A stretch of DNA of 64,000 nt from Pseudomonas entomophila (GTDB taxonomy: Bacteria; Pseudomonadota; Gammaproteobacteria; Pseudomonadales; Pseudomonadaceae), in NCBI RefSeq assembly GCF_023277925.1, contig NZ_CP063832.1, forward strand, positions 3,966,501-4,030,500, written 5' to 3'. Numbering within the stretch: position 1 is the stretch's first letter; each line of letters starts with the position of its first letter. Shown piece after piece: positions 1-64,000 of the stretch. Position numbers and translations under genes: made by a program. The notes beneath the pieces were generated by a model, which was given only the letters and a program-made list of their open reading frames with translations, had not been told where the DNA came from and ran no database searches.

Positions 1-1298
1 TCGATGCGCAGCGCCATCCCACCGGCATCTTCACCCTGCGTGACCTGCGCCAGGTGGTGGCGGACGCCAGTGCCGAGCTGACCGCGCCGATCGAGCACTA
101 CATGACCGCCCGGCCGTTCTCCCTGAGCCCCCAGGCCAGCGCATTCGACGCCGCCATGGCCATGACCGAGCGGCACATCGCCCATGTCTGCCTGGTGGAG
201 AACCAGCGCCTGTGCGGGGTGATTTCCGAGCGCGACCTGTTCTCGCTGCAACGTGTCGACCTGGTGCACCTGGCACGTACCATCCGCCATGCGCCGCGGC
301 TGGACACCCTGGTATCGCTACGCGGGGAGATCGGCCAGCTGGTCGAGCGCATGCTCGCCCACGGCGCCTCCTCGCCCCAGATCACCCAGATCATCACCCT
401 GCTCAACGACCATACCGTATGCAGGGTGATCGAGTTGGCCATCGCCGAGCGTGGCGACCCGGGCGTACCGTTCAGCTGGCTGTGCTTTGGCAGCGAAGGG
501 CGCCGCGAACAGACCCTGCACACTGACCAGGACAACGGGATTCTCTTCGAGGCACGCGACGCCATCGAAGCCGAGGCGATTCGCGCGAAGCTGCTGCCGC
601 TGGCCCAGCTCATCAACCACAACCTCGCCCAGTGCGGCTTCACCCTGTGCCAGGGCAATGTCATGGCCGGCAACCCCGAGCTGTGCCTGTCGCGTAGCGA
701 ATGGGCACGGCGCTTCGCCGGTTTCGTACGCGAGGCAAGCCCCGAAAACCTGCTGGGGTCGAGCATTTACTTCGACCTGCGAGTGGTCTGGGGCGACGAA
801 CTGGGCTGTGAACAACTGCGCCAGGGCCTGCTTGAGCAGGTGGCGGACAACCGTATCTTCCAGCGTATGCTGGCCGACAACGCCCTGCGCCAGCGCCCGC
901 CGGTCGGGCGCCTGCGCGAGTTCGTGCTGACCCGCCAGGGCGACGACAAGGCCGCGACCCTCGACCTCAAGGTGCAAGGCCTGACACCGTTCGTCGATGG
1001 CGCGCGGCTGCTGGCCCTGGCCAATGGCATCGGCGCCTGCAACACCCTCGAACGCCTGCAAAAGCTGGTGGACAAGGGCGTCATCGCGCCGCTGGATGGC
1101 GCCGCCTATGAAGAGGCGTACCACTTCATCCAGCAGACCCGCATGCAGCAGCACCAGCGCCAGTCCCGCGACAACCAGCCTTACTCCAACCGCCTCGACC
1201 CGGACAGCCTCAACCACCTGGACCGGCGTATCCTGCGCGAGTCCCTGCGCCAGGCCCAGCGCCTGCAAAGCAGCCTGGCCTTGCGGTACCAGCTGTGA
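1..1298 (+). CDS. CBS-domain / DUF294 putative nucleotidyltransferase (5' end outside window)
   Basis: The frame is open from base 3, so the N-terminus lies upstream of the window. The first roughly 90 visible residues look like the second half of a CBS pair (ISERDLFSLQRV). They are followed by a GlnD/MNT-type nucleotidyltransferase core with the motif GSEGRREQT near bases 487-513 and TDQDNGI just after it, then an all-helical C-terminal DUF294 region. Family members often also carry a cyclic-nucleotide-binding domain at the missing N-terminus. The substrate is unknown, and a nucleotidyl-transfer role on a protein partner is only inferred from the fold. The stop overlaps the start of the downstream exonuclease (GTGA), so the two are probably co-transcribed, possibly as a signalling/nuclease pair. 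Confidence 0.85.
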   Translation, partial: DAQRHPTGIFTLRDLRQVVADASAELTAPIEHYMTARPFSLSPQASAFDAAMAMTERHIAHVCLVENQRLCGVISERDLFSLQRVDLVHLARTIRHAPRLDTLVSLRGEIGQLVERMLAHGASSPQITQIITLLNDHTVCRVIELAIAERGDPGVPFSWLCFGSEGRREQTLHTDQDNGILFEARDAIEAEAIRAKLLPLAQLINHNLAQCGFTLCQGNVMAGNPELCLSRSEWARRFAGFVREASPENLLGSSIYFDLRVVWGDELGCEQLRQGLLEQVADNRIFQRMLADNALRQRPPVGRLREFVLTRQGDDKAATLDLKVQGLTPFVDGARLLALANGIGACNTLERLQKLVDKGVIAPLDGAAYEEAYHFIQQTRMQQHQRQSRDNQPYSNRLDPDSLNHLDRRILRESLRQAQRLQSSLALRYQL

Positions 1299-2005
1299 AC
1301 CTGTTCGCCTGGTTGCGCCCGACGGCACCGGAACTCGACGACCGCCTGCGTCAGCGCCTGGCGCTGTTGCCCAGGCCCGCGCCACCGGCGGTGTGCTCGC
1401 TGCGCGAACAGCGCTGGGTGGTGCTGGACCTGGAGACCAGCGGCCTGAACCTCAACCGTGACCAGGTGCTGTCGATCGGCGCGGTGGCCATCGAGGATGG
1501 CGCCATCGATCTAGGCCGCCCATTCGAACGCACTCTGTATCGCCCCACCCAGAAGACCAACGCCAGCGTATTGATCCACCGCCTCGGCCCCAGCGCCCTG
1601 GCGGCGGGATGCGACCCGGCCGAGGCGTTGCTCGACCTGCTGGCGTTCATCGGCGACAGCCCGGTACTGGCGTTCCACGCCCCGTTCGACCAGCGCATGC
1701 TGGCCCGGGCCCTGAAGGACAGCCTGGGCCTGCGCCTGCAGCATGTGTTCCTCGACGTCGCGGAACTGGCGCCGATGCTCAACCCCGACACGGTGCTGCG
1801 CGAAGCCGGGCTGGATGACTGGGTCGCCCACTTCGGCCTGGAGGTGCAGGCTCGCCACCATGCCAGTGCCGATGCCCAAGTCACGGCGGAACTGGCCTTG
1901 ATCCTGTTCAGCCAAGCCCGCCGCCAGCAGTTGGACAGCCCGTTGCAGTTGGAGCAGCGGCTCAAGCAGTGGCGCCGGCGCAAGGTACATAACCACGGTT
2001 TCTGA
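1295..2005 (+). CDS. DnaQ-like 3'-5' exonuclease (DEDDh family)
   Basis: The product has 236 residues. The three exonuclease motifs are visible: Exo I VVLDLETSG (D45, E47), Exo II around VLAFHAPFDQRM, and Exo III HHASADAQVTAEL with the H and D of a DEDDh active site. It resembles the epsilon proofreading subunit of DNA polymerase III but is a stand-alone protein with a short N-terminal extension, so it is probably an accessory repair or RNA/DNA-trimming exonuclease rather than DnaQ itself. The start is GTG at 1295, overlapping the stop of the CBS/nucleotidyltransferase gene by three bases, which implies translational coupling. Confidence 0.88.
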   Translation: MNLFAWLRPTAPELDDRLRQRLALLPRPAPPAVCSLREQRWVVLDLETSGLNLNRDQVLSIGAVAIEDGAIDLGRPFERTLYRPTQKTNASVLIHRLGPSALAAGCDPAEALLDLLAFIGDSPVLAFHAPFDQRMLARALKDSLGLRLQHVFLDVAELAPMLNPDTVLREAGLDDWVAHFGLEVQARHHASADAQVTAELALILFSQARRQQLDSPLQLEQRLKQWRRRKVHNHGF

Positions 2006-2030
2006 TGGGAACCTCGCGGCCACGTGTTCG

Positions 2031-2115
2031 GTAGGAGCGGCTTCAGCCGCGATGCAGGCAACGCGGTGCCTGACACCCGCTTCGCGGGTGATCGCGGCTG
2101 AAGCCGCGCCTACAG
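2031..2115. repeat. REP pair (BIME), GCGGCTTCAGCCGC type
   Basis: Two inverted REP copies flank a short spacer. The left arm begins GTAGGAGC followed by GCGGCTTCAGCCGC. The right arm has GCGGCTGAAGCCGC ending CCTAC, with one mismatch in the tail (GCGCCTAC). It lies downstream of the exonuclease gene. Confidence 0.88.
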
Positions 2116-2225
2116 AGATCGCCTCGGATCAATGGGTTGCGGCGAGCAGCCAGTGGCAATGGCCCCAATGTGATGGCAATCCGATAAGCGTCAATTGCGC
2201 CCCGCCCCCCGCCTCTGCCACAATC

Positions 2226-2238
2226 GCGAATAATTATC
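2226..2238. promoter_or_regulatory. Probable Fur box upstream of the FecI-type sigma gene
   Basis: GCGAATAATTATC matches the palindromic core GATAAT-n-ATTATC at 10 of 12 positions, with a perfect right half. It sits 35-47 bp upstream of the sigma-factor start in a locally A+T-rich stretch. Iron repression by Fur is the usual control of fecI-type genes, so this site probably makes the whole sigma/anti-sigma pair iron-responsive. Confidence 0.65.
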
Positions 2239-2272
2239 GTTAGTTAACGCATTCTTTCCCGGGGGACGCTCC

Positions 2273-2791
2273 TTGACGTCTGCGCAGAGTCCACATGCCG
2301 ATCTGGTCCGGGCGCTGTACCGCGACCATCGCGGCTGGCTGCTGGCCTGGCTCCACCGCAGCACGGCCTGCCGCCAGCGCGCCGAGGACCTGAGCCAGGA
2401 CACCTTCGTGCGCTTGCTCGGCCGTGAGCGCCTGGACAGCCCGCGCGAACCCCGGGCGTTCCTGGTTGCCGTCGCCAAAGGGCTGCTGTTCGATCATTTC
2501 CGCCGCGCGGCCCTGGAGCAGGCCTACCTTGCGGAGCTTGCCCTGCTGCCGGAGACCGAGCACCCCTCCCCGGAACTGCAACACTTGATCCTCGAAGACC
2601 TCAAGGCCATCGACCATCTGCTCGGCAAGCTGTCGAGCAAGGCCCGCATCGCCTTCCTGTACAACCGCCTGGACGGCCTGGGTCATGCTGAGATCGCCGA
2701 ACGCCTGGGTGTTTCGGTGTCGCGTGTGCGCCAGTACATCGCCCAGGGCCTGCGCCAGTGCTATGTCGCCCTGTACGGGGAGCCGACATGA
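2273..2791 (+). CDS. FecI-type ECF RNA polymerase sigma factor
   Basis: This 172-residue protein has sigma region 2 around AEDLSQDTFVRLL (about residues 37-50) and region 4 around LSSKARIAFLYNRLDGLGHAEIAERLGVSVSRVRQYIAQGL (about residues 120-160), the usual extent of an iron-starvation ECF sigma factor. The start is TTG at 2273, about 10 bases after a purine-rich GGGGGA site. No in-frame ATG fits better because the conserved N-terminus (PHADLVRALYRDHRGWLL) follows directly. It overlaps the anti-sigma gene by ATGA. It probably drives transcription of the TonB receptor at 3938 once FecR relays occupancy of that receptor. Confidence 0.92.
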   Translation: MTSAQSPHADLVRALYRDHRGWLLAWLHRSTACRQRAEDLSQDTFVRLLGRERLDSPREPRAFLVAVAKGLLFDHFRRAALEQAYLAELALLPETEHPSPELQHLILEDLKAIDHLLGKLSSKARIAFLYNRLDGLGHAEIAERLGVSVSRVRQYIAQGLRQCYVALYGEPT

Positions 2792-3744
2792 ACGCTACCC
2801 CGGTATCCGGCAAGGTGCTGGAAGCGGCCATTGCCTGGAAGCTGTGCCTGGACGAAGACAGCGGTACCCCGGACGAACGCAGCGAATTCATGCGCTGGCA
2901 TGCCGCCCATGAAGAGCATGCCCGCGCCTGGCAACAACTGGGCGCCCTCGACCAACGCGTCAGCGCCGCCGCCGGCCCGGTACGCCACACCTTGCTGCAA
3001 TCGCGTGCGAGCCTGCGCCAGCGGCTCGGCGGGCTGAGCGCAGGCCTGGCCGGGATGCTGGTGCTTGGCGGGTTGCTGGCCTGGGCCGGGGTACCCACCC
3101 TCGCCCCAGGCTACTGGCTGGCCGACCAACGCACCGCCACCGGCGAAATGCGCACCTTGCGCCTTGAAGACGGCACCTTGCTCAGCCTGAACACCCACAC
3201 CGCGGTGGATATCGACTTCCACGGCGAGCAGCGGCTGATCGTGCTGCACCAGGGGGAAATCTCCGTGGAAACCGGCCACGCCGACAGCCGCCCGCTGCTG
3301 GTGCGCACCGAGGACGGGCGCCTGCGCCCGCTGGGCACGCGCTTCCTGGTCAAGCGCGAAAGGGGTGGCACGCGCCTGGAGGTACTGCAAGCTTCGGTGG
3401 CGGCCAAACCGCAGAACAGTGGTGATGAACAGGTCCTGCGCGAAGGCCAGCAGGTGTTGATGAGTGCCGATGGGCTTGGGCGCATCGACCCCGTGACCGC
3501 CGGCAGCGACGCCTGGACCCGCGGCATGCTGGTGGTCGACAACGTGCGCCTGGCCGACCTGGTAGCCACCCTCGGGCAGTACCGCAGCGGCCACCTGGGC
3601 GTGGCTGACGAGGTCGCCGACCTGCGCGTGAGCGGCAGCTTCCCGCTGACCGACACCGACCTGGCCCTGGCGTCGCTGCAGCCGCCGTTGCCGGTGAAGA
3701 TCGAACGGCACACGCCGTGGTGGGTGACCGTCACCGCCAAGTAA
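2788..3744 (+). CDS. FecR-type anti-sigma / sigma regulator
   Basis: The protein is 318 residues from ATG 2788, which overlaps the sigma stop (ATGA). The N-terminal DUF4880 region (AIAWKLCLDEDSG, RWHAAHEEHARAWQQL) is cytoplasmic and binds the sigma factor in this family. One membrane segment follows at about residues 88-108 (LAGMLVLGGLLAWAGVP). The periplasmic FecR domain runs from about residue 110 (TATGEMRTLRLEDGTLLSLN) to the end. In the family it receives the signal from the periplasmic STN domain of a TonB receptor. Its partner here should be the receptor just downstream, but that gene carries a frameshift. An upstream GTG at 2758 would lie inside fecI and is less likely. Confidence 0.9.
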   Translation: MNATPVSGKVLEAAIAWKLCLDEDSGTPDERSEFMRWHAAHEEHARAWQQLGALDQRVSAAAGPVRHTLLQSRASLRQRLGGLSAGLAGMLVLGGLLAWAGVPTLAPGYWLADQRTATGEMRTLRLEDGTLLSLNTHTAVDIDFHGEQRLIVLHQGEISVETGHADSRPLLVRTEDGRLRPLGTRFLVKRERGGTRLEVLQASVAAKPQNSGDEQVLREGQQVLMSADGLGRIDPVTAGSDAWTRGMLVVDNVRLADLVATLGQYRSGHLGVADEVADLRVSGSFPLTDTDLALASLQPPLPVKIERHTPWWVTVTAK

Positions 3745-3760
3745 AGGCCGGCGCCAAACT

Positions 3761-3840
3761 TGTAGGAGCCAGCCTTGCTGGCGAACGGGGCCTCCTCGGT
3801 CCCGCATCGTCCCATTCGCCGGCAAGGCCGGCTCCTACAG
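3761..3840. repeat. REP pair with two different stems
   Basis: The left copy is TGTAGGAGCCAGCCTTGCTGGCGA-like, while the right copy has CGCCGGCAAGGCCGGC followed by CTCCTACAG. The two arms belong to slightly different stem variants, so this may be two independent insertions or a pair that has drifted. It separates fecR from the receptor gene. Confidence 0.85.
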
Positions 3841-3937
3841 AGGCCGGCGCCGGAAAAAATTTCGAAAGCCCCCTGTCACTTTCCCACTCTCGCTCGGCAA
3901 GGAAGCAGTCAGCACTATTTCGTCGAGGAGCCGCTGC

Positions 3938-6368
3938 ATGTCCCGTGCCGTTGAAGCTTTGCTTCGCCCCAGCCTGATGGCCCTGGCCATCGGCCTGGCC
4001 GCCCCGTTGGCCAGCCCCGCCCTGTTCGCCACCGAGCAGTCCGCCCCGCGCACTTACAACCTGCCCAGCGCGCCCCTGGCCAACACCCTGAACCAGATCG
4101 CCAGCCAGGCCGGCATCGCCCTGGCCCTGGACCCGGCATTGGTCAGTGGCCGCGCTTCGGCACCGGTCAACGGCCAGTACAACGGTGTCGGCGCCCTGCA
4201 GGCGGCCCTGCGTGGCACTGGCCTGCAACTGCTGCAGAGCGGCGCCGGGACCTACAGCCTGGTCGCAGCGCCCGATGACAGCCTGGTGCTGCCGGAAACC
4301 AGCGTGAACGCCGCCAGCGACAGCGAAAGCGCCTGGGGCCCAGTGGAAGGTTATGTCGCCAAGCGCACCGCCGCTGGCACCAAGACCAACACCGCGCTGG
4401 TCGAAGTGCCCCGCTCCATCTCCGTCGCCACCCGCCAACAGATGAGCGATCGCGGCGTGCACAGCCTCGACGATGCCGTGCGCTACATGCCGGGGATCGT
4501 CTCCGCCAGCTATGGCAGCGACACCCGCTACGACTGGATGCGCGTGCGCGGCTTCGAGCCCACCCAGTCTCGATGGCCTGCCACTGCCGCGCGGCATCTA
4601 CGCCAACCCGAAGGCCGAGACCTGGAACCTGGACCGCCTTGCACTGCTGCGTGGCCCGGCCTCCTCGATCTATGGCCAGACCCCGCCCGGCGGCCTGCTG
4701 GACATGGTCAGCCGTCGCCCACAGGCCGAAAGCGCCCATGAGATCGAGCTGCAGTACGGCAGCGACAACCATCGGCAGATCAACTTCGCCAGCACCGGCA
4801 AGATCGACGACCAGGGGCAGTTCCTCTACAGCGTCAGCGGCGTGGTACGCGATGGCGGCACCCAGATCGACCATATCGACGACAAGCGCTACAACATCGC
4901 CCCCAGCCTGACCTGGAACATCGACGAAGATACCTCGCTGACCGTCCTCACCCAGTTCACCCGCGACGATACCGGGGCCACCAGCCAGTTCCGGCCGATC
5001 CAGGGCACCAAGATCGACATGCCGTTCGGCAAGATCTCCCACCACAAGAACCTCGGCGACCCGAACTACGAGTTCTACGACCGCACCTACTACGCCCTGG
5101 GCTATGCGTTCGAGCATCGTTTCAACGATGTCTGGCAGTTCCGTCAGAACCTGCGCTATACCAAATCGGACCTGTCGTTCCAGACCATTACCCCCGGTGC
5201 CTACTATTCACCCGGTGGCCCGGTGGCAGATGATGGCACCGTCAATCGCATGTCCACCAACGTCGATGAAGACATCGGCCAGTTGGCGGTGGACAACAAT
5301 TTCCAGGCCGACTTCGCCACGGGCGCAGTCACCCATACCGTGCTGATCGGCCTGGACCACCAGCGCACCGACCACAACTACCTGGCGATCTACGGTTTCG
5401 ACGTACCGCCCACCAATGCCGTCAACCCGGTGTATGGCGTGCCGATCATCCGCCCGGACCGCTCATCGGCGTTCTATGACTACAACCAAAAGACCGTCCA
5501 GACCGGCCTCTACGTTCAGGACCAGATGGCCCTCGACAAGTGGCGCCTGACCGTAGGTGGTCGTGAAGACTGGGTACATACCGGCACCAAGTTCTACAAC
5601 AAGAACGATGCCACCAACACCCAGCGTGACAAGAAGTTCAGCGGCAACGCGGCGATCAGCTACGTCTTCGATTCCGGGTTCGTGCCCTACCTCTCGTATG
5701 CCGAGTCGTTCCAGCCCGCCAGCAGTGCGGACGCAGACCCGCTGAAGACATTCAAGCCAACCGAAGGTAAGCAATGGGAGCTGGGTATCAAGTACCAGCC
5801 ACCGGGCTCCAATACCCTGCTTTCCGCCGCCGTGTATGACCTGACCCAAAAGAACATACAGGTCACCAACAATGAGGGCGGCGTGAGCGTCACCAGTCAG
5901 ACCGGTGAAGTGAAGGTTCGTGGCCTGGAACTGGAAGCCGTTTCCGACGTGACCGAAAACCTGAAGGTGGTAGCCGCCTACACCCTGGCCAAGTCCGAAG
6001 TACAGGACGGCCAGTACAAGGGCAACCGTCTGCAACTGATGCCGAACCAGCAAGCCTCGCTGTGGGCCGACTACACCTGGCACAACGGCGTGCTCGACGG
6101 TTTCGGGATCGGCCTGGGCGCGCGCTACACCGGTAATACCTATGGCAACCAGGAGAACACCTGGCTGGGCAAGGCCAACGCCTACACCGTATTCGACGCA
6201 GCCGTGCACTACGACCTGGGCCGCCTGGACAACAGCCTCAAGGGCGCCTCGGTGGCGATCAACGCCACCAACCTGCTGAACAAGGACTACCTCTCCACCT
6301 GCGACGGGTACTACTGCTACTACGGCGACCAGCGCAGCGTCGTCGCCAGCGCCACCTACAAGTTCTGA
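3938..6368 (+). pseudogene. TonB-dependent siderophore receptor with N-terminal signalling domain, frameshifted
   Basis: Two reading frames together encode one receptor. Frame one (3938-4741) gives a signal peptide, an STN signalling domain (TYNLPSAPLANTLNQIASQAG, about residues 41-110), the TonB-box region and the start of the plug through MRVRGFEPTQ. Near base 4568 the reading jumps to a second frame that continues LDGLPLPRGIYANPKAETW and reads through plug and beta-barrel to the terminal aromatic F at 6368. Restoring two bases at the junction (CAG-Tnn-CTC-GAT) would give about 810 residues, normal for this family, and would supply the residue expected before LDGL. As it stands, translation would end at 4741 with a 267-residue protein lacking the barrel. 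This could be a natural inactivation, phase-type variation or an assembly error. By its neighbours it is the receptor of the FecI/FecR pair. Confidence 0.85.
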
Positions 6369-6389
6369 GTGACCGAGGCTGCTACGCGG

Positions 6390-6453
6390 CCCGTTCGCCG
6401 GCAAGCCGGCTCCTACACGGCAATCCCTGCAGGAGCCGGCTGCAGGCGAACGG
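6390..6453. repeat. REP element, CGCCGGCAAGCCGGC type, diverged partner
   Basis: A clear copy with GCCGGCAAGCCGGC and CTCCTAC is followed by a degenerate inverted partner (AGGAGCCGGCTGCAGGCGA) in the 129-bp gap between the receptor and the PepSY gene. Confidence 0.75.
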
Positions 6454-6497
6454 CTGCGCAGCAGCCCCAGCCATAATCAGACGTAAATGGAACCGTG

Positions 6498-7610
6498 ATG
6501 AAAAGCCAAACCATCCGCCGCTGGTCAGCGATCCACACCTGGAGCAGCCTGGTGTGCACGCTGTTCCTGCTGCTGCTGGCCGTCACCGGCCTGCCACTGA
6601 TCTTCCACCACGAACTGGAGCACCTGCTCGGCGAAGCCCCCGAGCTGCGTGAGATGCCCGTCGACACCCCGCACCTGGACCTGCAGCAGCTGGTACTCAA
6701 GGCCGAGCAGCACCGCCCGGGCGAGGCGCTGCAGTATTTCGGCTACGAGGACGACGAGCGTAACGGCGTGGTGGCGATCATGGCCGCCACCGCCGGTACC
6801 GAACCCGACTTGTCGCACACCTTCATGCTCGATGCGCGCACCGGCGAGGCCGTGGCCATGCCAGCCGCCAACGGTGGCTTCATGATGCTCATGCTGCGCT
6901 TGCACGTGGACATGTTCGCCGGGCTGCCCGGCAAGCTGCTGCTGGCCTTCATGGGGGTATTGTTCATCGTCGCCATCGTGTCCGGCACGGTGCTCTACGC
7001 GCCCTTCATGCGCCGCCTGGACTTCGCCACGGTGCGCCACGACAAGTCCCGGCGCCTACGCTGGCTCGACCTGCACAACCTGATCGGCGTGGTCACCCTG
7101 ACCTGGGCCCTGGTGGTCGGCGTCACCGGTGTGATCAGCGCACTGTCCGACCTGGTCATCGCCGCCTGGCGCAACGACAGCCTGGCCGCCATGGTCGCAC
7201 CCTACCGCGACGCACCGGCGCTCACCGAACGCGCCCCAGCCAGCCGCCTGCTGGACATTGCCGCAGAGGCCGCACCGGGCATGCGCCCGAACTTCATCGC
7301 CTTCCCCGGCACACGCTTTTCCAGCGAGCACCACTATGCCGTGTTCATGAAAGGCGACACCCACTTGACCTCGCACCTGCTCACGCCCGTGCTGATCGAC
7401 GCCAGTACCCTCGAGGTCACCGCTGTCGGTGAACGCCCGTGGTACATGGACGCCATGAGCCTGTCGTCGCCCTTGCACTTCGGCGACTACGGCGGGCGCC
7501 CCATGCAGATCCTCTGGGCGGTGCTGGATGTGCTGACCATCATCGTGCTGGGCAGCGGGCTGTACCTGTGGTGGGGCAAGCAGCGCAAACCACGGGAGGC
7601 CCGTCCATGA
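6498..7610 (+). CDS. PepSY-associated membrane protein (iron-uptake reductase-like)
   Basis: The product has 370 residues and four predicted membrane segments: about 18-38 (SLVCTLFLLLLAVTGLPLIF), about 145-170 (LLLAFMGVLFIVAIVSGTVLYA), about 195-220 (NLIGVVTLTWALVVGVTGVIS) and about 340-362 (LDVLTIIVLGSGLYLWWG). The conserved His residues (HTWSS, HHELEH, HLDM-type and DLHNLIG) fit the PepSY_TM family, whose members lie beside siderophore receptors and are implicated in reductive iron release in the inner membrane. I chose ATG 6498 over the adjacent GTG 6495 because it begins MKSQTIRRWSAIHTW with GGA six bases upstream. It follows the TonB receptor and overlaps the next small gene by ATGA. Confidence 0.88.
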   Translation: MKSQTIRRWSAIHTWSSLVCTLFLLLLAVTGLPLIFHHELEHLLGEAPELREMPVDTPHLDLQQLVLKAEQHRPGEALQYFGYEDDERNGVVAIMAATAGTEPDLSHTFMLDARTGEAVAMPAANGGFMMLMLRLHVDMFAGLPGKLLLAFMGVLFIVAIVSGTVLYAPFMRRLDFATVRHDKSRRLRWLDLHNLIGVVTLTWALVVGVTGVISALSDLVIAAWRNDSLAAMVAPYRDAPALTERAPASRLLDIAAEAAPGMRPNFIAFPGTRFSSEHHYAVFMKGDTHLTSHLLTPVLIDASTLEVTAVGERPWYMDAMSLSSPLHFGDYGGRPMQILWAVLDVLTIIVLGSGLYLWWGKQRKPREARP

Positions 7611-7792
7611 GTCATCGTTCGCAATCGACCCGACGCATCTTCGCCTGGCCGGCGTTGATCGCCCTGCTCAGTGGCGCCGGGTTGTTCGCCGCGTTGCTGG
7701 GCGATGGCGTATGGGACAGCCTGGCCTGGCTGGGCCTCGGCCTTTCGGCCGGCCTGGGGCTGAGCGGGTTCTGGCCTCGGCGATCAACGTAA
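7607..7792 (+). CDS. Small hydrophobic membrane protein (61 aa)
   Basis: The start ATG overlaps the PepSY stop (ATGA), which supports a real, coupled gene. The product has a basic start (MSHRSQSTRR), then two hydrophobic stretches at about residues 11-29 and 36-54 (WLGLGLSAGLGLSGF) and a basic end WPRRST, so it is probably a two-pass inner-membrane peptide. I do not recognise a named family. Small membrane proteins commonly follow PepSY_TM genes in iron-uptake operons, and a partner role is inferred only from that. Confidence 0.6.
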   Translation: MSHRSQSTRRIFAWPALIALLSGAGLFAALLGDGVWDSLAWLGLGLSAGLGLSGFWPRRST

Positions 7793-7795
7793 TAC

Positions 7796-7876
7796 CTGTA
7801 GGAGCCAGCCTTGCTGGCGATGCAAGGCGCAGCCTTGCCTGGGCGCCCGTTCGCCAGCAAGGCTGGCGCCTACAGG
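7796..7876. repeat. REP pair, GCCAGCCTTGCTGGC type
   Basis: Inverted copies with stems GCCAGCCTTGCTGGC and GCCAGCAAGGCTGGC flank a spacer holding a third partial palindrome (CAAGGCGCAGCCTTG). It lies between two convergent transcription units, the PepSY pair and the LPS operon. Confidence 0.9.
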
Positions 7877-7884
7877 GGGCAGCG

Positions 7885-9327
7885 TCAGTCGGCCAGGCGC
7901 GGTAGCACTTGGTCTAGCCGCTGATGCAGCGCGCTGCCCTTCGGCCAATTGCGCAGCAGCCGCGCCCGGTCGCGGGCGTAGGCAGGGGCGAAACTGAGCT
8001 GGGTGGCGTGCTGGCACATGGCGTCAAGATCGATCAGCGACCACTGGCCGTCCTGCCAGAACAGGTTGTGGCCCTTGAAGTCGCCGTGGCTGATGCGCTC
8101 GCGGATCAGTTGCTGCATCAACCGCACCAACGCGTCGACCTGCTCGTCCGGCGCCTCGCCGCTTTCGACGAAGGGTGCGAAACAGGCAGTCAGGTCCGGG
8201 CCATCGGCGTATTCAGTCACCAGGTACGCACGGCTGCGCAGCCCCATTACCCGCTGCTCCAGCACCGCCAACGGGCGTGGGGTGGCGATGTCGAGGAACG
8301 CCAGGCGATGCCCTTCAATCCACGAATGCCAGGCCCGGCTCGGGCGCCAGAAGCGCTTGATCCAGTGGGCGGTATTCTTGATGTTGTAGCGCTTGAGCAC
8401 CAGTTGGCGCCCGGCCACTTCGATACGCGCCACGCTGGCCGCACCACCGGTCTTGTACAGGTGACCCTGGTCGATCAACGCGTCGGCCTGCTCCAGCACC
8501 GGCAGCATCGCCGCCACTTCGCCACGGCGGATCGCCCGCAAGCCCGACAGCGTGCGCTGGACACTGAACAGCGTGCATTCGCGCCCGGCCTTGTCCAGGT
8601 AATCCTTGAGCCGCCAGGTGCGCACCTTGTCCACCTGCTTGAGCAGGGCTTCCAGCGGCAACGCATGCTCGGCGTTGGCCAACAGGTAATGCACCAGCGC
8701 CTCTTCCATGAACGGCTCGAGGCGTTTTGGCAGTTGGGCGAACAAAACCCCGAGGTTCTCCAGCACGCGCTGGCGTGACAACTGCTGGCCAGGCGTCTCG
8801 GCCTTGATGCCGGCACCATCGATCAAGTAGAGCTGGCCCCCATGGCGTAGCAGGTTGTCCAGGTGCAGGTCTTCCTGCCACAGGCCCTTGGCGTGCATGT
8901 GCGCCACAGCCGTCAACGCTTCACCGAGCACCAGGTGTTGCTCGTCGGCGAGCATCGGCAAGTGCTCCACCTTGTTCCAGGCGTCGCCCAGGCTCTCGGC
9001 GTTTTCCAGGAACTCGAACAGCAACCAGCCGCCCTCGCCCTCTTTCAGGCCATCGGCCAGCAGGCGTGGCGTGGTCAGGCCCTGGTCGGCCAGCAAGCGG
9101 GCGCCATCGAGCTCGCGCTGGAAATGGCGGGCGGCATTGCCGCCGACCAGCAGCTTGGCCAGCACCTTGGTGCCACGCCAGATCCCGGCACCGACATAAC
9201 GCTGGCCCGGCAGCACGCGCAACAGGCTGAGCAGTTGCAGGTCGGCCACGCCCGCGGCGTCGGCCAGGGTGACGGTCAGGGGCAACGTCGGGCTGCGCCC
9301 GGCGTCCTTGAGTTCGGACAATCGCAT
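7885..9327 (-). CDS. LPS-core-operon protein with two tandem kinase-like domains (InaA/LPS kinase family)
   Basis: This 480-residue protein holds two kinase-like modules. The first has a catalytic-loop-like QEDLHLDNLL (D153) and a metal-loop-like LYLIDGAG (D170). The second has SHGDFKGHNLF (D416) and LIDLDAM (D433), with nucleotide-anchor lysines upstream (LVLKRYNIK). It corresponds by position and size to the last gene of the P. aeruginosa waa operon (the PA5006 position), a member of the LPS kinase (InaA) superfamily. It is the final gene of the seven-gene operon, and its ATG overlaps the wapQ stop. It may phosphorylate inner-core heptose or another envelope sugar, but the substrate is not established. 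A REP lies just after the stop. Confidence 0.82.
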   Translation of the reverse strand: MRLSELKDAGRSPTLPLTVTLADAAGVADLQLLSLLRVLPGQRYVGAGIWRGTKVLAKLLVGGNAARHFQRELDGARLLADQGLTTPRLLADGLKEGEGGWLLFEFLENAESLGDAWNKVEHLPMLADEQHLVLGEALTAVAHMHAKGLWQEDLHLDNLLRHGGQLYLIDGAGIKAETPGQQLSRQRVLENLGVLFAQLPKRLEPFMEEALVHYLLANAEHALPLEALLKQVDKVRTWRLKDYLDKAGRECTLFSVQRTLSGLRAIRRGEVAAMLPVLEQADALIDQGHLYKTGGAASVARIEVAGRQLVLKRYNIKNTAHWIKRFWRPSRAWHSWIEGHRLAFLDIATPRPLAVLEQRVMGLRSRAYLVTEYADGPDLTACFAPFVESGEAPDEQVDALVRLMQQLIRERISHGDFKGHNLFWQDGQWSLIDLDAMCQHATQLSFAPAYARDRARLLRNWPKGSALHQRLDQVLPRLAD

Positions 9328-10079
9328 CAGCGGGCCTCTTTGTGGCGACGGCGTTGCGTTAGGCGTTGCAGCCAGGTGTCGACCTGCGCGCTGTCCGCCG
9401 GCAGGGCCAGGTAGGCGCCGAGCAGCGTGCGCACGTCCGCTTCGCTCCAGGCACCCGCGCGGCGCAGCAGCGGCTCAAGATCCTTGAGCCGGTCACGCAT
9501 GCCGAGCAGCAGCGGGCGGGTCTTCTCCAGGTCGATCAGCTGCGCCTGCCAGCCTTCACGGCGCTCGCGCAGGAAAATGTGCTTGGGGTAGAAGCAGCCA
9601 TGCACCTGCCCCGCCGCGTGTAGTGTGCGCGCCAGCTCACCGCAGGCCTGGAGGACCTGCTGGCGCTGGCTGCTTTCCAGTTGCGGCCATTCGGCCAGCA
9701 GGCTGTCCAGGTCGCGCCATTCGTCCAGGGCACGGGTCATGAGGATGGCGCGGTGCTGCCCATCCTGCTTGCGCTCGCCGTAGAACACCGCCTGCAGCGC
9801 CGGGATACCCAGCTTCTGGTAGCGGCTGATGTTACGGAACTCGCGGGCGAAGGTCGGTTCACCGAAAGGGCGGTGCAGGGTGCGAGTGAGGTAGTCGCTC
9901 TGGCGCTTGAGGTAGTAGCCCTTGCCCTCCAGCTCCAGGCGGAACACGCTGCTCCAACCGCCCCGGCCGGTGTTGGGTTCGTCCACGGCTTCGAGCTGCA
10001 GTGCCCATAGCGCGTCGAAATCGCCCAGGCCATGGCGCTTGAGCAGTGCCTGGTCGGCACTGGCCAGGTAATCGGTCAT
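9327..10079 (-). CDS. wapQ: WapQ-type LPS core heptose kinase
   Basis: The product has 250 residues. It has a kinase-like fold with an ATP-binding lysine segment (GYYLKRQSDY), a catalytic-loop variant VHGCFYPKHIFL and a metal-binding LIDLEKTR. The usual catalytic Asp of the loop is not obvious (HGCFYPKH), as expected for the WapQ/RfaY-like branch. It is placed directly after wapP and overlaps it by a few bases, matching the P. aeruginosa waaP-wapP-wapQ order. It probably adds phosphate to an inner-core heptose at the cytoplasmic face before export. Confidence 0.85.
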   Translation of the reverse strand: MTDYLASADQALLKRHGLGDFDALWALQLEAVDEPNTGRGGWSSVFRLELEGKGYYLKRQSDYLTRTLHRPFGEPTFAREFRNISRYQKLGIPALQAVFYGERKQDGQHRAILMTRALDEWRDLDSLLAEWPQLESSQRQQVLQACGELARTLHAAGQVHGCFYPKHIFLRERREGWQAQLIDLEKTRPLLLGMRDRLKDLEPLLRRAGAWSEADVRTLLGAYLALPADSAQVDTWLQRLTQRRRHKEAR

Positions 10080-10810
10080 TCCCTTCCCTCGAAAAAGCCC
10101 ACCACCTGGCGAATACGCCGCTTGTCACGGGCGTTCAGGCGATCATGCCTGCGGTACTGCAGGTAGAAGCGCAGGCGCTGGGTCGCCGACAGGTGGTATT
10201 TGGCGACCTTGTCCAGGCACGCCAGGTCCTTGATCAACCGGTGGCGCAGCATGAAGCCGCGCCAGAAATCGCCAGTGGGGCAGTCGATGAAGAACAGCGT
10301 GCCCTCGTCGTCCACCAGCAGGTTGCGCCACTTCAGGTCGTTGTGGGCGAAATGGTGATCATGCATCACCCGGGTATGCCGTGCCAGCTGGCGACTGATG
10401 TGGTCGACCCAGGCGCGGTCATGCAGGCGCGGGTCATTGCGCTCGGCCAGGGCCGAAAGGTCTTCGGTACGCGGCAGCTCACGGGTGATCATCGCCCCGC
10501 GGCCAAAGGCCAGGCCATTGCGCTCCAGGCCCCAGGCGACCACATCGGCGGTGGGGATGCCCCACTTCTTGAACTGCTTGAGGTTCTGCCATTCGGCCTT
10601 GATCCGTGGCCGGCCCAGGTAGCGGCGCATGTGCTTGCCTGCTCCGGTATAACGTTTGACGTAGTAGTTGACCCCATCACGCTCGATGCGGACGACCTCG
10701 CTGAGCGGGTCGCGGGTCAGGCGCTCGCCCTGCAGGGCGAACACCGCGTCGAGACTGCCGAAGTCCGCCGCCAGATGCTTGTAGCCCGGCGCCAGTGTCC
10801 AACCCGCCAT
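10076..10810 (-). CDS. wapP: WapP-type LPS core heptose kinase
   Basis: This 244-residue member of the LPS kinase family has VNYYVKRY (ATP-contacting Lys) near residue 50, the catalytic HNDLKWRNLL near residue 155 and FFIDCP near residue 173. The operon position between waaP and wapQ is that of wapP in P. aeruginosa. It overlaps the neighbours on both sides by one to four bases. It acts on heptose of the inner core, and heavy core phosphorylation is characteristic of pseudomonads. Confidence 0.88.
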   Translation of the reverse strand: MAGWTLAPGYKHLAADFGSLDAVFALQGERLTRDPLSEVVRIERDGVNYYVKRYTGAGKHMRRYLGRPRIKAEWQNLKQFKKWGIPTADVVAWGLERNGLAFGRGAMITRELPRTEDLSALAERNDPRLHDRAWVDHISRQLARHTRVMHDHHFAHNDLKWRNLLVDDEGTLFFIDCPTGDFWRGFMLRHRLIKDLACLDKVAKYHLSATQRLRFYLQYRRHDRLNARDKRRIRQVVGFFEGRE

Positions 10811-11616
10811 CAGAGTGCGTCCCCATAGCGTTGCTTGCGATCGTAGAGTTTCTGCGCCTTGCGTTCGAGCCAGGCGAGCAGCGTGGCCTCCTCCTTGAGC
10901 ACCTGGCGCAGCGGACGCTGGAAGTAACCACGCAGGAAGCGCAGCTTGTCACGGCGGGTGAGGCCGATGTCCAGTGCCGAGAAATACAGCGCGGCCAGGT
11001 CCTTGTCGCGCCAGCGACGGGTAATTTTCGCCCGGGTCTGGGCACGGTGCAGGTCGATCACCGACAGTTTGAAATCTTCCGGCGTCACCGGGCGGGCGGT
11101 GTGCAGCAGGAAGTGGCAGATGTAGCAATCGCGGTGGTTGACCCCGGCGCGGTGCATGCCACCGGTCATCTTCGCCACTTCGGCGATCAGCGCGTGCTTC
11201 AGGCGTGGCGCTGGCGGCTGCCTGACCCAGTCGATGCTGAAGTCTTCCAGGCTGACGGTCGGCGCCAGCTCTTCAGTGACGATGAACGAGTGCTGGGTGG
11301 CTGGGTTGCTGCCACGCTCGCCGTAGGCCACCGCGGTCATGGTCGGCACGCCAACCTCATGCAGGCGCTGGATCGCCCGCCATTCCTGGCCGGCGCCCAA
11401 AACCGGCAGCTTGGCGCTGAACAGGTTCTTGAAGATCTCGCCCCAACCGATGCCACGGTGGATCTTGACGAAGAAGCCCGCGCCATCGACTTCGGTGCGC
11501 AGGGTGCGACGGCCTTCGAGTTCGCGATACACCTCGCCCTGCAACTGCTCGACGGCCTCGAACGCATCACGGCCGGCCCACAGGCGCTTGAATGGCTCTG
11601 CCAGTATCAGCTTCAT
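10810..11616 (-). CDS. waaP: Lipopolysaccharide core heptose(I) kinase WaaP
   Basis: The protein is 268 residues from ATG at 11616. That start gives the conserved MKLILAEPFKRLWAG N-terminus and overlaps the waaG stop by ATGA; the longer open frame upstream is only waaG read out of frame. Family residues are visible: K51 in GAGFFVKIHRG, K69 in FSAKLPVL, the catalytic D163 in NHRDCYICHFLL and a second metal site in VIDLHRAQ. WaaP phosphorylates the first heptose of the LPS inner core using ATP and is needed for outer-membrane integrity in Pseudomonas. Confidence 0.93.
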   Translation of the reverse strand: MKLILAEPFKRLWAGRDAFEAVEQLQGEVYRELEGRRTLRTEVDGAGFFVKIHRGIGWGEIFKNLFSAKLPVLGAGQEWRAIQRLHEVGVPTMTAVAYGERGSNPATQHSFIVTEELAPTVSLEDFSIDWVRQPPAPRLKHALIAEVAKMTGGMHRAGVNHRDCYICHFLLHTARPVTPEDFKLSVIDLHRAQTRAKITRRWRDKDLAALYFSALDIGLTRRDKLRFLRGYFQRPLRQVLKEEATLLAWLERKAQKLYDRKQRYGDAL

Positions 11617-12734
11617 GCAGGCTCCTGGAGAATCACGTCGGCGGCGTGCTGCGGCATGCTGTACAGGTCGGCGCTGTCGGCGAAGGCCACACCATTGCGC
11701 GACCAGGCGGCGCGCTGCGGGCCATCTTCGAGCATGCGTTGCAGGTAACGGTTGAGCTGCTCCTGCTCGAACGGCTCGTCGAGCACCAGGCCACTGTCGG
11801 CCTCGGCGATGTAGTGGGCGTAGCCGCACACCTTCGACACCAGCACCGGCAGGCCGGCGACCAGCGCCTCCAGCAGCACGGTGCCGGTGTTCTCGTTGTA
11901 CGCCGGGTGGATCAGCAGGTCAGCGCCCAGCAGGAAACGCGGGATGTCGCTGCGCCCCTTGAGGAACTGCACCTGATCACCCAGGCCGAGCGCGGTGCTC
12001 TGCACCTGGAACAGCTTGGGGTCGTCCTGGCCGATGACCATCAGCCGGGTGCGCTTGCGCAAGTTCGATGGCAGCGCCGCCAGGGCCTTGAGGCTGCGGT
12101 CGACGCCCTTGGTCTTGAAGCCCGAACCGATCTGCACCAGCAGCAGCTCGTCGTCGGCCAGGCCGAATACCTTGCGGAACTCGGCGCGGATGGCGTCGGC
12201 GTCGGCCGGGCGGCGGCGGTCGTGGGAGATGCCCGGTGGCAGCAGGTGGAAACGCGCCTCGGGCGTGCCGTAGTGCTTGATGAACAGCGGCTGCTGCACC
12301 TCGGAGATCATCAGGATCTCGGTACGGCCGTCCGCCTTGAACACCGCCCGCTCGTACTCGGCGAAATGGCGGTAGCGGCCCCAACGCCGGTACAGCCCAC
12401 CGCGCAGGGTCTGGGCCTTGTCCTCGAAACAGCCGTCGGCGGCGTAATACACATCCAGCCCGGGCATCTTGTTGAAACCGACCAGGCGATCGACCGGGCG
12501 CTTTGCCAGGTCCGCTTCCATCCAGGCACTGAGCTTCTCGTTGCGGCGATGGTTGAACAGCGCCTTCACCGGCGCCACCAACACTTCGAAGCCCGGAGGA
12601 ATATCACCTTCCCAGATCAGCGTGTACACGCGGATCTGGTGGCCGCGTTTCTGGCACTCGAGGGCGATGCGCATGAAGTCGCGCTGCAGCCCACCGAAGG
12701 GGAAATACTTGTAGAGCACAAAAGCCAGTTGCAT
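11613..12734 (-). CDS. waaG: LPS core glucosyl/galactosaminyltransferase WaaG (GT4)
   Basis: At 373 residues it has the usual family length. It has a GT-B fold, with an N-terminal acceptor half (MQLAFVLYKYFPFGGLQRD, with the GGLQRD acceptor motif) and a C-terminal donor half carrying GFKTKGVDRSLKAL and the EX7E-type HPAYNENTGTVLLEALVAGLPVL. The start is ATG 12734, overlapping the waaC stop; the TTG three bases upstream is not needed. It adds the first hexose of the outer core onto heptose II in the cytoplasm. Confidence 0.93.
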   Translation of the reverse strand: MQLAFVLYKYFPFGGLQRDFMRIALECQKRGHQIRVYTLIWEGDIPPGFEVLVAPVKALFNHRRNEKLSAWMEADLAKRPVDRLVGFNKMPGLDVYYAADGCFEDKAQTLRGGLYRRWGRYRHFAEYERAVFKADGRTEILMISEVQQPLFIKHYGTPEARFHLLPPGISHDRRRPADADAIRAEFRKVFGLADDELLLVQIGSGFKTKGVDRSLKALAALPSNLRKRTRLMVIGQDDPKLFQVQSTALGLGDQVQFLKGRSDIPRFLLGADLLIHPAYNENTGTVLLEALVAGLPVLVSKVCGYAHYIAEADSGLVLDEPFEQEQLNRYLQRMLEDGPQRAAWSRNGVAFADSADLYSMPQHAADVILQEPA

Positions 12735-13792
12735 CAACGAACATCCTCAGCCAGCAGCAGCGCGCTCAAGCGGCCCGCCACATGCTCGGGATTCAGGCGA
12801 GTGAAGCACAATGGCCACTCGCGTTTGAGATCGAACCGGCGCAGGTCCTCTGTGCTCGGTTTGTAGGTGCACTTCTTCTGCAGGCACGGCGCGCAGGGGA
12901 AGTTGCTCGCCTGGTGGATCTGGGCGCGTCCGTAGGCGCCCGTCAGGCCAGGGTTGGTGGGGCCGAACAGCGAAATGGTGGGTACATCGAGCGCCGCGGC
13001 CAGGTGACCGAGGCCGGTGTCCACCGCCACGCAGGCCTTGGCCGCTGCCAATACGCGGGCGACGCCGACCAGGTTCAACTTGGGGAGCACCTGGCAGTTG
13101 TTCAAGCCCTGGGCGATGCGCTCGGCACGGGCTTTCTCCGCCGGGTTGCCCCAGGGCAGCATCACTTGCAGCTTGCGCCGGCCCATGCGCTCGGCCAGCT
13201 CGCGCCAGTAGGTTTCCGGCCAGTGCTTGGTGGCCCAGGTGGTGCCATGCAGGAACACCACGTAGGGCGCGGCGGGCGGCAGTTGCAGGCGGTTGAGGTC
13301 AAGGCCGTAGTCACCCAGCCCTTCGGGCAGGTCATAGGCCAGGGCCAGGGCGAACAGCTGGCGCACACGCTCCACCGCGTGCTGGCCGACGGCGACCGAC
13401 AAGCGCCGGTCGTAGAAGCGGCTGGCCCAGCCCTCGCGCGCCGAGTAGCGGTCCAGGCCGGCCACCGGCGCCTTGACGTAGCGGGTCAGCCAGGCCGACT
13501 TGACCAGGCCCTGGGCATCGATCACCAGGTCGTACTTGTGTTCGCGCAGGCGCTGCTTGAACGCCTTCCACTCGCCGCTCTTGAGCGTCTGCCAGAGGTT
13601 CTTGCGCCAACGGCGGATCGCCACCGGAATCACCCGGTCAACCGCCGGATGCCAGCTGGGGATCTCGGCGAAGCCTTCTTCCACCACCCAGTCGAAACGA
13701 ACGCCGGGGATGGCGTGGGCCGCATCGGTCAACGCCGGTAGCGTGTGGATGACGTCGCCCAGCGACGACGTTTTGATGATCAGGACCCGCAC
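12734..13792 (-). CDS. waaC: Lipopolysaccharide heptosyltransferase I
   Basis: This 352-residue GT9 enzyme has an N-terminal RVLIIKTSSLGDVIHTLPAL and a C-terminal donor-site segment VDTGLGHLAAALDVPTISLFGPTNP. WaaC transfers the first L-glycero-D-manno-heptose onto Kdo of Kdo2-lipid A. The start is GTG at 13792, placed immediately after the waaF stop with no intervening base, so coupling is likely. The C-terminus keeps the paired cysteines (FPCAPCLQKKC). Confidence 0.94.
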   Translation of the reverse strand: MRVLIIKTSSLGDVIHTLPALTDAAHAIPGVRFDWVVEEGFAEIPSWHPAVDRVIPVAIRRWRKNLWQTLKSGEWKAFKQRLREHKYDLVIDAQGLVKSAWLTRYVKAPVAGLDRYSAREGWASRFYDRRLSVAVGQHAVERVRQLFALALAYDLPEGLGDYGLDLNRLQLPPAAPYVVFLHGTTWATKHWPETYWRELAERMGRRKLQVMLPWGNPAEKARAERIAQGLNNCQVLPKLNLVGVARVLAAAKACVAVDTGLGHLAAALDVPTISLFGPTNPGLTGAYGRAQIHQASNFPCAPCLQKKCTYKPSTEDLRRFDLKREWPLCFTRLNPEHVAGRLSALLLAEDVR

Positions 13793-14842
13793 TCAGTCGA
13801 CCTCGGCCACGGTATCGATCAGGTGAGGCCCGCCCAAGCTGTGCAGGGCCGCGATGACCTTTTCAGGCTCCAGCAGGCGCAGGCAGTTGTAGTGGCCGAA
13901 ACGGCAGGTACGGTCGAAGCAGGGGCTACATTCGATGCCGGTGCGCACGATCTCGACCTGGTCAGCCAACGGTGGGGTGAAGCCCGGCGAGGTGGAGCCG
14001 TACACCGCCACCAACGGGCGGTTCAGCGCGGCAGCCACGTGCATCAGGCCGGAGTCGTTGGAGACCACGGCGTTGGCGCAGGACATCAGGTCGATGGCTT
14101 CGGCCAGCGAGGTTTCACCGGCCAGGTTATAGGATTCTTCGCGCAAACCCGGGATCAGGCGGTCGCGAATCTGTTCGCCCACGGCGTGGTCGTTCTTCGA
14201 ACCGAACAGCCACACCTGCCAGCCCTGGCGGATCATCGCGTCGGCCACTTGCGCGTAGTGCTCGGCCGGCCAGCGCTTGGCTTCGCCAAACTCGGCGCCG
14301 GGGCACAGGGCGAGCACCGGGCGGTCCAGCTCCAGCTTGAACTTGGCCAGGGCGGCGTCGCGGCTCTGGGCCTCGATTTGCAGGGACGGGCGCGGATACG
14401 GTTTGGGCAGTTCGACACCCGGCGCATAGGCCAGGGCCATGAAGCGCTCGATCATCAGCGGGTAGCGCGCCTTGTCCAGCTTGCGCACGTCGTTGAGCAG
14501 CAGGTAGCGCATCTCGCCACGCCAGCCAGTGCGCTTGGGGATGCCGGCGAAGTACGGCACCAGCGCCGACTTGAGCGAATTGGGCAGCAGAATCGCCTGG
14601 TCGTACTGGCCGGCCAGCGTCTTGCCGATGCGCCGGCGCGTGGCCAGTTCCAGCGCGCCATGGCCGAGCGGGAAGCTCAAGGCCTGGCGCACCTCGGGCA
14701 TGCGCTCGAGGATCGGCCGGCTCCACTCGGGGGCCAACACGTCGATCACACAATCGGGGTGCTGCTGTTTGAGGCACTGGAACAGGGTCTGCGCCATCAC
14801 CATGTCGCCGACCCAGCTGGGGCCAATGATCAGTATTCTCAT
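13793..14842 (-). CDS. waaF: Lipopolysaccharide heptosyltransferase II
   Basis: This 349-residue GT9 protein starts MRILIIGPSWVGDMVMAQTLF and carries the donor-site segment VVSNDSGLMHVAAALNRPLVAVYGSTSP, followed by CSPCFDRTCRFGHYNCL. It adds the second heptose to the inner core. It is the first gene of the minus-strand LPS operon, so the promoter should lie in 14843-14950, between the start and the REP cluster. In P. aeruginosa ilvE separates this gene from glnE; here only REP DNA does, as in other P. putida-type genomes. Confidence 0.94.
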   Translation of the reverse strand: MRILIIGPSWVGDMVMAQTLFQCLKQQHPDCVIDVLAPEWSRPILERMPEVRQALSFPLGHGALELATRRRIGKTLAGQYDQAILLPNSLKSALVPYFAGIPKRTGWRGEMRYLLLNDVRKLDKARYPLMIERFMALAYAPGVELPKPYPRPSLQIEAQSRDAALAKFKLELDRPVLALCPGAEFGEAKRWPAEHYAQVADAMIRQGWQVWLFGSKNDHAVGEQIRDRLIPGLREESYNLAGETSLAEAIDLMSCANAVVSNDSGLMHVAAALNRPLVAVYGSTSPGFTPPLADQVEIVRTGIECSPCFDRTCRFGHYNCLRLLEPEKVIAALHSLGGPHLIDTVAEVD

Positions 14843-14950
14843 GCGTTATCCAGAAACATTCGGGGAGGCTGCAGGCTGCGTTAAACCTGGCCTCCCCTCT
14901 TTATATTCAGGCTATGTGGCGGACAGTGTACCACCGAGGACGGATTGCGC

Positions 14951-15058
14951 CCTGTTCGCCGGCAAGCCGGCTCCTGCCAGGCGTGCGCGCCTCGTAGGCG
15001 CCGGCTTGCCGGCTCCTGCCAGGCGTGCGCGCCTCGTAGGCGCCGGCTTGCCGGCGAA
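14951..15058. repeat. REP cluster with a 42-bp tandem duplication
   Basis: The unit at 14966-15007 (GCCGGCTCCTGCCAGGCG to the next GCCGGCTT) is repeated without change at 15008-15049. Both ends are framed by CGCCGGC palindromes. The duplicated block contains one REP tail (GGCTCCTGCC) and a GC-rich arm (CGTGCGCGCC), so three REP stems stand in a row between waaF and glnE. Confidence 0.85.
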
Positions 15059-15064
15059 TGGCCC

Positions 15065-17998
15065 TCAAGTCAGCCCTAGCTGCCCCCAGATCCGCCGCAC
15101 CTCGCGGCGTTCGTCGACGAACTGCGCCGCGTCGATCACCCCGGCCTGCTTCTGCAGGGCCTGGCGGTGCGAGGCCGAGCGGAACGCCTTGTACACCTCG
15201 CGCAGCAGCACGGCATCGCTGGCGGGCATCAACCCGGCCTGCTCGAGCTCTTCGAGGATGCGGATGTTGTCGGTCCAGCGCAGCAAGGCCGGGTGGTCGT
15301 GGGACCAGGCCAAAGCGGCGTATTGCACCATAAATTCGATATCGACGATACCGCCGGCATCCTGCTTGATATCGAACGCCACGCCTGCGTCGAAGGCATT
15401 GCCAGCGGTGCCGGCGGCGGTCGCCTTGGTGCCGAGGTTGTCGCGCATCTTGGCGCGCATGTCGCTGACTTCGCTGCGCAAGGTGCCCAGGTCGCGGGCC
15501 TGGCCCAGCACCTTGGCACGCACGCCCTCGAACGCCGTTGCTACCTGCTTGCAGCCCACCAGCACCCGTGCCCGCACCAGGGCCTGGTGCTCCCAGGTCC
15601 AGGCTTCGTTCTGCTGGTAGCGCTCGAACGCGCCCAGCGAGCTGACCAGCAGCCCCGAGGCGCCGGACGGGCGCAGGCGCATGTCTACGTCGTAGAGCTG
15701 GCCGGAGTTGGTCTGGGTGGTCAGCAGGTGGATGATGCGCTGGCCCAGGCGGGTGAAGAACTGCGCGCCATCGATGGGCTTGGCACCGTCGGTCTCGGCA
15801 TTGGGGTCGCCATCGTGGATGAACACCAGGTCCAGGTCCGAGCCATGGCCCAGTTCGAGGCCACCGACCTTGCCATAACCCACGATGATGAAACCTGGGT
15901 CGCACAGGCTGCCATCACTGCGCCTGGGCTGGCCATGACGGGCTACCGTCTGGCGCCAGGCCAGGGCCAGCACCTGGTCGAGGATCGCCTCGGCGAGCCA
16001 GGTGAGGTAGTCACTCACCTTCATCAGCGGCAGGTTGCCGGTGATCTCCGAAGCAGCCACCCGCAGGCTATGGGCCAGCTTGAAGTGGCGCAGGGCCTCC
16101 ATCTGCTGTTCCAGGTCGTCCTCGGGGATGCGCGTCAGGCGTTCACGCAACTCGGCGGCCAGCTCAGGCGCCAGCGGCGGGCTGAACAGCCGGCCTTCGT
16201 TGAGCAACTCGTCGAGCAGCAGCGGGTAGCGGGCGATCTGCTCGGCGATCCACGGGCTGGCCGCGCACAGGGTCAGCAAGCGGCGCAGCGCGCCCGGGTT
16301 TTCCGTCAGCAGCACAAGATAAGCAGAGCGTCGCGCCACGGCCTCGACCAGCGGCAGCACCCTCTCCAGCACCAGGTCAGGGTTGTCATGCTCCACCGTC
16401 TGGGCCAGCAAACGTGGAATAAAGGCATCCAGGCGTTCACGGCCGATGCGCTGCATCGAACGCAGCGACGGGCTGACACGCAACGCGGTCAGGCGCCGCA
16501 GCGCCTCGGCGGGCTGCTTGAAGCCTGCCTCTTCCAATTGACGGCAGGCGGCCTCTTCATCCTGGGCCTGCTCCCACAGGGGCGACCACTCGCCGCCCAC
16601 CACCAGCTCGCCCTCGGCGTCGTCTTCGTCCGGGTCGGCGATCACCTGGCGGAAATGCCAGTCGACGCGGCCACGCCAGTGCATCAATTGCGCATGGAAG
16701 CTGGCCCAGTCGGTGTAGCCGAGCATATAGGCAATACGTTCGCGGTCGGTCTCATCGTCCGGCAGCATCTGCGTCTGGCGGTCGGCGATGGCCTGGATGG
16801 CGTGCTCGGTGTAACGCAGGAACTCATAGCCTTCGCGCAGTTCGGCGACCACCGCTGGCGGCAGGTAGCCCTGGCCCTCCAGCGTCGCCAGCACCTTGAG
16901 CAGCGGCCGCTGCTGCAGGCTCAGGTCGCGCCCGCCGTGGATCAGCTGGAAGGCCTGGGCGATGAACTCCACTTCACGAATGCCCCCGGCCCCCAGCTTG
17001 ATGTTCTCGGCCATGCCCTTGCGCCGCACCTCCTGCTGGATCAGCTGCTTCATGGTGCGCAACGCCTCGATGGCGGAGAAGTCCAGGTAGCGGCGGTAGA
17101 CGAACGGCCGCAGCATGTCCTGCAACTGGGAGCCGGCGGCCTGGTCGCCGGCTACCACGCGCGCCTTGATCATCGCGTAGCGTTCCCAGTCGCGGCCCTG
17201 GTCCTGGTAGTACTGCTCCAGGGCATTGAAGCTGAGCACCAGCGCCCCGGCCGAACCATAAGGGCGCAGGCGCATGTCGACACGGAACACGAAGCCATCG
17301 ACGGTGACCGGGTCAAGCGCCTTGATCAGGCGCTGCCCCAGGCGAGTGAAGAACTCCTGGTTGTCCAGGGAGCGTTTTACGCCTTCGGTTTCGCCACCCT
17401 CGGGGAAGGCGAAGATCAGGTCGATATCGGACGACAGGTTGAGCTCCACCGCCCCCAGCTTGCCCATGCCCAGCACCACCATGTGCTGCGGCTCGCCGCT
17501 GCGGTTGCCAATCGGTGTGCCGAACTGCTGGCAGTGGCGTGGGTACAGCCATCGATAAGCTTCATCAATGGCGGCATCGGCCAGGTCGGACAGATCGCGG
17601 CAGGTTTCGCCCAACGCCGCCTGGCGGGTGATGTCGCGCCAGATGATGCGCAACTGCTGGCGGTTGCGTTCGCGGCGCAGGTTGCGCGCCAGCTCGTCCT
17701 CGGTCTGCGCGGCCTGGGCGGCGGTATTGACCTGCCCACGCAACTCGCCCGGTGCGAACGGGCGACTCATCAGGCCACTGCCCAGCAACTCGAACAGCAT
17801 GGCCGGCTCGCGCTGGGCCTGGGTCAGGACGAAATCGCTGGCGGCGGCCACCTGGTCGAACTGCTGCCGATGCTCGGCGCTCCAGCTATCCAGGTGGAGG
17901 TCGGGATGGGCGGCCAGGGCATCGCGCAGGAACTGTTGGTTGCGGGCGACCAGCGGTTGGAGTGCGGCGGGCAGATCGAGCGGCAAAGGCAGGCGCAT
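15065..17998 (-). CDS. glnE: Bifunctional glutamine synthetase adenylyltransferase / adenylyl-removing enzyme
   Basis: The product has 977 residues, full length for the family. The N-terminal adenylyl-removing nucleotidyltransferase has GMGKLGAVELNLSSDIDLIFAF (metal-binding D191 and D193). The C-terminal adenylyltransferase has GYGKVGGLELGHGSDLDLVFIHD (D721 and D723) and RLRPSGASG. A regulatory middle region binds PII in this family. GlnE adds or removes AMP on glutamine synthetase in response to PII/PII-UMP and glutamine. It is transcribed alone on the minus strand, divergently from aceE, with about 380 bp between the starts. The + strand across it is also open for 976 codons, a codon-bias shadow. 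Confidence 0.97.
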   Translation of the reverse strand: MRLPLPLDLPAALQPLVARNQQFLRDALAAHPDLHLDSWSAEHRQQFDQVAAASDFVLTQAQREPAMLFELLGSGLMSRPFAPGELRGQVNTAAQAAQTEDELARNLRRERNRQQLRIIWRDITRQAALGETCRDLSDLADAAIDEAYRWLYPRHCQQFGTPIGNRSGEPQHMVVLGMGKLGAVELNLSSDIDLIFAFPEGGETEGVKRSLDNQEFFTRLGQRLIKALDPVTVDGFVFRVDMRLRPYGSAGALVLSFNALEQYYQDQGRDWERYAMIKARVVAGDQAAGSQLQDMLRPFVYRRYLDFSAIEALRTMKQLIQQEVRRKGMAENIKLGAGGIREVEFIAQAFQLIHGGRDLSLQQRPLLKVLATLEGQGYLPPAVVAELREGYEFLRYTEHAIQAIADRQTQMLPDDETDRERIAYMLGYTDWASFHAQLMHWRGRVDWHFRQVIADPDEDDAEGELVVGGEWSPLWEQAQDEEAACRQLEEAGFKQPAEALRRLTALRVSPSLRSMQRIGRERLDAFIPRLLAQTVEHDNPDLVLERVLPLVEAVARRSAYLVLLTENPGALRRLLTLCAASPWIAEQIARYPLLLDELLNEGRLFSPPLAPELAAELRERLTRIPEDDLEQQMEALRHFKLAHSLRVAASEITGNLPLMKVSDYLTWLAEAILDQVLALAWRQTVARHGQPRRSDGSLCDPGFIIVGYGKVGGLELGHGSDLDLVFIHDGDPNAETDGAKPIDGAQFFTRLGQRIIHLLTTQTNSGQLYDVDMRLRPSGASGLLVSSLGAFERYQQNEAWTWEHQALVRARVLVGCKQVATAFEGVRAKVLGQARDLGTLRSEVSDMRAKMRDNLGTKATAAGTAGNAFDAGVAFDIKQDAGGIVDIEFMVQYAALAWSHDHPALLRWTDNIRILEELEQAGLMPASDAVLLREVYKAFRSASHRQALQKQAGVIDAAQFVDERREVRRIWGQLGLT

Positions 17999-18205
17999 GG
18001 TCTATCCTTGATCGGCGTGAAAGTGAGGGGCGTGGGCGCTCAAAAGGAGGCCCGGCCACGGTTGGACTGTCATACAAAAGTTGTAAATAGCCGATAAAGC
18101 CGGAAAATTGGCAAAAAGCATCAAGAACCACCTGATCGCGACACACCACCAACCAACATGAACGTTTATCCTCACAACCCGAGATGCGACAAACCGTCGC
18201 ATTTG

Positions 18206-18272
18206 TGTAGTTTTACTACTACCCCATAGGTGCAAAAGCATGAAATGCGAAAGCATTTGTAGTAAAACTACA
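18206..18272. promoter_or_regulatory. Twin palindromic operators upstream of aceEF (GntR/FCD-like)
   Basis: The 383 bp between glnE and aceE contain two copies of a TGTAGTnnnACTAC palindrome. Site 1 (18206-18220) is TGTAGT-TTT-ACTACT, with one mismatched outer base. Site 2 (18258-18272) is a perfect TGTAGT-AAA-ACTACA. Their centres are 52 bp apart, about five helical turns, and the sites are also inverted relative to each other, giving a 15-bp inverted repeat. The form GT-n3-AC fits GntR-family FCD regulators (PdhR, LldR and FadR types). Small hairpins lie beside them: ATGCGAC/GTCGCAT at 18184-18202, AAATGC-GAAA-GCATTT at 18243-18258, and CCGGA/TCCGG at 18278-18293. The regulator is not in the window. 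Confidence 0.6.
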
Positions 18273-18381
18273 CCGCGCCGGATGACTGTCCGGTAATCCA
18301 AGAATTCACGACGTCTGCCCATAAGGCCAGTCGCAAACTCAGGCCATCGATTCTGGTGGCCTTTCCGCCCTGGAGCAAGCC

Positions 18382-21027
18382 ATGCAAGACCTCGATCCAA
18401 TCGAAACCCAGGAATGGCTGGATGCCCTGGAGTCGGTCCTCGACAAAGAAGGCGAAGACCGCGCTCATTACCTGATGACCCGTATGGGCGAGCTGGCCAC
18501 CCGCAGTGGCTCCCAGCTGCCATATGCCATCACCACGCCGTACCGCAACACCATCCCTGTCACCCACGAAGCACGCATGCCTGGCGACCTGTTCATGGAA
18601 CGCCGCATCCGCTCGATGGTGCGTTGGAACGCCCTGGCCATGGTCATGCGCACCAACCTGAAGGACTCGGACCTGGGTGGCCACATCTCGAGCTTCGCCT
18701 CCAGCGCCACGCTGTACGACATCGGCTTCAACTACTTCTTCCAGGCCCCGACCGACGAACACGGCGGCGACCTGATCTTCTTCCAGGGCCACGCTTCGCC
18801 AGGCGTCTACGCCCGCGCCTTCATGGAAGGCCGCATCAACGAAGAGCAGATGAACAACTTCCGCCAGGAAGTGGACGGCAACGGTTTGTCTTCGTACCCG
18901 CACCCGTGGCTGATGCCTGATTTCTGGCAGTTCCCGACCGTCTCGATGGGCCTGGGCCCGATCCAGGCGATCTACCAGGCGCGCTTCATGAAGTACCTGG
19001 AAGCCCGTGGCTTCATCCCGGCCGGCAAGCAGAAGGTCTGGTGCTTCATGGGCGACGGCGAGTGCGACGAGCCGGAATCCCTGGGTGCAATCGCCCTGGC
19101 CGGCCGCGAGAAGCTGGATAACCTGATCTTCGTCATCAACTGCAACCTGCAGCGCCTCGACGGCCCGGTTCGCGGCAACGGCAAGATCATCCAGGAACTC
19201 GAAGGCGTGTTCCGCGGCGGTGGCTGGAACGTCAACAAGGTCGTCTGGGGCCGCTTCTGGGACCCACTGCTGGCCAAGGATACCAACGGTGCCCTGCAGC
19301 GCCGCATGGACGAAGTCATCGACGGCGAGTACCAGAACTACAAGGCCAAGGACGGCGCGTACGTCCGCGAGAACTTCTTCAACACCCCAGAGCTCAAGGC
19401 CATGGTCGAAGACCTGTCCGACGACGAGATCTGGAAGCTCAACCGTGGCGGCCACGACCCGTACAAGGTCTACGCGGCCTACCACCAGGCGGTGAACCAC
19501 AAAGAGCAGCCGACCGTCATCCTGGCCAAGACCATCAAGGGTTACGGTACCGGTGCCGGCGAAGCCAAGAACACCGCGCACAACACGAAAAAAGTCGACG
19601 TCGACAGCCTGCGTCACTTCCGTGACCGCTTCGACATCCCGGTCAAGGACGCGGACCTGGAGAACCTGCCGTTCTTCAAGCCGGAAGAAGGCTCCGCCGA
19701 AGCCAAGTACCTGGCCGAGCGCCGTGCTGCCCTGGGCGGCTTCGTGCCACAGCGCCGCGCCAAGAGCTTCAGCGTGCCGACCCCGCCACTGGAAACGCTC
19801 AAAGCGATCCTGGACGGCTCGGGCGACCGTGAAATCTCCACCACCATGGCCTTCGTGCGCATCCTGGCGCAGCTGGTCAAGGACAAGGACATCGGCCAGC
19901 GCATCGTCCCGATCATCCCGGACGAAGCCCGTACCTTCGGTATGGAAGGCATGTTCCGCCAGCTGGGCATCTACTCGTCGGTCGGCCAGCTCTACGAGCC
20001 TGTCGACAAAGACCAAGTGATGTTCTATCGCGAGGACAAGAAGGGCCAGATCCTCGAAGAGGGCATCAACGAAGCCGGCGCCATGTCGTCGTTCATCGCT
20101 GCCGGTACTTCGTACAGCTGCCACAACCAGCCGATGCTGCCGTTCTACATCTTCTACTCGATGTTCGGCTTCCAGCGCATTGGCGACCTGGCCTGGGCCG
20201 CTGGCGACAGCCGCACCCGTGGCTTCCTGATCGGCGGTACCGCCGGCCGTACCACGCTGAACGGCGAAGGCCTGCAGCACGAAGACGGTCACAGCCACAT
20301 GATGGCGGGCACCATCCCGAACTGCCGCACCTACGATCCAACCTACGGCTACGAGCTGGCGGTGATCATCCAGGACGGCATGAAGAAGATGACCGAAGAG
20401 CAACAGGACATCTTCTACTACATCACCGTGATGAACGAGTCGTACCAGCAGCCTGCCATGCCGGCCGGTGTCGAGGACGGCATCATCAAGGGCATGTACC
20501 TGCTCGAGGAAGACACCCGCGAAGCCGCGCACCACGTACAGCTGATGGGCTCCGGCACCATCCTGCGCGAAGTTCGCGAGGCGGCGAAGATCCTGCGTGA
20601 AGAGTTCAACGTCGGTGCCGACGTGTGGAGCGTCACCAGCTTCAACGAACTGCGTCGCGACGGCCTGGCCGTGGAACGCGCCAACCGCCTCAAGCCTGGC
20701 CAGAAGCCTCAGAAGACCTACGTCGAAGAGTGCCTGGCCGGCCGCAAAGGCCCGGTCATTGCCTCCACCGACTACATGAAGCTGTTCGCCGAGCAGATTC
20801 GCCAGTGGGTCCCGAGCAAAGAGTTCAAGGTCCTGGGTACCGACGGTTACGGTCGCAGCGACAGCCGCAAGAAGCTGCGTCACTTCTTCGAAGTCGACCG
20901 CCACTTCGTGGTGCTGGCTGCCCTGGAAGCCCTGGCTGACCGTGGCGAGATCGAACCCAAGGTTGTGGCTGACGCCATCGTCAAGTTCGGCATCGACCCG
21001 GACAAGCGCAACCCACTGGACTGCTGA
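18382..21027 (+). CDS. aceE: Pyruvate dehydrogenase E1 component (homodimeric)
   Basis: This 881-residue protein is the single-chain E1 of gamma-proteobacteria. The thiamine-diphosphate motif GDG...NCN is clear (WCFMGDGECDEPESLG through VINCNLQRLDG, about residues 228-260). The N-terminus MQDLDPIETQEWLDALESV is typical and binds E2. GGAG lies eight bases before the ATG. It decarboxylates pyruvate and reductively acetylates the lipoyl groups of AceF. aceF follows 13 bases later, so they form an operon, probably controlled by the twin operators upstream. Confidence 0.98.
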   Translation: MQDLDPIETQEWLDALESVLDKEGEDRAHYLMTRMGELATRSGSQLPYAITTPYRNTIPVTHEARMPGDLFMERRIRSMVRWNALAMVMRTNLKDSDLGGHISSFASSATLYDIGFNYFFQAPTDEHGGDLIFFQGHASPGVYARAFMEGRINEEQMNNFRQEVDGNGLSSYPHPWLMPDFWQFPTVSMGLGPIQAIYQARFMKYLEARGFIPAGKQKVWCFMGDGECDEPESLGAIALAGREKLDNLIFVINCNLQRLDGPVRGNGKIIQELEGVFRGGGWNVNKVVWGRFWDPLLAKDTNGALQRRMDEVIDGEYQNYKAKDGAYVRENFFNTPELKAMVEDLSDDEIWKLNRGGHDPYKVYAAYHQAVNHKEQPTVILAKTIKGYGTGAGEAKNTAHNTKKVDVDSLRHFRDRFDIPVKDADLENLPFFKPEEGSAEAKYLAERRAALGGFVPQRRAKSFSVPTPPLETLKAILDGSGDREISTTMAFVRILAQLVKDKDIGQRIVPIIPDEARTFGMEGMFRQLGIYSSVGQLYEPVDKDQVMFYREDKKGQILEEGINEAGAMSSFIAAGTSYSCHNQPMLPFYIFYSMFGFQRIGDLAWAAGDSRTRGFLIGGTAGRTTLNGEGLQHEDGHSHMMAGTIPNCRTYDPTYGYELAVIIQDGMKKMTEEQQDIFYYITVMNESYQQPAMPAGVEDGIIKGMYLLEEDTREAAHHVQLMGSGTILREVREAAKILREEFNVGADVWSVTSFNELRRDGLAVERANRLKPGQKPQKTYVEECLAGRKGPVIASTDYMKLFAEQIRQWVPSKEFKVLGTDGYGRSDSRKKLRHFFEVDRHFVVLAALEALADRGEIEPKVVADAIVKFGIDPDKRNPLDC

Positions 21028-21040
21028 GGAGTATTTTTAA

Positions 21041-22666
21041 GTGAGCGAACTCATTCGCGTACCTGACATCGGCAGCGGTGAAGGTGAAATCATCGAGCTG
21101 TTCGTCAAGGTCGGTGACCGTATCGAAGCAGACCAGAGCCTGCTGACCCTGGAGTCCGACAAGGCCTCCATGGAAATCCCGGCCCCCAAGGCCGGCGTGG
21201 TCAAGGAACTGAAGGTCAAGCTGGGCGACCGCCTGAAAGAAGGCGACGAGCTGCTGGTCCTGGAAGTCGAGGGCGCCGCTGCGGCGCCCGAGGCTCCGGC
21301 CGCCCCCGCCCCGGCTGCTGCCGCTCCAGCGCCGGCCGCTGAAGCCGCCCCTGCTCCCGCAGCAGCCCCGGCTGCCGCCAGCGTGCAGGACATCCACGTG
21401 CCGGACATCGGCTCGTCGGGCAAGGCCAAGATCATCGAAGTCATGGTCAAGGTCGGCGACACCGTCGAAGCCGACCAGTCGCTGATCACCCTGGAATCTG
21501 ACAAAGCTTCCATGGAGATCCCGTCGCCTAGCGCTGGCGTGATCGAAGCCGTGCTGTGCAAGCTGGAAGACGAAGTGGGCACCGGCGACCTGATCTTCAA
21601 GATCAAGGCCGCAGGCGCAGCCCCTGCTGCTGCGGCTCCGGCCGCTGCTGCCCCGGCTGCCGCTCCTGCCCAAGCCGCCGCACCGGCCGCGGCTCCTGCG
21701 CCTGCCGCCGCCCCTGCTCCGGTCGCCACCGCGCCGGCTGCCGGCAGCAACGCCAAGGTTCACGCCGGCCCTGCCGTGCGCCAGCTGGCCCGTGAATTCG
21801 GCGTCGACCTGGGTGCCGTCGCGGCCACTGGCCCGCACGGTCGCATCCTGAAAGAAGACGTGCAGGTCTACGTCAAGGCCATGATGCAGAAGGCCAAGGA
21901 AGCGCCGGCCGCCGGTGCTACCGGTGGTGCTGGCATCCCGCCGATCCCGGCCGTGGACTTCAGCAAGTTCGGTGAAGTGGAAGAAGTCGCCCTGACCCGC
22001 CTGATGCAGGTCGGCGCCGCCAACCTGCACCGCAGCTGGCTGAACGTGCCGCACGTCACCCAGTTCGACTCCGCCGACATCACCGAGCTGGAAGCCTTCC
22101 GCGTCGCGCAGAAAGCGGTCGCTGAAAAGGCCGGCGTCAAGCTGACCGTGCTGCCGCTGCTGCTCAAGGCCTGCGCCTTCCTGCTCAAGGAACTGCCGGA
22201 CTTCAACAGCTCGCTGGCACCAAGCGGCAAGGCGATCATCCGCAAGAAGTACGTGCACATCGGCTTCGCCGTGGACACCCCGGATGGCCTGCTGGTCCCG
22301 GTGATCAAGAACGTCGACCAGAAGAGCCTGCTGCAACTGGCTGCCGAAGCCGCCGCGCTGGCCGAAAAGGCCCGCACCAAGAAGCTCTCGGCCGACGACA
22401 TGCAGGGCGCCTGCTTCACCATCTCCAGCCTCGGCCACATTGGCGGCACCGGCTTCACGCCGATCGTCAATGCGCCTGAGGTGGCGATCCTCGGTGTGTC
22501 CAAGGCGACCATGCAGCCAGTCTGGGACGGCAAGGCCTTCCAGCCGAAGCTGATGCTGCCGCTGTCGCTGTCCTACGATCACCGCGTGATCAACGGCGCC
22601 GCCGCAGCGCGCTTCACCAAGCGCCTGGGCGACGTGTTGGCGGATATCCGCACGATGCTGCTGTAA
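21041..22666 (+). CDS. aceF: Dihydrolipoamide acetyltransferase, E2 of pyruvate dehydrogenase
   Basis: The protein is 541 residues from GTG 21041, with GAGG upstream. There are two lipoyl domains (lipoyl lysines K41 and K155, both in DKASMEIP), joined by Ala/Pro-rich linkers, then a peripheral-subunit-binding domain (AGPAVRQLAREFGVDLGAV, about 242-277). The catalytic core ends SYDHRVINGAAAARF with H514. The position usually Asp in HRVIDG is Asn here, as in the Azotobacter enzyme, so this is not a defect. It has two rather than three lipoyl domains. No E3 gene follows, so a general lipoamide dehydrogenase elsewhere must serve. Confidence 0.97.
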   Translation: MSELIRVPDIGSGEGEIIELFVKVGDRIEADQSLLTLESDKASMEIPAPKAGVVKELKVKLGDRLKEGDELLVLEVEGAAAAPEAPAAPAPAAAAPAPAAEAAPAPAAAPAAASVQDIHVPDIGSSGKAKIIEVMVKVGDTVEADQSLITLESDKASMEIPSPSAGVIEAVLCKLEDEVGTGDLIFKIKAAGAAPAAAAPAAAAPAAAPAQAAAPAAAPAPAAAPAPVATAPAAGSNAKVHAGPAVRQLAREFGVDLGAVAATGPHGRILKEDVQVYVKAMMQKAKEAPAAGATGGAGIPPIPAVDFSKFGEVEEVALTRLMQVGAANLHRSWLNVPHVTQFDSADITELEAFRVAQKAVAEKAGVKLTVLPLLLKACAFLLKELPDFNSSLAPSGKAIIRKKYVHIGFAVDTPDGLLVPVIKNVDQKSLLQLAAEAAALAEKARTKKLSADDMQGACFTISSLGHIGGTGFTPIVNAPEVAILGVSKATMQPVWDGKAFQPKLMLPLSLSYDHRVINGAAAARFTKRLGDVLADIRTMLL

Positions 22667-22733
22667 ACCGCTGTTTTCCTGCCCCTCTCTTGAGGGGCAG
22701 GTACCCTTTCGAGCTGCCACGCTCGTACCTCAA

Positions 22734-22759
22734 CCCCGCCATCTGGCGGGGCTTTTTTT
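22734..22759 (+). terminator. Rho-independent terminator of aceEF
   Basis: CCCCGCC-ATCT-GGCGGGG is followed by C and seven T. A second perfect 9-bp stem (CTGCCCCTC-TCTT-GAGGGGCAG, 22679-22700) sits just before it without a T-run. The T-run overlaps the stop codon of the convergent Ig-like gene. Confidence 0.88.
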
Positions 22760-24611
22760 AATCCCAACCACCGACCTTGAACAGGGATGGAAGGCGCACA
22801 TCTCCGCTACGAATCTCTTCGCTACGGAAATCCGGCTTGAGTTGCCTCAGGTTGACCACATAGGCGAACCCACCGCCATACCAATTGCTCCCTGTCCAGA
22901 AGTACGTGTCACTCCAGCCCAGTATTTCGGCCACACTCTTGGTGAGGTCATCACGCTGATACTGTTCCCAGAACGATTGCATCTGCAGTAACTGCAACGA
23001 GTGCCACTCAGGCCGGGATTTATCACCTGGAACACCGCTCCAGGACTGATTGGCCAGCCGCTCAACCAACCTCACACCCGTAAAGGTGATCTTGTAACTG
23101 GCCTTGGAACCTTTACTGTCTGTCACAGTAATCTCTGCGGTACCGTTGGCTGCGCCAACGACCAACCCGTCCTTATCGACTCTTGCCACTCCAGGCGACG
23201 TCGAGCTGTAAGTGTATGGAAGGTACCCTCCGCTGGCTTGGCGCTGATAGCTGCCACCGGAATCCGAAGTCGGGAACAGCGGTGGGCGGCCCTTGAGGAT
23301 GATGTATCGGAGCCCTGCCCTTTGGGTATGAGCGTCCCCGAAGACCAGCGGTCGTTCGGTCAACGCACCCACAAGTTCAGCGGCAGCCAAGCTTGAGGTC
23401 CTCCCCGCCGCGATGTAGGACACCAGAAGTCGACCAGCCTGTAGCGTCACATTGAAATCACTGGGTAGGTCAAACAACAGGTCCTCACCTCCGGCCCCGA
23501 CCGGTTGCTCCAACCAACCAGACGCGCTGCCACCTGCTGGCGTCGTAGTTCTCCAGTTGAGCCTGACAACCGTGCCAACGGCCAGTCCGTCGACCGGAAC
23601 ACTTACACGTGTATCTCGCCAACTGCGCCCATTCTCCCAAGGCAGATTGGCAAGATCGATCGTTGAGGCAATCGCATCTACCAAGGTTGGCCTGGGAAGT
23701 GGATTGGCGATATTGTCGACATCAAATTTCGTGGCTGGCGAACGCGCGCTCAGATTGCGTACATCGTCGAATACACGATACGCCACCTCGGCTTCCATCA
23801 GCCCGATAAAGCCAGTAAGAAATTCTGCACCAACGTGGAAACTCACCGGACTGCCCTCTACCGGGATAGAGTCCAGCAAATGATCAAACACTTTCTGGCC
23901 CGGCAACTCCAGACGAACTGTATCGAACTGGCGCCTGTTCAAATAAGGCTCGACCTCGAACGTAATGCCATTCTGAAGGTCCTCCCTACTGATAATGCCT
24001 GGGTTCGAAAGTTTGGCAGTGATCGGTTTCAGGCTCGCCCCATCTGGGGCCTGGAAATCGATCTTTACATTCAACCGCGGTGTTTGCTCACGATTTTGAG
24101 ACACCGGGTTGATGACAACGGCGAAAAGCTCGAATGTCCCTTCGGAGATCATGGCTTTAGGTACATCGATCTGGAGATCTGCCTGATGTTCAGCAGGTAT
24201 GAGTGCCGACCAGACAGGTGTGGGGCCAGGCGCCAAGCCGGTACCGGCCTGAATATGAATTTGAACGGTATAACCCCCCATATTCTCGAATGCTTGTACC
24301 CAGCAAGGCAGGGTGTTCCCAGCCAGTGATTGGATATTGATACCGACCAGCATCCCGTCTGGATTACTGGGGAGATCGAATTGAGGATTATTGGGTACGA
24401 TCACCCTGAGATTGAGCGTATCCATGGTCCCTTTGGAGGGAATTTTTTTTTCGTCCAGCCGAGTCCGAGTCTCTTGATCAGGGATAGGCAGCACCTGGGC
24501 ACTCGCAACAGATGAAGGTGCTGTGGAAGCTGCGGCGCCAGTAGTAGCTGAACTCGCTTGGGCATTTAACCTGTCCAGGGCTGACTGGCTGGGGAATGAT
24601 GGCGTAGTCAT
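22758..24611 (-). CDS. Ig-like (BIG2) domain protein of unknown function, A+T-richer than its neighbours
   Basis: The protein is 617 residues from ATG 24611 (MTTPSFPSQSALDRLNAQ), with GGAG about 10 bases upstream. The open frame runs further upstream but without support. The N-terminus is low-complexity (Ser/Ala/Thr) with no clear signal peptide. The middle contains several beta-rich repeats of similar plan. Near residues 480-530 there is a bacterial Ig-like group 2 module (YSSTSPGVARVDKDGLVVG, ANGTAEITVTDSKG). The end (GWSDTYFWTGSNW, YVVNL) recalls the C-terminal domains of some secreted adhesin or tail-fibre-like proteins. G+C is visibly lower than in aceF and dipA. It lies convergent to aceF, where P. 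aeruginosa has none, suggesting acquisition. Function unknown; a surface or exported protein is an inference. Confidence 0.75.
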   Translation of the reverse strand: MTTPSFPSQSALDRLNAQASSATTGAAASTAPSSVASAQVLPIPDQETRTRLDEKKIPSKGTMDTLNLRVIVPNNPQFDLPSNPDGMLVGINIQSLAGNTLPCWVQAFENMGGYTVQIHIQAGTGLAPGPTPVWSALIPAEHQADLQIDVPKAMISEGTFELFAVVINPVSQNREQTPRLNVKIDFQAPDGASLKPITAKLSNPGIISREDLQNGITFEVEPYLNRRQFDTVRLELPGQKVFDHLLDSIPVEGSPVSFHVGAEFLTGFIGLMEAEVAYRVFDDVRNLSARSPATKFDVDNIANPLPRPTLVDAIASTIDLANLPWENGRSWRDTRVSVPVDGLAVGTVVRLNWRTTTPAGGSASGWLEQPVGAGGEDLLFDLPSDFNVTLQAGRLLVSYIAAGRTSSLAAAELVGALTERPLVFGDAHTQRAGLRYIILKGRPPLFPTSDSGGSYQRQASGGYLPYTYSSTSPGVARVDKDGLVVGAANGTAEITVTDSKGSKASYKITFTGVRLVERLANQSWSGVPGDKSRPEWHSLQLLQMQSFWEQYQRDDLTKSVAEILGWSDTYFWTGSNWYGGGFAYVVNLRQLKPDFRSEEIRSGDVRLPSLFKVGGWD

Positions 24612-24877
24612 GCGTAAAGTGCTCCAGGGAAGTGGGAAACGTTCCAACGCGACAACGCCACATTCAAGGGCCATTCCAAACCACTCCACAACTGACAAAA
24701 ATGCCAGGTCTTGGCATCCCCCCCACATTTGCCTGACCACGCTTGAAGAAATCCGCATATCGGCCGACAACCTGTTCACAGCATCCCCCATGGCCGCTTG
24801 CCAGCCCATGGGACATGATGCAACCTTGCCCGATGCGCCGCTTTCCAGGCAGCGCCCCCTGTTCAAGCGAGTCTTCG

Positions 24878-27571
24878 ATGAAAAGCCAACCCGATGCCGC
24901 CAGCCGTGTGGCGGCCGAGGTCGTCACGCAGCTCCCCGTGCCCTCGCGGCTCGGCATGCTGCGTTTCGAACGGCTCAACGAAGCCAGCTGGGCCATGCTC
25001 TACCTCGACCCCGCCTGCGACCGCCAGTTTGGCCTGCCCGCCGCCGAACTCTGCGCCCTGATCGGCTCGCCCTACGCCAGCCTCATGGAGCCGGAGGCGC
25101 GCTACAAGCTGCACGACGAGATCCAGCGGCAACTGGCTCTGCGCGGGCACTACCGAGTGCGCTACACCCTGCACGCCAGCCCGCTGGCGCTGCGCCTGCT
25201 GGAAGTGGGCGAGAGCTACAAGCAGCACAACCGCCAGCTGCTGCGCGGCTACCTGACGGTGATGGACGACCAGCAAGACGAAATGGCGGAGCTGGACACC
25301 GACGACCTCGAATCGCGCAACAATCGCCTGCAACTGGCCCTGCAACTGAACCAGCGCGCCCAGCAAGAGCAACTGGAGCATCTGGAGCGGGTACGTGCCC
25401 AGCAGGACCTGATCCTGCGCCTGGCCCGCCAGCGCTACAGCGTGGGCAATTCGCTGCTTGAAGCCGCCGAGCTGATCACCCGCAGCGCCTGCGAGATCTA
25501 CAAGGTCGACTGTGCCAGCATCTGGTACCTGAACGACCAGCGCCTGGAGCCCATCAGCGCCTGGTACCGCAGCGAACAGCAGCATCGCCTGCCGGAAGCG
25601 ATCGACGCCAGCCGCTTCCCCGACTACCTCGACGCCCTGCACGCCAGCCGCGCCATCGACGCCCACAACGCCAGCCACGACCCACGCACCCGCGACATGG
25701 CCGAGTCGCTGTACAGCACCGATGACAATGCCATGCTCGACGCCAGCATCCGTATCGACGGCCAGGTGGTCGGCGTGCTGTGCCTGGAGCAGACCGGCCA
25801 GCCACGGGCCTGGCAATCCGACGAAATCGCCTTCGCCGGCGAGCTGGCCGACCAGTTCGCCCAGGTCATCAATAACCACAACCGACGCACCGCCGCCAGC
25901 GCCCTGCACCTGTTCCAGCGGGCCGTTGAACAAAGTGCCAGCGCCTTCCTGCTGGTCAACCGCGACGGGGTGGTGGAGTACGTCAACCCAAGCTTCACCG
26001 CGATCACCCAGTACAGCACCGAAGAGGTCCAGGGCCATCACCTCGGCGAGCTGCCTGCGCTGGAAAACCTGAGCGAGCTGCTGTTCGACTCGCCGTCCAG
26101 CCTGGCCATGGGCAACAGCTGGCAGGGCGAATTCAAGAGCCGGCGCAAGAACCTCGAACCTTACTGGGGCCAGCTGTCGATCTCCAAGGTGTACGGTGAC
26201 AACCGCGAGCTCACCCACTACATCGGCATCTACGAGGATGTCACCCAGACCAAGCTGGCCCAGCAGCGTATCGAGCGCCTGGCCTACACCGACAACCTGA
26301 CCAACCTCGGCAACCGCCCGGCGTTCATCCGCAACCTCGACGAGCGCTTCGCCCGCGACAGCAACACGCCGATCTGCCTGCTGCTGGTGGACATCGACAA
26401 CTTCAAGCGGATCAACGACAGCCTCGGCCACCAGACCGGCGACAAGCTGCTGATCAGCCTGGCCCGGCGCCTGCGCAACAGCCTGAGCAGCGGTGGCAGC
26501 CTGGCGCGCTTTGCCAGCAACGAGTTCGCCGTGCTGCTCGACGACACCAGCCTGGAAGACGGCCAAGGCGTCGCCCAGCAGTTGCTGCGCACCCTCGACA
26601 AACCGATGTTCGTCGACAACCAGCTGATCAACGTCACCGCCTCCGTGGGCCTGGCCTGCGCGCCGCTACATGGCAGCGACCCGGCGACGCTGATGAAGAA
26701 CGCGGGCCTGGCCCTGCACAAAGCCAAGGCCAATGGCAAGCACCAGGTGCAGGTGTTCACCGAAGTGCTCAATGCTGAGGCCAGCTACAAACTGTTCGTC
26801 GAGAACAACCTGCGCCGCGCCCTGACTCAAAACGAACTGGAAGTGTTCTACCAACCGAAATTGTGCCTGCGCAGCGGCCGCTTGCTCGGGCTGGAGGCGC
26901 TGCTGCGCTGGAACCACCCCGAGCGCGGCATGATCCGCCCCGACCAGTTCATCAGCGTCGCCGAGGAAACCGGCCTGATCATCCCGATCGGCAAATGGGT
27001 GGTGCGCCAGGCCTGCCGCAAGAGCCAGGAACTGCGCGGGGCCGGCATGGGCAACCTGCACGTGGCCATCAACCTGTCGCCCAAGCAGTTCTCCGACCCC
27101 GAGCTGGTCGGCTCGATCGGCAGCATCCTCAAGGAGGAAGCCCTGCCGCCGCACCTGCTCGAGCTGGAACTGACCGAAGGCCTGCTGCTCGAAGCCACCG
27201 AAGACACCCACCGCCAGCTCGACGAACTCAAAGCCCTGGGCCTGACGCTGGCGATGGACGACTTCGGCACCGGTTACTCGTCACTGAGCTACCTGAAGAA
27301 GTTCCCGATCGACATCATCAAGATCGACCGCAGCTTCATCAACGAGATCCCCGACAACCAGGACGACATGGAGATCACCTCGGCGGTGGTGGCCATGGCC
27401 CACAACCTCAAGCTCAAGGTGGTGGCCGAAGGGATCGAGACACCGGAGCAGCTGGCGTTCCTGCGCCGCCACCGGTGCGACGTCGGCCAGGGCTACCTGT
27501 TCGACCGGCCGATCCCCGGGCGCGAGCTGGCCGAGAAACTGCGCCGCTATCCACGCGGGCCGATGGACTGA
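24878..27571 (+). CDS. dipA: Cyclic-di-GMP phosphodiesterase DipA (GAF-PAS-GGDEF-EAL)
   Basis: The product has 897 residues from ATG 24878 (MKSQPDAASRVAAEVV). In order: an N-terminal region with a coiled-coil-like stretch (about 130-180), a GAF domain (about 205-345), a PAS domain (about 350-465), a GGDEF domain from about residue 468 whose signature is degenerate (ASNEF at about 546), and an EAL domain from about 672 (LEALLRW, ELTEGLLL, MDDFGTGYSSLSYL). The degenerate GGDEF is a feature of DipA, which hydrolyses c-di-GMP and promotes biofilm dispersal in P. aeruginosa, where it also sits between aceF and msrA. The 266-bp upstream gap has only a small palindrome (ATGCCA/TGGCAT at 24701-24717) and no clear promoter match. 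Confidence 0.92.
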   Translation: MKSQPDAASRVAAEVVTQLPVPSRLGMLRFERLNEASWAMLYLDPACDRQFGLPAAELCALIGSPYASLMEPEARYKLHDEIQRQLALRGHYRVRYTLHASPLALRLLEVGESYKQHNRQLLRGYLTVMDDQQDEMAELDTDDLESRNNRLQLALQLNQRAQQEQLEHLERVRAQQDLILRLARQRYSVGNSLLEAAELITRSACEIYKVDCASIWYLNDQRLEPISAWYRSEQQHRLPEAIDASRFPDYLDALHASRAIDAHNASHDPRTRDMAESLYSTDDNAMLDASIRIDGQVVGVLCLEQTGQPRAWQSDEIAFAGELADQFAQVINNHNRRTAASALHLFQRAVEQSASAFLLVNRDGVVEYVNPSFTAITQYSTEEVQGHHLGELPALENLSELLFDSPSSLAMGNSWQGEFKSRRKNLEPYWGQLSISKVYGDNRELTHYIGIYEDVTQTKLAQQRIERLAYTDNLTNLGNRPAFIRNLDERFARDSNTPICLLLVDIDNFKRINDSLGHQTGDKLLISLARRLRNSLSSGGSLARFASNEFAVLLDDTSLEDGQGVAQQLLRTLDKPMFVDNQLINVTASVGLACAPLHGSDPATLMKNAGLALHKAKANGKHQVQVFTEVLNAEASYKLFVENNLRRALTQNELEVFYQPKLCLRSGRLLGLEALLRWNHPERGMIRPDQFISVAEETGLIIPIGKWVVRQACRKSQELRGAGMGNLHVAINLSPKQFSDPELVGSIGSILKEEALPPHLLELELTEGLLLEATEDTHRQLDELKALGLTLAMDDFGTGYSSLSYLKKFPIDIIKIDRSFINEIPDNQDDMEITSAVVAMAHNLKLKVVAEGIETPEQLAFLRRHRCDVGQGYLFDRPIPGRELAEKLRRYPRGPMD

Positions 27572-27608
27572 CAGCGGCCTGAAGCTCGGGCACTATAGAG
27601 ACCATTCG

Positions 27609-27640
27609 GGCCCGTTCGCCGGCTTGCCGGCGAACGGGCC
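27609..27640. repeat. Perfect 32-bp REP-type palindrome
   Basis: Two 15-bp arms (GGCCCGTTCGCCGGC and its complement) meet at a 2-base loop. It follows dipA by 37 bases and could also end its transcript, though there is no T-run. Confidence 0.8.
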
Positions 27641-27676
27641 AACACCCATCCCACTGCAAAACACAGAGGAACGGCC

Positions 27677-28345
27677 ATGGTCCTGCGTTCGGAAATCCTG
27701 GTGAACAAAAACGTCCTGCCCACCGCGGAACAGGCCCTGCCTGGCCGCGAAACCCCGATGGCCCTGCCCGAGTTCCACTACGTGTTCAAAGGCACCCCGT
27801 TGCTCGGCCCGTTCTTCGAGGGCGACATCGACTTCGCCATCTTCGCCCTGGGCTGTTTCTGGGGCGCCGAGCGCCGCTTCTGGCAGCGTGACGGCGTGGT
27901 CAGCACCGTGGTCGGCTATGCCGGCGGCTTCACCCCCAACCCCACCTACGAGGAAGTCTGCTCGGGCCTGACCGGCCACACCGAAGTGGTCCTGGTGGTG
28001 TTCGACAAGAACAAGGTCAGCTACCGCGAGCTGCTGACGATGTTCTGGGAACTGCACAACCCCACCCAGGGCATGCGCCAGGGCAACGATGTCGGCACCC
28101 AGTACCGCTCGGCGATCTACTGCACATCGCCGCAACAGCTCGAAGAAGCCAAGGCCAGCCGTGACGCCTTCCAGGCCGAACTGAGCAAGGCCGGCTTCGG
28201 CGAGATCACCACCGAAATCGAGCAAGCGCCCACCGTTTACTTCGCCGAGGCCTACCACCAGCAGTACCTGGCCAAGAATCCGGACGGCTACTGCGGCATC
28301 GGTGGCACCGGTGTGTGCCTGCCGCCCAGCCTGCAAGGTAACTGA
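27677..28345 (+). CDS. msrA: Peptide-methionine (S)-S-oxide reductase
   Basis: The protein has 222 residues. The catalytic GCFWG motif is at about 59-63 (C60 attacks the sulfoxide). VVGYAGG, the Glu/Tyr-binding segment and the C-terminal recycling cysteines ([11 protein letters not shown]) follow. MsrA repairs methionine-S-sulfoxide in proteins, with electrons from thioredoxin. The first 45 residues are a typical extension in this subfamily. AGAGGAA lies eight bases before the start. The next gene (GST) follows after three bases, so they are probably co-transcribed. Confidence 0.96.
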
Positions 28346-28348
28346 GCC

Positions 28349-28963
28349 ATGATCCTGTACCACTCGCCGCTGTCGCCGTTCGTGCGCAAGGTGATGATCG
28401 TGCTGCACGAGACCGGGCAGCTCGAGCGCGTGACCCTGCAAGGCGTCAACATCAGCCCGGTGAACGGCGACGACCAGCTCAACCAGGGCAACCCGATCGG
28501 CAAGATCCCGGCCCTGCGCCTGGACGACGGCAGCGTGCTGCACGACAGCCGGGTGATCTGCGAGTACCTCGACAGCCAGCACGTCGGCAACCCGCTGATT
28601 CCCCGCGAGGGTTCGGTGCGCTGGCACCGGCTGACGCTGGCCTCACAGGCCGATGCGATCATGGATGCGGCGGTGGCTTCGCGCTACGAGACCTTCCTGC
28701 GCCCTGCGGACAAGCAATGGGACGGTTGGGTCGAGGCGCAGGCCGAGAAGATCCGCCGCAGCCTGATGAACCTGGAACAGGCGCACCTGGCTGAACTGGC
28801 GTCGGGGTTCGATATCGCGGCCATCGGCGTGGCCAGTGCGCTGGGCTACCTGGACCTGCGCCAGCCCGGCTTCGGCTGGCGTGAGCGCCAGCCTGGGCTG
28901 GCGGCGTGGTATGCCGAGGTGAGTGAGCGGCCGTCGATGGTGGCCACAGCCCCGACGCTCTGA
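28349..28963 (+). CDS. Glutathione S-transferase family protein
   Basis: This 204-residue protein has an N-terminal thioredoxin-like fold starting MILYHSPLSPFVRKVMIVLHETG (Ser/Pro region for the thiol), NPIGKIPAL with the cis-Pro, and DSRVICEYLD for glutathione contact. An all-helical C-terminal domain follows (FDIAAIGVASALGYLDLR). The substrate is unknown. Co-transcription with msrA three bases upstream suggests a role in oxidative or electrophile stress. Confidence 0.9.
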   Translation: MILYHSPLSPFVRKVMIVLHETGQLERVTLQGVNISPVNGDDQLNQGNPIGKIPALRLDDGSVLHDSRVICEYLDSQHVGNPLIPREGSVRWHRLTLASQADAIMDAAVASRYETFLRPADKQWDGWVEAQAEKIRRSLMNLEQAHLAELASGFDIAAIGVASALGYLDLRQPGFGWRERQPGLAAWYAEVSERPSMVATAPTL

Positions 28964-28977
28964 ACGACACCACCGTC

Positions 28978-29066
28978 CTGTAGGAGCCAGCCTTGCTGGC
29001 GAAGGGGACCATGACATCCCCAGGCAAGGCTGAGCCTTGCATCGCCAGCAAGGCTGGCTCCTACAG
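28978..29066. repeat. REP pair, GCCAGCCTTGCTGGC type
   Basis: Outer arms CTGTAGGAGCCAGC and GCTGGCTCCTACAG match perfectly, and both stems are intact. The spacer has a further small palindrome (GCAAGGCTGAGCCTTGC). It lies between the convergent GST and creD genes. Confidence 0.92.
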
Positions 29067-29123
29067 TGGCGAACAGTTGGCCGATGCGACCAGCCAACCA
29101 CCGCCCGATCTCCCTATCCTCCC

Positions 29124-30452
29124 TCATACCCCCCTCCCCACCCGCGACCAGTCCAACCGCCGGGTCAGCACCATGAACACGCCCAGCAGCCCGAAGCACA
29201 GTAGCGACCCCATCAACAGCGCATAGTCCTCGGCACTGAGCAGCCCGTAGAGCATCGCGTACAACGCCGCCAGCCCCGCCGCGAAGCCAACCCCGCGCCC
29301 CAGGCTGCGCAACACGTGCACCAGGTAGAAGCCGATCAGCAGCACGCAGCCCACCGCCGACAGGCCATAGGCCAGGCCGAAGCCCAGGTGTTCCGACAGC
29401 GACAGCAGCAGCAGGTAGAAGAACGCCAGGGCCACGCCCACCAGGATGTACTGCACCGGGTGCACGCTGAGGTTCTTCAGCACCTCGAACAGGAAGAAGC
29501 CGGCAAAGGTCAGGGCAATGAACAGCAGCGCGTACTTGATCGCCCGCTCGCTCTTGAGGTACTGGTCCACCGGGTCGACGAAGCTGACGCCGAAGGCACG
29601 CTCGTTGAAGTCGCCGCACTTGCCGACGGTTGCGCAAAGGCGCACGACCTCTTCCAGGTTGGTGGCGAAGAACGACGTCTGCCAGTGGGCGCTGAAGCCC
29701 TTTTCATCGATGGCGCGACGACTGGGCAGGTAGCTGCCGACGAAGCTCGGGTGCGGCCAGTTGGCGCGCATGTCCACGGTGGTGCTGCGCCCAACCGGCA
29801 GCACCGCCAACTGGCCGGTGCCCAACAGAGCCAGGTCGAAGGCGTAGTCGAACTCGCGGGCCTTCTGGTCGCTCAACTGCGGCAGCGGCACATGCACCCC
29901 GCCAGGCAACCAGTCGACACCGCTGCCAGCCTCGAACGGCAGGCGCTGGTCATCCAGGGTCAGTTCCAGGCTGTTCTCGATGCCACGAATATCGCTGATG
30001 CCGACCATCAGGAACGGCTTGTCGAAACGGTAGTCGTCGTAGTCCTTCTCGATGCCCCAGCGCTCCGGCAGCTTGAAGCGGCCACTGACCTGGCTCTTGG
30101 CGTGGAACAGGCGCGCCTGGTAGATGCCGCGGGCGCGCAACTCGGTATCGACGCCCACATCCATCGCGAAGGTTTCCGGCAGGAAATAGAGATTGCCGTG
30201 CATCGTGGTGGTCTCCTGGACGCTCGTGCCATTCTTGTCGATCCAGCGCCGCTCGTACTTGCGGTAGGGCACCACCAGCACCGGCCCGCTGACCACCTGG
30301 TCGAAGCTCGAACTGGCGGCGATCTCGCCCAGTACGTTGTTGCGCAGTTGCTGCCGTTCGTCGATCAGGCCGCCGATCATCAGCAGGGGTATGAGCAGTA
30401 ACAGGATCAGCGTGCCGATCAGGCCAAGCTTGAAACCTAGGGTCTTGTTCAT
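29124..30452 (-). CDS. creD: Inner membrane protein CreD
   Basis: The protein has 442 residues. One N-terminal membrane helix (LGLIGTLILLLLIPLLMIGGL), then a periplasmic domain of about 270 residues (SSSFDQVVSGPVLVVPY, PSFVGSYLPSRR), then five or six C-terminal helices from about residue 300. CreD is the main target of the CreBC two-component system and affects envelope properties and beta-lactam response in several gamma-proteobacteria. It is transcribed separately from creBC, on the same strand and downstream of them; a REP and a candidate Cre tag sit in the gap. Confidence 0.93.
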   Translation of the reverse strand: MNKTLGFKLGLIGTLILLLLIPLLMIGGLIDERQQLRNNVLGEIAASSSFDQVVSGPVLVVPYRKYERRWIDKNGTSVQETTTMHGNLYFLPETFAMDVGVDTELRARGIYQARLFHAKSQVSGRFKLPERWGIEKDYDDYRFDKPFLMVGISDIRGIENSLELTLDDQRLPFEAGSGVDWLPGGVHVPLPQLSDQKAREFDYAFDLALLGTGQLAVLPVGRSTTVDMRANWPHPSFVGSYLPSRRAIDEKGFSAHWQTSFFATNLEEVVRLCATVGKCGDFNERAFGVSFVDPVDQYLKSERAIKYALLFIALTFAGFFLFEVLKNLSVHPVQYILVGVALAFFYLLLLSLSEHLGFGLAYGLSAVGCVLLIGFYLVHVLRSLGRGVGFAAGLAALYAMLYGLLSAEDYALLMGSLLCFGLLGVFMVLTRRLDWSRVGRGV

Positions 30453-30518
30453 GGGGTGGGGCTCCGTTTGCGATGGGGGCAGTGTCTGCCCGCCGCGTGG
30501 AGCCCTCAGGGAGGGAAT

Positions 30519-30534
30519 GTGGAGATTGTGTGGA
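30519..30534 (-). promoter_or_regulatory. Candidate CreB-binding tag upstream of creD
   Basis: Read on the minus strand it is TCCAC-ACAATC-TCCAC, a direct repeat with six bases between half-sites. The known Cre tag is TTCAC-n6-TTCAC, so spacing is exact and each half differs by one base. It ends 67 bp before the creD start, a sensible activator position. Confidence 0.55.
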
Positions 30535-30566
30535 GATTACCCACGATCTGCGGCACGACATCGCCC

Positions 30567-30639
30567 CTGTAGGAGCGGCTTTAGCCGCGATCCCCCGCGA
30601 ATCGCGTTGTCTATATCGCGGCTAAAGCCGCTCCTACAG
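30567..30639. repeat. REP pair, GCGGCTTTAGCCGC type
   Basis: Both arms carry the same stem variant (GGCTTTAGCC and GGCTAAAGCC) with CTGTAGGAGC / GCTCCTACAG ends, between creD and creC. Confidence 0.92.
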
Positions 30640-30653
30640 AGATTTACGCCGGT

Positions 30654-32087
30654 TCAGCTGACCCGTCGCGCTGGTAGCCACAGGCGCACCCGCACCCCAC
30701 CTTCGACGTTGTCCACCGCCAGCGACCCGCCGTGCAGTTGCATCACCTCGTCGACGAAGTTCAGCCCCAGCCCGGTGCTCTTGCGGCCCGTCCCGGGCCT
30801 TGGCAACGAATAGAACCGCTCGCTGACCCGCCCCAGGGCGTACTCGGGTATCGCCTGCCCCTGGTTGAACAGGCTCAGCGCCACCCGTTCGCCCGCCCGC
30901 TCCAGGTCGAACAGCAAGGCGCCACCCGGCGGCGTGAAGTCCAACGCATTGTCCAAGAGGTTGGCCAGCGCCTGGCGCATCAGGAACGGATCGCACCACA
31001 GCCGGGTAGCGACCGGGACACGCTGGCGTACCTGCAGGCCCGCCCCTTCGATACGTGCTACGTGAGCAAGCAGCAGCTCATCGACCAGCGCCGCCAGCGC
31101 CACCTGCTGCTCGTCCTCGAGCGCCTGCATCTGCTCGACCCGGGCCAGGTTGAGCAGGCGCTCGATCATCTGCTGCAAGCGCTCGCTCTCACGCTCGATA
31201 TTGCCGGCGAAACGCGCCCGCTGCTCCTGCGGCATCTCGCCTTGCAGCAGCTCGGAGGCGCCACGTATCGCCGCCAGCGGGCTCTTGAGCTCATGGGTGA
31301 GGGTGTGCACGTAGCGCTCCACATAAGCCTTGCCCTCCAGTTGCGTGCGCATGCGTTCCACCGCCGTGGCCAGTTGCAGCAGCTCGCCGCCCTTGTAGTG
31401 CGGCAAGGCGGTGCGCTCGCCCTCGCTGACCGCCTGGGCGTACTGGGTGAGCCGGCGCAGCGAGCGGGCCAGCCACCACGACAGCGCCGCCCCCACCAGC
31501 AACCCCAGTACGATCAGCCCCAGCCCGAGCGTCAGCAGGTGTTGTTCGGAGCGGTCGATGTACGGTTGCAGCGAACTGTTGGGCTTGGCCACTGTCACCA
31601 CGCCGATGATCCGGCCCTGATCGAGAATCGGCGCCGCCACGTGCATCACCGAGGTGCTTTCATCGTCCGGGTCGCTGCGGGTGGAACGTGCGCCGTACTG
31701 GCCGCGCAAGGTCAGGTAGACGTCGTTCCAGCGCGAGTAATCCTTGCCCAGGTCCTGGCCGCTTGAGTCGAGCAGGACGATGCCCTTGGCGTCGGTGACG
31801 TAGATCCGGTGGCTGACCTGGTTCTTCGCCAGCCCCCAGATCTGCGCGCTCGGGCGCCGCTCACCGTACAAGGCGAGTACCTGGGGCAGGCGGCTTTGCC
31901 CGAGGGTGCCGGCCTTGACGTCGTCGTGGAGGATTTCCGCCAGCAGGTTGGCGGTGTCCACCAGGGTTTCCTCGGAGGACTGGCGCACCACCGGGCGGAT
32001 CTGTTCGCGCACGGTGTTGAGCAGGAAATAGCCCGCCAGCCCGACGAACAGGAAGTACACCAGGAAGATGCGAATCCCCAGGCGCAT
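30654..32087 (-). CDS. creC: Two-component sensor histidine kinase CreC
   Basis: The protein is 477 residues from ATG 32087, which overlaps the creB stop (ATGA); the longer open frame upstream is creB out of register. A membrane helix (about 7-24) precedes a periplasmic sensor domain of about 160 residues, and a second helix (about 184-206) leads to HAMP. The phospho-acceptor is H265 in HTLTHELKSPLAAIRG. The ATPase part has N-box LLDNALDFTP and G-box GRKSTGLGLNFVDEV. It phosphorylates CreB; in other bacteria the system responds to growth-medium shifts and cell-wall stress. Confidence 0.94.
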   Translation of the reverse strand: MRLGIRIFLVYFLFVGLAGYFLLNTVREQIRPVVRQSSEETLVDTANLLAEILHDDVKAGTLGQSRLPQVLALYGERRPSAQIWGLAKNQVSHRIYVTDAKGIVLLDSSGQDLGKDYSRWNDVYLTLRGQYGARSTRSDPDDESTSVMHVAAPILDQGRIIGVVTVAKPNSSLQPYIDRSEQHLLTLGLGLIVLGLLVGAALSWWLARSLRRLTQYAQAVSEGERTALPHYKGGELLQLATAVERMRTQLEGKAYVERYVHTLTHELKSPLAAIRGASELLQGEMPQEQRARFAGNIERESERLQQMIERLLNLARVEQMQALEDEQQVALAALVDELLLAHVARIEGAGLQVRQRVPVATRLWCDPFLMRQALANLLDNALDFTPPGGALLFDLERAGERVALSLFNQGQAIPEYALGRVSERFYSLPRPGTGRKSTGLGLNFVDEVMQLHGGSLAVDNVEGGVRVRLWLPARRVS

Positions 32088-32767
32088 CAGGCGTGCTCCG
32101 GGCTGTAGCTGTAGCCCAGGCCACGGTGGGTCTGGATGGGTTCGGCGTCGCCGGCCACCTGTCGCAGCTTGGCCCGCAGGCTCTTGATGTGGCTGTCGAT
32201 GGTGCGCTCGTAGCCCACGTCCGAGGCCACGCCCAGGCCGTCCAGCAGTTGCTCGCGGCTGAACACCCGCCGGGGTTGCTCGAGCAGGCATTGCAGCAGG
32301 CGGAATTCGTGGCGGGTCAGCGCCAGTGGCTGGCCACGGTAGAGGATGCGCATGGCCAGGGTGTCGAGCTGGAACGGCGCTGACTCGGTGACGGGCTCGG
32401 GCCGCGGCGCCATGCGCTTGAGGATCGCCCGCACCCGCGCCGCCACCTCGCGTGGGCTGAAGGGCTTGACCACATAGTCGTCGGCGCCGATCTCCAGGCC
32501 CAGCACCCGGTCGATCTCGGCGTCGCGGGCGCTGAGGAACATCACCGGCACCTCGCTGAAACGGCGCAGCTGGCGGCAGGTCTCGAAGCCGCTGATGTCG
32601 GGCAGGCCGATGTCGAGGATTACCAGGTCGGCCGGGCGCAGGCGCTGCTGCTCGACCGCGGCGCTGCCCAGCGATACCCATTCGGTGCTGTGGCCGTCGG
32701 CCTGCAGGGCGTAGACCAGGGTGTCGGCGATGGCGGATTCGTCTTCGACGATGAGGATGTGGGGCAT
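32087..32767 (-). CDS. creB: Response regulator CreB (OmpR/PhoB type)
   Basis: The protein is 226 residues from ATG 32767 (MPHILIVEDESAIADTL). The receiver has acidic pocket E8/D9, phospho-acceptor D52 (VILDIGLPDISG) and Lys in DDYVVKPFSP. The C-terminal winged helix covers about 130-225 (RIHEFRLL-like HEFRLLQCLLEQPRRVFSREQLLD, THRGLGYSYS). It is the activator of creD through Cre tags. It is the first gene of the creBC pair. Confidence 0.94.
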   Translation of the reverse strand: MPHILIVEDESAIADTLVYALQADGHSTEWVSLGSAAVEQQRLRPADLVILDIGLPDISGFETCRQLRRFSEVPVMFLSARDAEIDRVLGLEIGADDYVVKPFSPREVAARVRAILKRMAPRPEPVTESAPFQLDTLAMRILYRGQPLALTRHEFRLLQCLLEQPRRVFSREQLLDGLGVASDVGYERTIDSHIKSLRAKLRQVAGDAEPIQTHRGLGYSYSPEHA

Positions 32768-32830
32768 GGCGTCCGGCCTTGCTAGGTTGAAGGCTGGACT
32801 GTGAAGCATATCCAGATGCCGGTGCAATCC

Positions 32831-32910
32831 CTGTAGGGGCGGCTTCAGCCGCGATAGCGTCGGTCATGCGAACCGAGCTGGGGCCATCGCGGCTGAAGCC
32901 GCTCCTACAG
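32831..32910. repeat. REP pair, GCGGCTTCAGCCGC type
   Basis: Left arm CTGTAGGGGCGGCTTCAGCC (one change in the head), right arm GGCTGAAGCCGCTCCTACAG. It lies just upstream of creB and downstream of the protease gene. Confidence 0.9.
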
Positions 32911-32924
32911 GTGTTGGGTAGCGC

Positions 32925-33425
32925 TTAACAGCCCGGATTGCCCGCCGTGAACTTCTCGCGCGGATCCACCGCCGCCTTGAACTTGCGCAGGGCCTTGGAG
33001 CCGATCAGCAATGGGTAGCGGAAATTGCTGCGGTCGACCAGGTTGACCTCCACGGTGCGCTTGACGTCGCCCAGGCACATCTCCAGCTCGATCACCGGCC
33101 GGTGCGAGAGATCTGGCGTATCACCTTCTTCTTCCTCATCGGCGCGGTTCTTGATCTTGCTGATGCGCGCCACTTCGTGCTCGTAGACCTTGTCCCCGGC
33201 ACCCTCGGTGGCCAGGCGGAAGCGCACCCACTCGTTGCCGTCACGGGTGAACATCTCGATATCCTTGGCCGACAACGAGGCGGTCCAGGCACCGGTGTCC
33301 ATCTTGGCTTTCAAGGTCTGGCCGATCTCCGGCAGCTTGATGTTCTCGTATCGGCCGTACAGGGTCGGTTCGGCGGCCATGACTGGCAGCGCCAGAAGGG
33401 ACAACAGGGCAAGCAGGGATTTCAC
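32925..33425 (-). CDS. Periplasmic retropepsin-like aspartic protease (PF05618 family)
   Basis: This 166-residue protein has a signal peptide (MKSLLALLSLLALPVMA, cut after AEP or nearby). The single protease motif AKMDTGAWTASLSA (Asp of the D-T-G-A signature) is typical of the family once called ATP-dependent zinc protease, related to RimK-linked and retropepsin-like proteins. The second half keeps RPVIELEMCLGD and RYPLLIGSKALRKF. An acidic loop (ADEEEEGD) interrupts it. Such proteins work as dimers, each giving one Asp. The substrate is unknown. Confidence 0.85.
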   Translation of the reverse strand: MKSLLALLSLLALPVMAAEPTLYGRYENIKLPEIGQTLKAKMDTGAWTASLSAKDIEMFTRDGNEWVRFRLATEGAGDKVYEHEVARISKIKNRADEEEEGDTPDLSHRPVIELEMCLGDVKRTVEVNLVDRSNFRYPLLIGSKALRKFKAAVDPREKFTAGNPGC

Positions 33426-33607
33426 AGGGCAGGCTTCCTTGAGAGGGGTCAGTGCTTAGACTGCGCACGCAGGATAGGTTCGTTGTCACAGGCTAAACAA
33501 CACAATGTGAAACATTTGTACCAATTAATGGACGTACGACGTTTGGCTAAGGACCGTCCCCTGCTTATCATTGCCGACCGTTTACCTCACACCACAAGAG
33601 TCCCCTT

Positions 33608-34495
33608 ATGCGTCGCCTGCTGACCGGCACCCTCACCCTCACCCTGCTGCTGCTCAACACCCTGGTGATGATCGGCCCGCTGCTGGTGTTCGCCCTGCTC
33701 AAGCTGGTGCTGCCCGGCCGTGGTCGCGATTATGCGTCGGCGGCGGTGATGTGGGTCGCCGAAACCTGGTCGGAAGTCGACAAGGTCATCTTCGCCCTGT
33801 GCATTCCCACGCAATGGGACATCCGCGGGGTGGACACGCTGCGCAACGACACCTCGTACCTGTGCGTCAGCAACCACCAGACCTGGGTCGATATCCCCGC
33901 GCTGATAGAAAGCCTCAACCGCCGCGTGCCGTTCTTCAAGTTCTTCCTCAAGAAGGAACTGATCTGGGTGCCGCTGCTGGGCCTGGCCTGGTGGGGCCTG
34001 GACTACCCGTTCATGAAGCGCTACAGCAAGGCCTTCCTCGACAAGCACCCCGAGCTCAAGGGCAAGGACCTGGAGATCACCAAGGCCGCCTGCGAACTGT
34101 TCAAGCGCCAGCCGGTGACCGTGGTCAACTATCTGGAAGGTACCCGCTTCACCGAAGCCAAGCGCGAGCAACAGCAGTCACCGTACCGTCACCTGCTCAA
34201 ACCCAAGGCCGGCGGCGTGGCCTTCGTGCTGGCGGCGCTGGGCGAGCAGCTCGACGCACTGCTCGACGTGACCATCGTCTACCCCGGTAACAAGGCGCCG
34301 GGGTTCTGGGACCTGCTCAACGGCAGCATCAGCCGGGTGATCATCGACATCCGCGTACGTGAGCTGGACCCGGCGCTGAGCGAGGGGGATTACGAGACCG
34401 ATCCGGCGTTCCGCCAAGTGGTGCAAGGCTGGGTCAACCAGCTGTGGGAGGAGAAGGACCAGCGGATCGAAGAACTGCGTGCCGAGATGCGTTGA
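33608..34495 (+). CDS. PlsC-family acyltransferase (YihG-like)
   Basis: The product has 295 residues. An N-terminal membrane helix (about 7-35) is followed by the catalytic NHQTWVD block (H-x4-D) near residue 87 and the glycerol-phosphate-binding-type EGTRFT near residue 179. It belongs with inner-membrane lysophosphatidic acid or related acyltransferases. The upstream 182 bp includes a palindrome AATGT-GAA-ACATT at 33504-33516 of unknown meaning. Confidence 0.9.
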   Translation: MRRLLTGTLTLTLLLLNTLVMIGPLLVFALLKLVLPGRGRDYASAAVMWVAETWSEVDKVIFALCIPTQWDIRGVDTLRNDTSYLCVSNHQTWVDIPALIESLNRRVPFFKFFLKKELIWVPLLGLAWWGLDYPFMKRYSKAFLDKHPELKGKDLEITKAACELFKRQPVTVVNYLEGTRFTEAKREQQQSPYRHLLKPKAGGVAFVLAALGEQLDALLDVTIVYPGNKAPGFWDLLNGSISRVIIDIRVRELDPALSEGDYETDPAFRQVVQGWVNQLWEEKDQRIEELRAEMR

Positions 34496-34500
34496 CAGGC

Positions 34501-34562
34501 GGTTCGCCGGCAAGCCGGCGCCTACGGGCAACCTTCTGTAGGAGCCAGCCTTGCTGGCGAAC
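34501..34562. repeat. Two REP copies of different stem types
   Basis: GGTTCGCCGGCAAGCCGGCG is followed by TGTAGGAGCCAGCCTTGC. The two palindromes have different stems, so this is not a matched pair. It lies between convergent genes. Confidence 0.82.
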
Positions 34563-34575
34563 CCAGGAACTTGCG

Positions 34576-35145
34576 TCAGACCGAAGGTGCGACGGCGGCC
34601 GGAGTGGCCCACAGGTTGCCCAGGTTCTGCAGCAGCGAGCTGGCGATGCCCTGCTGCCCAAGGTATTGGAGGATCAACGGGGCGAACTGGCCGATCATCC
34701 CGGTCTCCATGCCCAGCGCCTTGAACACAGTGTCCAGGTCGTTGCGGTCCTGCACCTCGCCGCCCAGGGCATTGCTCAGGGCGGAGGAATTCTTGTCATT
34801 ACCCAGCAGCTGCCCCAGGCCGCTCAAACCGCCCAGCGCACTGTTGCCCGACAGCAGATCCAGCCCCGGCACAGCCTTGGCCAGTTGCCCATAGTCGTCA
34901 CCACTGAGGTTGTTGCGCGCCAGCCCCAACATCGCCCCCGCCCCGCCAATAGCCTGCTCAGGCGTGATCTTCAATTCGCTGCCCAGGCTGTTGAGCAGGT
35001 TGGCCTGAGCCGCCGGTGCCTGCACCTGGCCCTGTGGATGCGGACTCTGCGCAGCAGACACCGCATTGGCGACATCGCCGAGGTTGAGGGCGAACACCGG
35101 GCTTGCGGCCAGGGTCATCAGGGTTGCCAGGGTGAATGCTTTCAT
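34576..35145 (-). CDS. DUF2780-family exported protein
   Basis: The protein is 189 residues from ATG 35145 (MKAFTLATLMTLAASPVFALNLGDV), where a signal peptide starts; upstream in-frame codons do not extend it. The mature part is rich in Leu, Gly, Asn and Ser (LTPEQAIGGAGAMLGLA-like ITPEQAIGGAGAM) and has the helical layout of DUF2780 proteins (VcgC/VcgE-like). Function unknown. Confidence 0.82.
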   Translation of the reverse strand: MKAFTLATLMTLAASPVFALNLGDVANAVSAAQSPHPQGQVQAPAAQANLLNSLGSELKITPEQAIGGAGAMLGLARNNLSGDDYGQLAKAVPGLDLLSGNSALGGLSGLGQLLGNDKNSSALSNALGGEVQDRNDLDTVFKALGMETGMIGQFAPLILQYLGQQGIASSLLQNLGNLWATPAAVAPSV

Positions 35146-35259
35146 CGGGAGGGACCTCGTCGGCCGGGATGGCCGGGAAACGAGGGGTTGGACTGGGTTA
35201 CCGAAGGTTTGTTCCAGCCCGGCCATCGCTGTTCATCTCGACGGGCCGGCCTGCGGTGC

Positions 35260-35291
35260 GTGGGGCTGCCACCTATCCGGTGGCGCCCCAC
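35260..35291 (-). terminator. Stem-loop just after fdhA
   Basis: GTGGGGC and GCCACC pair with GGTGGC and GCCCCAC (7 + 6 bp with one bulged T, loop TATCC), ten bases beyond the fdhA stop. No T-run follows, so it may stabilise the 3' end or act with Rho rather than be a simple terminator. Confidence 0.5.
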
Positions 35292-35300
35292 TGCCAGCCA

Positions 35301-36500
35301 TCACGCCGCGCTGAAGGTCTTGTGTGGGTCGATCACGAATTTCTTCGGCACGCCTGCATCGAACTCGCCATAGCCTTCAGGCGCCTGATCCAGGCTGATC
35401 ACTTGCACCCCCACCACTTCGGCGATGTTGATGCGGTCCCACATGATCGCCTGCATCAGCGCACGGTTGTACTTCATCACCGGGGTCTGGCCGGTGTGGA
35501 AGCTGTGCGACTTGGCCCAGCCCAGGCCGAAGCGAATGCTCAGCGCACCGATCTTGGCAGCGGCATCCACCGCGCCCGGGTCCTCGGTCACGTACAGGCC
35601 CGGAATACCGATCTTGCCGGCCACACGGGTCACCTGCATCAGCGAGTTGAGCACGGTGGCCGGGGCCTCGTGCTTGGCACCCTCATGACCATGGCCACGG
35701 GCCTCGAAGCCAACGGCGTCGACGGCGCAGTCCACTTCCGGCTCACCGAGGATGTCGATGATCTGCTCATGCAGCGGCGTGTCCTTCGACAAGTCGACCA
35801 CTTCGAAGCCCTGGGCCTTGGCATGGGCCAGGCGGGCGGGGTTGAGGTCACCGACGATGACCACCGCGGCGCCCAGCAGGCGGGCGGAGGCAGCCGCGGC
35901 CAGGCCGACCGGGCCGGCGCCCGCGACGTAGACGGTGCTGCCCGGGCCAACACCCGCGGTGACGGCGCCGTGATAACCGGTCGGCAGGATGTCGGACAGG
36001 CAGGTGAGGTCGCGGATCTTCTCCATGGCCTTGTCGCGGTTAGGCAGTTTCAGCAGGTTGAAATCGGCGTAGGGCACCAGCACGTACTCGGCCTGGCCAC
36101 CGGTCCAGTCGCCCATGTCGACATAACCGTAGGCGCCGCCGGCACGGGCCGGGTTGACGGTGAGGCAGACGCCGGTGTGCATCTCTTTGCAGGAGCGGCA
36201 GCGGCCGCAAGCAACGTTGAACGGCACCGACACCAGGTCGCCGATCTGCAGGTTTTCGACGTCACGGCCCTTCTCGATCACCTCGCCGGTGATCTCGTGG
36301 CCCAGTACCAGGCCGACCTGGGCAGTGGTGCGGCCTCGGACCATGTGCTGGTCGGAGCCGCAGATATTGGTGGAAACCACCTTGAGGATGACCCCGTGCT
36401 CGATCTTCTTGCCGCGCGGGTCCTGCATTTTGGGGTAGTCGATCTTCTGCACCTCGACCTTGCCCGAGCCGAGATACACCACTCCACGGTTACCAGACAT
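35301..36500 (-). CDS. fdhA: Glutathione-independent formaldehyde dehydrogenase
   Basis: At 399 residues it has the known length of the P. putida enzyme. Catalytic zinc ligands are in STNICGSDQH (C47) and LGHEITGEV. Structural zinc cysteines are in CGRCRSCKEMHTGVC. The NAD fold is around VAGAGPVGLAAAASA. It has tightly bound NAD and oxidises formaldehyde to formate. In this place it clears the formaldehyde made by GbcAB, DgcAB and SoxBDAG. The start is ATG 36500; the longer open frame upstream passes through a REP and is not coding. Confidence 0.96.
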   Translation of the reverse strand: MSGNRGVVYLGSGKVEVQKIDYPKMQDPRGKKIEHGVILKVVSTNICGSDQHMVRGRTTAQVGLVLGHEITGEVIEKGRDVENLQIGDLVSVPFNVACGRCRSCKEMHTGVCLTVNPARAGGAYGYVDMGDWTGGQAEYVLVPYADFNLLKLPNRDKAMEKIRDLTCLSDILPTGYHGAVTAGVGPGSTVYVAGAGPVGLAAAASARLLGAAVVIVGDLNPARLAHAKAQGFEVVDLSKDTPLHEQIIDILGEPEVDCAVDAVGFEARGHGHEGAKHEAPATVLNSLMQVTRVAGKIGIPGLYVTEDPGAVDAAAKIGALSIRFGLGWAKSHSFHTGQTPVMKYNRALMQAIMWDRINIAEVVGVQVISLDQAPEGYGEFDAGVPKKFVIDPHKTFSAA

Positions 36501-36662
36501 GCTTCTTACCTCGCTTGATTTGTAGTTATGCAGCGGTGGTGGAAAGCGCCGCCGTCCGTGGGCGGCCTGTGTTACTGGAATGAGGGGGATTGTGGGCTGG
36601 ATGGGCGGTTGGGCGGTGACTGGATGCGACAGGGGGATATCTGATTGCGCCGAGCCGCCGCC

Positions 36663-36739
36663 CCTGTAGGAGCCAGCTTGCTGGCGAACGGCAGCACCGG
36701 GGTGGCGTGGCTGTTCGCCAGCAAGCTGGCTCCTACAGG
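36663..36739. repeat. REP pair, GCCAGCTTGCTGGC type
   Basis: The outer arms (CCTGTAGGAGCCAGCTTGC and its complement) match perfectly. The stem lacks one base pair compared with other copies (AGCTTGCT instead of AGCCTTGCTGG), and the same change is present on both sides. Confidence 0.92.
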
Positions 36740-36751
36740 GGGCGGGGTGGA

Positions 36752-37609
36752 TCAGAGAACGACTGTGCGATTGGCGTTGAGGAACACCCGTCGCTCGATG
36801 TGGTAGCCCACCGCCCGCGCCAGGGTCAGGCATTCGATATCGCGGCCCTTGGCGATCAGGTCCTCGGGATAGTGGGCATGGTCCACTACCTCCACACCCT
36901 GGGCGATGATCGGCCCTTCATCCAGGTCGTTGTTGATGTAGTGCGCCGTGGCGCCGACCATCTTCACACCCTTGTTGTACGCCTGGTGATACGGTTTGGC
37001 GCCCTTGAATCCGGGCAGCAACGAGTGGTGGATGTTGATCGCCCAGCCGTCCAGGCGCCGGCACAGCTCCGGCGACAGCACCTGCATGTAGCGGGCAAGA
37101 ATGACCAGCTCGGCGCCGGTTTCCTCGATCACCTGCAGCACCTTGCGCTCCTGCCCGGGCTTGTCGTTGGGGTCGAGGGCGAAGTGGTAGTAGGGGATCT
37201 TGTGCCAATGCGCCAAGGGTTCGAGGTCGGGGTGGTTGGACACCACCGCGACCACGTCCATGGCCAGTTGGCCAATGCGCTGGCGATACAGCAGGTCGTT
37301 CAGGCAGTGGTCGGCCTTGGACACCATGATCACCACCTTGGGGCGGTGATTCGGCGCGGTCAGCTCGAAGGCCATGCCGAATGCTTCACTGCGCTGCGCC
37401 AGCCCAGCGCGAAAAGCGTTCTCGTCGAAGCCATCCGGGGCGCGGAACTCCACGCGGATGAAGAACCGCCCCGACAGCCGGTCATCGAAGGAATGGTGCT
37501 CGGTGACGTAGCAGCGCTGCTCGTAGAGATGACGCGTCACCACATCGACCGTGCCGAGCATGCTCGGGCAGTCGGCGGTGAGAATCCAGGTGTCCGGTGC
37601 CCGACTCAT
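36752..37609 (-). CDS. purU: Formyltetrahydrofolate deformylase
   Basis: This 285-residue protein has an N-terminal ACT domain (TWILTADCPSMLGTVDVVTRHL) and a C-terminal formyltransferase-fold hydrolase with ILARYMQVLSPEL, NIHHSLLPGFKG and the Asp of ATAHYINNDLDEGPII. It hydrolyses 10-formyl-THF to formate and THF. It follows soxG by 11 bases in a C1-metabolism operon, so it probably balances the folate pool fed by sarcosine oxidase. The start is ATG 37609. Confidence 0.95.
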   Translation of the reverse strand: MSRAPDTWILTADCPSMLGTVDVVTRHLYEQRCYVTEHHSFDDRLSGRFFIRVEFRAPDGFDENAFRAGLAQRSEAFGMAFELTAPNHRPKVVIMVSKADHCLNDLLYRQRIGQLAMDVVAVVSNHPDLEPLAHWHKIPYYHFALDPNDKPGQERKVLQVIEETGAELVILARYMQVLSPELCRRLDGWAINIHHSLLPGFKGAKPYHQAYNKGVKMVGATAHYINNDLDEGPIIAQGVEVVDHAHYPEDLIAKGRDIECLTLARAVGYHIERRVFLNANRTVVL

Positions 37610-37620
37610 GTTGTTGCTCC

Positions 37621-38253
37621 TTAAGCTTCGATGGCCAGGCCATACTCGGCCGACGCGTCCTGCAGCCACAGCCACCAGTAGTCGGAGAAGCTGCGGCGGA
37701 TCACCAGCTCCCAGGTGTCCTCGGCGGTACGACGGATCACCAGTTGCGACTTGGCGAACACGGTGCCGACGGCCTTGCCGACCGGGAAGTTGTTCGGGTG
37801 TACATCATAGCTGGTGGATTTCATCAGTACGTCACGCACGTTGGGGCCGCGCAGTTCGAGCAGGGTCTGCCCGCCGCTGACGTTGACCACCTGGATGTGC
37901 TGGCCATCGAGGGCGTCGCGCAGCTTCTGCTCCACGGCGAACTCCTGGCCGCCGGGGACGATCAGCAACCACTCGTCCGGGCCCACCCATTGCAGTGACA
38001 TCTCGTTGTTGGCGACCACGGTCAGGGCCACCGGCAGCTCCAGGCCCAGGGCCTTGTGCACGCCGCCGGCGAAGGCCTGATCGTGGCCATCACCACGGAT
38101 AGTCAGGTGGCCAAGCAGTTTCTTTTCGCGCAGGGTCACACCTGCGTTCTTGCGGCCTTTACCCACCAGGCTGGCCAGGTCGGCGTGGTGCAGTGGCGAT
38201 TGGGCCTTGGCGTCGGCGCCTGGGTTTTGCTGGAAGACGTTGATAGCACTCAT
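37621..38253 (-). CDS. soxG: Sarcosine oxidase gamma subunit
   Basis: This 210-residue protein has the family features WVGPDEWLLIVP, LLELRGPNVRDVLMKSTSYDVHP and a C-terminal FSDYWWLWLQDA. It is a structural subunit related to the GcvT fold. It is part of the heterotetrameric sarcosine oxidase, which turns sarcosine, O2 and THF into glycine, 5,10-methylene-THF and H2O2. A REP pair lies between it and soxA. Confidence 0.95.
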   Translation of the reverse strand: MSAINVFQQNPGADAKAQSPLHHADLASLVGKGRKNAGVTLREKKLLGHLTIRGDGHDQAFAGGVHKALGLELPVALTVVANNEMSLQWVGPDEWLLIVPGGQEFAVEQKLRDALDGQHIQVVNVSGGQTLLELRGPNVRDVLMKSTSYDVHPNNFPVGKAVGTVFAKSQLVIRRTAEDTWELVIRRSFSDYWWLWLQDASAEYGLAIEA

Positions 38254-38313
38254 TTCTTACCTGCCTTGAATTCTTGTTCGTCGATACGACGCAGCAGTGT
38301 GGTGAGGCCCTGG

Positions 38314-38370
38314 GCCCTGTTCGCCGGCGAGCCGGCTCCTACAAGAAGCCGGCTTGCCGGCGAACAGGGC
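38314..38370. repeat. REP pair inside the sox operon (CGCCGGC type)
   Basis: CCCTGTTCGCCGGCGAGCCGG and its inverted copy flank CTCCTACAAGAAG. It sits between the soxA stop (38395) and the soxG start (38253), where it would form a strong hairpin in the transcript. Confidence 0.9.
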
Positions 38371-38394
38371 CTGGCCTGCCCCACAGCCCCGGAT

Positions 38395-41300
38395 TCAAAC
38401 GTTCTGCCGCTCGCCTTTCGGGTCGAAGAACACCGAAGACACAATCTCGGCCTCGATCACGCTGCCGTCGGCCTGGGGCGAATACACTCGCTCGCCCAGG
38501 CGCTTGAGGCCGCCCTTGACCACACCCATGGCAAACGAATAACCCAGGGAGTTGGCCGCATAGCTGGAGGTGACGTGGCCGACCATGTCCATCGGGATCG
38601 GCTGCTTGGGGTCGAACACCAGTTGGGCACCTTCCGGCAGCCACACGTTGGGGTCGACCGGCTTCAGGCCCACCAGCTGCTTGCGGTTCTCGCGCACGGT
38701 GTCCTCGCGGTTCATGCCGCGCAGGCCAATCCACGAGAACGGCTTGTTGCGGCCCACGCACCAGCTCATGTTGAGGTCGTCCGGGGTCATCGAGCCGTCG
38801 GTGTCCTGGCCGACGATGATGAAGCCCTTTTCGGCGCGCAGTACGTGCATGGTCTCGGTGCCGTAAGGCGTGAGGTTGTACTGTTTACCCGCCTCGACGA
38901 TCTGCTCCAGCACGCCCATGGCGTAGTTGGCCTGGACGTTGATCTCGTACGACAGCTCACCGGTGAACGAGATGCGGAATACCCGCGCCGGCACGCCGCC
39001 GACCAGGCCTTCCTTCCAGCTCATGAACGGGAAGCCTTCCTTGTCCAGGTCGATGTCGCTGACCTCGGCCAGCAGCTTGCGGCTGTTGGGGCCGGACAGG
39101 GTCATGGTCGCCCAGTGGTCGGTGACCGAGGTGAAGTACACCTTCATGTCCGGCCATTCGGTCTGGTGGTACAGCTCCAGCCATTGCAGCACGCGGGCGG
39201 CACCGCCGGTGGTGGTGGTCATGATGAAGTGGTTGTCGCCCACGCAGGCGGTCACACCATCGTCGAAGACCATGCCGTCTTCTTTGCACATCAGGCCGTA
39301 GCGAGCCTTGCCCACATCGAGCTTGGTCCAGGCGTTGGTGTAGATGCGGTTGAGGAATTCGCGCGCGTCCGGGCCCTGGATGTCGATCTTGCCCAGGGTC
39401 GAGGCGTCCAGCAGGCCGACGCTGTCACGCACGGCCTTGCACTCGCGGGCCACGGCGCTGTGGATGTCTTCGCCGGGCTTGGGGAAGTACCACGGGCGCT
39501 TCCACTGGCCGACGTCCTCGAACTCGGCGCCGTTCTTGATGTGCCAGGCATGCAGGGCGGTGAAGCGCACCGGTTCGAACAGGTGGCCGCAGTGCCGGCC
39601 CGCTACCGCGCCGAAGGTCACCGGCGTGTAGTTGGGGCGGAACATGGTGGTGCCCATTTCCGGGATGCCGATCCCCAGCGAACGGGCGGCGATGGCCAGG
39701 CCGTTGATGTTGCCCAGCTTGCCCTGGTCGGTGCCGAAGCCCAGGGCGGTGTAGCGCTTGACGTGCTCGACCGACTCGAAGCCTTCGCGGGTGGCCAGCT
39801 CGATGGCCGCGGCGGTGACGTCATTCTGTTGGTCGACGAACTGCTTCGGCGCACGGGCGGTGCCCTTGTCGTGGGGTACCTGGAACAGCGCCACGGTGGC
39901 CTCTTCCTTGCGCGCCAGGGTTTTCGGCAGGGTGCCGGCACTGGCCTTGAAACCGGCCTCGGTAGCCGCGCGGACACCGCCTTCGAAACCGTCGGCGATC
40001 ACATCGCCCAAGGCGTAGACACCGTTCACACCACCGACGCAAACACGCTTCTGCGGTGCGTCGCCCGGCACGAAGCCGAGGATGTCTTCACGCCAGACCG
40101 GGCGACCGCCCAGGTGCGAGGCCAAGTGCACGACCGGGCTGTAACCGCCGGAAGTGGCGATGAGATCGCAGTCGAGGGTCTCGCCAGGGCTGGTGACCTT
40201 GTGTGCTTGTACATCGATAGCGGCCACACGGGCGCCGGTGACGTGCTTGCTGCCCTTGGCCTCGATCACGGCGCTGGAGGTGAGGATGCGGATACCTTTG
40301 GCGCGGGCCTCTTCGACCAGCGAACCGCGCGGGTTGTGGCGGGCATCGGCGATGGCGACCACCTGCAGGCCCGCATCGTGCCAGTCCAGCGCGCAGCGGT
40401 AGGCGTGGTCGTTGTTGGTCGACAGTACCAGCTTGCGGCCCGGCGCCACGCCGTAGCGGCGTACATACGTCGAGACCGCGCCGGCCAGCATGTTGCCCGG
40501 CAGGTCGTTGTTGCCGTACACCAGCGGGCGCTCGTGGGCGCCAGCGGCCAGCACCACACGGTTGGCGCGCACGCGGTGCACGCGCTGACGCACCTGGCCG
40601 ATCGGCGCGCGGTCGCCGAGGTGGTCGGTGAGGCGCTCGTGGATGGTGAGGAAGTTATGGTCGTGGTAGCCGTTGACCGTGCTGCGCGGCAGCAAGGTGA
40701 CCTCCGGCAGCGACTCCAGCTCGGCGACGACGGCGTTGACCCAGTCGGCGGCCGGTTTGCCATCCAGCGTCTCGCGGCTGTCGAGCAGGCTGCCGCCGAA
40801 CTCTTCCTGTTCATCGGCGAGGATCACCCGGGCACCGCTGCGTGCGGCGGCCAGGGCAGCAGCCAGGCCGGCAGGGCCGGCGCCGACGATCAGCACGTCG
40901 CAGTGCTGGTTCATGTAGTCGTAGCTGTCCGGGTCGTTCTGCAGCGGCGCGCGGCCAAGGCCCGCCGCCTTGCGGATGTACTTCTCGTAGGTCATCCAGA
41001 ACGACTTGGGGTACATGAACGTCTTGTAGTAGAACCCGGGCGGCATCATGTTGCCACCGACCTTGCCGATGATGCCCATCATGTCGTTGTTGACGTTCGG
41101 CCAACCGTTGGTGCTGGTGGCCACCAGGCCGGCATACAGGGCCTGCTGGGTGGCGCGCACGTTGGGGATCTGGGTGGCTTCGCTGGAGCCGATCTGCAGG
41201 ATCGCGTTGGGCTCTTCGGTGCCGGCGGCGATGATCCCGCGGGGGCGCGAGTACTTGAAGCTGCGCCCGACGATGTCGACGCCGTTGGCCAGCAGCGCGG

Positions 41301-41412
41301 CGGCCAAAGTGTCGCCGGCATAGCCTTGGTAGGTTTTGCCGTTGAAGCTGAAGTTCAGCACCTTGCTGCGGTCGATACGGCCGCCGCTGGCGAGGCGATA
41401 GGTCTGGCTCAT
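38395..41412 (-). CDS. soxA: Sarcosine oxidase alpha subunit
   Basis: This 1005-residue protein has an N-terminal ferredoxin-like region (VLNFSFNGKTYQGYAGDTLAAALLANG), a dinucleotide fold VLIVGAGPAGLAAALAAARSG near residue 172 that binds NAD, and a C-terminal GcvT-like folate-binding half (YTPVTFGAVAGRH, FTGELSYEINV). The length is normal. It carries the THF site to which the iminium methyl group is passed. It overlaps soxD by ATGA. Confidence 0.97.
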   Translation of the reverse strand: MSQTYRLASGGRIDRSKVLNFSFNGKTYQGYAGDTLAAALLANGVDIVGRSFKYSRPRGIIAAGTEEPNAILQIGSSEATQIPNVRATQQALYAGLVATSTNGWPNVNNDMMGIIGKVGGNMMPPGFYYKTFMYPKSFWMTYEKYIRKAAGLGRAPLQNDPDSYDYMNQHCDVLIVGAGPAGLAAALAAARSGARVILADEQEEFGGSLLDSRETLDGKPAADWVNAVVAELESLPEVTLLPRSTVNGYHDHNFLTIHERLTDHLGDRAPIGQVRQRVHRVRANRVVLAAGAHERPLVYGNNDLPGNMLAGAVSTYVRRYGVAPGRKLVLSTNNDHAYRCALDWHDAGLQVVAIADARHNPRGSLVEEARAKGIRILTSSAVIEAKGSKHVTGARVAAIDVQAHKVTSPGETLDCDLIATSGGYSPVVHLASHLGGRPVWREDILGFVPGDAPQKRVCVGGVNGVYALGDVIADGFEGGVRAATEAGFKASAGTLPKTLARKEEATVALFQVPHDKGTARAPKQFVDQQNDVTAAAIELATREGFESVEHVKRYTALGFGTDQGKLGNINGLAIAARSLGIGIPEMGTTMFRPNYTPVTFGAVAGRHCGHLFEPVRFTALHAWHIKNGAEFEDVGQWKRPWYFPKPGEDIHSAVARECKAVRDSVGLLDASTLGKIDIQGPDAREFLNRIYTNAWTKLDVGKARYGLMCKEDGMVFDDGVTACVGDNHFIMTTTTGGAARVLQWLELYHQTEWPDMKVYFTSVTDHWATMTLSGPNSRKLLAEVSDIDLDKEGFPFMSWKEGLVGGVPARVFRISFTGELSYEINVQANYAMGVLEQIVEAGKQYNLTPYGTETMHVLRAEKGFIIVGQDTDGSMTPDDLNMSWCVGRNKPFSWIGLRGMNREDTVRENRKQLVGLKPVDPNVWLPEGAQLVFDPKQPIPMDMVGHVTSSYAANSLGYSFAMGVVKGGLKRLGERVYSPQADGSVIEAEIVSSVFFDPKGERQNV

Positions 41413-41744
41413 ACTTTTTCCCCTTGGCCCTTGGCGGTCGCTGGCGCGGTGCTCTGTTTCGAGGTCGCGGTGACCTGCGGCTTCTCGCCGATCTTGTAGG
41501 TTTCCAGGACCTCGTAGGTCACGGTGTCACGAGTGACGTTGAAGTACTGGCGGCAGCCGGCGACGTGGTCCCACAACTCGTGGTGGATGCCACGCGGGTT
41601 GTCGCGGAAGAACATGTAGGTGCCCCACTCCTCGTCGGAGCAGGCGTTCGGGTCCAGCGGGCGGGCGATGTGCGCCTGGCCTGATGCGTGGAATTCTTCC
41701 TCGGAGCGCAGCTCGCCGCAGTGGGGACAGAAGATTTGCAACAT
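41409..41744 (-). CDS. soxD: Sarcosine oxidase delta subunit
   Basis: This 111-residue protein begins MLQIFCPHCGELRSEEEF. CPHC and later His/Cys (HVAGCRQYFNVTRDT) fit the zinc site of the delta subunit. The C-terminal tail (VTATSKQSTAPATAKGQGEKV) is low-complexity. The start is ATG 41744, 17 bases after the soxB stop. Confidence 0.95.
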   Translation of the reverse strand: MLQIFCPHCGELRSEEEFHASGQAHIARPLDPNACSDEEWGTYMFFRDNPRGIHHELWDHVAGCRQYFNVTRDTVTYEVLETYKIGEKPQVTATSKQSTAPATAKGQGEKV

Positions 41745-41760
41745 GACGGTTGTCTCCGGG

Positions 41761-43011
41761 TCAGTGGGCGACGGCAGCGGCGCCGTGTTCGTCGATCAGC
41801 GCGCCGTTGTAGAAACGGTCGATGGAGAAAGGCGCGGCCAGCGGGTGCATCTCACCCTTGGCCAGGCTCGCGGCGAACACGTTGCCCGAGCCGGGGGTGG
41901 CCTTGAAGCCGCCGGTACCCCAGCCGCAGTTGAAGAACATGTTCTTGACCGGGGTCTTGGAGATGATCGGGCAGGCATCGGGGGTGGTGTCGACAATGCC
42001 GCCCCATTGGCGGTTCATGCGCACCCGGGAGAGGATCGGGAACATCTCGACGATCGCCTGCAGGGTGTGCTCGATGATCGGGTAGGAGCCGCGCTGGCCG
42101 TAGCCGACCCAGCCGTCGATACCGGCGCCGATCACCAGGTCGCCCTTGTCGGACTGGCTGATGTAGCCATGCACGGCGTTGGACATGATCACGCTGTCGA
42201 TGATCGGCTTGATCGGCTCGGATACCAGCGCCTGCAACGGGTGCGACTCCAGCGGCAGGCGGAAACCGGCCAGCTTGGCCATGTGCCCGGAGTTGCCGGC
42301 CGTGACTACGCCGACGCGCTTGGCGCCGATGAAGCCCTTGTTGGTTTCGACGCCGATCACGGCGCCGTTCTCTTTACGGAAGCCGATCACCTCGGTCTGC
42401 TGGATCAGGTCCACGCCCAGGGCATCAGCGGCCCGGGCGTAGCCCCAGGCCACAGCGTCGTGACGGGCCACGCCGCCACGGCGCTGCACGGTGGCACCGA
42501 GGATGGGGTAGCGGGTGTTCTTCGAGCAGTCGAGATAGGGGATCTCGGCCGCGACCTGCTCGGTGCGGATCAGCTCGCCGTCCACGCCGTTGAGGCGGTT
42601 GGCGTTGACCCGGCGCTCGGAGTCACGGATGTCCTGCAGGGTGTGGCACAGGTTGTACACGCCGCGCTGGGAGAACATCACGTTGTAGTTGATGTCTTGC
42701 GACAGCCCTTCCCACAGTTTCATGGCGTGTTCGTACAGGTGCGCCGACTCGTCCCACAGGTAGTTGGAACGCACGATGGTGGTGTTGCGGGCGGTGTTGC
42801 CGCCACCCAGGTAGCCCTTCTCGACCACCGCCACGTTGGTGATGCCGTGTTCTTTCGCCAGGTAGTAGGCGGTGGCCAGGCCATGGCCGCCGCCACCGAC
42901 GATGACCACGTCGTAGACCTTTTTCGGGGTGGGCGTGCGCCACATGCGCTGCCAGTTCTCGTGGTGGCTGAGGGAGTGCTTGAAGAGGCCGAAGCCTGAA
43001 TAACGTTGCAT
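41761..43011 (-). CDS. soxB: Sarcosine oxidase beta subunit
   Basis: The protein is 416 residues from ATG 43011 ([14 protein letters not shown]), with GGAG nine bases upstream; a GTG five codons earlier is less likely. The FAD-binding [22 protein letters not shown] sits near residue 35, [20 protein letters not shown] lies mid-protein, and the C-terminal [16 protein letters not shown] completes the site. This subunit oxidises sarcosine on FAD and carries covalent FMN. It follows glyA. Confidence 0.96.
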
Positions 43012-43026
43012 GGTGTTCTGCTCCAC

Positions 43027-44280
43027 TCAGCGGTAGACCGGGAAGTCGGCGCACAGGGCGGCGACGTTCTTGGCCACATCGGCCTCGACATCGGCGTCGC
43101 CCAGGTTGTCCAGCACATCGCAGATCCAGCCGGCCAGCGCCACGCACTGGGCGACCTTGAAGCCACGGGTGGTGACGGCCGGGGTGCCGATGCGCAGGCC
43201 CGAGGTGACGAACGGCGACTGCGGGTCGTTGGGCACGGCGTTCTTGTTGACGGTGATATGAGCGCGCCCCAAGGCGGCGTCAGCGTCCTTGCCGGTCAGG
43301 CCCTGGCGGATCAGGCTGACCAGGAACAGGTGGTTGTCGGTGCCGCCGGAGACCACGTCGTAGCCGCGGTCGATGAACACCTGGGCCATGGCCTGGGCGT
43401 TTTCGATGACCTGTTTCTGGTAGGCCTTGAAGCCGGGTTCCAGGGCTTCCTTGAAGCACACCGCCTTGGCGGCGATCACGTGCATCAGCGGGCCGCCCTG
43501 GGCGCCGGGGAACACGGCGGCGTTGAGCTTCTTCTCGATCTCTTCGTTCGACTTGGCCAGGATCAGGCCGCCACGCGGGCCACGCAGGGTCTTGTGGGTG
43601 GTAGTGGTGACCACGTCGGCGAACGGGATCGGGTTGGGGTACAGGCCAGCGGCGACCAGGCCGGCGACGTGGGCCATGTCGACGAACAGCAGCGCGCCGA
43701 CTTTATCGGCGATCTGGCGGAAGCGTGGGAAATCCAGAGTCTTGGAGTAAGCGGAGAAACCGGCGACGATCATCTTCGGCTTGTGCTCGACCGCCAGGCG
43801 CTCGACTTCGTCGTAGTCGATCAGGCCAGTGGTGGTGTCGATTCCGTACTGCACGGCGTTGTACAACTTGCCCGAGGACGACACCTTGGCGCCGTGGGTC
43901 AGGTGGCCGCCGTGGGCCAGGCTCATGCCCAGGATGGTGTCGCCGGCCTGCAGCAGGGCGAGGTATACGGCACTGTTGGCCGAGGAGCCGGAGTGCGGCT
44001 GAACGTTGGCATAGTCGGCGCCGAACAGCTGCTTGGCGCGCTCGATGGCCAGGGCTTCGACTTTGTCGACGTGCTCGCAGCCACCGTAGTAGCGCTTGCC
44101 TGGGTAGCCCTCGGCGTACTTGTTGGTCAGGCCGCTGCCCTGGGCCTGCATCACGCGTTTGCTGGTGTAGTTCTCCGAGGCGATCAGCTCGATGTGATCT
44201 TCCTGGCGCTGTTCTTCGGCATTCATCGCCGCCAGCAGTGCGTCGTCATAACCCTGGATCTGGTCTTGCTTGCTGAACAT
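43027..44280 (-). CDS. glyA: Serine hydroxymethyltransferase (catabolic paralogue)
   Basis: The protein is 417 residues from ATG 44280. The PLP lysine is in [16 protein letters not shown] (about K229), and the folate/glycine site in [11 protein letters not shown] and GSSANSAVY. It joins glycine to 5,10-methylene-THF to give serine. As the first gene of the sox operon it turns both products of sarcosine oxidase into one amino acid. A second glyA for general metabolism is expected elsewhere in such genomes. The upstream region to 44400 shows no clear promoter match. Confidence 0.96.
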
Positions 44281-44430
44281 CGTGTATCTCCCGGCAGCGA
44301 TCGTTTCTTGTCTGGTGAGGGTTTTCCCACCCTTTGCAGCGATGGTATGACCGGGCACGGGGGCACAGATGCCTGCGCGCGCCTTGCAATGGCGCGTTTA
44401 CGACATTGGCGTACCGACTTGGCAAATCCT

Positions 44431-44545
44431 CTGTCGGAGCGGCTTCAGCCGCGAAAGGGCTGCACAGCAGCCCCGACGATTCGCGCCTTGTCATGGATCC
44501 CGGGGCCGCTTCGCGCCCCTTTCGCGGCTAAAGCCGCTCCCACAT
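44431..44545. repeat. REP pair with extended spacer between glyA and ltaE
   Basis: Left arm GTCGGAGCGGCTTCAGCCGC, right arm GCGGCTAAAGCCGCTCCCAC. The stems differ by one pair (TTCA versus TAAA), and both heads are altered (GTCGGAGC / GCTCCCAC). The 326 bp between the divergent glyA and ltaE starts holds this REP plus promoter DNA and no gene. Confidence 0.85.
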
Positions 44546-44606
44546 AGGCAACCGCTGAATCGATGGTTTAGAGTGCGTGCCTGCGTCGTACAAAAGGACA
44601 GGCGTC

Positions 44607-45647
44607 ATGACCGACAACAATCAACAATTCGCCAGCGACAACTACTCCGGCATCTGCCCCGAAGCCTGGGCCGCCATGGAAAAGGCCAACCACGGCCACC
44701 AACGCGCCTACGGCGACGACCAGTGGACCGAACGCGCCTCGGAATACTTTCGCAAGCTGTTCGAGACCGACTGCGAGGTGTTCTTCGCCTTCAACGGCAC
44801 CGCCGCCAACTCCCTGGCCCTGGCCTCGCTGTGCCAGAGCTACCACAGCGTGATCTGCTCCGAGACCGCCCACGTCGAGACCGACGAATGCGGCGCGCCG
44901 GAATTCTTCTCCAACGGCTCCAAACTGCTGACCGCTGCCAGCGTCAACGGCAAGCTGACGCCTGAGTCGATCCGCGAAGTGGCGCTCAAGCGCCAGGACA
45001 TCCACTACCCCAAACCCCGCGTGGTGACCATCACCCAGGCTACCGAAGTGGGCACCGTCTATCGCCCGGACGAACTCAAGGCGATCAGCGCCACCTGCAA
45101 GGAGCTGGGCCTGAACCTGCACATGGACGGCGCACGCTTCACCAACGCCTGTTCGTTCCTCGGCTGCTCGCCGGCCGAGCTGACCTGGAAGGCTGGTGTC
45201 GATGTGCTGTGCTTCGGCGGCACCAAGAACGGCATGGCGGTGGGCGAGGCGATCCTGTTCTTCAATCGCCAGCTGGCCGAGGACTTCGACTACCGCTGCA
45301 AGCAGGCCGGGCAGCTGGCGTCGAAGATGCGCTTCTTGTCGGCACCCTGGGTCGGGCTGTTGGAAGATGGCGCCTGGCTGCGCCATGGCAAGCATGCCAA
45401 CCACTGTGCGCAGCTGCTGGCGTCGTTGGTGAGTGACTTGCCGGGTGTGGAACTGATGTTCCCGGTGGAAGCCAACGGGGTGTTCCTGCAGATGCCGGAG
45501 CATGCGCTGGAGGCCCTGCGCAACAAGGGCTGGCGCTTCTACACCTTCATTGGTAGCGGGGGCGCGCGGTTCATGTGTTCGTGGGACACACAAGAAACCC
45601 GGGTGCGCGAACTGGCGGCGGACATCCGCGCCATCTTTACCGCCTGA
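44607..45647 (+). CDS. ltaE: Low-specificity L-threonine aldolase
   Basis: The protein is 346 residues from ATG 44607, with AAAGGACAG before it. The PLP lysine is K207 in CFGGTKNGMAVGEAILF. Other family features are FAFNGTAANSLAL and LHMDGARFTNA. It splits L-threonine or L-allo-threonine to glycine and acetaldehyde. It is divergent from the glyA-sox operon, linking threonine to the same glycine/serine pool. Confidence 0.96.
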   Translation: MTDNNQQFASDNYSGICPEAWAAMEKANHGHQRAYGDDQWTERASEYFRKLFETDCEVFFAFNGTAANSLALASLCQSYHSVICSETAHVETDECGAPEFFSNGSKLLTAASVNGKLTPESIREVALKRQDIHYPKPRVVTITQATEVGTVYRPDELKAISATCKELGLNLHMDGARFTNACSFLGCSPAELTWKAGVDVLCFGGTKNGMAVGEAILFFNRQLAEDFDYRCKQAGQLASKMRFLSAPWVGLLEDGAWLRHGKHANHCAQLLASLVSDLPGVELMFPVEANGVFLQMPEHALEALRNKGWRFYTFIGSGGARFMCSWDTQETRVRELAADIRAIFTA

Positions 45648-45653
45648 CAGATG

Positions 45654-45711
45654 GCATTCGCCGGCAAGCCGGACCTACGGGCCCCTTGTGGTGACGGCTT
45701 GCCGGCGAAGC
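45654..45711. repeat. REP pair, CGCCGGCAAGCCGG type, degraded
   Basis: TTCGCCGGCAAGCCGGACCTAC and an inverted GGCTTGCCGGCGAAG lie between the convergent ltaE and chemoreceptor genes. The tail of the left copy has ACCTAC instead of CTCCTAC. Confidence 0.78.
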
Positions 45712-45714
45712 GAT

Positions 45715-47652
45715 CTAAAGCCTGAACCCACCCATCTGCCGCGCCAGGTCATCGGCCAAGCCGCGCAACGCCTGGCACTCCTCGCGACACCCCTGCACTT
45801 CGCTGGCGGTCTGCCGCGCCAGGTCGGAGATCCCCTGCACGTTGCGGTTGATCTCCTCGGTCACCGCAGACTGCTCCTCAGTCGCCGTGGCCACCTGATG
45901 GTTCATGTCGCTGATACGCTCGACCTGGTCGGTGATCGCCCCCAGCGACGTGCCCGTGCGCTGGCTGGACTCGACACCGCTGCCAGTCGCCTGCTGCCCC
46001 GCCTGCATCGACGCCACGGCGGTGCCCGCGCCCTGCTTGAGACGGTGGATCATCTGCTGCACCTCGTCGGTGGACACCTGGGTGCGCCGCGCCAAGGTGC
46101 GCACCTCATCGGCGACCACGGCGAAGCCACGGCCCATTTCCCCCGCCCGTGCAGCCTCGATGGCGGCGTTGAGCGCCAGCAGGTTGGTCTGTTCGGAAAT
46201 GCTGCGGATCACCGCCAGCACCTCGTCGATCGAGGCCACCTCATCGGCCAGTTGCGTGACCGCCTCGGCGGCGCGGCCAATCTCGCCGGACATGCCTTCG
46301 ATACCATGGATCGAGCGACGCACCACCTCCCGCGCCTGCAGCGCCTCGTCGCGCGCCGACTGCGAGGCGTGCGCGGCGGCACCCGCGTTCTGCGCAATGT
46401 CCTGCACGGTCAGGCCCATCTCATGCACCGCGGTGGCAACCATTTCGGTCATTTCCTGCTGCCGCCCGGAGCGGTCGGCGGTGTTGTCCACCACCTGGGT
46501 CACCTGCTCGACTGACCGGTGCAGGCGCTCAGTGGTGCGCAGTACTTCACCGATCAGGCCACGCTGGCTGTCGAGGAAACGGTTGAACCCTCGGGCCAGG
46601 TCGCCCAGCTCGTCCTGTCGCGAGTCGTCCAGGCGATGGCTGAGATCGCCCGCGCCGCTGCCGATCTGCACCAGCGCCGCGGTGACCTGGCGGATTGGTC
46701 GCACCAGCCCGCGCGCCAACAGCACCACCAGCAACAGCGACACCAGCGCGACCGCGCCGCCGATCAGGCTGGTCAGCCAGACGGCATGGCGCATCTGGGC
46801 ATAGATCTCGGCTTCCGGTACCTCGGCGACCAGGGTCCAGTTCAGCTCGCGCAGGGGCAGGCCCAGTGCCAAGTAGCGCTCCCCGTCACGCTCGAAGCGG
46901 GTGCTGCGCAGCCCATCGGCGCCGCTCATCACGGCCTTGGCCGCCTCCGCGTCCAACTGCTCGGCCAGCTGGCGCTTGCCGCTGAACTGCTGGTCGGGAT
47001 GGACCTGGATCAGGCCATCGTTGCGCACCAGGAACACCTTGCCATGCTCGCCGAAGCTGAAGTCATGGATCAGCTTCGACAGTTCGGTCATGCGCAACCC
47101 CATGCCGGCCACGCCGACCAGTTGGCCGGCCTTCTCCACCCGATAGTCGATGAACAGCGCCAACTCGCCGGTGGAGCCATCGATGTCGATGTTGATCAGG
47201 CGCTCGGCGCCACTGTCGATGTAGCCGTAGAACCACTTGTCCTTGGGGTTGGCGCGGCTGAGGGTACGGTCCAGGCCCTTCTCGTTGTAGTAATGGCCGG
47301 TGCGGGTGGAGGCGAACAGGGTGGTGAAGGCCTTGTTGCGCTGCTTGGCGGCCTCGAGGTATTCGATGAAGCGCGGCAGCTCGGCGGCATCTTCCCCGGC
47401 GGCCAGCCAGTCACGCAGCAGGGTGTTGCCGGCGATATCCGCCGCCGCCACCAGCGGCTGGCCGAGCATGCGCTCGATGTCGTTGCGAATCGCCTCGACG
47501 CTGGCCGGCAACGCCGTGTCGACCAAGTAGCGCTCGGTGAGGCGGTTGACCGCCACGGTATAGATCGCCACCACCACCAGGATGCTCGCCAGCAGGGCGC
47601 CGCCCATGCTCGCGATCAGTTGCCACTGGATACTCCGCCGCCAGATGCGCAT
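45715..47652 (-). CDS. mcpH: Methyl-accepting chemotaxis protein with dCache sensor (McpH-like)
   Basis: The protein has 645 residues. TM1 is at about 10-32, the periplasmic dCache-type sensor at about 35-278 ([44 protein letters not shown]), TM2 at about 283-306, then HAMP. A long coiled-coil signalling domain has the tip [22 protein letters not shown] at about 485-508. No CheR-binding pentapeptide is seen at the end. The place beside ltaE and the sox operon is that of McpH of P. putida KT2440, which senses purines. The symbol rests on that gene order; ligand specificity cannot be read from the sequence. Confidence 0.8.
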
Positions 47653-47687
47653 GCCCTGCCACTCCCGCTAATTATTGTTTTGCGAGA

Positions 47688-47699
47688 AGTGTATACACT
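47688..47699. promoter_or_regulatory. 12-bp palindrome AGTGTATACACT upstream of the chemoreceptor
   Basis: It is a perfect palindrome 36-47 bp before the mcpH start. It overlaps a possible sigma-70 promoter on the minus strand (TTGAGT near 47700, A+T-rich -10 near 47675). The core TGTATACA is the kind bound by GntR-type repressors. The role is inferred only. Confidence 0.4.
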
Positions 47700-47721
47700 C
47701 AAGTATCCAGTTTATCCAGCA

Positions 47722-47810
47722 CCCCTGTAGGAGCCAGCCTTGCTGGCGAACTGCGGTGCCAGCGTTCTACTGGTCCGGCTGTTCGCCAGCAAGGCTGGCT
47801 TCTACAGGGG
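47722..47810. repeat. REP pair, GCCAGCCTTGCTGGC type
   Basis: CCCCTGTAGGAGCCAGCC and the inverted GGCTGGCTTCTACAGGGG flank a spacer. One base differs in the right head (TTCTAC). It lies between the zapA-like stop and the chemoreceptor start. Confidence 0.9.
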
Positions 47811-47826
47811 GGTGCGCATTCTGTTG

Positions 47827-48129
47827 TTATTGGTCGCCGATGGTCCGGCTGATGGCATCGACGGTGGCGTCGATCTGCGCCTGGGTGCGCTCGAGGGTGC
47901 GATCGTGCTCGCGCTGCAGCTCGATCTGTTTGGAGCACAGGTTCAGGGCGGCCAGCACCAGCAACTTGTCGCCGATCAGGGTCGGGAACTGGCGCTTGGT
48001 TTCGGCCAGCGCGACATTGAGCATGCGCACGGCCTGGTTCAGGGTGTCTTCCTGGCCCTCGGGGGCCTTCAGCGAGTAGTCGTTGCCGAGGATCGACACG
48101 ACATTGATCGGCTGTTCTGGCCGTCTCAT
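47827..48129 (-). CDS. ZapA-like cell-division protein (probable paralogue)
   Basis: This 100-residue protein has the ZapA plan: an N-terminal beta/globular part (INVVSILGNDYSLKAPEGQEDTLNQAVRMLN) and a C-terminal coiled coil (LCSKQIELQREHDRTLERTQAQIDATVDAI). ZapA bundles FtsZ filaments. Its usual neighbours (6S RNA and a 5-formyl-THF cyclo-ligase downstream, a YgfB gene nearby) are all absent: a REP follows at once and chemoreceptor genes flank it. It is therefore probably a second copy, not the housekeeping one. It overlaps the next gene upstream by ATGA. Confidence 0.75.
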   Translation of the reverse strand: MRRPEQPINVVSILGNDYSLKAPEGQEDTLNQAVRMLNVALAETKRQFPTLIGDKLLVLAALNLCSKQIELQREHDRTLERTQAQIDATVDAISRTIGDQ

Positions 48130-48356
48130 GCGTTCACGACACCCGCGCTGGCGCGCTCGACCAGGGCCTGGATGCGTGCGGCGGTGGCGCCGTGCTTCTC
48201 CTCCTGTTCCATCAGCGACAACTGCAGGCTGTCGTTCTCTTCCTTGGCCTGGGCCAGTTCCTGGCCGAGGCTGGCGTTCTGCTCGGCCAGTTGCGCGTTC
48301 TTGTGCATCAGGTCGCTGACCAGTTGCTCGAGTTGATTCAGGGAAGTTTCCAACAT
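48126..48356 (-). CDS. Small coiled-coil protein (ZapB/TIGR02449-like)
   Basis: The protein is 76 residues from ATG 48356 (MLETSLNQLEQLVSDLM). Almost all of it is heptad-like coiled coil (KNAQLAEQNASLGQELAQAK, ENDSLQLSLMEQEEK). It overlaps the ZapA-like gene by ATGA, matching the usual pairing of a short coiled-coil gene with zapA in pseudomonads. The longer frame upstream has no support. A ZapA partner role is inferred from the pairing. Confidence 0.75.
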   Translation of the reverse strand: MLETSLNQLEQLVSDLMHKNAQLAEQNASLGQELAQAKEENDSLQLSLMEQEEKHGATAARIQALVERASAGVVNA

Positions 48357-48543
48357 GCGTCTATCTCGGGTTGTTGCAAAGGGCGCACACGATAAGGAAA
48401 AACCTGCGCCCCCGCCATTAAATATCGGATTCAAAAGGTTTTTGCCTGGGGAGGTTGACCGGATATCGCCCCCCTTGTTCCGGTCTGTGGCAACCGCTGG
48501 TCAGGAAGTTCGTTAGCGACTTCACACTTTCACCATTCACCAC

Positions 48544-48570
48544 TCAAGACTGGTCGGTCACGACCGATAG
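48544..48570 (+). promoter_or_regulatory. FliA (sigma-28)-like promoter with embedded palindrome
   Basis: TCAAGACT, 11 bases, then ACCGATAG compares with the sigma-28 pattern TAAAGTTT-n11-GCCGATAA (5/8 and 6/8 matches). It lies about 63 bp before the chemoreceptor start. A perfect 6+2+6 palindrome, TCGGTC-AC-GACCGA (48554-48567), overlaps the -10. Chemoreceptors are typical FliA targets. Confidence 0.5.
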
Positions 48571-48632
48571 GCAGGTAGGTCTTTTTCCGTCGCATGGATC
48601 GCGGCCCCCTCACTGCCTTGGATACCGCCTCC

Positions 48633-50258
48633 ATGTCCCTACGCAACATGAACATCGCCCCGCGCGCGCTGCTCGGGTTTTCGGTCATCGGCCTGCTGAT
48701 GCTCGGCCTGGGTGTGTTCTCCCTGATCCAGATGGGCAACATCCGCCAGGCCGGCGTGACCATCGAAGAAGTCAGCGTGCCCAGCATCAAGACCCTCGAT
48801 GAACTGACCGCGCTGAACCTGCGCCTGCGCACCCTCTCCTACCGCCTGCTGCTCAACCGCGAGCCAGCCACCCAGCAGGACACCCTGCGCCTGCTGGACG
48901 AGCGCAACGCCCAGATCGACAAGGCCCGCCGCGCCTACGAGCCGCTGGTCAGTGCCGCCGACGAACAGGCCGCGTACGACCAGTACAGTCAGTTGCTGAA
49001 CCAGTACCGCCAGCTCGAAGCGCGCATGCGCACCCTGAGCCAGGCCGGCGACCTCGATGCCCTGCGCGACCTGCTCAACCGTGAGTTGCTGGACAACTCC
49101 GAGCAGATCAACAAGGTCATGGACACCCTGGTACGCATCAACACCGACCAGACCAGCGCCACCAACGAGGCCGCCGCCAGCCAGTACAGCGGTGCCTTCG
49201 GCCTGGTGATCAGCCTGCTGGTGGCTGCCACCGTGCTGACCCTGCTGTTCGCCTTCCTGCTCACCCGCAGCATCGTCAAGCCCATCGACGAAGCGCTGAA
49301 GTCGGCCGAGCAGATCGCCGAGGGTGATCTCACCCACAACATCGACACCGAAGGCACCGACGAGGCCGCGCGCCTGTTGAAAGCCATGGCCAAGATGCAG
49401 GACAAGTTGCGCGACACCCTGCAACTGATCGCCGGCTCCGCCACTCAGCTGGCCTCGGCCGCCGAGGAGCTCAACAGCGTCACCGACGAGAGCGCCCGTG
49501 GCCTGCAACAGCAGAACAACGAGATCGAGCAAGCCGCCACCGCCGTCACCGAGATGACCAGCGCGGTCGAGGAAGTGGCGCGCAACGCGGTGAGCACCTC
49601 GGAAGCCTCCAGCGAAGCCAGCCGTTCGGCCGGCGATGGCCGCGACCTGGTGATGGAGACCGTGGGTGCCATCGAGCGCATGAGCGGCGACGTGCAGGCC
49701 ACCGCCAAGCTGATCACCCACCTGGCCGAGCAATCGCGCGATATCGGCAAGGTGCTCGACGTGATCCGTGGCCTGGCCGACCAGACCAACCTGCTGGCGC
49801 TCAACGCTGCCATCGAGGCCGCCCGTGCCGGTGAGGCCGGCCGTGGCTTCGCCGTGGTCGCCGACGAAGTGCGCGCCCTGGCGCATCGCACCCAGCAATC
49901 CACCAGCGAAATCGAGCGGATGATCGGCAGCATCCAGGGTGGCACCGAGCAGGCGGTGGACTCGATGCGCACCAGCACCGAGCGCGCCGAGTCGACCCTG
50001 AACATTGCCCGTGGCGCCGGCCTGGCGCTGGACACCATCGCCGGCGCGGTGGCGCAAATCAACGAGCGCAACCTGGTGATCGCCAGCGCCGCCGAGGAGC
50101 AGGCCCAGGTGGCCCGCGAGGTGGACCGCAACCTGGTGAACATCAACGACCTGTCAGTGCAGAGCGCCACCGGGGCGCACCAGACCAGCGCGGCGAGCGC
50201 CGAGCTGTCGCGCCTGGCGGTAGACCTGAGTGGGCTGGTGGCACGCTTTCGCACTTGA
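48633..50258 (+). CDS. Methyl-accepting chemotaxis protein with four-helix-bundle sensor
   Basis: The protein is 541 residues from ATG 48633 ([20 protein letters not shown]); starts at 48594 and 48648 are also possible. TM1 is at about 11-30, a 4HB_MCP periplasmic bundle at about 31-188 ([38 protein letters not shown]), TM2 at about 190-212 ([21 protein letters not shown]), HAMP, and the signalling tip [20 protein letters not shown] at about 382-401. The ligand is unknown. Its place next to gbcB suggests a choline/betaine-related attractant, but that is inference. Confidence 0.93.
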
Positions 50259-50284
50259 AAAAGCCGGGGCCGCTTTGCGGCCCC
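50259..50284 (-). terminator. Rho-independent terminator of gbcB
   Basis: GGGGCCGC-TTT-GCGGCCCC (stem 50266-50284). On the minus strand it is followed by GGCTTTTTC, so it fits the end of gbcB, and it also lies just after the convergent chemoreceptor stop. Confidence 0.75.
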
Positions 50285-50297
50285 CTGCACGCTCGGG

Positions 50298-51398
50298 TCA
50301 ATACTCGATCCGCACATCCCCCTTGGGTACGCTGCAGCACGACAGGATGTAGCCTTCGGCCTCATCTTCTTCGGTGATCCCGCCGTTGTGCTCCATCTCC
50401 ACCTCGCCGCCCAGCTTGAGCACTTTGCAGGTGCCGCAGATGCCCATCCCGCAGGCCTTGGGAATCATCAGCCCGACCTTGGCCGCCGCGGCGTGCACCG
50501 TCTCGCCCGGCGCCACGCGGATGCTCTTGTCGCTGCCGACGAACTCCACCAGGTTGAGGTCGGCCACATCCACTTCCGGCGCATCAGCGGCCTGCTCGGC
50601 GTGCTCCACCGCGTCGGCCTTGGCCTCCGGCGGCGTCGCGCCGAACGATTCCTCGTGGTAATTCTTCATGTCGAAGCCGACGGCCTCGAGCATGCGCTTG
50701 ACCGCGCTCATGTAGGGGGTCGGGCCACAGCAGAAGATGGTGCGTTCGAGATAATCCGGGGCGATCAGCTCCATCAGCCGCTGGTTCAGGTAGCCGCGGT
50801 AACCGGCCCACGGCTCACCCAGCCCGTGCTTCTCGCAAATGATGTGCAGGCTGAAGTTGGGGATGCGCGAGGCCATCTGCTCCAGCTCGCGGTGGTAGAT
50901 GATGTCCTTCGGTGAACGGGCGCTGTGCACGAACACCATGTCGACGTTGGCGTTGGTGTCGTAGAACCAGCGGGCCATGGACATCACCGGGGTGATGCCG
51001 ACACCACCGGAAAGATAGAGCACCTTGCCCGCCGGGAAGTCGATGGCATTGAACAGCCCCACCGGCCCGTGCACCGGCAGTTCGGCGCCTTCGTGCATGG
51101 TGTCGTGGAGGAAGTTCGATACCAGCCCGCCCGGCACGCGCTTGACGGTGATGGAGAAGCTGTAGGGCACCGACGGCGAACTGGAGATGGTGTACGAACG
51201 CATCACCGGCTTGCCTTCGATCTCCAGCTCGAGCGTCACGAACTGCCCGGGCTTGAAGAAGAACATGATCGGCTGGTCGGCCATGAAGCAGAAGGTGCGC
51301 ACGTCCCAGGTCTCCTGGATGACCTTGACGCAGCGCACGATGTGGCGGCCATTGGCCCAGGTCTGGGTGGTGACCGGATTGAGGAAGGTATCGGACAT
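50298..51398 (-). CDS. gbcB: Glycine betaine monooxygenase reductase component
   Basis: The protein is 366 residues from ATG 51398 (MSDTFLNPVTTQTW). GGAG six bases upstream decides this start over the ATG at 51404. FAD site MRSYTISSSP (about 97-106), NAD site LSGGVGITPVMSM and CCGPTPYMSAVKRML, and a C-terminal plant-type [2Fe-2S] domain with CGMGICGTCKV and a final Cys in ILSCCSVP. It passes electrons from NADH to the Rieske oxygenase GbcA. It is transcribed divergently from gbcA. Confidence 0.95.
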   Translation of the reverse strand: MSDTFLNPVTTQTWANGRHIVRCVKVIQETWDVRTFCFMADQPIMFFFKPGQFVTLELEIEGKPVMRSYTISSSPSVPYSFSITVKRVPGGLVSNFLHDTMHEGAELPVHGPVGLFNAIDFPAGKVLYLSGGVGITPVMSMARWFYDTNANVDMVFVHSARSPKDIIYHRELEQMASRIPNFSLHIICEKHGLGEPWAGYRGYLNQRLMELIAPDYLERTIFCCGPTPYMSAVKRMLEAVGFDMKNYHEESFGATPPEAKADAVEHAEQAADAPEVDVADLNLVEFVGSDKSIRVAPGETVHAAAAKVGLMIPKACGMGICGTCKVLKLGGEVEMEHNGGITEEDEAEGYILSCCSVPKGDVRIEY

Positions 51399-51543
51399 GT
51401 TCATCTCCAGCAGCCGACTGTCGGCCTTTCTTATGGTTCCGATAATGCGCAAGCCGGGGGCTGTGTACATTCCCATCCGCGACATCGGCGTGCTTATCGC
51501 GACCAGCCCCGCGCTACAAGGGTTGGCGCGTCGGAATTCGATT

Positions 51544-51570
51544 CGGCCATGTCGCCCGTGGACATGGCCG
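51544..51570. promoter_or_regulatory. 10-bp inverted repeat in the gbcA-gbcB divergent promoter
   Basis: CGGCCATGTC-GCCCGTG-GACATGGCCG is a perfect inverted repeat, roughly midway in the 298 bp between the two starts. It is a good candidate operator for the betaine regulon activator (GbdR, an AraC-type protein in P. aeruginosa) or another shared regulator. I cannot confirm that it matches the GbdR consensus. Confidence 0.5.
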
Positions 51571-51696
51571 TTTCCCGGCTCGAACGCACACTCCGGCAAA
51601 AGAACAGGTTGTTTATCCACAGCAGCCTTGCGGCATAAAAACAACGACACGATTAGCCACCTTTCGCCGGCCGACCACGGCCCTGAGGACCACACG

Positions 51697-52989
51697 ATGG
51701 ACGTCACCGCAACCCTGAGCCTGGGCGATCCACTGGAACCTGCACGCAAAGCCACCGCCGAGATGCTGCAGACCCGCGAGCGCACCTACTCGCTGCCGCA
51801 ACCGTTCTACAGCGACGAACGCCTGTTCCAGATCGACATGCAGGAGATCTTCCACAAGGAGTGGCTGATCGCCGGCCTGGTGTGCGAGATCCCGGCCAAG
51901 GGCAACTACATCACCCTGCAGATCGGCAAGAACCCGATCATCGTGGTGCGTGGCGCGGAAGGTAAGGTGCATGCCTTCCACAACGTCTGCCGCCACCGCG
52001 GCTCGCGGCTGTGCGTCAGCGAGAAGGGCAAGGTGGCCAAGCTGGTGTGCCCCTACCACCAGTGGACCTACGAGCTCGATGGCCGCCTGTTGTTCGCCGG
52101 TACCGAGATGGGCGCCGACTTCGACATGAACCAGTACGGCCTCAAGCCTGTGAACGTGAAGGTGGCCGGTGGTTACATCTTCATCAGCCTGGCCGAGAAC
52201 CCGCCGGCCATCGACGAGTTCCTGGCCACGCTCGAGCATTACATGGAACCCTACGACATGGAGAACACCAAGGTGGCGGTGCAGACCACCTTGATGGAAA
52301 AGGCCAACTGGAAGCTGGTGCTGGAGAACAACCGCGAGTGCTACCACTGCAACGGCTCGCACCCCGAGTTGCTGAAGACGCTGCTGGAATGGGACGACAC
52401 CAACGACCCGCGTGCCAGCCAGGAATTCAAGGACCACGTGGCCGCCTCCGCCGCCGCCTGGGAAGCCGAAAAGATCCCCTACCTGCACAAGAGCCACGGC
52501 CTGCGTAACCGCATCGTGCGCATGCCGCTGCTCAAGGGCACCGTGTCGATGACCATGGACGGCAAGCAGGCGTGCCAGAAGCTGATGGGCCGCATCAAGA
52601 ACCCGGACCTGGGCTCGATGCGCATCCTGCACCTGCCGCATTCGTGGAACCACTGCATGGGTGACCACATGATCGTGTTCACCGTATGGCCGATCAGCGC
52701 GCAGGAGACCATGGTCACCACCAAGTGGCTGGTGCACAAGGACGCGGTGGAGGGGGTGGACTACAACCCCGAAGAGATGCGCAAGGTGTGGGACGCCACC
52801 AACGACCAGGACCGCCGCCTGGCCGAAGAGAACCAGCGCGGGATCAACTCCACGGCGTACCAGCCAGGGCCTTATTCGAAAACCTATGAATTCGGCGTGG
52901 TGAATTTCATCGATTGGTACAGCCAGCGCCTGCTGAACAACCTTGGCGCCGAGCCTGCGTCGTACCTCAAGGAGATCAAGGCGCAGTAA
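51697..52989 (+). CDS. gbcA: Glycine betaine monooxygenase, Rieske oxygenase component
   Basis: This 430-residue protein starts at ATG 51697 (MDVTATLSLGDPLEPARK). The Rieske centre is C98-x-H100 ... C118-x2-H121 (NVCRHRGSRLC, VCPYHQWTYELDG). The mononuclear iron site is in ENNRECYHCNGSHPELL (H217, H222). It converts glycine betaine to dimethylglycine and formaldehyde with GbcB. The open frame upstream of 51697 is not coding. An exact DnaA box lies in its leader (51613). Confidence 0.96.
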   Translation: MDVTATLSLGDPLEPARKATAEMLQTRERTYSLPQPFYSDERLFQIDMQEIFHKEWLIAGLVCEIPAKGNYITLQIGKNPIIVVRGAEGKVHAFHNVCRHRGSRLCVSEKGKVAKLVCPYHQWTYELDGRLLFAGTEMGADFDMNQYGLKPVNVKVAGGYIFISLAENPPAIDEFLATLEHYMEPYDMENTKVAVQTTLMEKANWKLVLENNRECYHCNGSHPELLKTLLEWDDTNDPRASQEFKDHVAASAAAWEAEKIPYLHKSHGLRNRIVRMPLLKGTVSMTMDGKQACQKLMGRIKNPDLGSMRILHLPHSWNHCMGDHMIVFTVWPISAQETMVTTKWLVHKDAVEGVDYNPEEMRKVWDATNDQDRRLAEENQRGINSTAYQPGPYSKTYEFGVVNFIDWYSQRLLNNLGAEPASYLKEIKAQ

Positions 52990-52995
52990 GCCCAT

Positions 52996-53090
52996 AGCTA
53001 GCGACGCTGGCTCCTACACCTGGCCTGTAGGAGCCAGCCTTGCTGGCGAACAAACACACCGCCATTCGCCAGCAAGGCTGGCTCCTACAG
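52996..53090. repeat. REP pair plus a truncated REP copy, next to the RAYT gene
   Basis: A half copy (GACGCTGGCTCCTACACC, 53003-53020) is followed by a full pair, GCCTGTAGGAGCCAGCCTTG and its inverse, ending CTCCTACAG at 53090. It is 79 bp before the REP-associated transposase gene, the usual arrangement for the founder REP of a RAYT. Confidence 0.92.
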
Positions 53091-53168
53091 GTTACATGCG
53101 GCATCAGAATGCTCGGTGCCAGTGGTCACTGTCCACCTAGACTCTCCCGCTCACAAGGGAGATCACAG

Positions 53169-53624
53169 ATGAACCCCGCACATGCGCGACACCTACGAAA
53201 AGGTCGCTACTCCGAAACAGGTCGTCTCTACATCGTCACCAGTGTGGTGGACGAGAGGCAACCTCTGTTCGCCGACTTCCACCTCGCGCGCGCAATGGTC
53301 GCTCAGTTGCGCCATGCCCACGACCAGCAGTGGGTATGCAGCCTCTGTTGGGTGGTCATGCCCGACCACTTCCACTGGCTAATCGAACTGCGCCAGATCG
53401 AGCTCTCCAACCTCATGCGCAGGGTCAAATCCAGAAGCACGCTGCTCATCAACAAAGCTGCCTCCCGCCAAGGCCGCCTCTGGCAAAAGAATTTCCACGA
53501 TCATGCCCTGCGCAAGGACGAGGATATCCGCTCAGCCGCTCGCTATATCGTCAGCAACCCCCTACGGTCGGGGCTCGTACGCAGCTTGCGCAACTATCCG
53601 CACTGGGACGCTGTCTGGCTCTGA
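53169..53624 (+). CDS. REP-associated tyrosine transposase (RAYT, Y1/HUH family)
   Basis: The product has 151 residues from ATG 53169 (MNPAHARHLRKGRYSETGRLY), with GGGAG upstream. The HUH motif is HFH (H67, H69) in VVMPDHFHWLIEL, and the catalytic Tyr is probably Y126 in RYIVSNPLRSGLV. RAYTs are domesticated single-strand transposases that recognise REP hairpins with a GTAG head, and are thought to have spread them through the genome. A REP pair of the common GCCAGCC type lies just upstream. The stop codon TGA falls inside the first CTGATCA of the repeat array that follows. Confidence 0.93.
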   Translation: MNPAHARHLRKGRYSETGRLYIVTSVVDERQPLFADFHLARAMVAQLRHAHDQQWVCSLCWVVMPDHFHWLIELRQIELSNLMRRVKSRSTLLINKAASRQGRLWQKNFHDHALRKDEDIRSAARYIVSNPLRSGLVRSLRNYPHWDAVWL

Positions 53625-54196
53625 TCAGAAAACGTACAAACCACCGCAACCCACGCCCTGCAGGGTGCACAGACACCCACCAACACTTTATCCACAGCAC
53701 GGCCAACAGCAATTGTGGAAACTCCTCAAAAAAATTCAGGCATAGATCTGATCAAATTTCGATCAATCTAGTGCAAGCCTCTGAATTCAATGGCTCCAGA
53801 GTTATCCAAACAACTTGTCCACACCTTCGCCAACAGACTTTGTGAGCAAATCGGTCCCTGTGCGGAAAACCACTGTGGATAACACGACAACGCCCTGAAA
53901 ATACTGATTTCCAAGCAGAATAAAGGCCAGCTGATCACTTTCTGACCAAAACTGGCAACACCAATGAATTCAGGGCCTGTAGAGCACACCAAACATATTA
54001 TCCACAGACCAGCCAACAGCGATTGTGGGAAAGATTAGCCCTTCACCCCGCCATGAAAACGAAAAAGCCACGAACGGGTCGTGGCTTTAACTGATCAAAA
54101 ATCGACCAACACCTTGTAAGCCCTATGAACAAAGGCCTGCAGCAATACACAAACACTTTATCCACAGAAGCCCCAACAGATTTTGGGTACAACGCC
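53621..54196. repeat. Four-copy repeat array, each copy with a DnaA-box position at a fixed offset
   Basis: Units start with CTGATCA at 53621, 53748, 53931 and 54091. In every unit a DnaA box begins exactly 67 bp later: TTATCCACA at 53688, 53998 and 54158, and TTGTCCACA at 53815. CCAACAG begins 15 bp after each box start, and a TGTGG-type inverted half-box (TGTGG, TGTGA, TGTGG, TGGGT) follows. Between these landmarks only scattered matches remain (GACCAA, TGAATTCA, CAAACA). Extra boxes are TTATCCAAA at 53802 and an exact inverted one at 53874-53882. The 570-bp stretch is A+T-rich for this genome, has no ORF I would call, and runs from the RAYT stop to the etfB stop. DnaA binding is inferred from the box sequence; function is unknown (titration site, DnaA-reactivating site or cryptic origin). 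Confidence 0.85.
54062..54089 (-). terminator. Terminator of the dgc-etf operon, inside the repeat array
   Basis: AAAGCCACGA-ACGGG-TCGTGGCTTT is a perfect 10-bp stem. On the minus strand it ends GGCTTTTTC, fitting transcription from etfB, whose stop is about 108 bp upstream. It sits between repeat units 3 and 4, so unit 4 would be transcribed as a 3' UTR. Confidence 0.85.
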
Positions 54197-54967
54197 TCAA
54201 CGCAACACCCCCTCCTCCACCAACAGCTTGAGGATGGCCTCAGCCCCTTCCTGTGGAGAAACATCCTTGAGCACCTTGCCGCCCCCGCCACTGGCCTTGG
54301 CCGTGGCAGCCTTCATACGGTCGGCACCGCTCTTGGCCTTGATCACCTTAAGGCGCTTGGGCCGTGGCCGGGCCGGTTGCAAGGCGCCCTCGCCCAGCAC
54401 CGAGTCCTCCACCACCACCACGTTGCGCGCCGCCAGCACACCCCGGCGAGCCGGACCGAAGGCACTCTGGCGTGGCTTGGGCGCAGCGTTATCCACAGTC
54501 GCCAGCAACGGCAGGCGCACTTTCAAGCGACGCCGCTGGCCCCGTGGCAAGGCCTGCAGCACCTGCGCGGTGCCGTTCTCGATGGACTCCACCTCGGCCA
54601 GCCCGACCACCAGCGGCCAACCAAGCTTCTCGGCCAACAGGAATGGCAGCATGCCCGAACCTTCACCGGTCTCTGCCTGGCTGCCTGCCAGCACCAACTG
54701 GGCGCCGGCATCACGCAGGTAATCCCCCAGCACGCCGAGCACATCGGCGCCGGCCGGCTGCTCCAGGACATCCAGATGCGCCAGCCCCATGCCCAGATAC
54801 GCACGCAGGGCCTCTTCACGCGGGTCACCGGCATGAACCACCTGCAAGTTATCCCCAGCCAGCTGCAAGCCAAGTTCCACGGCGCGGGCATCCTGCTCGG
54901 CGCGGCGGGCGCGGCCGGAGCTGGGGTGGGCACCGATCGAGACCAGGCTGATGACTTTCGTACTCAT
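54197..54967 (-). CDS. etfB: Electron transfer flavoprotein beta subunit (dimethylglycine pathway)
   Basis: The protein has 256 residues. The N-terminal MSTKVISLVSIGAHPSSGRARRAEQDARAVELGL has the FixA-type layout, with VLAGSQAETGEGSGMLPFLLAEKLG as the nucleotide-contact part. It is more diverged than the housekeeping EtfB, as expected for the dgc-linked pair. With EtfA it carries electrons from the demethylase to the quinone pool. It follows etfA by 11 bases. An exact DnaA box (54489) lies within it. Confidence 0.9.
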   Translation of the reverse strand: MSTKVISLVSIGAHPSSGRARRAEQDARAVELGLQLAGDNLQVVHAGDPREEALRAYLGMGLAHLDVLEQPAGADVLGVLGDYLRDAGAQLVLAGSQAETGEGSGMLPFLLAEKLGWPLVVGLAEVESIENGTAQVLQALPRGQRRRLKVRLPLLATVDNAAPKPRQSAFGPARRGVLAARNVVVVEDSVLGEGALQPARPRPKRLKVIKAKSGADRMKAATAKASGGGGKVLKDVSPQEGAEAILKLLVEEGVLR

Positions 54968-54978
54968 GCTCGCTGCCC

Positions 54979-56211
54979 CTATGCCGCGTCGCGTTGGCCG
55001 GCACTGCGGTAGTTACCCACAGCGTCGATCAGTGCCTGAAGAATCGCCGAGCTGTCGCCGATCACCGACAGGTCAGCCCGCTTGATCATGTCGCAGCCCG
55101 GGTCCATGTTGATCGCCACCACCTTGTCGCAGGCACCGATGCCCTGCAGGTGCTGGATGGCACCAGAGATACCCACGGCCACGTATACCCGCGCCGTGAC
55201 CCATGTGCCGGTAGCACCCACCTGACGGTTGCGCGGCATGAAGCCGTCGTCCACCGCCACCCGCGAGGCGCCTTCGGTGGCGCCCAGGGCCGCCGTGGCC
55301 TTGTGGTACAGGTCCCAGTCCTTGACGCCGTTACCACCGGAGACAATGAACTCGGCCTCGGCCATGGCGATGGCGGCCGGGTCCACGGCCACCGGGCCAA
55401 GGTCCTCGATGCGCGACAGGCTGCGCGCGATGCCTGTGGACAACTCGACGGGCAGCGCTTCGTGGCGGGTTTCGCTGACCGGCTCGGCGCATTCGGCGGC
55501 GGCCAGGATCACACGTGGCAGATCACGCTGAATATCCTGCTGGCCAGCACCGGCACGGCCGATACACTGGCCATCCTTGACCTGCCACACCCGCGTCGCC
55601 GGGCGCTCGCCCAAGGCCGCGGCGAAACGCCGACCCAATTCACCACCCCCGGTACGGCTGTCGGGCAGCAACCAGTGGCGTGGGGATAACTGGTTATCCA
55701 CAGCTCGCAGGCCCTGCACCAGCTGCTCCGGTGCATAACCCTCGAACACCTCGCCCTCGATGACCAACAAGCGGTCGACGCCGGCTGTGGAAAAGTTGTG
55801 TTCCTTGTGTTCGCCAAAGACGATGGCCAGCACCGCGCCGTCGCTGCCCGCCAGGCTGTGGGCCAGGCCGAGCAAGTCGCGGTCGTGGCTGCCCAGGCGG
55901 CCGCCGACCATGTCCGGCACCACGGCGATGTAGAAAGCCGGCTCCGCCAACTGGTGCAGCGGCAGCTGCACCTCAGCGGCTGCCGTGCGCCGCCCGCCCA
56001 CGCCAGTGCCCTGCTGGGCGCCGCTGCGGTCGATGCGCTTGAGGCCGTTGGGGCCGATGAAGCCTGCGGCGATCGCGTGTGGGTTCTTGCGGATGACGCC
56101 GTGGGGGCCCATCCAGCTCGTCTGTTGCACCTGCATCGCCGCATGCAGCGGATGCAGGCGGTTACGGGCGATCCACTCGGCGCGTGGGTCGCGGCGGATG
56201 ATGTCGCTCAT
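54979..56211 (-). CDS. etfA: Electron transfer flavoprotein alpha subunit (dimethylglycine pathway)
   Basis: The protein is 410 residues, longer than usual because of an N-terminal extension of about 85 residues (IIRRDPRAEWIARNRLHPLHAAMQ). The FAD domain at the C-terminus is clear: VSGGNGVKDWDLYHKAT, RQVGATGTWVTARVYVAVGISG and AINMDPGCDMIKRADLSVIGD. ATG 56211 overlaps the dgcB stop. It has DnaA-like boxes within it (exact at 55694). Confidence 0.93.
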   Translation of the reverse strand: MSDIIRRDPRAEWIARNRLHPLHAAMQVQQTSWMGPHGVIRKNPHAIAAGFIGPNGLKRIDRSGAQQGTGVGGRRTAAAEVQLPLHQLAEPAFYIAVVPDMVGGRLGSHDRDLLGLAHSLAGSDGAVLAIVFGEHKEHNFSTAGVDRLLVIEGEVFEGYAPEQLVQGLRAVDNQLSPRHWLLPDSRTGGGELGRRFAAALGERPATRVWQVKDGQCIGRAGAGQQDIQRDLPRVILAAAECAEPVSETRHEALPVELSTGIARSLSRIEDLGPVAVDPAAIAMAEAEFIVSGGNGVKDWDLYHKATAALGATEGASRVAVDDGFMPRNRQVGATGTWVTARVYVAVGISGAIQHLQGIGACDKVVAINMDPGCDMIKRADLSVIGDSSAILQALIDAVGNYRSAGQRDAA

Positions 56212-58163
56212 CAGTGCACCTCCGCAGGTTCACGTTTGGCTGCCTGCGACTTGGCGGTTGCAGGTACTTCATCTTCGATCAGCACGTCGGCCACCAGCTC
56301 GGCGATGTCCTTGATTTGAGGACGCGGCTCGACCACGCCTTCAAGCATCGCCGTGCACTGTGGGCAACCCACCGCCACCAGCTCTGCCTGGGTCTCGCGA
56401 ATATCGTCCATACGCATGTCGGGAATGCGCTGCTTGCCGGGGATATCGGTGATCGGCGCACCGCCGCCACCACCGCAGCAACGGGAGCGGAAACCCGAAC
56501 GTTGCATCTCGCGCACTTCGATACCCAACGCCCTGAGCACGTCGCGCGGGGCTTCGTACTCGCCGTTGTAGCGGCCCAGGTAGCACGGGTCGTGATACGT
56601 GACGCTGCCACCCTTGTGCTGGCCGAGGTTGAGCTTGTTCGCGGCGATCAGTTCGGCGATGTAGGTGCTGTGGTGTTGCACCTGGTACTCGCCGCCCAGT
56701 GCGCCGTACTCGTTCTTCAGCACATGGAAGCTGTGCGGGTCGCAGGTGACGATGCGCTGGAACTGGTACTTGGCCAAGGTCTGGATGTTGCGTTTGGCCA
56801 GTTGCTGGAAGGTCGCCTCGTCGCCCAGGCGACGGGCCACGTCGCCGCTGTCGCGTTCTTCCAGGCCGAGCACGGCGAAGTCCACGCCCGAGGCCTTGAG
56901 CACTTTGACGAACGCACGCAGGGTGCGTTGGTTGCGCATGTCGAAGGCACCATCGCCAACCCAGAACAGTACGTCGGTGCGCTTCACCTCGGACAGAAGC
57001 TTCAGGCTGAGGTCGGCGGCCCAGTTCATCCGGCCGCCCGGAGCAAAGCCGCCGGGGTTGTCGGTGGCGATCAGGTTGTCGAGCACTTCGGCGCCCTTGT
57101 TCGGGGTGGCGCCCTTCTCCAGGGTCAGGTGGCGGCGCATGTCGACGATGGCGTCGACGTGCTCGATCATCATCGGGCACTCCTCGACGCAGGCGCGGCA
57201 GGTGGTGCACGACCACAGCGTCTCGGCGTCGACCAGCCCGTTGACGATCGGCTGGTGCGGGTGACCGCCATGCTCACCGACCGGCTTGCCCGGATAAGGG
57301 CTACCAGCGAACTGTGCATCGGTGCCACCGGCCAGGCCGATGACCATGTCCTGGATAAGCTTCTTCGGGTTCAACGGCTGGCCGGCCGCGAACGCCGGGC
57401 ACATGGCCTCGCACTTGCCGCACTGCACGCAGGCGTCGAAACCAAGCAGTTGGTTCCAGGTGAAATCAACTGGCTTTTCCACACCCAACGGCGCATTCGG
57501 GTCTTCCAGGTCCAGCGGCTTGAGGCCGGTGGAACGACCGCCGCCGAAGCGCTCGGCCCGGCGATGCCAGGCCAGGTGCAGGGCACCGGCGAAGGCGTGC
57601 TTCATCGGGCCGCCCCAGGTCATGCCGAAGAACAGCTCGGACACGCCCCACAGCACACCAATGCCCAGCAACGCGACGAGTACCCAGCCACCCGTACCTT
57701 CCGGCAGAATGCCGGCCACCGGCAACGTGGCGATGAAGAAACTCGCCGCGAACATCAGCAGGCTCTTGGGCAGGCGCATCCACGGGCCCTTGGACAGGCG
57801 CGCGGGCGGGTTGAGGCGGCGTTTGAAGACAAAGATCGCGCCGGTGAACATGATCACCGTGGCCACCAGCAGCGCGTAGCCGAGAATCTTGCTGTGCAGG
57901 CCGAAACCATGCACCAGGATCGCCAGCACAGCCGACAACACGAAGCCGCCTGCGGTGGCCACGTGGGTCTTGGACATGTACTTGTCGCGCTCGACCACAT
58001 GGTGCAGGTCCACCAGGTAGCGCCGCGGCATGGCCAGCAGGCCACCGATCAGGTCGACCTTGCTCGGCCGCCCGCGCCGCCACATGCGCACCCGGCGCAG
58101 GGCGCCGAGCACCGCCAGGCCAAGGGCGGCGAACAGCAGGATGGGTAGAAGGGTGTTCAACAT
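56211..58163 (-). CDS. dgcB: Dimethylglycine demethylation protein DgcB (membrane Fe-S protein)
   Basis: The protein is 650 residues from ATG 58163 (MLNTLLPILLFAALGLAVLGALRRV), with GGGAG upstream. There are four or five membrane helices in the first 210 residues. Two [4Fe-4S] motifs follow, CVQCGKCEAMCPAF and CTTCRACVEECPMM, then two cysteine-rich CCG-type domains (HDPCYLGRYN, RCCGGGGGAP, CPQCTAML), as in heterodisulfide reductase HdrD and glycolate oxidase GlcF. It is required with DgcA to convert dimethylglycine to sarcosine. It probably takes electrons to quinone, alone or with EtfAB. A REP pair separates it from dgcA. Confidence 0.94.
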   Translation of the reverse strand: MLNTLLPILLFAALGLAVLGALRRVRMWRRGRPSKVDLIGGLLAMPRRYLVDLHHVVERDKYMSKTHVATAGGFVLSAVLAILVHGFGLHSKILGYALLVATVIMFTGAIFVFKRRLNPPARLSKGPWMRLPKSLLMFAASFFIATLPVAGILPEGTGGWVLVALLGIGVLWGVSELFFGMTWGGPMKHAFAGALHLAWHRRAERFGGGRSTGLKPLDLEDPNAPLGVEKPVDFTWNQLLGFDACVQCGKCEAMCPAFAAGQPLNPKKLIQDMVIGLAGGTDAQFAGSPYPGKPVGEHGGHPHQPIVNGLVDAETLWSCTTCRACVEECPMMIEHVDAIVDMRRHLTLEKGATPNKGAEVLDNLIATDNPGGFAPGGRMNWAADLSLKLLSEVKRTDVLFWVGDGAFDMRNQRTLRAFVKVLKASGVDFAVLGLEERDSGDVARRLGDEATFQQLAKRNIQTLAKYQFQRIVTCDPHSFHVLKNEYGALGGEYQVQHHSTYIAELIAANKLNLGQHKGGSVTYHDPCYLGRYNGEYEAPRDVLRALGIEVREMQRSGFRSRCCGGGGGAPITDIPGKQRIPDMRMDDIRETQAELVAVGCPQCTAMLEGVVEPRPQIKDIAELVADVLIEDEVPATAKSQAAKREPAEVH

Positions 58164-58218
58164 GGGAGGCTCCCACAACAGCTAGAATCCTGCGCCGCTC
58201 TCAAGGGCGGCACCGACC

Positions 58219-58310
58219 CCTGTAGGAGCGGATTCATCCGCGATGAGGGCGGCACAAGCCGATGGGCTGTCGCTGCCGACGCTATCGCGGATGAATCCGC
58301 TCCTACAGGG
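58219..58310. repeat. REP pair inside the dgc operon, GCGGATTCATCCGC type
   Basis: CTGTAGGAGCGGATTCATCC and GGATGAATCCGCTCCTACAG form a matched pair. The stem variant (GGATTCATCC) differs from all other copies here, yet both arms carry it. It lies between dgcA and dgcB. Confidence 0.92.
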
Positions 58311-58341
58311 GGCCAATCCCGCCTCTAGAGAGGCGGTGCGA

Positions 58342-60402
58342 TCAGAAGTCCTTGCACAAGCGCAAGGCGTCGTAGATCGCCGCATGTACGTTGCGCTGGG
58401 CCACGCAGTCGCCGATGCGGTACAGCAGGTAGCCCTCGCCCGGCTGGCTGAGGATCGGCTGCGGCTTGATGGCGAACAGCGCCTCCACGTCGATCTGGCC
58501 CTTGTTGCGCGAACCCTCCTTCAACGCGTAGTACAACTGCTCGTCCGGCCGCACGCCGTTCTCGATCACCACCTGGTCGACCACCCGCTCCTCCTTGCCG
58601 CCGGTGTATTCGTTCTCGAGCACCGCCACCAGCTTGTCGCCCTCGCGGTAGACCTTTTCCAGCATCATGTCGCCGGTCATGATCACTTCTTTCGGGTAGA
58701 GGCTGCGGTAGTAGGTCGGGAAGGTGGTGCCGCCCATGGCCACGCCCGGCTTGATGTCGTCGGTGACGATCTCCACCTGGGCGCCCTTGTCGGCGAGGAA
58801 GTCGGCGGTGGACATGCCGGTGAACTCGCAGATGGTGTCGTACACCAGCACGTTCTTGCCCGGCGCGACCTTGCCGTCGAGCACGTCCCAGCTGCTCACC
58901 ACCAGCCCTTCGGCGGCGCCCCAATGCTCGTTCTGCTCGACGAACGGATGGCCGCCCACCGCCAGCACGATGATGTCCGGGCGCAGGTCCTGGATAGTCG
59001 CCACGTCAGCGGCAGTGCCCAGGCGCAGGTCGACCTTCAGGCGGGCGAACTCCAGCTGGTACCAGCGGGTGATGCCGGCGATCTGATCGCGTTGCGGCGC
59101 CTTGGCGGCGATGGTGATCTGCCCGCCGATCTGCTCTTTCTTCTCGAACACGGTGACGTCGTGGCCACGTTCGGCGGCGACACGGGCCGCTTCCATCCCG
59201 GCAGGGCCGGCGCCGACCACCACGACCTTGCGTTTCGGCCCGGTGGATTTCTCGATGATGTGTGGCACGCCCATGTATTCACGGGAGGTCGCGGCGTTCT
59301 GGATGCACAGCACGTCCAGGCCCTGGTACTGGCGGTCGATGCAGTAGTTGGCGCCCACGCACTGCTTGATCTGGTCGACCTGGCCCATCTTGATCTTGGC
59401 GATCAGGTGCGGGTCGGCGATGTGCGCGCGGGTCATGCCGACCATGTCGACGTAGCCACCCTCCAGAATACGCGTGGCCTGGTTCGGGTCCTTGATGTTC
59501 TGCGCGTGCAGCACCGGGACCTTGACCACTTCCTTGATGCCGGCCGCCAGGTGCAGGAACGGCTCCGGCGGGTAGCTCATGTTGGGGATGACGTTGGCCA
59601 GGGTGTTGTGGGTGTCGCAGCCCGAACCGACCACGCCGATGAAATCGAGCATGCCGGTGGCATCGTAGTAGGCGGCGATCTGCTTCATGTCCTCGTGGCT
59701 CAGGCCATCGGGGTGGAACTCGTCACCGCAGATGCGCATGCCCACGCAGAAGTCGTCGCCGACCTCCTTGCGCACCGCCTTGAGCACTTCCAGGCCGAAC
59801 TTCATGCGGCCCTCGAAGGTACCGCCCCATTCGTCGGTACGCTTGTTGACCCGCGGGCTCCAGAACTGGTCGATCATGTGCTGGTGCACGGCCGACAGCT
59901 CGACGCCATCCAGGCCGCCTTCCTTCGCCCGGCGCGCCGCTTGCGCGTAGTTGCCGATCACCCGCCAGATCTCTTCCGGTTCGATGGTCTTGCAGGTGGC
60001 GCGGTGCACGGGTTCGCGGATGCCCGACGGCGACATCAGGGTCGGCCAGTTGAAGCCGTCCCAGCGCGAGCGCCGGCCCATGTGGGTTATCTGGATCATG
60101 ATCTTGGCGCCATGCTTGTGCATGGCGTCGGCGAGGTTCTGGAAGTGCGGGATGATGCGATCGGTGGACAGGTTGACCGACGACCACCACTCCTGCGGGC
60201 TGTCGATGGCCACCACCGACGAACCGCCGCAGATCGCCAGGCCGATGCCGCCCTTGGCTTTCTCTTCGTAGTACTTCACATAGCGGTCGGTGGTCATGCC
60301 GCCGTCAGTGGCGTAGACCTCGGCGTGCGCGGTGCTGAGCACGCGGTTGCGGATGGTCAGTTTGCCGATCTGGATCGGCTGGAACATTGCTTCGAATGCC
60401 AT
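58342..60402 (-). CDS. dgcA: Dimethylglycine demethylase subunit DgcA (OYE-like FMN/FAD enzyme)
   Basis: The protein has 686 residues. An N-terminal old-yellow-enzyme barrel (about 1-370; MFQPIQIGKLTIRNRVLSTAH, GLDGVELSAVHQHMIDQFWSPRVNKRTDEWGG) is followed by a pyridine-nucleotide fold (VVVVGAGPAGMEAARVAAERGHD near residue 392). This is the architecture of trimethylamine dehydrogenase. The cluster motif CVGANYC-x11-C has Ala where that family has the second of four cysteines. It oxidatively removes a methyl group from dimethylglycine to give sarcosine and formaldehyde. Confidence 0.95.
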   Translation of the reverse strand: MAFEAMFQPIQIGKLTIRNRVLSTAHAEVYATDGGMTTDRYVKYYEEKAKGGIGLAICGGSSVVAIDSPQEWWSSVNLSTDRIIPHFQNLADAMHKHGAKIMIQITHMGRRSRWDGFNWPTLMSPSGIREPVHRATCKTIEPEEIWRVIGNYAQAARRAKEGGLDGVELSAVHQHMIDQFWSPRVNKRTDEWGGTFEGRMKFGLEVLKAVRKEVGDDFCVGMRICGDEFHPDGLSHEDMKQIAAYYDATGMLDFIGVVGSGCDTHNTLANVIPNMSYPPEPFLHLAAGIKEVVKVPVLHAQNIKDPNQATRILEGGYVDMVGMTRAHIADPHLIAKIKMGQVDQIKQCVGANYCIDRQYQGLDVLCIQNAATSREYMGVPHIIEKSTGPKRKVVVVGAGPAGMEAARVAAERGHDVTVFEKKEQIGGQITIAAKAPQRDQIAGITRWYQLEFARLKVDLRLGTAADVATIQDLRPDIIVLAVGGHPFVEQNEHWGAAEGLVVSSWDVLDGKVAPGKNVLVYDTICEFTGMSTADFLADKGAQVEIVTDDIKPGVAMGGTTFPTYYRSLYPKEVIMTGDMMLEKVYREGDKLVAVLENEYTGGKEERVVDQVVIENGVRPDEQLYYALKEGSRNKGQIDVEALFAIKPQPILSQPGEGYLLYRIGDCVAQRNVHAAIYDALRLCKDF

Positions 60403-60417
60403 GACGCAGTCTCCGGC

Positions 60418-60948
60418 TTACAACGGCTTCGTAACGAACAGGCCATCTTCGTGGCCTTCTTCCGACCCACCGTAGACCTGCTCGGCCACGGTGCGGATCG
60501 AGCTGCCGCGGGCAGCGAGAATCTGGTCCATGGCCCCGGCGAACCAGCCGGTGAACATGTAGTCGACCTTGCGGCCGCACTTGCCATAGACGTACACGAA
60601 CGCGGAGTGCTTGAGCTTGACGCTGCAGGTGCCCTTGTCCAGGTCGATGTCCTGGATCTGGAACAGGCCCCAGCCGCGCTGCGACAGGCGTTTCATGTAG
60701 TGCTCGAACACCGCCACGCCTTCCAGGCCATGGCACTCGGCTTCTTTCTCGCACCAGTGCCAGGCGGACTTGTAACCGGCCTTGTAGAGGATCTCGGCGT
60801 ACTGCTCGGCGCCCAGCACTTCCTCGATGCCCATGTGGTTGTTGACGAAGAAATGGCGCGGCACGTAGAGCATCGGCAGGGCATCGCTGGTCCAGACACC
60901 GGTCTCGCTGTCGACTTCGATTGGCAATTGCGGGGCGATCTTGGCCAT
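60418..60948 (-). CDS. DUF5943-domain protein of the dimethylglycine operon
   Basis: The protein has 176 residues. It looks like a 4-vinyl-reductase/V4R-type ligand-binding fold (YKAGYKSAWHWCEKEAE, GWGLFQIQDIDLDKGTCSVKLKHSAFV, DYMFTGWFAGAMDQILA). It sits 15 bases before dgcA, which is the conserved place in pseudomonads. The role is unknown; V4R proteins often bind small hydrophobic ligands or assist enzyme assembly. The start is ATG 60948 with GGAG-like purines in front. Confidence 0.85.
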   Translation of the reverse strand: MAKIAPQLPIEVDSETGVWTSDALPMLYVPRHFFVNNHMGIEEVLGAEQYAEILYKAGYKSAWHWCEKEAECHGLEGVAVFEHYMKRLSQRGWGLFQIQDIDLDKGTCSVKLKHSAFVYVYGKCGRKVDYMFTGWFAGAMDQILAARGSSIRTVAEQVYGGSEEGHEDGLFVTKPL

Positions 60949-61026
60949 GGAAACTCAACTCCATACAAATTTTTATTGGTGTGCCCCGGCATTGCTGGCA
61001 GGGGCTTTCAGGCTCGGAGTGCGGCT

Positions 61027-62004
61027 TTACTCGCCCCACACATCCTTGAGGACGTTGACCCAGTTTTCGCCCATGATCTTGCGCACCACGCGTTCAGAGT
61101 GGCCGCGCTTGAGCAGGGTTTCGGTGAGGTTGGGGAATTCGCCGACGGTGCGGATGCCCAGCGGGTTGATGATCTTGCCGAAGTTGGTCAGGCGCCGGGC
61201 GTAGCCCTTGTCGTGCGTGAGGTACTCGAAGAAGTCCTGGCCGTGGCCCTGGGTGAAGTCGGTGCCGATACCGATGGCGTCTTCACCGACAATGTTCATG
61301 GTGTACTCGATGGCTTCGGCGTAGTCGTCGATGGTCGAGTCGATGCCCTTGGCCAGGAACGGCGCGAACATGGTCACGCCGACGAAGCCACCGTGGTCGG
61401 CGATGAACTTCAGCTCGGCGTCGGACTTGTTGCGTGGGTGTTCTTTAAGCCCGGAAGGCAGGCAGTGGGAATAGCAGACCGGCTTCTTCGATTCGAGGAT
61501 GACCTCTTCGCTGGTCTTGGAGCCCACATGCGAGAGGTCGCACATGATGCCTACACGGTTCATCTCGGCGACGATCTCGCGGCCGAAGCCCGACAGGCCA
61601 CCGTCACGCTCGTAGCAACCGGTGCCCACCAGGTTCTGGGTGTTGTAGCACATCTGCACGATGCCCACGCCGAGCTGCTTGAACACGTCGACGTAGGCAA
61701 TCTGGTCCTCGAACGCATGGGCGTTCTGGAAGCCGAAGAGGATGCCGGTCTTGCCCAGCTCCTTGGCCTTGCGGATGTCGGCGGTGGTACGCACCGGCAT
61801 CACCAGGTCGCTGTTCTCGCGGATCAGCTTCTGGCTGGAAGCGATGTTGTCGACGGTGGCCTTGAAACCCTCCCACACCGACACCGTGCAATTGGCCGCG
61901 GTCAGCCCGCCCTTGCGCATGTCCTCGAACAGCTCGCGGTTCCATTTGGCAATGATCAGGCCGTCGATGACGATGCTGTCGGCGTGAAGTTCGGCTGGGC
62001 TCAT
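61027..62004 (-). CDS. Peptidase M19 family dipeptidase
   Basis: The protein is 325 residues from ATG 62004 (MSPAELHADSIVIDGLIIAKWNRE). The metal-site plan of membrane (renal) dipeptidases is visible: an early D-G-L in place of the classic DGHNDL, a central FGFQNAHAFED, CDLSHVGSKT and CYSHC, then a late GIGTDFTQGHGQD. The first metal motif is altered (VIDGLIIAKW), so hydrolysis of ordinary dipeptides is not certain. It leads the dgc operon in many pseudomonads, where it may act on a betaine-related amide. The operon promoter should lie in 62005-62290; I see no clear -35/-10. Confidence 0.86.
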   Translation of the reverse strand: MSPAELHADSIVIDGLIIAKWNRELFEDMRKGGLTAANCTVSVWEGFKATVDNIASSQKLIRENSDLVMPVRTTADIRKAKELGKTGILFGFQNAHAFEDQIAYVDVFKQLGVGIVQMCYNTQNLVGTGCYERDGGLSGFGREIVAEMNRVGIMCDLSHVGSKTSEEVILESKKPVCYSHCLPSGLKEHPRNKSDAELKFIADHGGFVGVTMFAPFLAKGIDSTIDDYAEAIEYTMNIVGEDAIGIGTDFTQGHGQDFFEYLTHDKGYARRLTNFGKIINPLGIRTVGEFPNLTETLLKRGHSERVVRKIMGENWVNVLKDVWGE

Positions 62005-62290
62005 CAGGCTGTCCCCTTTTATCGAGTTTGGCTGCGCCGAATCCTGTGCCGGCGCTTTGGGGCCAGCATATGCCTGCGGCTGGATGCGCCTCGATGCAAA
62101 AACGACAGGGGGTTTGCCGAAAGCGTCAACACCCTCCCCGACGCGCTCTGGCACGGTCTTCACAGATGAGAGCCAGTCTCGACAACCCGGGTGTGTAAGG
62201 CTTTGATGAACTTTTTGTCAGGGAGCTATCGCCGCCGACATCGGCTGAGCGAGAATCCTGCGATTCGTCAGCCTGATCGGGAGAAAACGG

Positions 62291-62692
62291 ATGAAATCAA
62301 TGGCATGGCTGGTTCTGCTGGTCGTCGCGTGCGGCGCGCAGGCCGCCGAGGAAGAAAGCACGCCCTGCGACAACGTCGAGAGCGACCAGCAAGGCTACGC
62401 GTGCGCCGCCTACAACAAGCAAACCGCCGAGCGGGAGCTGAAGTCGGCCTACGAAGACTTGATCCAGCGCATTCGCGACCAGTACGCGGACGAGAGCGAC
62501 AAGGCTGCCGCCTTGAGTTCGAAGATGGAGGCTGCGGAGAAACTCTGGGCCCAGTTGCGCGACGCCGACTGCAAGGTCGAAACCTATGCCGAAAAGCCGG
62601 GCAGCAAGGCCTTCGAAGCCGCGTGGAACACCTGTGTGGCGCAACGTAGCGATGAACGCTCGGAGTACCTGCAGTCCATTGGGCAACAGTGA
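62291..62692 (+). CDS. LprI-like (DUF1311) exported protein
   Basis: This 133-residue protein has a signal peptide (MKSMAWLVLLVVACGAQAAEE, cut near AQA). Cysteines at CDNV, YACAAYN, DCKVE and NTCVAQ fit the paired cysteines of the lysozyme-inhibitor LprI / DUF1311 family. The central helix LKSAYEDLIQRIRDQYADESDKA is typical. GGGAGAAAACGG precedes the start. Lysozyme inhibition is known for some members only. Confidence 0.85.
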   Translation: MKSMAWLVLLVVACGAQAAEEESTPCDNVESDQQGYACAAYNKQTAERELKSAYEDLIQRIRDQYADESDKAAALSSKMEAAEKLWAQLRDADCKVETYAEKPGSKAFEAAWNTCVAQRSDERSEYLQSIGQQ

Positions 62693-62766
62693 GCCGCCAT
62701 CGTGGAGCAAGCCCGTGCCGGCATCGGTCACCGGGCGTGAGAATGGGCCTGCTCCGCGATGAACGA

Positions 62767-63852
62767 TCAGGCCGCTGCCGGCTTCAGCGTGACGACATGC
62801 CGCTTGTCGAAGTGCCCGTCCATGCTCACCTCATCCACCAACAGCTGCTGCGCCGGCCAGTCGAACGTCAACCGTAGGTAGGTACCCGCGTTCAGGGCAC
62901 CGGTCTTGAAATGCGACACATTGCCGAACGGATGATACTTGCCGACGTGCCAATGTTTATGGCCAGAGAACACCGCCGCCACACCATGCGCTTCCAGCAG
63001 CCTCGGCACATCATGGTGACGCAGGTACGGGTCTTGCCAGTGCTCCGAGGTATGCATGTTGACGATGACCACTTCGTCGCGGGCGCTGGCCTCCTCAAGC
63101 TGCCCCTTCAGCCAATCGAGCGAAGGGGTGATCTTGAAGTGACGCTTGGGTCTGAAGCTCCACCCGCCTCCCGTGCTCCACTGACGTTCATAGGTCGGTT
63201 CGTTGTTCAACTGGATGATGCGCACCCGCCCCACGGTGACTGAATAGGACAGAGAACCTTCGTGGGTATCGTTCTGGTAGCGGTAGTCGAAGGCGTTGAC
63301 CGGCGCGATGGCCTGGACCCAGGCAATCTGGTCACAAACAGCATCACGCGCGCAGCCGTTGTTGCCGCAATCATCCACATTGTTGTCATAGTCATGGTTG
63401 CCCAGCCCGGGGAGCATCAGCGGCCCGCCCACGCCAGCGGCCATCTTGCGGAACATCTTCTGGACGGCGCCGCGCTCACTGCCATGGCCGTATTCGGTGA
63501 TATCGCCATTGATCACCACCGGCACGTGGTAAGGTTCGTGCCGCTCACGGGCAATCGCCTCGTACACCGGCGCGGTCTTGTGCCAACCGGATGAATCGAT
63601 TTCCTCCTGATGATCGTCGAAACGCTGGCTCATGTAGCGAAACGCTTGCGGGTCGGAGGCGATGATCATCTTCTGCCGGCCCTGTGGGTAATCCACCAAT
63701 CGGTTCCAGCCAGCCTGATAGTAGTCCCCGTAGGTGTCGGTAGTCGTGCTGCCGCAGCCCTCTACAGCGGCATTGGCTTGTCCGACCGCGAGCATCGAGA
63801 TAAGCGCTAATGCGAAGCGCCTGGTGTTGGGTGTCCGAGTTGCAGGAAACAT
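62767..63852 (-). CDS. Secreted metallophosphoesterase
   Basis: This 361-residue protein has a signal peptide (RFALALISMLAVGQANA). Metallophosphoesterase motifs: IIASDPQ (D-x-Q instead of D-x-H), VINGDITEYGHG, LPGLGNHDYDN, a middle VNMHTSEHW and the late SGHKHWHVG. Four cysteines (GCGS, DDCGNNGCARDAVCD) suggest disulfides. It belongs to the calcineurin-like family; the substrate is unknown. The last 148 bases of the window beyond its start show no gene I can support. Confidence 0.85.
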   Translation of the reverse strand: MFPATRTPNTRRFALALISMLAVGQANAAVEGCGSTTTDTYGDYYQAGWNRLVDYPQGRQKMIIASDPQAFRYMSQRFDDHQEEIDSSGWHKTAPVYEAIARERHEPYHVPVVINGDITEYGHGSERGAVQKMFRKMAAGVGGPLMLPGLGNHDYDNNVDDCGNNGCARDAVCDQIAWVQAIAPVNAFDYRYQNDTHEGSLSYSVTVGRVRIIQLNNEPTYERQWSTGGGWSFRPKRHFKITPSLDWLKGQLEEASARDEVVIVNMHTSEHWQDPYLRHHDVPRLLEAHGVAAVFSGHKHWHVGKYHPFGNVSHFKTGALNAGTYLRLTFDWPAQQLLVDEVSMDGHFDKRHVVTLKPAAA

Positions 63853-64000
63853 CTTGGCAATCCTTGTTCGTTCAATGGATTGCCTACGCTAGAGATGAAT
63901 GCCTCCGACAATAATCGGGAAACTAGTCCTACTGATGCGCTGTGCTCGCCTGACGATCCTGGCGTGGACACCGCTCGAAGCGCACCCGATAACAACGCGT

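Follow-up and report, generated by a model that had tools for sequence, protein, structure and literature searches.

A four-copy tandem array of candidate DARS-type DnaA-control modules, each with a Fis-consensus site, in Pseudomonas entomophila

The window analysed in this study, a stretch of 64,000 nucleotides from Pseudomonas entomophila, contains an intergenic array that we consider likely, on the arrangement of its binding motifs, to be a DnaA-control module of the DARS type repeated four times in tandem. A unit spans approximately 100 bp; with the first base of its strong DnaA box numbered 0, a Fis consensus occupies positions -65 to -51, box III 0 to 8, box II 12 to 20 and an inverted box I 26 to 34. 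The DnaA sites thus follow the pattern III-3 bp-II-5 bp-opposed I, and in each unit 62 bp separate the centres of the Fis consensus and box III. The best reading of this layout is an amplified, Fis-coupled module of the DARS type that would control the nucleotide state or the availability of DnaA, and its main caveat is the weak box II. The parts of the array are given below with bit scores from profile R1, which was built on 54 clustered units out of 55, the remaining one having an internal deletion, after units with truncated ends or fewer than 24 bits had been dropped.

53621..53722, + strand: unit 1 (R1 profile, 65 bits)
53623-53637: unit 1, Fis-consensus site GATCAGAAAACGTAC
53688-53696: unit 1, box III TTATCCACA
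53700-53708: unit 1, weak box II CGGCCAACA
53714-53722, - strand: unit 1, inverted box I GTTTCCACA
53748..53849, + strand: unit 2 (R1 profile, 63.7 bits)
53750-53764: unit 2, Fis-consensus site GATCAAATTTCGATC
53802..53810, + strand: additional one-mismatch DnaA box TTATCCAAA, just 5' of unit 2 box III
53815-53823: unit 2, box III TTGTCCACA
53827-53835: unit 2, weak box II TCGCCAACA
53841-53849, - strand: unit 2, inverted box I TTGCTCACA
53874..53882, - strand: additional exact DnaA box between units 2 and 3
53931..54032, + strand: unit 3 (R1 profile, 64.8 bits)
53933-53947: unit 3, Fis-consensus site GATCACTTTCTGACC
53998-54006: unit 3, box III TTATCCACA
54010-54018: unit 3, weak box II CAGCCAACA
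54024-54032, - strand: unit 3, inverted box I TTTCCCACA
54064..54088, - strand (that of etfB): terminator-like hairpin of 10 pairs with a T-rich tail, between units 3 and 4
54091..54192, + strand: unit 4 (R1 profile, 71.2 bits)
54093-54107: unit 4, Fis-consensus site GATCAAAAATCGACC
54158-54166: unit 4, box III TTATCCACA
54170-54178: unit 4, weak box II GCCCCAACA
54184-54192, - strand: unit 4, inverted box I TTGTACCCA

An earlier note had described this array as a repeat of CTGATCA with a DnaA box at a fixed distance, and its positions proved exact. CTGATCA begins at 53621, 53748, 53931 and 54091, a DnaA box begins exactly 67 bp after each (53688, 53815, 53998 and 54158; three TTATCCACA and one TTGTCCACA), and CCAACAG begins 15 bp after each box start (53703, 53830, 54013 and 54173); the exact inverted box reported at 53874 and the TTATCCAAA reported at 53802 are both present. 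What has changed is the identity of the landmarks: CCAACAG is part of the weak box II, the TGTGG half-box of the note is the inverted box I, and CTGATCA is not a landmark in its own right, since it is the left end of the exact Fis-consensus site. Box II is far from the DnaA consensus in all four window units, matching in its 3' part only. Exact boxes are indeed as rare by chance as the note had estimated, with 7 in the window against a mean of 0.05 in 60 first-order Markov simulations, while boxes with at most one mismatch number 21 against 4.5 expected, a count reached in 0 of 100 shuffles. On the forward strand of the window CTGATCA occurs 12 times and CCAACAG 11 times, so it is their combination, and not each word, that is special. 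Three more exact DnaA boxes lie in the window at 51613, 54489 and 55694, the latter two inside the etfB-like and etfA-like genes, respectively. Terminator-like hairpins in 53500-54300 number 2, compared to 1.1 in shuffles, by consensus match only. In addition, a GCC..GGC stretch is conserved at unit positions -40 to -20, between the Fis site and box III; a hairpin at this place was rejected, as pairing did not exceed the column-shuffled expectation for conserved pairs and no covariation beyond composition was seen. An Rfam scan of 48000-60000 gave no match at the gathering threshold.

The Fis consensus was scanned for in the form GNNYRNNWNNYRNNC, and exact matches are found on the box III side of all four window units. 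Across 107 units from 45 loci, selected by the box and YYAACAG alone, this consensus starts at -65 in 99 units and at the next-best offset in 6 of 107, against a background of 0.0023 per base. Since the units are not independent of one another, those at least 90% alike were also removed; this leaves 88 units of less than 90% identity, 80 of which keep the offset. A G and a C placed 14 bp apart are invariant in all 107 units and in all 54 rows of the alignment, as the Fis consensus explains; 48 of the same 54 rows carry an exact consensus, with 89% A/T in the central 7 bp. The motif GATCAA-n4-TTG also resembles an IHF site, and IHF was considered as the upstream protein; it was set aside because the Fis consensus accounts for the invariant G and C while IHF scored weakly. 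The IHF-like signal lies at -54 (42 of 107 units with at most two mismatches), overlaps the Fis site and is not the top signal in distant units. A published form of the Fis consensus is GNNYANNNNNTRNNC (PMC4585315), and Fis sites in P. putida are a subject of study (PMC5612765). On this pattern Fis is predicted to bind the units.

The arrangement of the DnaA sites matches that of the E. coli DARS sites. At DARS1, presumably located between bioD and uvrB, the best arrangement in the intergenic stretch scanned is TAATACACA-3-TTATCCACA-5-opposed TTATCCACT. At DARS2, where the core was placed at 3136-3170 of L086 by primers printed in PMC4585315 together with a geometry scan, the best arrangement in the intergenic stretch scanned is TTCTTCACA-3-CTATCCACA-5-opposed TTATTCACC. 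Box order, orientation and gaps are therefore the same in the Pseudomonas units and in both DARS sites, all of which are intergenic. The opposed boxes I and II of DARS promote ADP release as well as head-to-head contacts between DnaA molecules (PMC8682772), and boxes 1 and 2 are required for ADP release at E. coli DARS2 (PMC4585315). Fis and IHF sites are present at DARS2 (PMC8682772, PMC4245941), and 5' of its box III our scan located an exact Fis consensus at -125 together with IHF-like matches at -87 and -71. By motif, the Fis consensus is thus on the box III side in both DARS2 and the units; however, it is nearer in the Pseudomonas units (starting at -65 or -66), which also differ from DARS2 in having no clear IHF site. 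No exact Fis consensus was found 5' of box III in the stretch scanned at DARS1. A second III-3-II-5-I look-alike was observed at L086 3453-3486 (E. coli K-12), approximately 300 bp from the DARS2 core.

Compared to the E. coli DARS sites, the Pseudomonas units occur in four tandem copies and at several loci per genome, and their box strengths are permuted, with III strong and II weak. The strong box is II in DARS1 and in most distant relatives but III in Pseudomonas, and the activity could differ as a result. The Pseudomonas HMM did not match the E. coli DARS and datA regions (best score 8.8 bits). By position, the DARS box arrangement is present in all four window units, and it is clear in 67-68 of 75 units from distant relatives; boxes I and II are not both recognisable in the window units, however, because box II is degenerate, and the units are for this reason described as DARS-like instead of being filed as plain DARS. 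Among the uses proposed in the earlier note (datA, DARS or a secondary origin), it is to DARS that the layout points, and the units are probably derived from a DARS. The combination of a strong box III with a weak box II keeps this assignment at likely and no higher, and leaves a modest share to titration and a smaller one to a datA-like role.

The spacing within the array is conserved, with no gaps, in comparison to two relatives (G190 and G127). Against each of the two, the array differs at 0/36 positions in box III, 2/36 in box II and 1/36 in box I; the Fis sites differ at 3/60 positions from G190 and at 9/60 from G127, the linkers at 31/232 and 24/232, respectively, and the sequence between units at 34/172 in both cases. 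Fis sites are better kept than linkers in G190 (5% versus 13%), but not in G127 (15% versus 10%). The proposal that protein-binding geometry is under selection gains from the constant offset between Fis site and box in 99 of 107 units and from boxes that diverge far less than the inter-unit sequence. Within the genus, TTATCCACA-n6-CCAACAG with at most one mismatch was found in 178 of 199 genomes and was absent from 21, while a reversed-pattern control gave at most one match per genome; in a family-wide draw the same pattern was found in 113 of 248 genomes. Among the matches listed, many genomes hold three to five copies at one place, 120-200 bp apart, and some hold single copies only. A longer form of the pattern matched at least 119 stretches, and among the matches listed all 80 contigs are named Pseudomonas. 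In other genera of the family, 1-29 units were found in each of 42 genomes (18 genera). The top counts, 24-29 units per genome in several tandem clusters, were observed in one genus, g12 (G209, G225, G236, G247 and G277).

Whether the unit is a dispersed repeat had been raised as a question, and the answer depends on how the unit is defined. A genome-wide search for TTNTCCACA-n6-CCAACAG without mismatch gave four matches in the 5.76-Mb source genome, all in the array, while the R1 profile recovered 12 units at E<=1e-5 in six places; the unit therefore belongs to a small family and is not a unique element. Relative to dnaA (match at 4382678; the array is 362 kb away), these units lie at -654 kb (two), -421 kb (two), about -362 to -363 kb (the four of the window), +674 kb (two) and +728 kb (one), with a weak one at +2.35 Mb, near 979.9 kb of the genome. 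Eleven of the 12 are thus 0.36-0.73 Mb from dnaA, and none is in the box-dense 100 kb at oriC. Outside the array, an exact Fis consensus at -65 is present in seven of the eight unit places examined, the eighth (3728736) being a 13.8-bit match without a proper box; boxes II and I are poor in some of the outside units, most of all at 3961696 (the second unit of the -421 kb cluster). A similar placement recurs in other genomes, where wrapped distances may be off by up to approximately 50 kb because genome sizes were rounded. Among the matches listed, 11 of 15 genomes hold an array of four to five units 358-676 kb from dnaA, and of the 10 such arrays in the 14 other genomes only one, in G015, is on the opposite arm. 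Also among the matches listed, G391 has single units only at 358-676 kb, and most units found in the 15 genomes are within approximately 1 Mb of dnaA. Three-unit arrays occur at 729-868 kb in G412, G138 and G420, together with other clusters. Weak units at approximately 2.3-2.4 Mb were also seen in G190 and G391.

Exact DnaA boxes are themselves unevenly distributed in the source genome, where 103 were found compared to 12 for the reversed word. For 100 of the 103, density drops from 40 boxes per 100 kb (16 in all) at up to 20 kb from oriC to 0.06 (one box) beyond 2 Mb. A second shoulder in the density of these 100 boxes was observed at 250-750 kb, where most units lie. Accumulation of DnaA boxes near oriC is already known from E. 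coli and Salmonella (PMC12371093), and the gradient in the source genome is of the same kind; the Pseudomonas units, however, form a separate layer away from the oriC-proximal 100 kb. This enrichment suits the strongest alternative, in which the units act as a titration reservoir that binds DnaA tightly after its early duplication and leaves the nucleotide state unchanged. The strong box III would serve such a reservoir well, and in E. coli much of the titration power is attributed to DARS1, DARS2 and datA (PMC12371093). Titration alone, however, gives no reason for a conserved Fis site, 3- and 5-bp spacings or an opposed weak box, and we regard it as a distinctly less probable account than a DARS-type module.

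The E. coli region that we fetched as datA, at what we take to be its position, contains no III-3-II-5-I place at up to five mismatches and gave no match to the HMM (best 3.8 bits), although datA and the Pseudomonas units are both clusters of DnaA sites outside oriC. A datA-like role, in which a DnaA complex would promote ATP hydrolysis and repress re-initiation, is favoured by that shared character, and oligomers of ATP-DnaA could form more readily where weak sites adjoin a strong one. datA itself is described as a DnaA-site cluster outside oriC with a site for a bending protein (PMC8682772), and it depends on boxes 2 and 3 and on an IHF site at a set spacing (PMC4585315). In the units the IHF-like signal is weak and overlaps the Fis site, and the opposed 5-bp pair is a feature of DARS, which makes ATP hydrolysis at these sites improbable.

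The genes around the array bear on two further explanations, and are as follows:

51703..52989, + strand: Rieske oxygenase gene, presumably gbcA (Pfam Ring_hydroxyl_A and Rieske), the conserved flank opposite etfB, with a provisional 5' end at 51703
53169..53624, + strand: RAYT-like gene with ATG at 53169 (Pfam Y1_Tnp in the tested stretch 53160-53624)
54197..54967, - strand: etfB-like gene, which we take to be etfB (Pfam ETF), converging on the array

The array lies between converging genes, and a scan of the array region found no promoter-like site. Within the fetched 1.5 kb, the Rieske oxygenase and/or etfB adjoin 37 of the 42 loci with at least three units; both are present at 22, and neither at five (L037, L058, L077, L078 and L084). 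A role for DnaA and Fis in the transcription of adjacent genes would be in keeping with published gene regulation by Fis in P. putida. DnaA, for its part, acts as a transcription factor (PMC8203912). Such a role is very unlikely here given the converging genes without a promoter-like site; in addition, the clusters at -654, -421, +674 and +728 kb (D, E, B and C) are intergenic and beside unrelated genes, though some of these clusters are 5' of a gene, for which such a role is conceivable. The placement of the array between a RAYT gene and etfB, as first described, is accurate in that both genes adjoin it, and the stop codon of the RAYT-like gene even falls within the first CTGATCA. This gene looks like an incidental neighbour, however, as it was found at only one of 87 related loci (L052; approximately 1.5 kb scanned on each side). 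REP-like inverted repeats were observed at 53020-53100 of the window, just 5' of the RAYT-like gene. A functionless repeat, for instance a RAYT/REP-linked element or a relic of tandem duplication, could be suggested by the abutting gene, but the link to RAYT expected of a REP/RAYT repeat was seen at one of the 87 loci scanned, boxes diverge far less than the sequence between units and conservation is genus-wide, so this explanation is highly improbable. A secondary replication origin, which a DnaA-box cluster might bring to mind and which the earlier note had also proposed, appears very unlikely, as dnaA has a box cluster of its own 362 kb away.

The DARS-type reading draws further evidence from more distant genomes. 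R1 matches at E<=1e-5, with the E-values of the model being rough, were found in 127 of 245 genomes of the order and 88 of 276 genomes of the class (own family included), and outside the family the match mostly occurs once per genome. Geometry was counted in 75 units from 68 fetched loci (L194-L261), a subset of the profile matches, in which the typical core is TTATCCACn-3-TTATCCACA-5-TGTGGATAA. Box II with at least eight of nine letters lies 3 bp past box III in 67 of the 75 units and is exactly TTATCCACA in 61, while an opposed box I with at least seven of nine letters lies 5 bp past box II in 68; the other III-II and II-I gaps tried gave counts of 0 or 1. The model may have favoured the 3' part of this box II but did not impose the full box, since the units on which it was built mostly have a degenerate box II. 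It is the exact box II in 61 of 75 distant units that links the Pseudomonas units to DARS. No common gene neighbourhood was found outside the family, with a flanking protein family shared by at most six of 40 loci. The II-5-I pair alone was found in 221 of 370 genomes of the class, with one reversed-control match seen; this count takes palindromic pairs on both strands and includes pairs at oriC.

The Fis consensus is exact at -64 to -67 in 57 of the 75 distant units, a position that the model favoured. An independent sample of 30 loci (39 oriented pairs) was picked by II-5-I only, with no Fis signal used, and here -66 from box III was the top offset for the Fis consensus, with 11 occurrences compared to a mean of 0.14 over 300 offsets. 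The consensus was present at -64 to -67 in 12 of the 30 loci and absent in 18; together with its absence from the DARS1 stretch, this indicates that Fis coupling is frequent but not universal. One of the 12, at L269, has its match in an orientation without box III, which probably arose by chance. Two further loci deserve separate description. L003 (G000:C1:135124-135158), in the source genome, has a canonical DARS-like core with box III CTGTTCACA and TTATCCACAAATTTTGTGGATAA and an exact Fis consensus at -66, approximately 1.5 Mb from oriC; this core may be the ancestral element, retained alongside the amplified units. L219 (G445), in another family of the order, has three near-identical units approximately 670 bp apart, apparently an independent tandem amplification.

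If the array is a DARS-type module, several steps can be proposed. Fis, perhaps with IHF, would bind and bend the DNA, by analogy with E. coli, and DnaA would load from the strong box III onto the weak box II and the opposed box I. The resulting head-to-head complex may then change the nucleotide state of DnaA, most likely through ADP release as in DARS, which would help to set the timing of initiation at oriC. The direction of action (reactivation, inactivation or titration) is something we infer from this comparison. Several copies mostly within approximately 1 Mb of oriC could tie activity to early gene dosage, while Fis could tie it to growth phase, and the weak box II may increase the reliance of the unit on Fis or ATP-DnaA, or alter its output. 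As judged from its motifs, the array is probably an element controlling replication timing. It is conceivable, and we put it forward only tentatively, that in pseudomonads an ancestral, usually single-copy gammaproteobacterial DARS gave rise to a distributed set of approximately 5-29 Fis-coupled modules, most of them around oriC, with nucleation shifted from box II to box III and a weakened box II. Such modules might form a third class of site in addition to DARS and datA, switching DnaA in a manner that depends on Fis and ATP, with the copy number of the array and its distance from oriC setting the timing of initiation.

DARS sites are described in E. coli and close relatives (PMC8682772, PMC4245941). 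A search by title and abstract of the literature on DARS, datA and DnaA-box clusters in Pseudomonas, with most subscription journals outside its reach, found no such site, and for Pseudomonas the accessible portions of PMC8203912 and PMC4285127 contain only boxes at oriC and the dnaA promoter. The results suggest that the geometry of the DARS core, in many cases coupled to a Fis site, predates the form known from E. coli and is more widespread than it. The contrast between single-copy units with a strong box II and multi-copy units with a strong box III offers a natural series in which to test what boxes determine whether a site reactivates, inactivates or titrates DnaA. If the reading proposed here is right, the timing of replication in Pseudomonas could be studied through these units, as a concrete set of sites that can be deleted.
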